In this document: positions 1-35,728 of the stretch, piece after piece
Position numbering within the stretch: the first letter of the stretch is position 1
Layout: each line of letters begins with the position of its first letter
Assembly: GCA_002783865.1 (NCBI GenBank)
Contig: PFJE01000089.1
Span: 683 to 36,410 of the forward strand
Reading direction: 5' to 3'
DNA length: 35,728 nucleotides
From: Sphingomonadales bacterium CG_4_10_14_3_um_filter_58_15
GTDB lineage: Bacteria > Pseudomonadota > Alphaproteobacteria > Sphingomonadales > Sphingomonadaceae
The notes under the pieces: model-generated
What the model was told of the DNA's origin: nothing
The model's database searches: none
What the model saw: the letters and a program-made list of their open reading frames with translations, nothing else
Program-made: the position numbers and the translations under genes

Positions 1-408
1 TTCTGCTTGTTGCTGGTGGTCTATTTTTCGATGGCCTATCTCCTGCTCGGCTCGCTGTTTCTCGGGATCGGTGCGATGGCAACGACCGTGCGAGAGGTAC
101 AGACCCTGTCGATGCCGGTCACGATGGGCCAGTTGCTGGTCTTCTTTCTCGCCTATTCCTCAATTACCAAGCTGGGTGAACCGGTGGAATGGTTTGCCGT
201 GCTGTTTCCATTCAGCTCCCCGTTCGCGATGATCGCGCGGGCGGCCCAGATGAACAACGTCTGGCAGCACGGCCTGGCGCTGATCTGGCAGGCTGTTTTC
301 ACCATGATCATCATCCGCTTTTCGGTGATGCTGTTCCGCCGCAACGTGATGAAATCCGGACAGGCAGCGCGCAAAAAAAGTCTGCTAGCCCGAGTGACCG
401 GAAAATAA
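1..408 (+). CDS. ABC-2 type transporter permease, C-terminal part (partial)
   Basis: The reading frame is open from the first base, so the gene begins upstream of the window and only about the last 135 residues are seen. They contain three hydrophobic segments separated by short polar loops, then a basic tail (RRNVMKSGQAARKKS) expected to be cytoplasmic. The pattern with VREVQTLSMPV, FPFSSPFAMIARAA and a final helix before a positive tail is typical of ABC-2/NatB-like permeases, which act in the inner membrane with an ATPase encoded nearby (not visible here). The substrate cannot be told. A 115-base gap containing a palindrome separates it from the CYP153 gene, so the two are probably separate transcription units. 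The family call is by sequence style; the function is inferred. Confidence 0.75.
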   Translation, partial: FCLLLVVYFSMAYLLLGSLFLGIGAMATTVREVQTLSMPVTMGQLLVFFLAYSSITKLGEPVEWFAVLFPFSSPFAMIARAAQMNNVWQHGLALIWQAVFTMIIIRFSVMLFRRNVMKSGQAARKKSLLARVTGK

Positions 409-439
409 TCTCGGGATTCACGCCATTTGCCGAAAAGAC

Positions 440-457
440 ATTGACATTACTGTCAAT
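440..457. promoter_or_regulatory. Perfect palindromic operator candidate upstream of CYP153
   Basis: ATTGACA-TTAC-TGTCAAT is a perfect 7+4+7 palindrome whose left arm contains a TTGACA hexamer that could be a -35 box. It lies 66 bases before the P450 start. A dyad overlapping a -35 element is the usual place for a repressor such as a TetR-family protein. No such regulator is encoded in the window, so the binding protein is unknown. Confidence 0.45.
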
Positions 458-523
458 AACGCCAGATTGAACAAGTTTTGAAACGCAACCGATTGCAACA
501 ACAAGCAACGGCAGGAGAGACTG

Positions 524-1840
524 ATGGCATCCGTTCCCCAAATTGACCTTGATAATCTGACCACTTCCCCAACCGCCGATGAGGCGCTCGAAGGCTGGTA
601 CAAGCGCAACCCTCCGGTCGCGGAAAAGGATACCAATCCCTGGGATGTCAGCCGTGCCGAACTGTACAGCAAGGATCTCTGGCGCAAACCATTTGCAGAA
701 ATGCGCGCGACGGCACCGATCAACAAGGTCGAAGGCGGTGTCCACGGCGATTACTGGAACGTCACGACCTACAAGCCTATTCAGCACGTCGAGGCTTTGC
801 CCGATATATACTCTTCCGATGTTTCGCATGGCGGCATCACGATCGCCGAGCCCGATTTCGATGACTCCGATTTTCAGCTGCCAATGTTCATCGCGATGGA
901 CCGGCCGAAACATACTGGCCAGCGGCGCACCGTGGCCCCGGCTTTCACCCCGACCGAGATGCAACGGATGGAAAAGGAAATCCGTCAGCGCACCGCCGAG
1001 GTGCTCGATGGTCTGCCGTGGGGCGAGAAATTTGACTGGGTCGACAAAGTTTCGATCGAACTGACCACCGGCATGCTCGCCATCCTGTTCGGCTTCCCTT
1101 GGGAAGACCGCAGGATGCTGACCTACTGGTCCGACTGGGCTGGCGATGTTGAATTGTCGGTTGCAGAAGATCTCACTGCTCAGCGGCAACAGATATTGTA
1201 TGAAATGGGCGCATATTTCACCAAGCTCTGGAATGAACGTATCAATGCCGAGCCAACCCCGGACCTGATCTCGATGATGATCCATTCCGAACATATGCGC
1301 GACATGGATCCGATGGAGTTCATGGGCAATCTGGTGCTGCTGATCGTCGGCGGCAATGACACCACCCGCAACACCATGTCAGGTGTCGCCTATGGTCTTG
1401 GGCAGTTTCCCGAAGAACGGGAGAAGCTGCAGCAGAACCCCGATCTGATTCCCAATGCGGTGCAGGAAATCATCCGCTGGCAAACCCCGCTCGCCCACAT
1501 GCGGCGCACCGCGCTGGAAGACCATGACCTGTTCGGCAACCAGATCAAGAAGGGCGACAAGGTCGTACTCTGGTATATCTCGGCCAACCGCGACGAAGAG
1601 GTTTTCCCAGAGGCGGACAAGATCAAGGTCGATCGCGAAAATGCCCGGCGTCACCTGGCGTTCGGCTATGGCATCCACCGCTGCGTCGGTGCCCGTCTCG
1701 CCGAACTGCAGATCCGGATTTTGCTGGAAGAAATGCACAAGCGACGGATGCAGGTCAATCCGACCGGCAAGCATCGCCGCGTCCACGCCTGTTTCGTCCA
1801 TGGGTTCCGCGAGCTGGAAGTCGAACTGTCAAAATATTGA
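524..1840 (+). CDS. Cytochrome P450, CYP153 family alkane/fatty-acid terminal hydroxylase
   Basis: A soluble bacterial P450 of 438 residues. The oxygen-binding I-helix motif GGNDTT lies near residue 276, the K-helix ExxR (EIIR) near 314, and the heme loop FGYGIHRCVG has its ligand Cys at about 387. The long N-terminal part, the HLAFGYGIHRCVG loop and the overall length match CYP153 enzymes, which hydroxylate terminal carbons of medium-chain alkanes and related compounds using ferredoxin and ferredoxin reductase. Neither redox partner is encoded here, so they must be elsewhere. The ATG at 524 follows GGCAGGAGAG at good spacing. The gene has its own upstream region with a perfect palindrome (440-457), suggesting substrate-responsive repression. 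The family assignment is firm; the exact substrate is inferred. Confidence 0.93.
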   Translation: MASVPQIDLDNLTTSPTADEALEGWYKRNPPVAEKDTNPWDVSRAELYSKDLWRKPFAEMRATAPINKVEGGVHGDYWNVTTYKPIQHVEALPDIYSSDVSHGGITIAEPDFDDSDFQLPMFIAMDRPKHTGQRRTVAPAFTPTEMQRMEKEIRQRTAEVLDGLPWGEKFDWVDKVSIELTTGMLAILFGFPWEDRRMLTYWSDWAGDVELSVAEDLTAQRQQILYEMGAYFTKLWNERINAEPTPDLISMMIHSEHMRDMDPMEFMGNLVLLIVGGNDTTRNTMSGVAYGLGQFPEEREKLQQNPDLIPNAVQEIIRWQTPLAHMRRTALEDHDLFGNQIKKGDKVVLWYISANRDEEVFPEADKIKVDRENARRHLAFGYGIHRCVGARLAELQIRILLEEMHKRRMQVNPTGKHRRVHACFVHGFRELEVELSKY

Positions 1841-1920
1841 TCAGTTTCCATTCAGGCTTACATCTGTAACCTACAGTCTTCCTGCTTCGAATGATTCAGG
1901 TAGGCTGAAAAGGATTACAA

Positions 1921-2427
1921 ATGCAATCGCTTGATCGACGCACCGTCATATCCGGGACTCTGGCCGCTGCCGGAGCATTCGGGGTTGTCGGCCTGTCGGG
2001 CAGGTTTCTTGATGCGAACGCGCGGGCTAACGGGAAATTCGCGATTCAGCGGTCGCCCGAGGAATGGAAGCGCCGCCTGGGAGCCGCCCGCTATCGGATA
2101 TTGCGCCTGGAAGGCACCGAACGCGCCTATTCCAGCCCGCTGAATGACGAAAAACGCAAAGGCGTTTATGCATGCGCCGGGTGCAATCTTGGCCTGTACA
2201 AATCGGCGCAAAAATATGACAGCGGCACCGGCTGGCCCAGCTTTTGGGCACCGATTGCCAAAGATAGGATCGGCACGACCAAAGACTATAAGATCGGCTA
2301 TCCGCGTACCGAAGTCCATTGCGCGCGCTGCGGCGGGCACCAAGGCCATATATTCAATGACGGCCCAAAACCCACCGGCGAGCGGCACTGCATCAACGGT
2401 CTAGCGCTGAAATTCATCCCCGCCTGA
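1921..2427 (+). CDS. msrB: Peptide-methionine (R)-S-oxide reductase MsrB, Tat-exported
   Basis: Reduces methionine-R-sulfoxide in proteins. The 168-residue product starts with a twin-arginine type leader (DRRTVISG, then an Ala/Gly-rich hydrophobic stretch), so it should act in the periplasm. The MsrB domain shows the two structural zinc CxxC pairs (C85/C88 and C134/C137), the SGTGWPSFW motif, and the catalytic Cys at about 157 in GERHCINGLALKF. The start at 1921 follows AAAGGATT. The gene is 80 bases downstream of CYP153 on the same strand and converges with the VOC gene only 8 bases away. A periplasmic MsrB fits repair of envelope proteins after oxidative damage. The enzyme call is firm; export is inferred from the leader. 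Confidence 0.93.
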   Translation: MQSLDRRTVISGTLAAAGAFGVVGLSGRFLDANARANGKFAIQRSPEEWKRRLGAARYRILRLEGTERAYSSPLNDEKRKGVYACAGCNLGLYKSAQKYDSGTGWPSFWAPIAKDRIGTTKDYKIGYPRTEVHCARCGGHQGHIFNDGPKPTGERHCINGLALKFIPA

Positions 2428-2435
2428 CCACCGGA

Positions 2436-2813
2436 TCAGCTTTCCGGCGCGTCCACCTGCTGCCAGAACTCCAGCTTGATCCCGTCGCAATCGAGGATCC
2501 AGGCAAATTTGCCATATCCCTCGTCAATCTGCCCTAAAATCTCGAGGCCCTTTTCTTTGAGCTGCTCGACATAGGCGTCCAGATCATCAACCCGCAAGTT
2601 GATCATGAACTGCGCCTCGCTCGGTTCCAGATAGTCGGTATTCTCGGCAAAATGACTGAGCAGACTATAGGGCTTCTCGCCTTTTTCGTCCGACCAGTTG
2701 AGCATTGGACCATATTCTCCGTCCAGCTCCAGATATTCCTTGTACCATTTGCGCGTTGCCGCTGGATCTTTCACTTTGTAAAAAACCCCTCCGAGTCCGG
2801 TGACCCTTGCCAT
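2436..2813 (-). CDS. VOC (glyoxalase/bleomycin-resistance fold) family protein
   Basis: A small single-domain protein of about 125 residues with the paired beta-alpha-beta-beta-beta layout of the vicinal oxygen chelate fold: GLGGVFYKVKDPAATRKWYKEYL at the start, FMINLRVDDLDAYVEQLKEKGLEI in the middle and a closing CDGIKLEFWQ strand with a C-terminal Glu typical of a metal ligand. These proteins bind a divalent metal and act as lyases, dioxygenases or resistance proteins; the substrate here is unknown. An upstream GTG (2825) would give four extra residues, but the ATG at 2813 has GTGGAG just before it and is preferred. It is the last gene of the minus-strand run, 51 bases after the second GT-C gene. 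Confidence 0.8.
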   Translation of the reverse strand: MARVTGLGGVFYKVKDPAATRKWYKEYLELDGEYGPMLNWSDEKGEKPYSLLSHFAENTDYLEPSEAQFMINLRVDDLDAYVEQLKEKGLEILGQIDEGYGKFAWILDCDGIKLEFWQQVDAPES

Positions 2814-2864
2814 TATAATCTCCACGGTTTTTATTTTTGACGCCCGAGGGGAAACTATTATATT

Positions 2865-4643
2865 TTACATCTCGTTTCGCAACCTTATTGGTATAACCCG
2901 CCATATAATCAGGCTGTTGTCCCGAATGTGGACAGATTGTAGCCAATCCGGGTTCTGGCCGTTAACCAGTTGGCCCCAGAGACCTTCAGGATGTTTTTTC
3001 GCATAGATGGCGAGCTCCGGCTCCGCGTCACAGACGACGATATAGCGAATATTGTGGGCGTCCAATAACCCGCGCGCCATATCTGGCGTGGCGGTGAAAA
3101 TTCTGATCTGGTCCGCCATCGCCTGATCGTTGCGATGATGGCTGGTCGCGAGCACATTGTGCGGGGTCAGCAGCAAAATACGCGGGCCGAAATCAAACGG
3201 CGCGAGAATATTGGATCGCGGCAACGCATTGAGTCTGGCAAGCGAATCGTCGCTCTCACAGACGGCCCCGCTCGGATTGGCTTCAGGCACCGTTTCTTCT
3301 GCATCAACACTGTTATAAAGGGCGACGGCCAGCGGCCCTGGCATGATCAACACAACCACCCCTGCGGTGGCGAAGATGCGCGAAAGCGGCCGCCTGATCG
3401 TGCGGGCGCGCACAAAGGCCCGATGCACCGCCCATGCCATGAATGGCAGAGCAAAGGCTGCCGCGACCGCCGTGGCCCGCTGAACGAACAACGACAGCAC
3501 CAACGCCCAGAGAAAGGCGTAACCGAGGACCAGTAATTTGCTACGATCAATCTGGCTGGGCCGGACCCGCAATATATAGATCAGGCTGACCAACCCCACG
3601 ATGATCGATCCACCGAGCAACACGACCATGGTTTTGCCATTCTGATACCAGATCGGCAGGCCTTCGAGGACATTGACCAGCCAATATTCACGGACAAGCG
3701 GATCCATCGTGTTAAACGCGCCGCCCAGACATTGCGGGGCGAAGCTACAGAAAACCGACACTGCCGCCCCACCCGCAACCGCCAGGCTGACGACACGCAG
3801 CAGGATCTTCGCAGGCAGCCATCGGATCGCCGGCAGCAGGACAGCCGCCCCCGCCGTGCAGGCCAGCAAATGCGCTGGCGACATGGCGTCACAATAATTG
3901 CTGGCGGTATCAAAACTCCCTTGGGTGGCGAAATAGAGGAGAAAACTGGTGCCGAGAAAAGTCAGCAGGGTCCAGAACAGTCGGACGCCATCTTCGGTCT
4001 GAAAAACCCAGCGCCAGACCAGCAGCACGATAAATGCGGCGGATAGCGGTAATCCTTCGAGCGAGATCGACAGCCAGAGCGCCAGCGCGGCGCCCAGCGC
4101 AATCCCGCCTCGGCGCTTGTCGGGCCAGAACAAAGTCCACAGCGCGGCCAGCGCGAGGACGATCTGCCAGCCATGATGATCCACCCGCATCGGCCGGATT
4201 TGCGCAACGATCGGAACAGCGGTGGCCGTCAGGGCGGCCGCCAATATCGCGATATTGCGATCAAAAAGCGGCTCGGTGATTTTCATCACCAGCCACATGG
4301 CAATACCCAGCGTGACCAGCGGCACGATGACCATCGCTGCGGTCTCTGCGGTCGCTGCACCGAGCAATGGTTTAAGCAGCAGGAACACCAAAGCCAGCGG
4401 CAGCTCGATCCAGCGCGGCCAGTGCATCGGCTGGCTATCCGGTTCGCCGATGCGATACTGAGTGGTGTCAAACCAGCTTTGCCCGCCAAGCCAGTCGCGC
4501 AGCTGAACCATGCGCAGTTGATCGTCGGGATCCCAGCCAATGCCAGAGAAAATTTGCTGGCGGGATACAAATATCAATATCGCGCAAACCGCGAGCCAAA
4601 TAATCGGCAGGGACTGCCTGCGAAAGGAATGATCAGCGGTCAT
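2865..4643 (-). CDS. Polytopic GT-C-like membrane protein, STT3/AglB-like (paralogue 2)
   Basis: A 592-residue inner-membrane protein with about 11-13 hydrophobic helices and a soluble C-terminal part. The first outer loop carries D38-P-D40-D41-Q-L-R followed by WLGGQSWFDTTQYR and PMHWPRW. A later loop carries PMRVDHHGWQ (D155-H156-H157). Acidic residues in loop 1 and a D-H/E group in loop 2 are how STT3/PglB/AglB oligosaccharyltransferases and other GT-C enzymes hold metal and lipid-phosphate sugar. A C-terminal stretch has LATSHHRN and a YIVVCDAEPELA strand. The STT3 WWDYG motif is not seen, so it is not a classical OST. The start overlaps the end of the next gene upstream by 11 bases, implying coupling. 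It is clearly a paralogue of 4633-6459. GT-C assignment is inference; the acceptor is unknown. Confidence 0.75.
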   Translation of the reverse strand: MTADHSFRRQSLPIIWLAVCAILIFVSRQQIFSGIGWDPDDQLRMVQLRDWLGGQSWFDTTQYRIGEPDSQPMHWPRWIELPLALVFLLLKPLLGAATAETAAMVIVPLVTLGIAMWLVMKITEPLFDRNIAILAAALTATAVPIVAQIRPMRVDHHGWQIVLALAALWTLFWPDKRRGGIALGAALALWLSISLEGLPLSAAFIVLLVWRWVFQTEDGVRLFWTLLTFLGTSFLLYFATQGSFDTASNYCDAMSPAHLLACTAGAAVLLPAIRWLPAKILLRVVSLAVAGGAAVSVFCSFAPQCLGGAFNTMDPLVREYWLVNVLEGLPIWYQNGKTMVVLLGGSIIVGLVSLIYILRVRPSQIDRSKLLVLGYAFLWALVLSLFVQRATAVAAAFALPFMAWAVHRAFVRARTIRRPLSRIFATAGVVVLIMPGPLAVALYNSVDAEETVPEANPSGAVCESDDSLARLNALPRSNILAPFDFGPRILLLTPHNVLATSHHRNDQAMADQIRIFTATPDMARGLLDAHNIRYIVVCDAEPELAIYAKKHPEGLWGQLVNGQNPDWLQSVHIRDNSLIIWRVIPIRLRNEM

Positions 4644-6459
4644 TCAGCATCTCGCTCTTCTTGATCCGCCAGACATTATAGGGCCCGATCATCGGCAGCG
4701 GTTCGAGCCAATCGAAGGCCTCTCCGGCGCCGGCCTTCGCCCAGAACCCATCCGGTGCGCGCAGCTTGTAATAGGCCAGCTCAGGGCTACCGTCACAGGT
4801 CACGAGATATTCGATATCTCGCCTTGCCATTATTTTTGCGGCTTTTTCAGGCGGTTCTGTGAAAGTCAGAATCACATCCTTCATCGCGTATTGGTTGCGA
4901 TGATGGCCGGTTGCGACGACGCTGAGTTTGGTATGGTGCAAGATCGACGGGCTGACGTCCAGGCCAGCCATGATTCTGGCATTGCCCAGGGCACCCAGAG
5001 CCTGGATGGATGGCAATGCATTGCAACGGACCGCCTTTTCGAACCTGGCCTTGGCCTCCGCCGCAGAAGCGCCGCTGTCCGCGTCCGGCGGGCTGGCCAG
5101 GGCGACATAAGCCATTGGCGCGACCAGTGTCGGCGCCAACATCATCGCGCCGATCATCTTCAGCCCCATACGCGATGCCAGACCGTCCCGTTGATCGCTC
5201 ACTCTGAAAATATGCCAGACCATCGGTGCGACCAGAATATTTGCCAAGCACAGCACATAGACAGAAACACGCGATACATAGACGCCGACGATCGCCGATC
5301 CCAAAAACAGCAACAGCAGCACAAGCTTGTCGCGCCCAGGCACGCTTTCATTCATCCTGAACAGGTACACAAAACCTGCCAATCCAACCGCGATGGCCGC
5401 CCCGATCTGCACCCATCTTACTGTGCCGATCCGCCAAAGCGGCAGGCCTTCCGGCGTCCGGTCGAACCAGTAATCGCGGACCAGAGGATCGAGATTGCTG
5501 AACGCATCACCGGCGCATTGCGGGGCGATAAGCAGAACCATGGCAATGCCCGCTGCCCCGGCAACCGCACAAATCATCAATCTGGCTCCCGGGCTTCTGT
5601 TCAAAGCGGTGAAGGATGCGGGATATATGATGGCAGCGATCACGGCCAGACTGGCCAAATGGAAGGGTGAAAGCGCGTCACAATAGTTTGACTGAAACCG
5701 CAAACCCTCCGTTGCCACATAGAGCAGAAAACTCGCAGCCGCGGTTGATACCAACGCCAGCGGAAATTGCTGTTCGAACCGGCCGTTTTCATCACCCGGC
5801 CTGAGCAAAAGCCAACGCAACGCAAATAATCCGAGGAACAGGATGACAAAGGGCAGCCCCTCGACCGAGATTTCCAGCCAGGCCGCCGCGGCGATTCCCA
5901 ATATGATGGCCGCTCGTTTGGGCCTTGCGCGATCCGTCAAAGCCCACAGGCAGGTCAGGAAGAGAACGATCTGCCAGCCGTGATGATCAATCCGCATCGG
6001 TAGCAGTTGATTGACCAACGGTACGATGGCCAGCACCGCCGCCGCCGCGAGCAACGCGGCTGGATGACCAAATAGTCGATCGGTTATTCTCGCAGTCAGC
6101 AAAAGAACGAAGCCGAGGGTGACAAGCGGTATGACCGCTGCCGCTATCTGGCTGGCAACTGTCGGTCCAAACACCGGTTGCAGCAGGACAATCAATGTAC
6201 CAACAGGCACGTCAACCAAACGCGACCAGTGCATGGGCCCGCCGTCGGGCGGGTTTATCCGATATTGTGTGACATCAAACCAGCTTTGTCCCGCCAGCCA
6301 GTCCATGATTTGCACCATACGGAGATTGTCATCGGCATCTCCCATCTGGAACGCCATAATTTGCGGCCATTGCGCAAAAATCAGCAAAGCGGAAAGGATC
6401 ATCCAGATGGCAAGAATTTGTCGATGGAAATATTGGGGAGAAAAAAGTGATGCCATCAT
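4633..6459 (-). CDS. Polytopic GT-C-like membrane protein, STT3/AglB-like (paralogue 1)
   Basis: A 608-residue multi-pass membrane protein, the first of a tandem pair. Loop 1 holds GDADDNLRMVQ (D41, D43, D44), then WLAGQSWFDVTQYRINPPDGGPMHWSR, which resembles the FNYRxxxxLxxxGFxxFxxWFDxRxWYPxG region of STT3 proteins. Loop 2 holds LPMRIDHHGWQ (D158-H159-H160). The C-terminal region keeps VVATGHHRNQYAM and YLVTCDGSPELAYY, aligned with the paralogue. These features point to a polyprenyl-phosphate-sugar-dependent GT-C transferase working on the periplasmic side. Two adjacent ATGs are possible (6459, 6456); AGGGGA lies just upstream. It lies 276 bases after gtrA on the same strand. The chemistry and acceptor are inferred, not shown. 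Confidence 0.75.
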   Translation of the reverse strand: MMASLFSPQYFHRQILAIWMILSALLIFAQWPQIMAFQMGDADDNLRMVQIMDWLAGQSWFDVTQYRINPPDGGPMHWSRLVDVPVGTLIVLLQPVFGPTVASQIAAAVIPLVTLGFVLLLTARITDRLFGHPAALLAAAAVLAIVPLVNQLLPMRIDHHGWQIVLFLTCLWALTDRARPKRAAIILGIAAAAWLEISVEGLPFVILFLGLFALRWLLLRPGDENGRFEQQFPLALVSTAAASFLLYVATEGLRFQSNYCDALSPFHLASLAVIAAIIYPASFTALNRSPGARLMICAVAGAAGIAMVLLIAPQCAGDAFSNLDPLVRDYWFDRTPEGLPLWRIGTVRWVQIGAAIAVGLAGFVYLFRMNESVPGRDKLVLLLLFLGSAIVGVYVSRVSVYVLCLANILVAPMVWHIFRVSDQRDGLASRMGLKMIGAMMLAPTLVAPMAYVALASPPDADSGASAAEAKARFEKAVRCNALPSIQALGALGNARIMAGLDVSPSILHHTKLSVVATGHHRNQYAMKDVILTFTEPPEKAAKIMARRDIEYLVTCDGSPELAYYKLRAPDGFWAKAGAGEAFDWLEPLPMIGPYNVWRIKKSEMLNDR

Positions 6460-6735
6460 TTCATTTCCCCTGACCGGATCTTTCTGAGCGCTGGATCCAA
6501 CATGCGCCTGGCCTATTGCGCCAGCCTGATTGCCATTCAGATAGAGCCATGGAACATCCGCCGGGTCAATCTGCTTGCGGTATTATCGGAAGCTAACTCC
6601 TCACAAACCCGACAGTCGGCCTGAAGATGAAAGGCGTCGCTATTTGGAGATCGCCGACAAGCGTCGCTTTTTCAAACGCCCTGCCTGCCGCGTCACCGCG
6701 CGCCCGAACTGCAGACAAGTATACCGCCCAGCCTG
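6460..6735 (-). other. Intergenic region between gtrA and the GT-C pair
   Basis: These 276 bases carry no convincing gene on either strand and no clear terminator. Whether the GT-C pair is transcribed from its own promoter here or by read-through from gtrA cannot be decided from the sequence. Confidence 0.5.
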
Positions 6736-7188
6736 TCACCGAAAAACACCAAATTTCCGGGTGAGATAGACCACAAAGAAGCTCACAAAAACCGCGGACC
6801 CTTTGGCGACAACCGGCGAAAATTGCAGCTCGGTGAGCCAACTGACCATCGCCACGGTTATACCAAGGCCTAGAATGGCGGTCCCAACAAACCCGAGACG
6901 CTGAAGCTGCAATGCGCCACCTTGTCTCGACTTTCCGGGAAAAACGAAACTGGATGATATCAACCAGTGGACGACGATACCGACGGAATAGCCCAAGGCC
7001 GATGCCCAGCCGGGATCGACCAGAAAAGCCACCAGCACCATGAACAAGGAAACATCGAAAGCGAGTGAAACGATGCTGGCCAGCAAATAGCGGGTGATCG
7101 AGAATCGGTGCAACAGGGCCAGCGGTGTCGGCAGGTTGCCGACCCAACCGCCGAAGAGCGACCGTCTGTCTGTGCCACTGCGTTCCAT
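6736..7188 (-). CDS. GtrA family membrane protein
   Basis: A 150-residue protein with four predicted membrane helices: RYLLASIVSLAFDVSLFMVL, ASALGYSVGIVVHWLISSSFVF, the helix around GTAILGLGITVAMVSWL, and a last one ending YLTRKFGVFR. The N-terminal RY, the FVF after helix 2 and the K-F-G-V-F-R end are diagnostic of GtrA (PF04138). Family members are thought to flip polyprenyl-phosphate-linked sugars or support their transfer during surface glycan decoration. The start is 5 bases past the stop of the flavoprotein gene, so the two are almost certainly cotranscribed. Together with the two downstream GT-C proteins it suggests a lipid-linked sugar pathway. A longer alternative frame here (6593-7249) is not coding. 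Confidence 0.87.
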   Translation of the reverse strand: MERSGTDRRSLFGGWVGNLPTPLALLHRFSITRYLLASIVSLAFDVSLFMVLVAFLVDPGWASALGYSVGIVVHWLISSSFVFPGKSRQGGALQLQRLGFVGTAILGLGITVAMVSWLTELQFSPVVAKGSAVFVSFFVVYLTRKFGVFR

Positions 7189-7193
7189 GTATT

Positions 7194-8774
7194 TTACGCC
7201 GCCTTCTGCGCTTTGTCATCTGCGGCGTCGTCAATCCGCTTCGGCACATCGCGCATGCTTTCGAGCGCGGCGGCCCGGTCTTCGCTGATTTTGTCCGCGA
7301 TCACCCGCTGCGCGCCTTCATCACCGGCTTCGTGATATTCCGCGTCCTCGTTGACGTTCCAGACATTCCATTTTCGCGACCCGGCTTCGATATTCTCGAC
7401 CGTCAGCATCGCCGTCATCATCGCGTGATCCTGATTGTTATAGCGGTGCATGCCGTTGCGGCCGACCATATGAAGGGTCGGGAAACGGCTCTCCAAATCA
7501 TCACGCATGGTGGCGACATTGTCTTCATAGCTGTCATCATAGACCGGATAGGCCTTTTCCTGACGGACAACCGCGCCGCCGACAACATCCTCGGCTTTGC
7601 ACAGGCCGAGAATCGCCATTTCCTGCTTGGCCAGTTCGACCAGATCCGCGTCGGACGACGACCAGAGGCCGTCATTTTCGAAGCAGAAATATTCCAGTCC
7701 GACGCAGGCGATATTTTTATCGGGCACCATTTCCGGTGACCAGCTGCGGAAATTCTGCACCCGACCGACTTGCACGCGATCATCATGGATATAGATCCAG
7801 TTGTCCGGGAACAGATCATCAGACTTGATCATAAGCGCCACGGTCAGGAAATCGCGGTAGTTCAGATCCTGCGCTTCCGGCAGTGATTTTGGCAGTGGAT
7901 GGATACGGGTCGCCAGTTCGCGCATCGGCGCGCTGGAAATCACGTGTTTCGCGGTGATGATGGTTTCCCCATCCGCGCTCGTCGCACTCATCCGCCAGTT
8001 GCCATCTGCATCCTGCGCCAGCTGTTTCAGCCGATGACCCATCAACACCTGATTGCCCTTGGCTTCGACATGCGCCTTGGCGGCATCCCACATCATGCCG
8101 GGGCCGAGGCGGGGATAGCGAAAGGTTTCGAGCAGGGTTTTGACTTCCTGGCCGTCATTGGGTTTCTTGTTGAGGCCGAGCGAGCGTTTTAGACCGTCAG
8201 TCACGGCATTCCAGAGGCTCAGGCCCTTGATCCGCTGCGCCGCCCAGTCCGCCGACATTTCGTCGCACGGCATGCCCCAGACCTTTTCGGTATAGGTCTT
8301 GAAGAAAATCGAATAGAGCTTGTAGCCGAACTGGTTGACCGTCCAGTCTTCAAAGCTCTTCACATTCTTGTTCGGGAAGACTTTTGCCTTGCCGTAGCTC
8401 AGCATGCAAAGCGTCGAGCGCCAGATGCCGAGGTTCCACAGCGCTTCAAAAGCCCGCAATGGATAGCTGTAAAATTTGCCCTCATAATAGATCCGGCTCA
8501 TCCGCGGCCGCTGGATGAAGTCGTCGGGCAGGATTTCATTCCACAGATCGACCACTTCCTGGCTTTTGGAAAAGAAGCGATGCCCGCCAATATCAAAACG
8601 GAAACCTTCATGTTCCACCGTCCGGCTGATTCCACCGACATATTTCGGGTCTTTTTCGATCACGGTGACCGAATAGCCCTTTTTCGACAGCAGATAGGCA
8701 GCAGTCAGACCCGCAGGCCCCGCCCCGATAATTGCTGCGTCTACGGTATCTGCTGGTTTGCTTTGCGTGTTCAT
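7194..8774 (-). CDS. FAD-dependent oxidoreductase, UDP-galactopyranose mutase/protoporphyrinogen oxidase-like
   Basis: A 526-residue flavoprotein. The N-terminal dinucleotide-binding motif AAIIGAGPAGLTAAYLLSKKG is followed by an acidic strand end (VIEKD), GGISRT, and FDIGGHRFFSKS, the form seen in UDP-galactopyranose-mutase-like and COG1232 proteins. The C-terminal HMVGRNGMHRYNNQDHAMMTAML is the second FAD-contact region. Such proteins accompany GtrA and glycosyltransferases in surface-polysaccharide clusters, which is the arrangement here (gtrA 5 bases on, then two GT-C genes). A start 48 bases further upstream (8822) exists, but the ATG at 8774 has AGGGA at good spacing and is preferred. 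Reaction and substrate are not known; a nucleotide-sugar or lipid-sugar redox/mutase role is inferred from context. Confidence 0.85.
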   Translation of the reverse strand: MNTQSKPADTVDAAIIGAGPAGLTAAYLLSKKGYSVTVIEKDPKYVGGISRTVEHEGFRFDIGGHRFFSKSQEVVDLWNEILPDDFIQRPRMSRIYYEGKFYSYPLRAFEALWNLGIWRSTLCMLSYGKAKVFPNKNVKSFEDWTVNQFGYKLYSIFFKTYTEKVWGMPCDEMSADWAAQRIKGLSLWNAVTDGLKRSLGLNKKPNDGQEVKTLLETFRYPRLGPGMMWDAAKAHVEAKGNQVLMGHRLKQLAQDADGNWRMSATSADGETIITAKHVISSAPMRELATRIHPLPKSLPEAQDLNYRDFLTVALMIKSDDLFPDNWIYIHDDRVQVGRVQNFRSWSPEMVPDKNIACVGLEYFCFENDGLWSSSDADLVELAKQEMAILGLCKAEDVVGGAVVRQEKAYPVYDDSYEDNVATMRDDLESRFPTLHMVGRNGMHRYNNQDHAMMTAMLTVENIEAGSRKWNVWNVNEDAEYHEAGDEGAQRVIADKISEDRAAALESMRDVPKRIDDAADDKAQKAA

Positions 8775-8900
8775 ACAGTCTGGTCCCTGTCCATGGTGCG
8801 CCCTGTGCCGAGCGCGGTTCATGTTTCAGAAACAGGAGTGAACGAAATTGGTTAGCAGATAGTTAATGGCGACCGGAAATTTGCCTCCAACAACGGCGAA

Positions 8901-10466
8901 TTACTGGTCGCTGATGGGCGGTACCGGCTGAGGCGGTGCATCGGCATCGCTCTCGTGCACCTCGATATGGCCGCGCCCGACATGGCTCTTTCTGTAACCA
9001 TAGGCAAAATAGAGCAGCAGCCCGATCCCGCCCCAGATTGGCAGCACCATTTTTGCTTCATAGGGAAGATTATAGAAAAGCCCGAGACAGCCCACTATCG
9101 CCAGCGGCGCGACAATCCACACCAGCGGCGTGCGGAAGGGCCGGTGACGGCCCGGATCCGTGCGGCGCAGGATCAGTACCGCCACCGCGACCATCAGAAA
9201 GGCGAACAAGGTCCCGGAATTGGAAATATCCGCCAGCTGGCCCACGGGCAGAAACGCGGCAAATACCGATACCGCGACGCCGGTGATGGCAGTCACGATA
9301 TGCGGCGTCTTCCATTTCGGATGAATAGTGGCAAGCTTTTCCGGCAGCAGGCCGTCGCGCGCCATCACGAAGAAGATCCGGGTCTGGCCGAACAACATGA
9401 TCAGGATGACCGACGGCAAGGCAAGGAAAGCGGCAATACCGATCATATTACCGAACGCGGGATGACCAATCGTCCTGAGCACAAAGGCCAGCGCCTCGTG
9501 GCTGCACACCAAAGGCTCGCGGCCCGCTGACAGCAGAGCCTGACATTGTGCGGCAAATTCGGTGCTGCCTGGCGCCAGCGTGGCGCCAGCGGCATCGACA
9601 ATCGGCTGTGCGCCGACGGTGCCAATCGCACCCGCCGCAACCAGCAAATAGAAGACGGTACAAATCGCGAGACTGCCGATCAGCCCGATCGGAACATTGC
9701 GCTGCGGATTCTTGGTCTCCTCAGCCGCGGTCGACACCGCATCAAAGCCGACATAAGCAAAGAATATAGACGCCGCCGCGCCAACCGCGCCAAAGCCGCG
9801 GCTCTCGCCAAACCAGCCATTGGGCATGAACGGATCGAAATTCTGCCCCTTCATCATCGGCAGGGTAAGCACGATAAAAATGGTCAGGGCGGTGACCTTG
9901 ATCGCCACCAGCACCGCGTTTACTTTGGCGCTTTCGCTGGTGCCGATCATCAGCAGAAAGGTCACGAGCAGCGCGATGATCAGCGCCGGCAGGTTGATCA
10001 GCCCGCCCGGCGCATAGCTGCCGATGGTCAGCGCCCTCGGCAAGTCGATCCCGGCATTGGCCAGCAGCCCGACAAAATAGCCCGACCAGCCCACTGAAAC
10101 CGCGCTCGCCGCCACCGCATATTCGAGGATCAGCGCCCAGCCGACCATCCACGCCAGCAGCTCGCCCATCACCGCGTAGGTATAAGTATAAGCGGAACCC
10201 GAGACCGGCACCATCGACGCCAGTTCCGAATAGCAGAGCGCCGCCACCGCGCAGACCAGCCCGGCGATCACGAAGCTCCACATCATGCCGGGGCCAGCCT
10301 TCTGCGCCGCCTCCGATGTCAGCACGAAAATCCCGGTGCCGATCACCGCGCCCACGCCCAGCAGGGTCAGCTGGACGGGGCCCAGGGTGCGGGTTAGCGC
10401 CTTTTTTTCTGCTGTAGCGAGGATGGCGTCGAGGGGTTTGATACGTCCGAAAAGATTGAAGGCCAT
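8901..10466 (-). CDS. APC superfamily amino-acid permease (cationic amino acid transporter type)
   Basis: A 521-residue inner-membrane transporter with about 12-14 helices. The first helix break GVGAVIGTGIFVL and the CYSELASMVPVSGSAYTY segment are signatures of APC permeases. FFAYVGFDAVSTAAEETKNPQRNVP in the middle and the length match the CAT-type subgroup (YfnA/CAT-1-like), which carries cationic or neutral amino acids by proton symport. The extra loop with two Cys (around FAAQCQALLSAGREPLVCSHEA) is periplasmic in this model. It lies on the same strand as its neighbours but has gaps of over 100 bases on both sides, so it is probably a single-gene unit. The family is firm; the substrate is inferred. 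Confidence 0.9.
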   Translation of the reverse strand: MAFNLFGRIKPLDAILATAEKKALTRTLGPVQLTLLGVGAVIGTGIFVLTSEAAQKAGPGMMWSFVIAGLVCAVAALCYSELASMVPVSGSAYTYTYAVMGELLAWMVGWALILEYAVAASAVSVGWSGYFVGLLANAGIDLPRALTIGSYAPGGLINLPALIIALLVTFLLMIGTSESAKVNAVLVAIKVTALTIFIVLTLPMMKGQNFDPFMPNGWFGESRGFGAVGAAASIFFAYVGFDAVSTAAEETKNPQRNVPIGLIGSLAICTVFYLLVAAGAIGTVGAQPIVDAAGATLAPGSTEFAAQCQALLSAGREPLVCSHEALAFVLRTIGHPAFGNMIGIAAFLALPSVILIMLFGQTRIFFVMARDGLLPEKLATIHPKWKTPHIVTAITGVAVSVFAAFLPVGQLADISNSGTLFAFLMVAVAVLILRRTDPGRHRPFRTPLVWIVAPLAIVGCLGLFYNLPYEAKMVLPIWGGIGLLLYFAYGYRKSHVGRGHIEVHESDADAPPQPVPPISDQ

Positions 10467-10772
10467 GCAGCGATCCTGTCCCGAAAAACTGCGCTTGGAT
10501 TACGCCGATTCTCGGGATGCGCAAGAGGGATTCGGCGAGGCCGTTCGCAATTATTCACCGCCGCAATATGGAAGGGTTTTTCAGGGCCAAGTTCGCCGCT
10601 TACCTCTGTCCCTGAAGAGAGAGGGATGAAACGCTCTGTCCCGACTGAACAAGCTCGTCATCCTGAACTCGTTTCAGGATCCAGTGAGAGAGGACGCTTA
10701 TTACCGCTCTGGATGCTGAAGCAAGTTCAGCATGACCCTGACAAACCATCGTGTTCGCGACTGTTTGAATGA
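10467..10772. other. 306-base intergenic region with a REP-like pair
   Basis: It separates the APC permease from a small membrane protein. Its main content is the inverted repeat pair at 10657-10736. No gene is supported on either strand; the plus-strand frame through it is a continuation of an antisense frame of the permease. Confidence 0.7.
10657..10736. repeat. REP-like inverted pair, CCTGAACTCGTTTCAGG family
   Basis: Left arm GTCATCCTGAACTCGTTTC-AGGATCC (10657-10682) and right arm GGATGCTGAAGCAAGTTC-AGCATGAC (10711-10736) are inverted copies of one another with a 28-base spacer. Each arm is itself partly palindromic (CCTGAA..TTCAGG). A half copy occurs at 23848-23872. This is the form of REP/REPIN elements in intergenic space. 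Confidence 0.85.
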
Positions 10773-11213
10773 CTATTCATTCAAAGAATCAGGGTCATTT
10801 TTTCGTATATTTTCGAGACACTGCGCACTTTCCACTCTAGAAAATCGATCGCGCCTGTTTTCCGGTTCAACCGAACTGCAAGGCACCATCGGGGTCCGAA
10901 CGGATCGATTGCACCATGCGCATGCGACCAGTTCGCCGCTAACATTCTCCTCCGGAGAGGATAGCGTTTCGAACTCCGGTTCGATCACACCACTTCGTTC
11001 CAATCTTTCTAAAAGTGATCCGACAGCAAACAATACCGCACCCGTGATTTCTGATGCAAGGCCTGCCTGCATCAGCATCAACTGGAATTGCAACTTCCCT
11101 AAATTGTAAGTTTCCTGCTCCAAATATCCGCTATTAACGGTGGGTTGATAAAAAAATGAGCCGATAGCTACTACCGCTCCAATTGCCATCAACCAAAATC
11201 CAGCACTTTTCAC
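10773..11213 (-). CDS. Hypothetical small membrane protein
   Basis: Not recognised. The 146-residue product opens with a hydrophobic helix (FWLMAIGAVVAIGSFFY), a polar loop, and a second hydrophobic segment (SEITGAVLFAVGSLLERL), then about 75 polar residues with a CAWC pair and a charged tail, probably cytoplasmic. The start is the GTG at 11213, supported by GAGGGGGAC nine bases upstream. Base usage is less GC-rich than in the neighbours, which may indicate recent acquisition. It lies 26 bases downstream of the DUF885 gene on the same strand, so it may share its transcript. The CxxC could bind metal, but a single pair does not show this. Confidence 0.65.
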   Translation of the reverse strand: MKSAGFWLMAIGAVVAIGSFFYQPTVNSGYLEQETYNLGKLQFQLMLMQAGLASEITGAVLFAVGSLLERLERSGVIEPEFETLSSPEENVSGELVACAWCNRSVRTPMVPCSSVEPENRRDRFSRVESAQCLENIRKNDPDSLNE

Positions 11214-11239
11214 AATAAGTCCCCCTCACGCCAAAATCT

Positions 11240-12580
11240 TTACTTCGCCACATCCACCACCAAATCCCCCGGCAACATCGGCTCGCTCAGCATCCGCTCC
11301 ATCGCCTTCCAGCGCCAGACCGGCGCGTCGCCTTGCGCCTCAACCCAATCGCGGACCATTTCCATGCCGAGGCCATAGTTGATCACATAGCTGCGATATT
11401 GTTCGTTGAAGTCGACCATCTGTTCGGCCCGTTCCCGCGACACCAGCTGATATTTCTGGTTCAGCGCGACCGCTTCCTCGCGTGTGATCTCGCCATCAAG
11501 ATAGCGTTGCGCAATCGTCATCCGCGCGCCGCTCAGCGCCTGCTTGGCGATCTGCAGCGCCCAGTAGGCCGCCGCCGTGTCCGGATCGAGCCCCGCCAGC
11601 GGGTAGAGCACATCGCGTTCGTAATCCAGCCGGTCCTGGCCGCTGAACGCCAGTTCGATGCCGTAGTTGGCAGATCCCTCGGCGATCAGGCTTTGCGGGC
11701 TGTAGAGCGGGTAAATGGAAAATTCCTGCCAGCCGCGGCCCTTGGTAAGATTGCGCTCGAGCAGCATATTATAGACATGATGGCCGGGATAGCCCTCGTG
11801 GCAACCCAGATCGACGGCGCGGCCGATGAAGATTGGCAGGTCGGTGTTGACCTGGATCAGGCTCTGGTAACCGCCCTGATAATAATTATAGCCGCTCCAG
11901 CTCTTGCCGGTGACAAATTCCAGCTTGAAATTCTCGCCCTCGGGCAGATCGAAATATTGTTTGGTCCGCGCCTTGCACTCGGCAATCGCGGTGTCGAACA
12001 CGGCCTGCAGCCGGTCCTTGGGGATGATATATCCCTTTTCAAACGCCGCCACCCGCTCACTGAGCGGCCCGTCACCCGGAGCGATGTTTTCGATCTCTTC
12101 AAGCACCGGATCAAATTCTTCCAGCGGCCTGAGTTCCGGCGTCACCCCGAACAACCCCTGAGCCTCCCTGGTAAAGGGGAAGGTCTCGCCCTGCAGCATC
12201 GCGTGGCGGGTGGCCGCAGCCTGCAGCTGGGCCGAGAGGAATTTCTGCCGAGCGTTGGCCAGCGGGTCATCGCTTTCCGGCAAGGCGCCCAGCCGCTGCC
12301 GCAAATCGGCAATGGCAGCGCCCAGCTGCTCGATATCGCGCGGCTTTGCTTTCGCCATCTCAGCCCATTCGGCCGGACCATAATAAGCATCGACATAGCC
12401 TGCTTCCTGCTCACCCAGTTCCAGTGTCAGCTTGACATAATCGGTGGCGATCGCAGTCAGTTCATTTGCAGCTTGCGAAACCGCCGTGTCGGCGATAACC
12501 GGCGGCGCCGTCGGTTCGGCTACCGATGCACAGGCAGAAATCGCGAGACCGGCAGCGGCAACCAGCCCGATGCGCTTCAC
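11240..12580 (-). CDS. DUF885 family lipoprotein, putative metallopeptidase-like
   Basis: A 446-residue exported protein. The N-terminus MKRIGLVAAAGLAISAC is a lipoprotein signal with the lipobox Cys at 17. The rest is largely alpha-helical and contains GCHEGYPGHHVY (H261, E262, H267, H268) about two-thirds along, the conserved HExxPGH core of DUF885 proteins. That core resembles a zinc-peptidase motif, and the C-terminal glutamate-rich helices fit it. DUF885 proteins have been proposed to be peptidases, but no substrate follows from the sequence. The start overlaps the end of nhaA by four bases (ATGA), so the two are translationally coupled, which is odd given their unrelated roles. Confidence 0.85.
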   Translation of the reverse strand: MKRIGLVAAAGLAISACASVAEPTAPPVIADTAVSQAANELTAIATDYVKLTLELGEQEAGYVDAYYGPAEWAEMAKAKPRDIEQLGAAIADLRQRLGALPESDDPLANARQKFLSAQLQAAATRHAMLQGETFPFTREAQGLFGVTPELRPLEEFDPVLEEIENIAPGDGPLSERVAAFEKGYIIPKDRLQAVFDTAIAECKARTKQYFDLPEGENFKLEFVTGKSWSGYNYYQGGYQSLIQVNTDLPIFIGRAVDLGCHEGYPGHHVYNMLLERNLTKGRGWQEFSIYPLYSPQSLIAEGSANYGIELAFSGQDRLDYERDVLYPLAGLDPDTAAAYWALQIAKQALSGARMTIAQRYLDGEITREEAVALNQKYQLVSRERAEQMVDFNEQYRSYVINYGLGMEMVRDWVEAQGDAPVWRWKAMERMLSEPMLPGDLVVDVAK

Positions 12581-13854
12581 AGACCATCTTTCAGTTTTTG
12601 CGCTTCGCCGGTTGGCAAGGCATCCAGCAATTGTTCCGCATCCTCCTTGTCGAGCGATTTCACATGCTTATCCTGCGGCGCGAAGCGCAAGATGCAGAAG
12701 CCGACGACCGCCGACAACAAGGATCCGCCCAGCACGCCAATCTTGGCCTCCTCGATCAGTAGCTCTTGGCCAGGGAAGGCCAGCGCGCCGATGAACAGGC
12801 TCATCGTAAAGCCGATGCCGCACAGCATAGCCACGCCATAGACCTGCAGCCAGCTGGCACCACCGAGGCGCCCGGCAAAACCGGTTTTTACCGCGATCCA
12901 GACGCTTGCGAAAATGCCGATCTGCTTGCCGAAGAACAGGCCGGCGGCAATGCCCAGCGGCAAGGGCGCGAACACCTGATCCCAGCCAATGCCCTCCAGC
13001 GACACACCGGCATTGGCGAAGCCGAACACCGGTACGATCAGAAAGGCGCTCCATGGCGAGATTGCGTGTTCGAGCCGATGGAGAGGGGAATTCTCCGCAT
13101 CCGGCGATGTCGGCGTGATCACGATCGGAATGGTCATCGCCGCTAGCACCCCGGCGATAGTCGCGTGAACTCCGGACATCAGCACCGCATACCAGAGCAG
13201 ACCCGAACCGATCAGATAGGGCCATAGCTTGAGCACGCCATTGCGGTTCATCGTGTACATGATCGCCAGTATCGCGGCGCTGACGAGCAGCGCTGCGCCG
13301 TTGATCTCGGCAGTGTACACCAGCGCGATGATCGCCACCGCTCCCATATCATCGACAATAGCGACGGTGACCAGAAACAGCTTCAGCGAAGTCGGCGCGC
13401 GCGGGCCGAGCAAGGCCAGCACGCCGATCGCAAAGGCAATATCGGTAGCAGCCGGGATCGCCCAGCCATTGTAAAGCGCGGGCATATCCTTGACCACGAA
13501 CAGATAGATCAGCGCTGGAACCACCATCCCGGCTGCCGCAGCGAGCACCGGCAGGCGTCGACGGTCCCAGGTATTGAGCCGCCCGTCGACAAATTCCCGC
13601 TTGATTTCCAGTCCGACGAGCAGGAAGAAAATTGCCATCAACCCGTCGTTGATCCAAAGATGCGGCGTCATCGGACCCAGCTTGCTCGACAGGGTCGGTC
13701 CTTTCAACTCGTGCAGAAAATGGTGATACATGTCGTACAATGGGCTGTTCGCCACCACCATCGCCAGCGCGGCAGCGACCATCAGCAATATGCCGCCCGC
13801 CGCTTCGCTTTTCAGAAAGTCGCGAAGTGCTGAATTTCTACCTGTGCGTGGCAC
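12577..13854 (-). CDS. nhaA: Na+/H+ antiporter NhaA
   Basis: Inner-membrane antiporter exchanging sodium for protons in pH and salt homeostasis. The 425 residues show the NhaA layout: an N-terminal cytoplasmic stretch, LIYLFVV, then GWAIPAATDIAFAIGVLALLG, and the paired aspartates of the ion site in TVAIVDDMGAVAIIALVY. The C-terminal end carries a charged tail (LDKEDAEQLLDALPTGEAQ) beyond the last helix. The gene starts at the ATG at 13854, about 100 bases after the LLM gene, and ends inside the start of the DUF885 gene. The family is certain; regulation is not visible. Confidence 0.95.
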   Translation of the reverse strand: MPRTGRNSALRDFLKSEAAGGILLMVAAALAMVVANSPLYDMYHHFLHELKGPTLSSKLGPMTPHLWINDGLMAIFFLLVGLEIKREFVDGRLNTWDRRRLPVLAAAAGMVVPALIYLFVVKDMPALYNGWAIPAATDIAFAIGVLALLGPRAPTSLKLFLVTVAIVDDMGAVAIIALVYTAEINGAALLVSAAILAIMYTMNRNGVLKLWPYLIGSGLLWYAVLMSGVHATIAGVLAAMTIPIVITPTSPDAENSPLHRLEHAISPWSAFLIVPVFGFANAGVSLEGIGWDQVFAPLPLGIAAGLFFGKQIGIFASVWIAVKTGFAGRLGGASWLQVYGVAMLCGIGFTMSLFIGALAFPGQELLIEEAKIGVLGGSLLSAVVGFCILRFAPQDKHVKSLDKEDAEQLLDALPTGEAQKLKDGL

Positions 13855-13954
13855 GTTTTCTTCTCCCTTGGGGGGTCTATTCCGGAATTGCGATTTTCCG
13901 GGTCATGCGCAGGCCAGATGGTAAAATCAAGACTTGTATGCAGCCAATTTGGCC

Positions 13955-14956
13955 CTAAGCGGCGACCAGATCACGAACGCCTGCAGCAATGGCGTAGCTT
14001 TTCTCGCGCGCCGCCTGATCAAAGATCGACCCGGAAACGATCAATTCATCTGCACCGGTCCGCTCGACAAACCGGTCAACCGCCTGTTTCACACTATCGG
14101 GCGATCCGACCGCGCTACCCTGCATGATCTGCTCGAGCATCGACTGGAACTGCGGTGGCAGGCTTTCGCGATAGCCCTCGATTGGCGGCGGCATTTTGCC
14201 CGGATTTCCGGTGCGCAACGCGACAAAGCTTTGCAGCATCGACGTGGACAGATATTCCGCTTCTGCGTCGGTATCGGCGGCGAAGATGTTGAAGCCGCAC
14301 ATAACATAGGGCTCTGCAAGCTGATCAGACGGCTTGAAATCCCGACGGTAAATGCTGAGCGCCTCGTCCAGCATCTGCGGCGCAAAATGCGAGGCAAAAG
14401 CGTATGGCAGCCCCAGGGCTGCCGCCAGTTGCGCGCCGAACAGGCTGCTGCCCAGAATATAGAGCGGGATATGCATCCCCTGCCCCGGCGTCGCCTGTAC
14501 CCCCAGCCGTTCGTCCCCGGTCAGAAACGCCTGCAATTCGAGCACATCACGCGGAAATTCATTGGCATCGCTGTTCAGATTGCGGCGCAGCGCCTGCGCG
14601 GTCCGCTGGTCCGATCCCGGCGCGCGACCGAGCCCCAGATCTATCCGTCCCGGAAACAGCGCTTCCAGCGTCCCGAACTGCTCGGCAATCACCATCGGCG
14701 CGTGATTGGGCAACATGATCCCGCCAGCGCCGATCCGGATCGTCTTGGTTCCCTGGCCGATATGGGCAAGCGCCACCGCGGTCGCTGCGCTGGCAATGCC
14801 CTCCATGCCGTGATGCTCGGCCATCCAGAACCGCTCATAGCCGAGCGCCTCGCCATGCCGCGCGAGCGCCAGTGACCGATCAAGGGCGGTTCTGACATCG
14901 CTCCCTTGCGGGACAGGCGAGAGGTCCAGAATCGAAAATTTTACTGCCTTTGTCAT
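13955..14956 (-). CDS. LLM class flavin-dependent oxidoreductase (luciferase-like)
   Basis: A 333-residue protein of the bacterial-luciferase fold. FSILDLSPVPQG at the start, ERFWMAEHHGMEGIASAATAVALAHIG, then IRIGAGGIMLPNHAPMVIAEQFGTLE and GRIDLGLGRAPGSDQRTAQALRR are the signatures of the MsnO8/YhbW-type subgroup, FMN- or F420-dependent single-component oxidoreductases. Most sphingomonads lack F420, so FMN is more likely. The start overlaps the stop of the GspN gene by four bases, so the pair is coupled. The substrate is unknown. Confidence 0.9.
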   Translation of the reverse strand: MTKAVKFSILDLSPVPQGSDVRTALDRSLALARHGEALGYERFWMAEHHGMEGIASAATAVALAHIGQGTKTIRIGAGGIMLPNHAPMVIAEQFGTLEALFPGRIDLGLGRAPGSDQRTAQALRRNLNSDANEFPRDVLELQAFLTGDERLGVQATPGQGMHIPLYILGSSLFGAQLAAALGLPYAFASHFAPQMLDEALSIYRRDFKPSDQLAEPYVMCGFNIFAADTDAEAEYLSTSMLQSFVALRTGNPGKMPPPIEGYRESLPPQFQSMLEQIMQGSAVGSPDSVKQAVDRFVERTGADELIVSGSIFDQAAREKSYAIAAGVRDLVAA

Positions 14957-15684
14957 TGTCCGTTCCTTTGCGCCAGCTGACCGGCGACCTTGATCGCATA
15001 GCCGTTGGGCACCTTGCGAAAGCCAAGCGTGGGCAATAGCAGGGTCCAGGCACGGTCGCTACCCGACAGGAACAGCCGCGCGGTATAAAAGCCGTTGCCC
15101 TGAAGTTTCACGGTCAATTGCTCCATGCCGGACCCGCTTTGCAACGGCAGCACCAGCACACCGTCCTGGCATTCCGCCTTGCCGAGCAGCCCCTGCTTGA
15201 GATCCAGCCCGGGAATATTGGCATCCAGCGAAACCCGCACCTGACCGCTGGCCGACTGGCAGCGACCTCTGGCAAAGCGGATGCTGACCGCCTGCAGGTC
15301 GATTGCGGAGGCTGGCAGCGGCGCCAGTTGGCGGCCGACGCTCAGCACCGTCGTCACATCCTGCACCAGCAAACTATTGCCGGACTTGCCGACGGTTGCG
15401 AAGAGGCCGGGATCACCGGCGACGGGTGGCCGTTCCAGATCCATTAGCACCCGGCCGGTCAGCAGCGGCAGCAACCGGACTCCGGCATCCAGATCACCGA
15501 GGGGAAACGGCCCAAGCTGCGCGCCCTCAATGCGACCATTCCAGACCGAACCGCTGATCGCTTTTGCCGAAAAGCGCGACCCTTCCAGTCCTGCCATGCT
15601 CACAGCCAGCCGCAGCGGCAGGAAGAACAGGGCCACGGCGACCACAGCCAAAATGATCAGTAAATAGGTCAATGCGCGGGGCAC
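14953..15684 (-). CDS. gspN: Type II secretion system protein N (GspN), orphan
   Basis: A 243-residue inner-membrane-anchored protein: one N-terminal helix (ALTYLLIILAVVAVALFFLPL), then a beta-rich periplasmic part with SGSVWNGRIEGAQLGPFPLGDLDAGVRLLPLLTGR, the conserved start of GspN. Two cysteines (in RGRCQSASGQV and GKAECQDGVL) can form a disulfide. GspN is an accessory part of some type II secretion machines, linking inner and outer membrane parts. None of the other gsp genes is present, so this copy is away from any secretion operon. It lies 15 bases after the thioredoxin-like gene and overlaps the LLM gene by four bases. Confidence 0.8.
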   Translation of the reverse strand: MPRALTYLLIILAVVAVALFFLPLRLAVSMAGLEGSRFSAKAISGSVWNGRIEGAQLGPFPLGDLDAGVRLLPLLTGRVLMDLERPPVAGDPGLFATVGKSGNSLLVQDVTTVLSVGRQLAPLPASAIDLQAVSIRFARGRCQSASGQVRVSLDANIPGLDLKQGLLGKAECQDGVLVLPLQSGSGMEQLTVKLQGNGFYTARLFLSGSDRAWTLLLPTLGFRKVPNGYAIKVAGQLAQRNGQ

Positions 15685-15699
15685 CTGCTTTCCTTCGGA

Positions 15700-16185
15700 T
15701 CAGAGTTCGGGAGCGAATTGGTCGAAATAGGTGAAAATATCGTCTTCTTCGCGGCTGGCGGCATTGCGCCATTTCGGAGCCGACGCCCGGTTGAGCAGGA
15801 CCCCGGCGGATGACAGAACCAGCACGGTCGGCGTACCCTTTATCGTGTCGAGGCCAAAGCGCCGCGCGATATCGATATTCCGGTCCCGATGTCCCACATC
15901 AACATAGACAAGCTCATATTTCGCTTCGAGCATCGTCGCAAAGCGCGGCTGGGCAAACCAGCCCGCCAGACCACGGCTGTCATGACACCAGTTCGCGCCC
16001 ATGACGAGAATGACCTTTTTGTCGGCAAGCTGCGCCCGCGCCAGCGCTGCATCGACGGTATCCGTCGCATCTGCGGCTTGGTCAAACGGTCGCGCTTCGG
16101 GATGCTCGGCCTCGGCCTTTTCCGCCGCCACTGCACAAGCGGGGATCATGGCCAGACTGGCGAACAAAAACAGCAAATATCTCAT
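15700..16185 (-). CDS. Exported thioredoxin-fold protein with CHDS active site
   Basis: A 161-residue protein with a signal peptide (RYLLFLFASLAMIPACAVAA) and a thioredoxin fold: VILVMGANWCHDSRGLAGWF, then YVDVGHRDRNIDIARRFG, and the cis-proline strand IKGTPTVLVLSSAGVLLNR. The usual CxxC is C67-H-D-S70, so only the first, nucleophilic Cys is present. Single-Cys sites suit monothiol chemistry or partner binding rather than ordinary dithiol exchange. The gene begins 10 bases after the membrane/AhpD-like gene and leads into gspN, so the group likely shares one transcript driven from the region at 17132-17207. A redox role with the AhpD-like neighbour is inference. Confidence 0.83.
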   Translation of the reverse strand: MRYLLFLFASLAMIPACAVAAEKAEAEHPEARPFDQAADATDTVDAALARAQLADKKVILVMGANWCHDSRGLAGWFAQPRFATMLEAKYELVYVDVGHRDRNIDIARRFGLDTIKGTPTVLVLSSAGVLLNRASAPKWRNAASREEDDIFTYFDQFAPEL

Positions 16186-16195
16186 TCACCGGCTA

Positions 16196-17131
16196 TTACA
16201 CTGCCAGCGGCGTGAGGGAACAGGCTTTTGTCAGCCCAAGCCCGCGTTTCATCGCCGGATAGACCCGGACCATCGCGGCAGACATCGCCAGCTCGAAACG
16301 AACTGCACGGCCATATCGCGTTTCGATCTGATCTCCCAATTCAAAGGCATCAATCGACTGAGATCCGATTGCCCGGCCAAATTGCAGCGCCAGCGCCTCC
16401 TCTTCAGGAAGGTCGGAAGTGCCTTTCAGCCAGCGATTGACCGTTTCCCGGGGCACATTGTCAAACAATGCCCATTCAGCCGTGGTGAGTGCACAGGGAC
16501 CACAATCCTCGACCAGATTCGCACCCATGCGCGCCGCGTGGAGCAGGGCAGCAGGCGCGGCATGGCGATGCATGGAAGCGGGCATGAAATGGGCGAACTT
16601 CTCGAAGGCGTGGCCAGGCGCAGCGGCAATTTCTTCCAGATATTGCTTTTCGCTTTCCTCAATCCCCGCCGTTGCGGCCCTGAGCAGCAGCCGTTTGGGA
16701 ATGCCCGCAGGTGCCACACGCTGCCGGGCAAACAGTATGCCGAGGGCAAGCAACACCAGCAACGGCGGTCCCAGAACCCCCGGGGCATCAGCGATAAATG
16801 CATCTGGCGAACAAATCCCGACCGACACTTCATAGATATGGAGAATCCCGTGGAGTGACAGCCACAGAGCTCCGGCAAATGCGGCTAGCCAGCGCATATG
16901 GATATTGACGCTCGCGTAAAGCAACATGATCCCGCAGGCGGCATAAGCGATGCCGATATCGCGGATAAAATGCTTGTTCGGCGGACCGGTCGCGATGACC
17001 GTGGGGATCGAGACATACCAGTCGAGCGGTCGGATGATCATGAACAGACCGAACAGCACCGCGAATAGACCCACGCCAACTACCAGCAGCTGGGCGATGC
17101 GGTCGAGCCAGTCCGGTTTTCCCATCAGCAT
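16196..17131 (-). CDS. Membrane domain fused to AhpD/carboxymuconolactone-decarboxylase-like domain
   Basis: A 311-residue protein with two parts. Residues 12-135 hold four hydrophobic helices (QLLVVGVGLFAVLFGLFMII, RDIGIAYAACGIMLLYASV, WLAAFAGALWLSLHGILHI, LGPPLLVLLALGILFA). Residues 185-300 resemble an AhpD-like all-helical domain with a redox-type C210-G-P-C213 (ANLVEDCGPCALTTAEWAL). AhpD proteins use a CxxC to reduce peroxides; the His that usually follows the second Cys is not evident. The start at 17131 has AAGGAG at good distance. It is divergent from an Rrf2 regulator and shares with it a strong palindrome (17167-17189). Possible roles are a membrane-tied peroxidase or a thiol-stress sensor. 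The fusion is visible; the function is inferred. Confidence 0.78.
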   Translation of the reverse strand: MLMGKPDWLDRIAQLLVVGVGLFAVLFGLFMIIRPLDWYVSIPTVIATGPPNKHFIRDIGIAYAACGIMLLYASVNIHMRWLAAFAGALWLSLHGILHIYEVSVGICSPDAFIADAPGVLGPPLLVLLALGILFARQRVAPAGIPKRLLLRAATAGIEESEKQYLEEIAAAPGHAFEKFAHFMPASMHRHAAPAALLHAARMGANLVEDCGPCALTTAEWALFDNVPRETVNRWLKGTSDLPEEEALALQFGRAIGSQSIDAFELGDQIETRYGRAVRFELAMSAAMVRVYPAMKRGLGLTKACSLTPLAV

Positions 17132-17166
17132 GAATTTTCTCCTTCAAATGGTCCCGAGTCCATGTT

Positions 17167-17189
17167 ATTCGGACATTTAATATCCGAAT
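17167..17189. promoter_or_regulatory. Near-perfect 23-bp palindrome, probable Rrf2 operator
   Basis: ATTCGGA-C-ATT-T-AAT-A-TCCGAAT: ten of eleven base pairs match around a central T. It lies 18 bases before the Rrf2 start and 36 bases before the divergent membrane/AhpD-like gene. Length and position fit an operator for the Rrf2 protein acting on both genes, including its own. Binding is inferred. Confidence 0.65.
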
Positions 17190-17207
17190 TAGGAAGAGAG
17201 TCAAATA

Positions 17208-17714
17208 TTGCAGATTTCAAAAGGGGTCGAATGGGCGGTGCACGCGGCGTCGATGATGGTGGCGCTTCCCGAGGGACGGGGCCTGAAAGCAGCAGCGCTA
17301 GCCCACTATCACGGGGTGCCAACGGCCTATATGGCCAAGCAGTTGCAGGCGCTTAGCAAGGCCGGGATCGTGCAATCTTCGCGCGGTGCCCATGGCGGTT
17401 ACCGTCTGGCAAAGCCGGCCACCGATATTTCGCTCTGGGATATCACGGCGGCCATCGAAGGCCACGGGCCAGCCTTCCGCTGCACCGAAATCCGGCAAAA
17501 TGGTCCTTGCGGGCTAAAGCGAAAGGACTGCAGAAGCCCTTGCCAGATTGCGGCGGCCTTTTCATCAGCAGAGCGCGCGTTTCGGGATAGCTTGAAGGCG
17601 GTGACTCTGGCGGATATCGGATTGCAGTTTGTCCGGGATTCCGAGCCGGAACATCTGTCCGATATCATGCACTGGCTGGAAAGCGAGGTCATGCCGCTCA
17701 GCGATACGCCCTGA
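17208..17714 (+). CDS. Rrf2 family transcriptional regulator
   Basis: A 168-residue DNA-binding protein. Residues 25-70 form the winged helix typical of Rrf2 (YMAKQLQALSKAGIVQSSRG, then AHGGYRLAKP). The region after it has four cysteines, C92, C101, C108 and C112, in RCTEIRQNGPCG and KDCRSPC. This matches Rrf2 regulators that hold an iron-sulfur cluster or use cysteines as redox switches (IscR, NsrR, RsrR types). The start is a TTG at 17208 with AGGAAGAG ten bases upstream. The divergent gene encodes an AhpD-like membrane protein, so a redox or nitrosative signal is likely. The cofactor and signal are inferred. Confidence 0.9.
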   Translation: MQISKGVEWAVHAASMMVALPEGRGLKAAALAHYHGVPTAYMAKQLQALSKAGIVQSSRGAHGGYRLAKPATDISLWDITAAIEGHGPAFRCTEIRQNGPCGLKRKDCRSPCQIAAAFSSAERAFRDSLKAVTLADIGLQFVRDSEPEHLSDIMHWLESEVMPLSDTP

Positions 17715-17884
17715 TCGCTGCCGTTTTTCTCGGCAGAATGGACAATGATAAATTTGAAAGGCGGTGACGCTTTTGTCCAATAGCACCGCCAACATCCCTC
17801 ATAAACCTCTCCACAACGGGTCGCATAATGACGAAATATCCCGCGCTGCCTTTCGGGGCACCGCGAGGCAGGTGGAGATATATT

Positions 17885-18565
17885 ATGGGACTGTTAAAAA
17901 AGAAAAGTGCAGCTGAAAAAGCGCGCAAAGACGACATCAAGGAAACAAAAAAGGAAGCAAGAGCCGACAAGAAAGACGCGCGGAAGGATGCGCGCGCCGA
18001 CAAGAAAGAGGTCCGAAAAGATGCGCGCGCCGAAAAGAAGGACGCCCGCGTCGAAAAGCGATCTGACAAGAAAGATGCGCGTCAGACCAAAAAAGCCGAC
18101 CTGAAGGAAATCCGTCAGTCCAACCTGAAAGGGAAGGAAAAACGCGACGCCAAGAAGGACGTCCGCGATGACAAGAAAGACGCGGTCAAACTGGCGAAGC
18201 AGGAAAAGAAGGACACAATCGCCGAGACCAAGGCGGACAAGAAGAGCACGATCACGGATATCCGACGAGATAAGAAAGAGACGATTGCCGATATCCGCGA
18301 GGAAAAGCGCAAACGGCTGAAAGCGCTGCGTGTTCCCAAGGCCTTCGACCGCATGCGCTGGCCAATCAGGGCACCTATGATGGCCAGACATTCTGGGGCG
18401 CGGTATCGACTTCAACCCATGGCACGGGTCTGTCCCGCGGTCCCTTCCCGGCGATGGTCAAAAGCCTGGTGCTGGTCGGCGAAGGCGGAACCACTTATCG
18501 CATTGAACCGCGAGACGGCATTACCAACCCGAATGGCTGGCGCGAAAGTGGCATTGACGAACTGA
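17885..18565 (+). CDS. Lys/Asp/Arg/Ala-rich charged helical protein, running out of frame into an oxidase remnant
   Basis: From the ATG at 17885 (GGTGGAG eight bases upstream) the product starts MGLLKKKSAAEKARKDD and continues for about 145 residues almost only of K, D, E, R and A. Loose repeats of the form DKKDARKDARADKKEVRK occur and there is no hydrophobic core. Such a sequence should form a long single alpha-helix or coiled coil. Near 18330 (KALRVP) the character changes abruptly: the frame goes on to 18565 with meaningless sequence, while frame +1 now encodes an FAD-oxidase. So only 17885 to about 18335 is true coding sequence. An earlier ATG at 17828 is less well supported. No family is recognised; a nucleic-acid or envelope binding role cannot be told. 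Confidence 0.6.
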   Translation: MGLLKKKSAAEKARKDDIKETKKEARADKKDARKDARADKKEVRKDARAEKKDARVEKRSDKKDARQTKKADLKEIRQSNLKGKEKRDAKKDVRDDKKDAVKLAKQEKKDTIAETKADKKSTITDIRRDKKETIADIREEKRKRLKALRVPKAFDRMRWPIRAPMMARHSGARYRLQPMARVCPAVPSRRWSKAWCWSAKAEPLIALNRETALPTRMAGAKVALTN

Positions 18566-19611
18566 TCCAGAATGATGATGTTTTCCAGTCGGTGGTCTGC
18601 TCTTTTGGATCGATGGGCATCGTTTATTCCGCGATCATCGGCCTGAGGAATTTCTATTGGCTGGATGAGTGGTCTTTCATTTCGACCTGGGACAGCTTCA
18701 AGTCTGCCTTTGCAGGTAGCGACGAGATGATCGCCTTCGTGCGCCGATGGGACACGATATCGCTGCTGGTCTCGCCGGTCAAAGCGGCAAAGGGCAAGAA
18801 AGACGGGGTCACGCTGAAGGGCGAGTACCCGTGCTCCTTTGCCCTGCGGTTACAGACCGATCAGCGCCGCACGATCGGCGGAACTTTTGTGGACAGCCTC
18901 GCCAAAGCACTGGAAAAGGTCGGGGTGATCAGCGGCAACGCACCGGCGGAAGGCGACCCGGACCGGTTCAAATTCGCCGATCTCAAACGCGACGATAGCT
19001 GGATGGCGGTGCTCGCCGCCAAGCAGGGCGGGAAAAGAGGCTGGGAAGGCGAAAAATTCACCGCCGATGATATGGCCGAAATTCCGATCAAGCGGCGCAA
19101 CAAATGCTACAAGATTTTCCCCAAGGGCGGAAAATTTTTCGGTGGCTACGCGATCGAACTGGCCTTTCCGATTCGCCGCGCCTTTGCCATGATGGACAGA
19201 GTGATCGAACTGGCGGAACGCAATGTTGGGGATGGCCTGTTTCATACTGCGCCAGTGGCGATCCGCTTTGTCCAGCCCTCCCAGGCCTATGCCTCGCCGC
19301 AATATTCCCGTCATCGGCCGGACGGCACCCCGGATCCGTCCGATCCCTGGTCGGAAGGCACCGTGATGCTGGAAGTATTGATGGCCAAAGGAACCGAAGA
19401 TGGCGCGCAGGCGCTGGCTCTGGTCGAAGAGGCGATGCTGCGCGAACCCGATGTCCGGGTCCACTGGGGCCTCAGCATGGACCGGGTAGACGACAGCTAT
19501 CCCTTTGCCGAGCGCTATCCGATGTGGAGCCGGTTTGTGACGACATTCCGGCGCTTCAATCGTCAGGGAACCTTCAGGAACAGCTTCACCGACCGCATCG
19601 GCCTGCGGTGA
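18340..19611 (+). pseudogene. FAD-linked oxidase (D-arabinono-lactone/alditol oxidase-like), N-terminally truncated
   Basis: From about 18340 the frame reads GLRPHALANQGTYDGQTFWG, then AVSTSTHGTGLSRGPF, the second half of an FAD-binding (PCMH) domain of the GLDH/ALO/alditol-oxidase group. About 420 residues of the rest follow to a normal stop (FGSMGIVYSAIIGLRNFYW, a central substrate domain, RVHWGLSMDRVDDSYP and RRFNRQGTFRN). The first half of the FAD domain, with the PP-loop RxxGxGHS, is missing. The frame is open upstream only to 18274 and has no good start with a ribosome site. An ATG at 18454 would begin inside the domain. It therefore looks like a deletion that joined a charged-repeat gene to the oxidase out of frame. 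A native frameshifted fusion is the alternative. Confidence 0.7.
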
Positions 19612-19652
19612 TAGCGATGGCGGGGCGCTTCCCTATGGAGCCGCCTCGCTCC

Positions 19653-20549
19653 TTACCCCCGCAAATGCGTATCGAAGAACGCCAATGTCCGCTGCCATGA
19701 TAGCGTCGCCGCTTTCTCGTCATAGCGCGGCGTCGTGTCATTGTGGAACCCGTGGTTCACATCGGGATAGAAATGCACGCTATATTCTTTCTGATGCTCT
19801 TCCAGCGCCGCCTCATAGGCGGGCCATCCGGCATTGATTCGCTCGTCCAGTCCGGCCAGCTGCACCATTAGCGGCGCTTCAATCGCCGGAACGTCAGCGG
19901 CTTCTGGCTGACGCCCATAATAAGGCACCGACGCAGCCAGATCGGGATAGGCCACCGCCAGCGCGTTGCACACGCCGCCGCCATAGCAGAAACCAACCGC
20001 TCCGACCTTGCCGGTCGATCCGTCATGGTCGCGCAAAAATTCGAAAGCGGCAAAAAAATCTTCCATCAGCTTCGCGCCATCCAGCGTCCGCTGCATCGTC
20101 CGACCTTCGTCGTCATTGCCGGGATAGCCACCCAGAGGTGACAGTCCGTCCGGCGCCAGCGCCAGATAGCCGGCCTTGGCCACCCGCCGCGCGACATCCT
20201 CGATATAGGGATTGAGCCCGCGATTTTCGTGGATCACCAGCACCGCCGGCAATTTGCCAGTCGCCCCCGCCGGTTTCGCCATCAGCGCCCTGATCTTGCC
20301 ATGGCCCTCGGGGCTCATATAGCTGATCCGCTCGCTGACAATCGCCGGATCATCGGCCGGCACCTGCGCCGCCCAGGCATAGTCGGGCTGCAGCTGATCG
20401 AGGATCATCGCCCCGGTCACCCCGGCGGCAGCAAATTTCCCGGCCTGCTTGATAAACTCCCGCTTCGAGATCGCGCCATGGACATAGCCATCGAATATCT
20501 CGAGAATATGCGGGTGAAAGTCGGTTGCGCGTTTGCGGGTCAATGTCAT
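19653..20549 (-). CDS. Dienelactone hydrolase family protein, probable Tat-type leader
   Basis: An alpha/beta-hydrolase of 298 residues. The catalytic nucleophile is C188 in GFCYGGG, the acid D235 in AGLDERIN, and the base H266 in [10 protein letters not shown]108 in [16 protein letters not shown] is the dienelactone-hydrolase glutamate. The N-terminus is unusual: about 25 residues precede [19 protein letters not shown], which looks like a twin-arginine-type leader (K-R-E-F) set in from the end, as in YghX-type proteins. The reaction is probably hydrolysis of a lactone or related ester; the substrate is unknown. It converges with the oxidase remnant, 41 bases between stops, and is a single-gene unit before a repeat region. 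Confidence 0.88.
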
Positions 20550-20617
20550 GTTGGATCATCCGTCAGCGAAGTTTGGAATAATTTCCGGTTAGCATAGAAT
20601 ATACTTTTGGTAATCCC

Positions 20618-20707
20618 GTTTGTGCTGAGCCTGTCGAAGCACCTTTCACGGCAAACCACTGACTATGCGCTTTACGAGAGAGGCCCTTCGACAGGCTCAG
20701 GGCAAAC
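20618..20707. repeat. REP-like inverted pair, GAGCCTGTCGAA family (copy 1)
   Basis: GTTTGTGCTGAGCCTGTCGA-AGCACC (20618-20643) is inverted to GGCCCTTCGACAGGCTCAGG-GCAAAC at 20682-20707, with a 38-base spacer that includes TTACGAGAGA. A second copy at 30779-30850 shares both arms and the ACGAGAG next to the right arm. The two are about 10 kb apart in different intergenic gaps. Confidence 0.88.
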
Positions 20708-20750
20708 GCTGCTAACCTTATTCATTGATTGAAATAATTTCGGCCTGCCC

Positions 20751-21887
20751 TCATTCGGCCGCTTCCATGGCCAGATCCGCCGCCTCGATCTCCGCCGCCT
20801 TTGCCTCAACCAGCTTGACAATATGATCGACCATATCCTCATCCTCAACATGATGATCGGTGACGCCGGAGAGATAGACCATATGCTTGCCCTTGCCGCC
20901 GCCGGTGATCCCGATATCGGTCTCGCGCGCTTCGCCCGGACCGTTCACGACGCAGCCCAGCACGGACAGCGACAGTGGCGTGCGGATATGCTGCAGCCGC
21001 TCCTCAAGCTTCTGCACCGTCCGGATCACATCAAAACCCTGCCGCGCGCAGCTCGGACAGCTGACCACCCGGACGCCGCGCGTCCTGAGGCCAAGTGCCT
21101 TCAGCATGTCATAGCCGACCCGCACTTCCTCTTCCGGTTCCGCCGAGAGGCTGACCCGGATCGTGTCGCCAATCCCGGCCCAGAGCAGATTGCCGATGCC
21201 GATCGAGCTTTTCACCGTGCCGCCGATCAGGCCGCCGGCCTCGGTGATGCCGACATGCAGCGGACAATCGACCGCGTCGGCCAGCTGCATATAGGCGGCC
21301 ACCGCCAGGAACACATCCGACGCCTTCACCGCCACCTTATATTCGTGGAAATCATGGTCCTGCAAAATCTTGATATGGTCGAGCGCGCTCTCGACCAAGG
21401 CCTCGGGACAGGGCTCGCCATATTTCTCGAGCAGATCCTTTTCCAGACTGCCCGCATTCACCCCGATCCGGATCGCGCAGCCATTGGCCTTGGCGGCATC
21501 AATCACTTCGCGCACCCGCGCCGATGATCCGATATTGCCCGGATTGATCCGCAGACAGGCCGCGCCGGCCTCCGCCGCCTCGATCCCGCGCTTGTAGTGG
21601 AAATGGATATCCGCGACGATCGGCACATTGCTCGCCCGCACGATCTGCTTCAGCGCCGTGGTGCTCTCGACATCGGGACAGGACACGCGGATGATGTCGA
21701 CCCCCGCTTCCTCGCAGCGGCGGATCTGGTCAATCGTCGCCTTGGCGTCGGAGGTCAAAGTGTTGGTCATCGTCTGCACGGTAATCGGCGCATCGCCGCC
21801 GACCGGCACGTCGCCGACCATGATCTGGCGACATTTGCGGCGCTCTATATCGCGCCAAGGACGCAAGGAGGGATTTTCAGCTGTCAT
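20751..21887 (-). CDS. ispG: (E)-4-hydroxy-3-methylbut-2-enyl-diphosphate synthase (flavodoxin/ferredoxin type)
   Basis: The penultimate enzyme of the MEP isoprenoid pathway, which converts MEcPP to HMBPP in the cytoplasm. The 378-residue length and sequence match bacterial IspG (GcpE): [20 protein letters not shown] at the start, [20 protein letters not shown] and LRINPGNIG in the TIM-barrel part, and the 4Fe-4S ligands C277 and C280 (SCPSCARQG), C312 and E319 ([10 protein letters not shown]). It is transcribed away from the SDR gene. A TATATAT run near 21924 could be its -10 region. A long plus-strand open frame inside is an antisense shadow. Confidence 0.97.
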
Positions 21888-22004
21888 CGGTTGAAACCTG
21901 CAGGACTGTTGCTCATGTAGACATATATAGCGGGTTCACCCCGCGGGTGCGAGGGGCGATTGCCCCTGTCCCGAAAAAAGTACATCGAACAGAAGGAAAT
22001 TCAC

Positions 22005-22670
22005 ATGGCCACAGTAATAATCACCGGCGCAAATCGGGGTCTTGGCCTCGAAATGGCGAAGCAATATGCGGCCAAGGGCTGGGACGTGATCGGTACCGCA
22101 AGGGAACCGGAAAAGGCCAAGGAATTGGCTGGGATCGACAGCACCACGGTCATGCAACTGGACGCCGCCGAGGACGCCAGCGTTGAGAAATTTGTCCAGG
22201 AGCTGGGAGACCGACAGGTCGACCTGTTCATCAACAATGCCGGCATTTACGGCCCGTCCGAATTTGACCGCGACAAATGGCTCGACCTGTTCAATGTCAA
22301 TGTCCTTGGTCCGGTCAAGCTGGCCACCGCGCTCAAGGACAATGTCGCCAAATCCTCAGACAAGAAGATGGTGGTCATCTCCAGCCAGGTCGGCAGCATC
22401 GCCGAAAATGACAGCGGCAGCATGATGTATTACCGGACCAGCAAGGCAGCGGTGAATCAGGCGTGGAATTGTCTGGCGCAGCAGTGGAAAGACGAAGGCC
22501 TGACGCTGGCGATGATGCATCCGGGCTGGGTGCAGACCGACATGGGCGGCGAGAATGCCGACCTGACCCCGCAGGAAAGCGTCGAGGGCATGCGATCGGT
22601 GATCGACGGCCTGACCCATGACCAGAACGGCAAATTCTATGACTATAGCGGCCGCGAAATCCCCTGGTAG
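22005..22670 (+). CDS. SDR family oxidoreductase
   Basis: A classical short-chain dehydrogenase/reductase of 221 residues: cofactor motif TGANRGLG (7-14), NNAG at 77-80, active-site Ser in VVISSQVGS, and the Y143-x-x-x-K147 pair in MYYRTSKAAVNQ. Residues TAREPEK after the second strand suggest NADPH. The product end, KFYDYSGREIPW, is common in SDR proteins of unknown substrate related to C-factor/carbonyl reductases. The frame is open 15 codons further up, but the ATG at 22005 has AGAAGGAAATT before it and starts right at the Rossmann fold. It is divergent from ispG. The substrate is unknown. Confidence 0.9.
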   Translation: MATVIITGANRGLGLEMAKQYAAKGWDVIGTAREPEKAKELAGIDSTTVMQLDAAEDASVEKFVQELGDRQVDLFINNAGIYGPSEFDRDKWLDLFNVNVLGPVKLATALKDNVAKSSDKKMVVISSQVGSIAENDSGSMMYYRTSKAAVNQAWNCLAQQWKDEGLTLAMMHPGWVQTDMGGENADLTPQESVEGMRSVIDGLTHDQNGKFYDYSGREIPW

Positions 22671-22729
22671 AGAAGCAGCTTGCGGCCGCTTCTTTTGGCA
22701 TCTAAGCCTGCGAAAACAGGAGAGCGTCG

Positions 22730-23827
22730 ATGATCAGATCAACAGTTGCAGCAATAGCTATGCTTTGCTGGGCAAGTTCAGCAATGGCCCAGGCTGATGA
22801 CGACGGCGAGGAAAGCCGCTGGTCGATCGCAATCCACGGGGGTGCCGGAACAATCAAGCGCGACAAGATCACACCGGAGCAGGATAAAAGCATCCGAGCG
22901 GCTCTGGGTGAGGCGCTGAAGGCAGGATCCAAGGTCCTGAGCGATGGCGGCAGCGCGATCGACGCGGTCACCGCGACCATCATGATCCTCGAAAATGACC
23001 CCAATTTCAACGCCGGCAAGGGCGCGGTGTTCACCTGGGAGAAGACCAACGAGCTCGACAGCAGCATCATGGACGGCAGCGACCTGACGGCAGGCGCGGT
23101 CGCCGGCATCAACGGCACCAAAAACCCGATCCTGCTGGCCCGCGCGGTCAAGGACCATAGCCCGCATGTCATGCTGTCGGGCGCAGGCGCGAACCAGTTC
23201 AGCCGCGAACAGGGGCTGGAGCAGGTCACGCCCGACTATTACGCGACCCCCTACCGGCTGCAACAAATTGAAGATGTGCTCGCCAAAAAAGTCAGCGTCG
23301 CCGACGTCGACTATAAATTCGGCACGGTGGGAGCAGTCGCCATGGATCAAAACGGCCATATGGCGGCGGGCACCTCAACCGGCGGCATGACCGGCAAGCG
23401 CTGGGGCCGGATCGGCGACAGTCCGATCATCGGCGCAGGCACCTATGCCGACGACCGCAGCTGCGCCATTTCCGCCACCGGATCGGGCGAATATTTCATC
23501 CGCCTCGGCGTCGCCCACGAAATCTGCGCCCGCATCCGGATGCGTTTTCCCGAAGCCATCCGGGAAGCACAACGGGCGGTGCCGAAAGATGCCGACGGCA
23601 ATGACAGCTATGTCGTGCATGGCAGCGAATTCCAGCTATCCGATGCGGAAATCCAGCAGATCGCGGATGACGTGATCGCCGAACTGGGCGCGCTCGGCGG
23701 CGACGGCGGCATCATCTACGCGACGCCCTGGGGCCAGGCCGGCTACAGCTTCAACACCGCCGGCATGTATCGCGGAAAGGCTACCAGCGAGGGTGATATG
23801 AGCGTGGCGATATATGGGGATGAGTGA
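22730..23827 (+). CDS. Isoaspartyl peptidase/L-asparaginase family (plant-type, Ntn hydrolase), exported
   Basis: An N-terminal-nucleophile hydrolase that cleaves beta-aspartyl dipeptides and asparagine. The 365 residues begin with a signal peptide (STVAAIAMLCWASSAMA), so it should be periplasmic. WSIAIHGGAGTI opens the mature domain, GAVAGINGTKNPI lies in the alpha-subunit, and autocleavage would occur before T199 in KFGTVGAVAMDQNGHMAAGTSTGG, followed by RWGRIGDSPIIGAGTYAD. All these are the family's conserved elements. GGCG-rich codon use fits the host. It lies 59 bases after the SDR gene with its own GGAG site, so cotranscription is possible. The family is firm; which amide is preferred is inferred. 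Confidence 0.93.
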   Translation: MIRSTVAAIAMLCWASSAMAQADDDGEESRWSIAIHGGAGTIKRDKITPEQDKSIRAALGEALKAGSKVLSDGGSAIDAVTATIMILENDPNFNAGKGAVFTWEKTNELDSSIMDGSDLTAGAVAGINGTKNPILLARAVKDHSPHVMLSGAGANQFSREQGLEQVTPDYYATPYRLQQIEDVLAKKVSVADVDYKFGTVGAVAMDQNGHMAAGTSTGGMTGKRWGRIGDSPIIGAGTYADDRSCAISATGSGEYFIRLGVAHEICARIRMRFPEAIREAQRAVPKDADGNDSYVVHGSEFQLSDAEIQQIADDVIAELGALGGDGGIIYATPWGQAGYSFNTAGMYRGKATSEGDMSVAIYGDE

Positions 23828-23847
23828 GTGAGATGCCGCTCCGTCCC

Positions 23848-23872
23848 GTCATCCTGAACTTGTTTCAGGATC
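23848..23872. repeat. REP-like half element, CCTGAACTTGTTTCAGG family
   Basis: A 25-base match to the left arm at 10657-10682 (one or two bases differ), lying between the convergent isoaspartyl peptidase and NUDIX genes. No inverted partner is seen next to it. Confidence 0.75.
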
Positions 23873-23915
23873 CTGCACGACAGGGTACAGTGTCTGCTCA
23901 GCAAGCCGGTTAAGG

Positions 23916-24536
23916 CTAATCTACAATAACACCCGTATTATCGGCCCGAAACGAGAATGCCGCTTCGATATCTGCACGCACCACGCGCCCCTTTGACAAT
24001 GGCGGTAGATCATTGAGCGAAAAATAGCCGACTGCATCCGTCTCATGCCTGGCGGAGGGTTGTCTTTCATCCGTCTGCCGACACAAGAAGAACATCTTGT
24101 AGAAATCCCGCAGATCAGGTTCATAGGGCTGCTTGGCTTTATGCCTGATGCTGTAAAGCCCGATTACCTCCGCCAGAATCCCGGCCTCCTCTTCAATCTC
24201 TTTCAAAATATTCTGGGAAGGCGACAATCCGACATCGGCGAACCCGCCGGGCAATGTCCACAGACCGTCTGACGATTCGCGAACCAGTAACACCTTTTCG
24301 TCACGAATAATGGCACCGCGAACATCGACTTTCGGGGTCACATATCCCTGCGCTGAATCAGACAAGAGTGCATCAATGCGGTGCAAAGGCACATTTCCAA
24401 GCGCACTCATCATGGCGCAGGCGATGTCCCGGATTTCGCCATATCGTTCCCGGTCGAATGGATCTTTGGTGAAATGGCTACCCGTGGTGGAAAGGGCTTC
24501 CAGCCGCTTTGCCCAAGACAACCATTCATTTTCCAT
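23916..24536 (-). CDS. NUDIX hydrolase, YjhB-like, with variant Nudix box
   Basis: A 206-residue protein. Residues 1-65 form an N-terminal helical domain (LSWAKRLEALSTTGSHF, YGEIRDIACAMMSAL) found before some NUDIX domains. The NUDIX domain starts at VRGAIIRDEKVLLVRES and has the box at 98-120: GFADVGLSPSQNILKEIEEEAGI. Compared with the consensus Gx5Ex7REUxEExGU, the first Glu is Leu and the Arg is Lys; the metal-binding EIEEE core is kept. The GGFADVGLSP form is usual in YjhB-type proteins, which hydrolyse ADP-ribose, nucleotide-sugar or similar diphosphates. The substrate is unknown. It is a single gene, converging with the peptidase gene. Confidence 0.88.
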   Translation of the reverse strand: MENEWLSWAKRLEALSTTGSHFTKDPFDRERYGEIRDIACAMMSALGNVPLHRIDALLSDSAQGYVTPKVDVRGAIIRDEKVLLVRESSDGLWTLPGGFADVGLSPSQNILKEIEEEAGILAEVIGLYSIRHKAKQPYEPDLRDFYKMFFLCRQTDERQPSARHETDAVGYFSLNDLPPLSKGRVVRADIEAAFSFRADNTGVIVD

Positions 24537-24671
24537 CCGGCCACTCCTTTGAACCAGCAGTAGCAGAGATTTGAAGCTACCTGAAGTGGGGCTTCGGGGA
24601 AGTCTGACCGACGCCGGTGCTCAGGATGAGAACTAGCTCGCTGCTCCCTTCGCCGGGGAACCACATACCAC

Positions 24672-25910
24672 CTATTTCCCCGTCGCCTCGAACGCGGTCG
24701 CCGCTTTGGCATCCCGCGTGGTCACCAGATAATCAAAACCCAGCAGTACGAATTTGGCGAAACCGGGTAGCGCATTCATCTTCTTGCCCGCCAGCAGATG
24801 GCGCAGGGGTGCGATCGGGATCAGATAATGACCCGTCGGCCCGATCCGCTCGGGGATGATCTCCGCCGCCGCCAGAATCGCGCCCACGCCCTCGTCCTCA
24901 TAAGGCTGCACAGCGGTCGCCTTGCCATCGGCGGGCTTGATCACCCGCACCGTGCCGCCCAGCGGCAGATAGACGATATGCACCGAGGTCAGGCCATTGG
25001 CAGCGGCCAGCCCCGGCAGCAGCGAACCCAGATCATAGATGGAGGTTGGCGTCGTGCCCCGCCCCATATGATACGCACCCATCTTGAACAATACGCGCGG
25101 CGCGGGTGCTGGTGCTGCCCGATATTGGTCAAGAAAATAGCCGCGCATCAACGCCGCACGTTCCTCATTATTCTGCAGATAGGCGCCCCGATTGTTCAAC
25201 CGATAGATTTGGGCGCTGGCGGCGAGTGCATCAATGATCGCGGTTGCCGGCTGCGATTCGGCGAAAATCTGTGCTAACTCGGAAAATTGCACGGCATCGG
25301 CTGTGTTCAGCCAGATATTTTCAAAATCGCCTTTCGCTAAGGCTGCGATGTCGGCATCCCGGATCGCAAGCAACCTCGCCTTGGTGGCGCTATCCGGCGC
25401 CAGTACCGCAAGCTCGTCCATCAATATCATCGGCGCGCCGACAAATTCCTGATCAATGCCCCAGACCATATTGCCATGCTCAAAACCGTCCGCCAGCGCC
25501 GCATCTTCCCGGTTGCTGAGGAACGGAAAGGCCAACGGCTTGCCTGCGATACCGGACTCTATGGCATCGAGCCCGCCTGAGGCGAGTCTGGCCCGGACCC
25601 ATTGCATGGTCACCGGTCCCACTTCGACAGCGTGATAAAGCGGCCCATAGACCCGCGCTTCCTTCGCCAACGCTTGCCCCAGTCGGGGAGCACCGGCAAA
25701 GCCATGGTCTTCGCCGACAGCGACAAATTGGGCGTCGGCCAGCGCCGCCTTCAGCCGCTCCCCGCCGGCGCCGGACAGACCCGCATCAGTGAATCCGATT
25801 TCCAGTATTTCAACCGGCTCGCTTGGCGCAGCCTTGGGACCGGCACTCTGGGCCTGCGCCGGGACTGCATAAAGACACATAGCTCCAACAATAGTGACCC
25901 ATTTGAACAT
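24672..25910 (-). CDS. Exported protein of the erythromycin esterase/ChaN-like superfamily
   Basis: A 412-residue protein with a signal peptide (MFKWVTIVGAMCLYAVPAQA). After it, FVAVGEDHGFAGAPRLGQAL (E67-D68-H69) resembles the GExHG motif that opens EreA, ChaN and TraB-like domains. VWGIDQEF and KMGAYHMGRG later on match the GxD and GxxHxxR blocks of EreA-like proteins. These domains share a metal-free or metal-assisted hydrolase-like site; true EreA opens macrolide rings, but most members have unknown roles, so resistance should not be assumed. It lies on the minus strand between NUDIX (135-base gap) and a divergent region with the leader element. The superfamily call is moderately supported. 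Confidence 0.65.
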   Translation of the reverse strand: MFKWVTIVGAMCLYAVPAQAQSAGPKAAPSEPVEILEIGFTDAGLSGAGGERLKAALADAQFVAVGEDHGFAGAPRLGQALAKEARVYGPLYHAVEVGPVTMQWVRARLASGGLDAIESGIAGKPLAFPFLSNREDAALADGFEHGNMVWGIDQEFVGAPMILMDELAVLAPDSATKARLLAIRDADIAALAKGDFENIWLNTADAVQFSELAQIFAESQPATAIIDALAASAQIYRLNNRGAYLQNNEERAALMRGYFLDQYRAAPAPAPRVLFKMGAYHMGRGTTPTSIYDLGSLLPGLAAANGLTSVHIVYLPLGGTVRVIKPADGKATAVQPYEDEGVGAILAAAEIIPERIGPTGHYLIPIAPLRHLLAGKKMNALPGFAKFVLLGFDYLVTTRDAKAATAFEATGK

Positions 25911-26249
25911 AGCCCTGCCCTTCTGTGTATTGCTGTTCTACATCAGTAATATGCCACAGGATTTTTGGCAACAACATTTCCCGCTTCCCCTGCTTTAATC
26001 ACTCAGTTAAACGGGCAGGATGATTCAGCAGCTGATCCACCGCAAATCCGGCCTGTCCTACATTCCCGGGCCGCGCTATGCTGCCGGGATGTTGGATTCT
26101 CGCCTCGCCCTGCTACAGGAACCAGACGTCCTGAAACATTACACTAGGCGTGGGTGCGACCCTGCGCGAACCCCTGTTTTCTGCGGCGTGCAGACAAAAA
26201 TTGCAGAAAATAAAACTATGTCTTTCTGTAAAGATGACCGGACCCAAAA
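25911..26249 (+). other. 339-base region upstream of the carboxylase gene, with leader ORF
   Basis: It lies between the divergent EreA-like and acyl-CoA carboxylase genes. Its notable content is a plus-strand open frame (from ATG 26020 or 26089) that ends in a TGA overlapping the carboxylase ATG (26250-26253). It contains the conserved block at 26131-26232. The carboxylase has no good ribosome site of its own (GATGACCGGACCCAAAA precedes the ATG). Confidence 0.6.
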
Positions 26250-26253
26250 ATGA
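26089..26253 (+). CDS. Possible leader peptide coupled to acyl-CoA carboxylase beta (copy A)
   Basis: From the ATG at 26089 this is a 54-residue frame; an in-frame ATG at 26020 would make 77. The start choice is uncertain, and neither has a strong ribosome site. Its core (LKHYTRRGCDPARTPVFCGV, then QTKIAENKTMSFCK) matches a second ORF at 31796-32095 upstream of the haloalkane dehalogenase with 19 of 34 identical residues and no gaps. It ends ATGA with the carboxylase start, so re-initiation could feed the main gene. No known family is recognised. A non-coding repeat or promoter element that is open by chance is the alternative. Confidence 0.4.
   Translation: MLDSRLALLQEPDVLKHYTRRGCDPARTPVFCGVQTKIAENKTMSFCKDDRTQK
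26131..26232 (+). repeat. Dispersed 102-bp conserved leader element, copy A
   Basis: CTGAAACATTACACTAGG at the left end and ATTGCAGAAAATAAAA near the right end are shared with the copy at 31925-32026 (minus strand). A hand count gives about 69 of 102 identical bases, no insertions or deletions, and several synonymous differences. The sequence TTGCAGAAA..TTTCTGTAA within it is an inverted repeat. It points towards the carboxylase gene. Confidence 0.75.
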
Positions 26254-27773
26254 CCTGGCAACCCGAACTCGAAGAACTGGCCGAGCGCCAACGTCTCGCC
26301 GAAAAAATGGGCGGCGAGGAAAAGGTCTCGCGCCAGCATGGCCGCGGCAAGCTCGATGCCCGGGCCCGGATCGCCGGCATTGTCGATGAAGGCAGCTTTC
26401 GCGAGATCGGCAAGATTGCCGGGCGCGGCACCTATGCCGAGGATGGGACGTTCGAGGATTTCGCGCCGAGCAACCTGATCTTTGGCCGCGCCAATATCGA
26501 GGGCCGCCCGGTCGTCGCCAGCGCCGATGATTTCACCGTCCGCGGCGGGGCAGCCGATGCGGCGCTGCACCGGAAATTCACCCAGTGCGAGAAAATGGCG
26601 CACACGATGGGCATCCCGATGATCCGGATGATCGATGGCACCGGCGGTGGCGGCTCGGTCAAGAGCCTCGAGGATATGGGCTTCACCTATGTTCCCGCGG
26701 TGCCGGGCTGGGAGGATATCATCAAGAATCTCGACAACGTGCCGGTGGTGGCGCTGGCGCTGGGACCGACGGCGGGGATGGGCGCGGCGCGCACCGTCGC
26801 CAGCCATTATTCGATCATGGTCAGGGGCCTGTCACAGATTTTCGCCGCCGGCCCGGCGGTCGCCGCGGCGATCGGCGACACGCTTACCAAGGAGCAACTC
26901 GGCGGCTCCGATATCCACGCGACCAATGGCGTCGTCGACGAGGAAGTCGCCAGCGAGGCGGAAGCCTTTGTCACCGCGCGCAAATTCCTCTCCTATCTGC
27001 CGAGCAATGTGAACCAGAAGGCCGCGCGCACCGAGAATTGGGACCCGGTCGACCGCCGCGACGAAAGCCTGCTTTCCGCCGTGCCGCGCGCCGACAAGCA
27101 GGTCTATTCGATGCGCAAGATCATGACCTCGGTGTTCGACGAGGGCTCGGTCTTCGAAATGGGCAAACGCTGGGGCCGCGCCGCGATCACCGCCTTTGCC
27201 CGGCTCGACGGCTGGCCGGTGGCGGTGCTCGCCAATGATCCGTCCTTTCTCGGCGGTTCCTGGGAGGCCAAGTCATCGGAAAAGGTCGAGCGCTTCGCCA
27301 AGCTGGCCGAACAATTCCATCTGCCGGTGGTCCATCTGGTTGACAATCCCGGCTTCATGATCGGCGCCGAGGCCGAGCGCACCGGCACCATCCGCTATGG
27401 CGTGCAGGCGATGAACGCGGTCTACCGGGCGACCGTGCCCTGGGCCAGCGTCATCGTCCGCCGCGCCTATGGCATCGCCGGCAGCGCGATGAGCAATGCC
27501 GAAAATTTCCAGTATCGCTTCGCCTGGCCGTCTGGCGACTGGGGCTCGCTGCCGATCGCCGGCGGGCTCGAGGTCGCCTACAAGAGCGATATCGAAGGGT
27601 CCGAGGATCCCGTAGCGCGCCTGGCCGAGATCAAGGCCAAGCTCGACAAGGTCACCTCCCCGTTCCGCACCGCCGAACAGTTCAGCGTCGAGGATATCAT
27701 CGACCCGCGCGACACACGGCCGCTGCTGTGCGAATTTGCCGATCTGGCATGGCGGAAACTGGGCATCAATTGA
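26250..27773 (+). CDS. Acyl-CoA carboxylase beta subunit (propionyl-CoA/methylcrotonyl-type carboxyltransferase)
   Basis: The carboxyltransferase subunit of a biotin-dependent acyl-CoA carboxylase. The 507-residue product has the usual two crotonase-like halves: HGRGKLDARARIAGIVDEGSF near the start, IRMIDGTGGGGSVKSLEDMG and ALGPTAGMGAARTVASHYSIM in the first, and LVDNPGFMIGAEAERTGTIRYG with ASVIVRRAYGIAGSAMSNAE in the second. The latter glycine-rich loops form the acyl-CoA and biotin oxyanion holes. No biotin carboxylase subunit is encoded nearby, so the partner is elsewhere. The acyl substrate cannot be fixed. Its ATG lacks a clear Shine-Dalgarno and overlaps the stop of a conserved leader ORF, suggesting translational coupling. 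Confidence 0.9.
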   Translation: MTWQPELEELAERQRLAEKMGGEEKVSRQHGRGKLDARARIAGIVDEGSFREIGKIAGRGTYAEDGTFEDFAPSNLIFGRANIEGRPVVASADDFTVRGGAADAALHRKFTQCEKMAHTMGIPMIRMIDGTGGGGSVKSLEDMGFTYVPAVPGWEDIIKNLDNVPVVALALGPTAGMGAARTVASHYSIMVRGLSQIFAAGPAVAAAIGDTLTKEQLGGSDIHATNGVVDEEVASEAEAFVTARKFLSYLPSNVNQKAARTENWDPVDRRDESLLSAVPRADKQVYSMRKIMTSVFDEGSVFEMGKRWGRAAITAFARLDGWPVAVLANDPSFLGGSWEAKSSEKVERFAKLAEQFHLPVVHLVDNPGFMIGAEAERTGTIRYGVQAMNAVYRATVPWASVIVRRAYGIAGSAMSNAENFQYRFAWPSGDWGSLPIAGGLEVAYKSDIEGSEDPVARLAEIKAKLDKVTSPFRTAEQFSVEDIIDPRDTRPLLCEFADLAWRKLGIN

Positions 27774-27816
27774 CCGTTTTCGTCAAACTGTCATGAAAAA
27801 CCCGCACTGACCGGCC

Positions 27817-28653
27817 ATGAAAAAATTCTGGATCGCCGCCATTCTTGTCCTTCTGCCGACACCTGCGCTGGCCTGGGGAGAATATGCCCATCGCACCATC
27901 GCGGATATCGCCGAAGCCAATCTGGAACCGGCCGCAAAGGCGCGGATGAACCGGCTGTTCCGTTCGTCAGCCTTGCTCGGCACGCCGCAATGCGCATTGG
28001 ACAATATCGGCGATGCCAGCGTCTGGCCCGACTGCGTGCGCCGCGACCGGCTTCGCTGGGCCTATACCTCGCCCTGGCATTATCAGAATGTCGATATCTG
28101 CCAGCCCTTCGATCAGAAGAGCGCCTGCGCCAATGGCAATTGCGTGTCGGCGCAGATCGACCGCAATGCCGCCTTGCTGGCCGACAAAGAGCTGCCTGCG
28201 CATGTCCGCCTCGAGGCGCTGGCCTTTCTCGTCCATTTCGTCGGCGACATGCATATGCCGCTGCACAGCGGCGACCGCTCCGACCGCGGCGGCAATGACG
28301 TCAGCGCCGCTTATGGCATTATCGAGGGGCGAATGAATCTCCACTGGCTCTGGGACGGCCCGTTGGCCGAGCGGGCGATCAGCGACGGTCCGGAAATGGT
28401 GCGGCGATATAGCGGCGCGGAAAAGGCACAATTGTCGACCGGCAGCACCGACGACTGGGCGATGGAGGCATGGCAGGTTTCACGTGAATATAGCTACAAG
28501 ACCGCTGAAGACGCGCCGTCCTGCGGCAAGCCGCTGACCGGGCGCGGGCTGGTCGATAACACGGAAATTCCCGCGCTCGTCCCGATCGTGAGATTGCAGG
28601 TCGAACGATCGGCGCTCAGGCTTGCCCGATTGCTGGATGAAGCGCTGCGTTGA
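27817..28653 (+). CDS. S1/P1 nuclease, exported
   Basis: A zinc-dependent single-strand nuclease or 3'-nucleotidase. The 278-residue product has a signal peptide ending ALA, leaving W20 as the new N-terminus, which is itself a zinc ligand in this family; H25 (GEYAH) follows. The other ligands lie in FLVHFVGDMHMPLHSGDRSDRGGNDV and NLHWLWDG. Six cysteines (in PQCALD, WPDCVRRD, DICQPF, SACANGNC and APSCGK) can make disulfides, fitting periplasmic or secreted action. It lies 43 bases after the carboxylase gene, but the two have no obvious shared role; nutrient scavenging of nucleic acid is the likely role. The family is firm. Confidence 0.92.
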   Translation: MKKFWIAAILVLLPTPALAWGEYAHRTIADIAEANLEPAAKARMNRLFRSSALLGTPQCALDNIGDASVWPDCVRRDRLRWAYTSPWHYQNVDICQPFDQKSACANGNCVSAQIDRNAALLADKELPAHVRLEALAFLVHFVGDMHMPLHSGDRSDRGGNDVSAAYGIIEGRMNLHWLWDGPLAERAISDGPEMVRRYSGAEKAQLSTGSTDDWAMEAWQVSREYSYKTAEDAPSCGKPLTGRGLVDNTEIPALVPIVRLQVERSALRLARLLDEALR

Positions 28654-28730
28654 AGCGCCCGGCCGCTGGCGGGGCCGAAATATCATGGTGATCGGATAAT
28701 GTTACGCTAAATCAATGCGTTGCAGAAGGA

Positions 28731-28746
28731 TGTGATTCCGGTCACG
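28731..28746. promoter_or_regulatory. CRP/FNR-family-like site
   Basis: TGTGA-TTCCGG-TCACG fits the TGTGA-N6-TCACA form at nine of ten arm bases. It is 140 bases before the small zinc-ribbon gene, in the 232-base gap after the S1/P1 nuclease. A single match of this length can occur by chance and no such regulator is encoded in the window. Confidence 0.3.
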
Positions 28747-28885
28747 GAAATCTTGCGCCAATAGCCTATCAAGAGCGACGGGTGATGCAGAACATTTCAT
28801 CTCCCAAAATGAACGGTTCATCGCCGATACAGCAACGAACTGGCATTGCAGTCGTCAATAGTCCGGCAATAAGAAGGAAGAAACG

Positions 28886-29146
28886 ATGTATTTATCACCA
28901 AGATCATTCATCAATCAGCCTGCTCAAGCCTTGGCCAATCACGGAATTCAGCGCGGTTACCAGCCGCTATATCATCTCGATATCGTCAACCGCTGCCCCG
29001 GTTGCGGGAAATCGCACTGGCATGTCGGACGCTTCAGCGCCGAATGCGCCCATTGCGAAACCGCTCTGCCGCTGGCGATGGTCGCGACCCAGCCGATGCA
29101 ACCGCGCTTCACCGAACATTTCAGCAAGACAGCAATGGTGGCCTAA
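28886..29146 (+). CDS. Small zinc-ribbon hypothetical protein
   Basis: An 86-residue protein that begins MYLSPRSFINQPAQALANHG and contains NRCPGCGKSHWHVGRF followed by AECAHCETALPLAM. The two CxxC pairs, 18 residues apart, form a plausible four-Cys zinc ribbon; the last 25 residues are polar. The ATG at 28886 is preceded by AAGAAGGAAGAAACG, a strong ribosome site. It sits in its own gap between the nuclease and the M20-type gene. No named family is recognised. A zinc-bound protein interaction or nucleic-acid role is plausible but not shown. Confidence 0.75.
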   Translation: MYLSPRSFINQPAQALANHGIQRGYQPLYHLDIVNRCPGCGKSHWHVGRFSAECAHCETALPLAMVATQPMQPRFTEHFSKTAMVA

Positions 29147-29223
29147 CAAAATAGACGCTCAATTCAGACTTGCGGTCTATCGATTTCGCGGTCAATATTA
29201 ACCCCTTAACAAGGGGAACATTG

Positions 29224-30762
29224 ATGACCGCAGATAGTAAGTTTTTGTCCGTTGACCGCCGTCAGGCGCTGCGCGGAGCGGCCATGGCCGGTGCGGGCGC
29301 GATGTTCATCTCGCCGGGTATGGCGCTATCCGCCGACAGCGACATGACCGCTATCCGCAAGGCCGCAGAAGCGGGGCGCGACGCCTCGGTCAAGCGGATC
29401 CAGGACTGGATCGCACTCCCTTCGATCGCAGCCGAAGACCGCAACATGGCCGAAGGCGCGCAATATATGGCAGAACTCGCCAAAGACGCCGGATTCCAGC
29501 ATGTCGAAATCGTGCCCACCGATGGCCACCCCGGCGTCTTCGCCACCTTGGACGCAGGCGCGAAACGGACGCTCGGTATCTATTTCATGTATGACGTCAA
29601 GCAATTTGACCCATCGGAATGGTCCTCCCCGCCACTGGAAGCCGCGATTGTCGACCGGCCCGGTTTCGGCAAGGCGATCATGGGCCGCGGCGCGGTCAAT
29701 CAGAAAGGTCCGGAAGCCACCTTCCTCGCGGCCCTGCATGCCATTCGTGCCGCCGACCGGAAAATGCCCGTCAATATCGTCCTGATTTGCGAGGGCGAGG
29801 AAGAAATCGGCTCGCCGCATTTCAAGCAGGTGGCGACCAAGCCCAATGTGCTGGCCGCGCTGAAGAAATGCGAGGGCATATTCATCCCGGCGAGCTGGCA
29901 GGACAAGAGCGGCAATGTCAGCGTCAATCTTGGTTCCAAAGGCCTGATCGAACTGGAACTGGTGGCCAGCGGCGAGAAATGGGGCCGCGGTCCGAAGGGT
30001 GATATCCATTCCAGCCTGAAAGCCATGGTCGACAGCCCCAGCTGGCGTCTGGTGCAGGCGCTGCAGACTTTGGTCACGCCCGATGGCAACACGCCGGCGA
30101 TCGACGGGTGGTTCGAGAATGTCCGGCCGCTGACCGCGCGCGAAAAGGCGCTGATCGCCGAGACCGCCCGCAATTCCGATGAAGCCCAGCGCAAGGCGGT
30201 GCTGGGCGTCAATCACTGGATCGATGACCTGCCGTTCGAAGAGGCGCTCCAGCGTCTCGCCCAGGAACCGACGGTCAATATCGAAGGCCTGGTCGCCGGC
30301 TATACCGGACCCGGCGGCAAGACCGTCCTGCCCGGACGGGCCGTCGCCAAACTCGATCTGCGCCTCGTCCCCAACCAGACCCGCGCCGAAGCCGAGACCA
30401 AGTTGCGCGCGCATCTCGATGCCCATGGCTTCCCGGACGTCGAAGTCAATGTCAGCGGCGGCTATGACCCGACCGAGACCGACGAGAAAAGCCGCCTGAT
30501 CCAGACCGAACTGGCGACTTATGAGCGCGCCGGCATCCAGGCGACGCTCAACCCGCGGCTGGCAGGATCATGGCCCGGGGCCACCTTTACCAGTCCCCCG
30601 GTCTCCATTCCGGCCGGCCATTTCGGCATGGGCCACGGTGCCGGGGCGCATGCACCGGATGAATATTATCTCATCGAATCCACCAACCCGAAAGTCGCCG
30701 GCCTGGTCGATGCGACGATGGGCTATGCCGACTTTCTCTATCAGCTGGCGGCGATCAAATAG
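29224..30762 (+). CDS. M20 family metallopeptidase homologue with altered metal ligands, Tat leader
   Basis: A 512-residue protein starting MTADSKFLSVDRRQALRGAA, a twin-arginine leader (DRRQAL) with an Ala/Gly/Met-rich stretch, so it should be periplasmic. The frame is open 18 codons further up, but AAGGGGAAC before 29224 and the leader fix the start. M20 elements are present in order: LGIYFMYDVKQFDPSEWSSPPLEA, then IMGRGAVNQKGP, LICEGEEEIGSP and GAGAHAPDEYYLI. In active M20 enzymes the first is HYDVQP with a zinc His, and the second is GRGxxDDKG with a bridging Asp; here M122 and N159 take those places. The Glu pair and C-terminal His remain. It may have altered activity or be inactive. The substrate is unknown. 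Confidence 0.85.
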   Translation: MTADSKFLSVDRRQALRGAAMAGAGAMFISPGMALSADSDMTAIRKAAEAGRDASVKRIQDWIALPSIAAEDRNMAEGAQYMAELAKDAGFQHVEIVPTDGHPGVFATLDAGAKRTLGIYFMYDVKQFDPSEWSSPPLEAAIVDRPGFGKAIMGRGAVNQKGPEATFLAALHAIRAADRKMPVNIVLICEGEEEIGSPHFKQVATKPNVLAALKKCEGIFIPASWQDKSGNVSVNLGSKGLIELELVASGEKWGRGPKGDIHSSLKAMVDSPSWRLVQALQTLVTPDGNTPAIDGWFENVRPLTAREKALIAETARNSDEAQRKAVLGVNHWIDDLPFEEALQRLAQEPTVNIEGLVAGYTGPGGKTVLPGRAVAKLDLRLVPNQTRAEAETKLRAHLDAHGFPDVEVNVSGGYDPTETDEKSRLIQTELATYERAGIQATLNPRLAGSWPGATFTSPPVSIPAGHFGMGHGAGAHAPDEYYLIESTNPKVAGLVDATMGYADFLYQLAAIK

Positions 30763-30778
30763 GCGCGCGTCTGGGTTG

Positions 30779-30850
30779 CCGTTAGTGGTGAGCCTGTCGA
30801 ACCACGCCTCCCGGACGAGAGGCGCCCTTCGACAGGCTCAGGGCTAACGG
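30779..30850. repeat. REP-like inverted pair, GAGCCTGTCGAA family (copy 2)
   Basis: CCGTTAGTGGTGAGCCTGTC-GAACCACGCC (30779-30808) faces GGCGCCCTTCGACAGGCTCA-GGGCTAACGG (30821-30850), a 30-base arm pair with only a 12-base loop. It lies between the convergent M20-type and dehalogenase genes, where it could also act as a bidirectional terminator-like hairpin. Confidence 0.9.
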
Positions 30851-30878
30851 CTAGCCACCAAAACTTCACCCGCCGCCA

Positions 30879-31799
30879 TCAGATATCGCCAAATGACTTG
30901 AGCGCCGCCGGCGCAACAATGTCGCCCCATTCCTGCACAAAATGACCGGCTTCCTCGATCAGCAGCGGCTCCGGACAGCCCCTGATCAGGCCGTGCATCA
31001 TCTTCATCACCGGCGGGCCGAGTACCGGGTCGGAACCGCCGATCGCCATGAAGCTGGGGCCGGACCATTCGCTGCTCCAGAAGGCAGCCGCCTGCTTGCT
31101 GACCGCGACACCATCCATGTCGGGCTCGACCGGCACCAGCGCCGGAAAGGTCCGCGCGCCGGCCTGATAGCTGTCATCCGGATAGGGCGCGTTATAGGCG
31201 GCGATCTCGGCCTCGCTCATCTCCGGCGTGCCGCGCGCGATAATCTCGCCGGCGTCAAAGTCCGGCACGGTCAGCGCATATTGCTTCCACGCGTTGAAGC
31301 CGTCCCCCGCCCCGGTGCCCAGACCCAGGGCGGTGTTCATGATGATCAGCCGCGACAGACGTGCCTTGAAATCCGAGTCCACCGGCAGCGTCAACCCGAT
31401 CAGCCCGCCCCAGTCCTGCACCACCAGCGTGATATTGATCAGCTCAAGCCGCTCGACCAGCGCCAATATATGATTGCGGTGAAAGTCGAACGAATAGCTG
31501 GCGAGATCGGTTGGCTTGTCGGAGCGGCCAAAACCGAAGAAATCCGGACAGACCACCCGCGCGCCGGTGGCGGTAAAATGCGGGATCATCTTGCGGTAGA
31601 GAAAGGACCAGCTCGGCTCACCATGCAGGCACAGGAAGGTGGTCTCCGCATCCGCTGGTCCGGTATCGACCCAGGCGGCACGCAGCCCTTCATAGCCCGG
31701 CAGATCATCGGCATAATCGACCGGATAATCAAAATCCGGCAGATTGGCGAAGCGTTCCTCCGGCGTGCGGACGGCGGCGATAGCGGGGGTGGTGATCAT
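30879..31799 (-). CDS. Haloalkane dehalogenase, HLD-I (DhlA-like) subfamily
   Basis: An alpha/beta-hydrolase of 306 residues that releases halide from haloalkanes. It has the oxyanion motif HGEPSWSFLYRKM, the nucleophile D129 in VVQDWGG (W130 for halide), a second likely halide Trp in NAWKQYALTVPDF (W171), the acid D257 in IGGSDPVLGP, and the base H286 in EEAGHFVQEWG. The cap region (MSEAEIAAYNAPYPDDSYQAGA) closely follows DhlA. All five catalytic positions are kept, so activity is likely; the substrate range is unknown. The ATG at 31799 has GAGAGGA ten bases upstream, yet also overlaps the TGA of the upstream conserved leader ORF (ATGA). No dehalogenation partners are next to it. Confidence 0.93.
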   Translation of the reverse strand: MITTPAIAAVRTPEERFANLPDFDYPVDYADDLPGYEGLRAAWVDTGPADAETTFLCLHGEPSWSFLYRKMIPHFTATGARVVCPDFFGFGRSDKPTDLASYSFDFHRNHILALVERLELINITLVVQDWGGLIGLTLPVDSDFKARLSRLIIMNTALGLGTGAGDGFNAWKQYALTVPDFDAGEIIARGTPEMSEAEIAAYNAPYPDDSYQAGARTFPALVPVEPDMDGVAVSKQAAAFWSSEWSGPSFMAIGGSDPVLGPPVMKMMHGLIRGCPEPLLIEEAGHFVQEWGDIVAPAALKSFGDI

Positions 31800-32095
31800 G
31801 GCGGGAAATCCTCTCTAATTTTGCGGCCAAATCTGTCAGGCTGAGGGGAGCCGGTCAAGCGCCAATGGAATTCCTGGGATAACCGGCGCGCAAAATTGCC
31901 CGCATGGAAATTGCCCGCGAAAACTTTACACAGACCGATCCTTTTATTTTCTGTAATCTTTGCCTGAAACCCGCGAAATACAGGGATATTGGCGGCACCA
32001 AAGCCGCTCCTAGTGTAACCTTTCAAATGACCGGGCGGAAAGCGCCAACAGTCAGGAGCAGAGAAACTGAAAAGACTCATCACAATGCGGAGCAT
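31796..32095 (-). CDS. Possible leader ORF coupled to the dehalogenase (copy B)
   Basis: A 99-residue frame whose stop overlaps the dehalogenase ATG. Residues 24-57 (LKGYTRSGFGAANIPVFRGF, then QAKITENKRIGLCK) match the copy-A leader; the part after it is unlike copy A and may be coding only by chance. The start is uncertain; no strong ribosome site is seen before 32095. No known family is recognised. Confidence 0.35.
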   Translation of the reverse strand: MLRIVMSLFSFSAPDCWRFPPGHLKGYTRSGFGAANIPVFRGFQAKITENKRIGLCKVFAGNFHAGNFARRLSQEFHWRLTGSPQPDRFGRKIREDFPP

Positions 32096-32313
32096 AAGCG
32101 CGATGGGGTGGTGTAGGAAAGCGGGTTTTCAACCGCAGACCAAGCCGACCGGCGAACCGGGGCGCTGGCCCCATGACGGAACCAGCAAGACGCCGAAGCG
32201 CCAACAGAACATCTGCCGCGGCCGCCGGAAAATCGACAGGCTGTGACCATGAGCATAAAGGTCACCCAGCGAATCAGCTATATTCTCTCCTGATACAAGA
32301 AAGGAGAAGTATC
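31800..32313. other. 514-base divergent intergenic region
   Basis: It separates the dehalogenase (minus) from a hypothetical gene (plus). It holds the copy-B leader element and about 290 bases on the other side without a supported gene. The frame of the hypothetical gene extends back to 32173, but without a ribosome site. Confidence 0.6.
31925..32026 (-). repeat. Dispersed 102-bp conserved leader element, copy B
   Basis: It is the minus-strand counterpart of 26131-26232, sharing GGTTACACTAGG at its start and ATTACAGAAAATAAAA near its end. It lies 125 bases before the dehalogenase start and points towards it. Confidence 0.75.
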
Positions 32314-32931
32314 ATGGCAAAACGTCTAACTATAAAGATCAAGCAAATCAAATGTATCGAAGAAAATGAGGCGAGTGATGACGAAATCTACATCATCGGC
32401 CGCAGTGTGGAATGGGAAGGCAGCCAGAAACTGGATATAACCGAACAAATCAACTATTTTCCGTCGGAAAAGAGTACCGTGGATTTCGACAAGGATGACC
32501 CTCCGTATGACGCACAGGACTTCCTCTTGGTGGATCACCGGTTCGATAATCAGTTGCGGGTCAATCTTGCCCTGTGGGAAGAAGATTCTGGTCGCCTGAC
32601 AATGGCACAGCTCGAAAAATTTTATGAAGAGATCGACAAGGCGATCGTCGACGCCTTTAACGAGGCATCGGAAAAAGCGGGCGTGTTTTCGCTATTTGTT
32701 GATGCCGCCGGCGTGATCGGCAAGCCGTTTATCCGCACCAGCTTCGTACTGACGAAACTGGTCCAGAAAATCTGGAAGATCTCTGATCCGGACGACCTGA
32801 TTCAGGATCGGAACTTTCTCTACAATCGCGATATGACCGATTTTGAAAAGAACGATTTTACGTGGCTTTGTCGCGGCGATGGCGCCAATTACGAGGTGAC
32901 GCTGGCAATCAAGCTGGAGACCGTCAACTGA
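32314..32931 (+). CDS. Hypothetical protein, acidic, soluble
   Basis: Not recognised. A 205-residue acidic protein without signal peptide or membrane helix. The first part (AKRLTIKIKQIKCIEENEAS, DDEIYIIGRSV, KLDITEQINYFP) looks like beta strands. The middle (MAQLEKFYEEIDKAIVDAFNEASEKAGVF) looks like an amphipathic helix, and the end (NFLYNRDMTDFEKNDFTWLCRGDGANYEVTLAIKLETVN) again like strands. The ATG at 32314 is chosen because AAGGAGAAG precedes it and the low-quality 47 residues upstream look non-coding. It is followed directly by the nested inverted repeat at 32940-33051. A C2-like or effector-type beta-sandwich is possible but unproven. Confidence 0.75.
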   Translation: MAKRLTIKIKQIKCIEENEASDDEIYIIGRSVEWEGSQKLDITEQINYFPSEKSTVDFDKDDPPYDAQDFLLVDHRFDNQLRVNLALWEEDSGRLTMAQLEKFYEEIDKAIVDAFNEASEKAGVFSLFVDAAGVIGKPFIRTSFVLTKLVQKIWKISDPDDLIQDRNFLYNRDMTDFEKNDFTWLCRGDGANYEVTLAIKLETVN

Positions 32932-32939
32932 ACGTGGCC

Positions 32940-33051
32940 CCGGCGGGAAACGCCCTCAGCTATCAGGCCTGCGTATATGGGAGATAAATGGCTGACCGAA
33001 GACTGTTTTCGGTCGACCCTTTATCTCTTTGATATGGTTTTATCCCGCCGG
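32940..33051. repeat. Nested inverted repeats (three stems), possible terminator or structured element
   Basis: Outer arms CCGGCGGGA (32940-32948) and TCCCGCCGG (33043-33051) are perfect complements. Inside lie GAGATAAA (32981-32988) with TTTATCTC (33020-33027), enclosing GACCGAA (32994-33000) with TTCGGTC (33008-33014). It begins 9 bases after a stop codon. No T-run follows, so it is not a standard terminator. Confidence 0.7.
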
Positions 33052-33294
33052 ATTGTTCGGCAGTGCTATCTCATGCCGGTATTTGGCAAACTATCACCCT
33101 AATCCGTAAGCCCAAGATCGAACGCCGCCAGCAGGGCCGTGCTATTTTTACGACAGAAGCAATGTCGTTGCCATTTATGTGACTGGCGATGGAACGACCG
33201 TGCCGTCGGACCGTTTACCCTGTTCGTCGATGGATCGCTAGTTTTGTCATACTGTTCATCGAAGAGAAAGCCCGCATCAGTAGCGGCCATAACC

Positions 33295-33310
33295 GGAACA
33301 ATATTGTTCC
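33295..33310. promoter_or_regulatory. Perfect 16-bp palindrome before the outer-membrane gene
   Basis: GGAACAATATTGTTCC is fully self-complementary and ends 25 bases before the ATG at 33336, close to the ribosome site. It could be an operator or, in the transcript, a hairpin near the start. Confidence 0.5.
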
Positions 33311-33335
33311 ATGTTTAGTTAGTTGGAGTAAAATA

Positions 33336-34058
33336 ATGAAATCCCCTGTGATTGCCCCCCTCATTCTCGTGTCGGTTGCCGGCGCTTTGGCTGCCCCGGC
33401 AGCTGCTCAGTCTAATTCCCCCTTCACCGGTCCCCGCGCCGAAATCCTTGGCGGCTATGACACGCTGCGTTCGGGCAGCGATGTCGATGTCGATACGAAT
33501 AACGACGGTATCTTCGAGAATAACACCCTCGACCAGTCGGTTGACGGCTTTGCTTACGGCGTCGCACTCGGCTATGATTTCGATGCCGGCCCTGTCGTCT
33601 TCGGTATCGAAGGCGAATATATGGATTCGACCGGCGAGCAGGAAGGCGATGAAGCCGTCAACGCGCCGTTCGGCTATCGCGTCAATCTGAAGCGTGACCT
33701 CTATATCGGCGCGCGCGTTGGTGCCAAGGTCACTCCTACCACCCTGCTCTACGCCAAGGGTGGCTATACCAACACCGCAGTCGAATCCCGCTTCCAGGAC
33801 CGCGCAGCCGCGGATGGCGTCGATCTCAACTTTGACGACAGCCAGCAGGTTGACGGCTACCGTATCGGAGCCGGCGTCGAGCAAGTGATTGGAACCGGCG
33901 GCAACGGCAACGGTTCCGGCGCGTTCGTCAAACTCGAGTATCGCTATTCCAATTATAGCTCGCTCAAATATAACGACACGTTGTTCAACGGGAACAATGA
34001 AATCGGCGTCGACCTCGACCGCCATCAGGTTGTCGCAGGTGTCGGCTTCCGCTTCTAA
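33336..34058 (+). CDS. Outer-membrane beta-barrel protein (opacity/Omp25-like)
   Basis: A 240-residue protein with a signal peptide (VIAPLILVSVAGALAAPAAAQ) and a body of alternating polar/hydrophobic strands with Gly/Tyr/Asp turns, closing YRYSNYSSLKYND and DRHQVVAGVGFRF. The C-terminal Phe after alternating residues is the outer-membrane insertion signal. PFTGPRAEILGGYDTLRSGS at the mature start and GVALGYDFDAGPVVFGIEGEY are typical of eight-stranded OmpW/Omp25-like porin-type barrels of alphaproteobacteria. The ATG at 33336 has TTGGAG before it. A strong terminator follows (34081-34117), so it is a single-gene unit. The barrel is well supported; a specific role is not known. Confidence 0.9.
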   Translation: MKSPVIAPLILVSVAGALAAPAAAQSNSPFTGPRAEILGGYDTLRSGSDVDVDTNNDGIFENNTLDQSVDGFAYGVALGYDFDAGPVVFGIEGEYMDSTGEQEGDEAVNAPFGYRVNLKRDLYIGARVGAKVTPTTLLYAKGGYTNTAVESRFQDRAAADGVDLNFDDSQQVDGYRIGAGVEQVIGTGGNGNGSGAFVKLEYRYSNYSSLKYNDTLFNGNNEIGVDLDRHQVVAGVGFRF

Positions 34059-34080
34059 GCCGGAGCCGCACTAGCAACAG

Positions 34081-34117
34081 AAGGGCGTGCCGTTCGATGG
34101 ACGGCGCGCCCTTTTTC
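34081..34117 (+). terminator. Rho-independent terminator of the outer-membrane protein gene
   Basis: GGGCGTGCCGT and ACGGCGCGCCC form an 11-bp stem (one mismatched pair) with a 7-base loop, followed by TTTTTCT. It starts about 22 bases after the stop. Confidence 0.92.
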
Positions 34118-34388
34118 TGTGTCGGGGATGGGGCGTCCACTCAACAAATGCAGTGTCACCGCAATTCCGACTGGGTGACATGGGGGTGGTGCCGGGAATA
34201 GTGATGCGGGGAAGACGAGCCATGGCCGCAATCTATGATCTTGCTAGGCGATGGTAAATGGGGCGGGATTGGCTAAAGCGGACAGCAGGTAGCCAAATTT
34301 CGTGTATTTGGTAAACTGACACCGTTATTCCAACTCTGGGATTGTTGCACCGCTCACTATCATTGGAATGCTAAATTCCTCTGGACAT
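34118..34388. other. Intergenic region between terminator and convergent gene
   Basis: With the terminator, 330 bases lie between the outer-membrane gene and the convergent hypothetical gene. Apart from a small inverted repeat (TGTCACC at 34154-34160 and GGTGACA at 34174-34180) I see no gene or element in it. Confidence 0.5.
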
Positions 34389-35297
34389 TCATATACATGA
34401 GAGGAGAATCTTCTTCGATGCAAAGTCATATGTGATACTGGAGCAGTCCTTCAAAGACGCACGGCCCACAATCAACGTTTGATATCTGAGGTTCTTTTGC
34501 TTTTTTCGGGCCTTTCCGATCACAACAATCTCATCCGGATCGCTGGAAGATGTTTGCTCCGGTCCTTCGGGGATGCTGTCGGTGCTCCCCAGGTCCGCCG
34601 TACGAACGAAGATAGATTCGATTTTCAGATCACCCAGTTTAAGCTCTCGCGTCAGCGTTAATGGTCTCACGGGTCGATCTATTCCATAGCGGACGGGGAC
34701 CATGTGAGTATCTCCATCGAAATGGCCGCCATATTTTTCCGCGAGAATAGCGCCAGCAGTTGCCGTCGCCAGACTTTCGTCTCTCGATAAACTGAAAGCG
34801 ACATGGATTTGAGTCTCGTCGATCTTCAATAAGGTCCCGGTCTGCGTGCGACTTAGATTTACCAAGGGCAGAACAATATTTCGTTCCCCTTGCTTCCTTT
34901 CGCCCAAATGAAACCTTACTTTTGGAAAAGGGAGGGCAGCTGGCCCCACTTCACCGTCGGCTCCATCAATTATATGATGATCGCCAAAAGCCACCCGACG
35001 TTTAAAAGTGCCATGGCCAAAATCGAGATTTGCACTATCCGTTCCAAAGTCCAGCGACTCTGATCCGATCAAGAACTGGAAGCTTACAAGGCTTTGTTTC
35101 AAACCCAGCCGTTCAGCCGCATCGCTGTTAAGCGCAGGAATAGATTTAGAATCGGGCGCAACCAACAGGTTTACCGGTTTACCGTTGATAAAAACTTCAA
35201 CGGGTTTCGATTCCTCGATATCCAAAACGGATGTTTCATGCGTGTCCGCCGCCACCAGAAAAAACGCGCCTATTGAGATTAAATATTTTGGACTCAT
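34389..35297 (-). CDS. Exported retropepsin-like protein lacking the catalytic DTG
   Basis: A 302-residue protein with a signal peptide (PKYLISIGAFFLVAADTH). The region VEVFINGKPVNLLVAPDSKSIPALNSDAAERLGL follows the start of bacterial retropepsin-like aspartic proteases (strand, x-x-G, then DTGAxxxxL, then LGL), but the DTG place reads P48-D49-S50. The rest is beta-rich, with a later acidic linker SSSDPDEIVVIGKARKKQ like the E-IVV-G motif common in sphingomonad exported proteins. The C-terminal end has two cysteines (DCSSITY and LLSCI). It may be a non-catalytic relative or use the shifted Asp. Codon use is more AT-rich than in the central genes. The function is unknown. Confidence 0.7.
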   Translation of the reverse strand: MSPKYLISIGAFFLVAADTHETSVLDIEESKPVEVFINGKPVNLLVAPDSKSIPALNSDAAERLGLKQSLVSFQFLIGSESLDFGTDSANLDFGHGTFKRRVAFGDHHIIDGADGEVGPAALPFPKVRFHLGERKQGERNIVLPLVNLSRTQTGTLLKIDETQIHVAFSLSRDESLATATAGAILAEKYGGHFDGDTHMVPVRYGIDRPVRPLTLTRELKLGDLKIESIFVRTADLGSTDSIPEGPEQTSSSDPDEIVVIGKARKKQKNLRYQTLIVGRASLKDCSSITYDFASKKILLSCI

Positions 35298-35309
35298 CAG
35301 ATCATTCCC

Positions 35310-35728
35310 TCAACCGCAAGTTTCATTAAAGAAGGCAGGCTTGTCGCCGTCAAAGCCACGCAAATATGCAGTAGCCAAAGCTGTTGCTGCCTTCCTTCTT
35401 TTTGAGCCGATGACACTGATGGTGATTTCTACCGTCGCAAAATTTTTTACGAAACCCAGGGCCTCAGCTTTAATTTCGATTACCGAGCCCGTGATTGGTC
35501 GATAGCAATTCCAAGCCATATTTGTTGTGAATATTGAGCGAACACTATCTTGTAGGTGCCAAAGAGAAAAACAACCGATAATATCGATCGCCGAAAATAG
35601 CTGAGGACCAGATAGCCGAAACGACTTTTCATCGTCTCTCGAGACGTTCACCGCGACTAGTGACGGTTCAAAAATTTGGACCTGAGAACAAAACTGTCCA
35701 AGAAACGGACCAATTGCCAAAATTTTTG
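35310..35728 (-). CDS. Hypothetical protein, partial at the window edge
   Basis: The frame is open to the right edge, so the true start lies beyond or is the TTG at 35720. The 136 visible residues contain scattered cysteines (FCSQVQIF, IGCFSLWH, WNCYRP and the final NETCG) and an ISVIGSKRRKAATALATAYLRGF helix near the end. It ends 12 bases before the start of the retropepsin-like gene, so the two are probably one operon. No family is recognised. Base composition is AT-rich like that of its partner. Confidence 0.55.
   Translation of the reverse strand, partial: KILAIGPFLGQFCSQVQIFEPSLVAVNVSRDDEKSFRLSGPQLFSAIDIIGCFSLWHLQDSVRSIFTTNMAWNCYRPITGSVIEIKAEALGFVKNFATVEITISVIGSKRRKAATALATAYLRGFDGDKPAFFNETCG

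Follow-up and report, generated by a model that had tools for sequence, protein, structure and literature searches.

One of about a dozen: the block before an acyl-CoA carboxylase gene belongs to a family of fixed-architecture DNA modules in Parasphingorhabdus-type bacteria

The window analysed here, a 35,728-nucleotide stretch of DNA from a Sphingomonadales bacterium, carries two look-alike blocks upstream of two metabolic genes, and the question is whether such a block encodes a leader peptide, acts as RNA, moves as an element or serves as a binding site. The pairing of two 34-codon blocks, as described in the initial annotation, is exact: positions 26131-26232 (+) and 31925-32026, the latter read on the minus strand, are identical at 69 of 102 bases, and their translations (copy 1 and copy 2) at 19 of 34 residues, both without gaps. 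The runner-up ungapped match to copy 2, with both strands of the window searched, reached 44 of 102 bases, and BLAST within the genome itself recovered the second copy with an E-value of 2.9e-4. Copy 1 lies upstream of a carboxyltransferase gene (26250) and copy 2, on the minus strand, upstream of an alpha/beta hydrolase gene starting at 31799; as had been claimed, the frame ends at both places in a TGA that overlaps the ATG of the next gene. A search of the window against Rfam at gathering scores gave no match. The features of the window are as follows.

25993..26023 (+): dyad-bearing stretch TTAATCACTCAGTTAA immediately 5' of the leader ATG, delimited partly by eye
26020..26253 (+): copy 1 leader, an ORF of 77 codons, its TGA overlapping the carboxylase ATG; frame open, peptide unconserved
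26053..26084 (+): promoter-like stretch of copy 1 (-35/-10-like), CTGTCCTACA...CTATGCTGC, from the TCCTAYA survey of 81 copies
26133..26148 (+): box 1 of copy 1, GAAACATTACACTAGG
26195..26215 (+): box 2 of copy 1, CAAAAATTGCAGAAAATAAAA
26225..26236 (+): box 3 of copy 1, TCTGTAAAGATG, an inverted half-site; the gap from box 2 to TGTAAAG is fixed at 11 bases
26250..27773 (+): gene for a carboxyltransferase (PF01039) of the acyl-CoA carboxylase type
30879..31799 (-): alpha/beta hydrolase gene (PF00561; the dehalogenase of the initial annotation), downstream of copy 2
31828..31859 (-): separate promoter-like stretch of the hydrolase gene, CTTGACC...CTGACAG, partly by eye; similar in module-less relatives
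31922..31934 (-): box 3 of copy 2, TCTGTGTAAAGTT
31942..31962 (-): box 2 of copy 2, CAAAGATTACAGAAAATAAAA
32009..32024 (-): box 1 of copy 2, GAAAGGTTACACTAGG
32090..32121 (-): promoter-like stretch of copy 2, CTTTCCTACA...CTTATGCTC

The block is one of about a dozen similar DNA modules spread over the genome of this Parasphingorhabdus-type bacterium. Searching with the longest conserved word (CAAARRTYRCRSAAAAKAAWA, 11 bases and TGTAAAG, up to two mismatches allowed), we found nine matches in the window's own genome and 95 in 16 of 32 genomes of the genus, several of which are incomplete, while the reversed pattern gave none in the same 32 genomes. Retrieval succeeded for 91 of the 95 matches, the missing four all being from G037; the 92 sequences obtained comprise these 91 and one truncated duplicate, and the 91 less six HTH gene ends and four sequences lacking an in-register box 1 gave 81 copies, of which the 77 free of any shift served for the counts of stops and covariation. 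A sequence-only model (R1), built from 65 copies with those of G002 and G015 excluded, extended the family to 150 matches in 22 of the 32 genomes. In 16 genomes one of these matches is partial and coincides with the 3' end of the gene encoding HTH-163, an HTH protein. The proposal of a dispersed 5' element thus stood as far as dispersal, conservation and the lack of an Rfam match in the window are concerned, but the genome holds 11 full copies and one partial copy by R1, not two. A degenerate-core scan of 84,980 species genomes returned 34 stretches, which R1 sorted into 27 full or nearly full modules, five HTH-end sites and two core-only matches. The latter, in an archaeal bin and a Kapaibacterium, look like chance; the remaining records are labelled Parasphingorhabdus, Sphingorhabdus, Sphingopyxis sp., Sphingomonadaceae or Sphingomonadales. 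Among titles and abstract openings of papers sought on the repeat and the HTH proteins, none describes this family. What began as two look-alike blocks has become a set of fixed-architecture sites across the whole genome, about a dozen in each, with a candidate protein.

The module measures about 104 bp; its three boxes keep a fixed spacing and follow a promoter-like CTTTCCTACA...TATNNT. From 5' to 3' the order is CTKTCCTACA, about 15 bases, TATNNT, then box 1 and, after a free spacer, GGAAATCTGCGGCTTTGGGG and box 2, with another 11 free bases before box 3; many copies have, between promoter and box 1, a hairpin-forming segment and a boxA-like sequence GGCTCTTTGACAATNTGGAT. The word TCCTAYA occurs within 450 bp upstream of box 1 in 80 of the 81 copies and downstream in seven. 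Box 1 (AAGGTYACAC) stands 62 bases upstream in 81 of 85 stand-alone copies, 77 of them without any shift, and in a MAFFT alignment 65 copies fill exactly 104 columns with no gap. All three boxes are variants of one half-site, AAGGTYACA in boxes 1 and 2 and the inverted AACTTTACA in box 3. Across 13 orthologous groups the mean distance is 0.11 in the boxes and 0.40 in the spacers, with the boxes lower in 13 of 13, a comparison that is biased because copies were found through boxes 2 and 3, and much less so for box 1 (four of the 85 stand-alone copies lacked it). Conserved boxes, free spacers and fixed spacing are the marks of an operator family, and together with the inverted half-sites they indicate DNA-binding sites. 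The two copies in the window represent two subtypes, both without boxA. A long palindromic repeat, GGCTCGCACGAAGACAC...CTTCGTGTCTTCGTGCGAG, often lies 3' of box 3 (L013, L014, L015, L184 and others).

The candidate for the protein comes from six core matches that are not stand-alone modules: they consist of the right-hand part alone, located where a gene encoding an HTH protein (about 160 residues) ends. Orthologues of this protein, HTH-163, were read in 24 of the 32 genomes; the stop codon falls inside a recognisable box 2-3 pair in 16 of the 24, the other eight having a different 3' end. At the site of G031 the pair forms a perfect dyad, GGTCACA...TGTGACC. The promoter word TTTCCTACA precedes the gene start by 36-37 bases in 10 of the 12 genes checked (of 24), and the position of the ATG 36-37 bases past TTTCCTACA (L140-L148) suggests a leaderless mRNA. 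The DNA-binding part of the protein matches the profile of a phage small terminase, phrog_4044, with E 3.2e-5 for HTH-163 (163 aa) and E 1.8e-12 for a paralogue (260 aa). Pfam offered no family for the 163-aa protein up to E 1, NCBIfam had nothing above its cut-off for the HTH proteins, one scan of viral contigs with the HTH alignment confirmed no relative, and a search of solved structures yielded no relevant one.

At about even confidence, we read the modules as genus-restricted, small, dispersed transcription units that carry the cognate sites of a domesticated HTH protein and work as a roadblock or operator, with a coupled frame at the carboxylase. Each unit would run from a promoter (CTTTCCTACA and TATNNT, about 15 bases apart) through a short stretch that is mostly non-coding to a cluster of three sites at fixed spacing. 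HTH-163, a protein of phage small-terminase type whose own gene has the same kind of promoter and ends inside a box 2-3 pair, probably binds these sites. The bound protein would most likely block or end the transcription that leaves the unit, as a roadblock or an operator; short transcripts would stop at the sites and, where a gene lies in line, as the carboxylase does, read-through would be controlled. At the carboxylase itself the unit separates an upstream ATG from the gene, and the open frame would be selected so that ribosomes can reach the ATG in the overlap and start again there. It counts against this reading that regulatory sites do not usually lie about 100 bp past their promoter and where a gene ends.

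The distribution of protein and modules bears on the proposed pairing in both directions, and all such associations of presence and absence follow the tree of one genus. G002, a complete genome, is without HTH-163 yet holds seven full module copies, while G004, G031, G016, G043 and G036 have HTH-163 with its site but only zero to two full copies. Six G002 copies, paired by eye with G015 copies, all score lower than their counterparts, in line with decay, although in one lineage. Since G002, and G011 for a second protein described below, keep copies without the cognate HTH, the HTH protein may be replaceable or may not be the binder.

The HTH-163 gene has paralogues, and most of the paralogue genes read are also preceded by the promoter word. 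Several of them carry other repeats past the stop codon, namely GTGTGACCCGTGTGACCC, GTGTAAAGTTTGTAAAGTTC or, slightly further down, GAACTTTGACGAACTTTG. In G030 the HTH paralogue units (L222, L224, L226, L241) keep the promoter nearly unchanged, with repeats of the TGTGAGAATTGTGTGAACTTTG type lying on the stop codon or past it; at L222 part of the HTH is missing. At L244 (G009) an HTH paralogue is interrupted by an in-frame stop codon.

Two of these words are themselves dispersed. GTGTAAAGTTTGTAAAGTTC occurs up to 12 times per genome in 17 of the 32 genomes, and a third motif, GAACTTTGACRAACTTTG (GAACTTTGACGAACTTTG beside HTH genes), up to 14 times in 14 of the 32; the reversed controls gave no match for either. 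Beside the 3' end of an HTH gene GTGTAAAGTTTGTAAAGTTC was found at L245, L251, L255, L256, L259 and L263, and dispersed at L324-L353; the third motif stands on the HTH gene side at L250, L258, L260 and L262, and dispersed at L294-L323. For each motif 30 loci were read, taken from a larger number of matches (for the third motif, L296 and L310 overlap at one place). A same-strand TCCTAYA lies upstream at 27 of the 30 loci for GTGTAAAGTTTGTAAAGTTC and at 12 of 30 for GAACTTTGACRAACTTTG, and downstream at none of the 30 for either. The stretch with the promoter word also holds a module in one of the 27 cases for GTGTAAAGTTTGTAAAGTTC and in six of the 12 for GAACTTTGACRAACTTTG, so that promoter words of its own are left to GAACTTTGACRAACTTTG at only 6 of 30 loci. 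The third motif was seen below a module at eight of the 30 loci read.

The link between these motifs and their HTH genes was examined in two ways. At the variable letter R of the third motif, the majority letter of the dispersed copies equals the letter beside the HTH gene in all eight pairable genomes of the 14 that bear the motif, four of the eight pairings being by coordinates only and the rarer letter occurring in two genomes only. For the second motif, at least two GTGTAAAGTTTGTAAAGTTC copies are present in nine of the ten genomes with the second HTH type and in five of the 22 without it (Fisher p 0.0006; the cut was set once the scores were known, and kinship is uncorrected). Single genomes depart from this rule both ways: G011, which is complete, lacks an HTH of GTGTAAAGTTTGTAAAGTTC type yet has seven motif copies, and G006 has the second HTH type and no GTGTAAAGTTTGTAAAGTTC copy. 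A wider proposal is of fairly low probability: in these sphingomonads a domesticated set of HTH proteins resembling small terminases, with a DNA word private to each, would mark, all along the chromosome, where tiny transcription units and each protein's own gene end, either for protein-dependent ending or gating of transcription or as a relic of sequence-directed DNA packaging, and the carboxylase would have been drawn in through the evolution of a coupled leader frame.

Among the alternatives to the binding-site reading, a multicopy family of small non-coding RNAs, in which a promoter and a boxA-like antitermination sequence would lead to conserved boxes acting as RNA, is unlikely, if still the best placed of the three. 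The promoter word is common to the copies; a boxA-like GGCTCTTTGACA can be parsed after it in 52 of the 81, and 38 of these 52 have a segment of 20-43 bases between the -10 element and boxA with a mean folding z of -1.6. The next gene is moreover convergent at 13 of 29 sites, as in stand-alone RNA genes. The conserved block itself argues the other way. The covariation that the initial annotation had asked about did not appear as a standout helix in the ungapped block of 77 copies, the best five-pair helix having a summed excess of 0.32 (a value that carries no significance test), although a few single column pairs exceed the expected pairing by 0.1-0.2. Single-sequence folds of the copies were inconsistent, and alifold on the gappy alignment of 81 copies gave nothing and was uninformative. 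Relative to boxes 1 and 2, box 3 is inverted in the manner of DNA sites; the box 2-3 pair stands alone at the ends of HTH genes, and the two copies in the window do without boxA.

Somewhat less probable still is that the modules are old non-autonomous mobile elements sharing their ends, CTTTCCTACA on the left and the box motif on the right, with an element that encodes the HTH protein. Both ends are indeed common to the HTH-163 unit and the non-coding units, and near-identical HTH units occupy several places in G030. Against this, no transposase was seen, and the copies, grouped by neighbours, fall into 29 sites, 13 of which contain two to nine loci with shared neighbours between genomes. There is no clear target duplication, the module-less sites being too diverged to show any. 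The interior of the non-coding unit is unlike a derivative of the HTH gene, and words of the CTTTCCTACA type also stand directly before ordinary genes.

Both copies in the window point towards downstream genes. Family-wide this is not the rule: at the 29 sites the next downstream gene lies on the same strand in 15 cases and on the opposite strand in 13, with none in one, counts that are approximate because a crude ORF chooser supplied the neighbours. With the next gene on either strand, the module is not generally a leader of the downstream gene. Nor is the block protein-coding in general. Each of two mostly open forward frames contains stops in 17-18 of the 77 copies (18 in the frame of the initial annotation), and the third frame in all 77. 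Column-shuffled copies had stops in means of 27.4 and 29.5, above the observed numbers in both frames alike; since the deficit is the same in both, it is no sign of coding, and the protein-coding interpretation was rejected.

At the carboxylase the picture is more specific. The module lies directly before this gene in eight species, with a distance from CTGTCCTACA to the overlapping stop of 201 bases in six and 216 in two, all multiples of three. In seven of the eight the frame runs without a stop as far as the overlapping TGA, that of G031 (L017) stopping shortly before; the other two frames are open in two and none of six carboxylase copies. In a neutral simulation on the six-copy tree (70 invariant columns fixed, HKY, kappa 2, starting from one of the six open sequences), all six stayed open in none of 1500 runs. 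The peptide is another matter. A dN/dS below 1 had been anticipated; the mean pN/pS of 11 pairs of carboxylase copies is 0.89 in frame, against 0.85 and 1.13 in the other two frames (L043 is not in this table, its frame having been read separately), a value of unrestrained amino-acid change. An open frame with an unconserved peptide points to selection on the open frame, that is, on translation up to the gene start. The carboxylase leader would thus separate translational coupling from peptide function.

A translationally coupled leader peptide, functional as peptide or through its translation at all copies, is a very improbable account of the family, for although the carboxylase frame and its TGA/ATG overlap in seven of eight species with no neutral run staying open speak for it, in-frame stops in 18 of 77 copies, a pN/pS near 1, a hydrolase overlap in three of eight genomes and a next gene on either strand all speak against. 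The initial annotation had also stated that frame-breaking copies, a dN/dS near 1 and placement on either strand would reduce the block to a neutral repeat; all three occur family-wide, but the boxes are strongly conserved and the family is not neutral.

Returning to the binding-site reading with its coupled frame at one locus, a coupled leader is likely a local property of the carboxylase copy, the only one with signs, in its reading frame, of a translated and coupled leader. In relatives without a module there, the carboxylase ATG follows directly after a TTAA...TTAA dyad (TTAAYCNNTCGGTTAA) in five of six read by eye; in the window a related dyad precedes the leader ATG instead. Ribosomes would enter at the leader ATG and restart at the ATGA. 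We also considered that a mobile element had inserted into the carboxylase start codon with duplication of ATGA. This was rejected: the outlying G030 has a copy there as well (L357), ATGA belongs to every carboxylase start read, and G015 and G002 each carry a related copy that precedes the carboxylase by about 1.4 kb.

How does this arrangement compare with known systems? It resembles coupled leader ORFs that work by ATGA termination-reinitiation in having, at the carboxylase, a short open frame kept by selection with its TGA over the next ATG; it differs in that the module peptide is unconserved and the arrangement is confined to one locus, the other copies having no in-line gene or open frame. 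CIR and RIME are dispersed intergenic repeats of alphaproteobacteria. They share with the module a size of about 100-200 bp, an intergenic location, about ten copies per genome and restriction to a clade, but the module has a promoter word and fixed-spacing sites and is tied to an HTH gene that bears the same site. Phage small terminases (TerS) have their pac or cos site next to or inside their own gene. The HTH proteins are alike in matching phrog_4044 and in the presumed site at the end of their own gene; unlike TerS, HTH-163 is encoded on the chromosome and has paralogues as well as numerous dispersed sites. As a new family of dispersed modules for which there is a plausible cognate protein, this would be ordinary in kind, a site and a DNA-binding protein; its packaging as small transcription units and the presence of the site where the protein's own gene ends are unusual.

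At the hydrolase, the claim of a coupled leader did not hold as it did at the carboxylase, where the frame is kept open to the ATG. The TGA/ATG overlap is present in three of eight module-bearing genomes, the window's genome among them, the distance from core to ATG varies between 139 and 163 bases across genomes, and the gene has an apparent promoter of its own closer than the module. For these reasons chance is the best account of the overlap. Where the standard module is absent, two stretches upstream of the hydrolase (L205, L206) contain GGGTGACACAGTGTCACC and GGGTCACCTTTGTCACCC, which may be diverged boxes.
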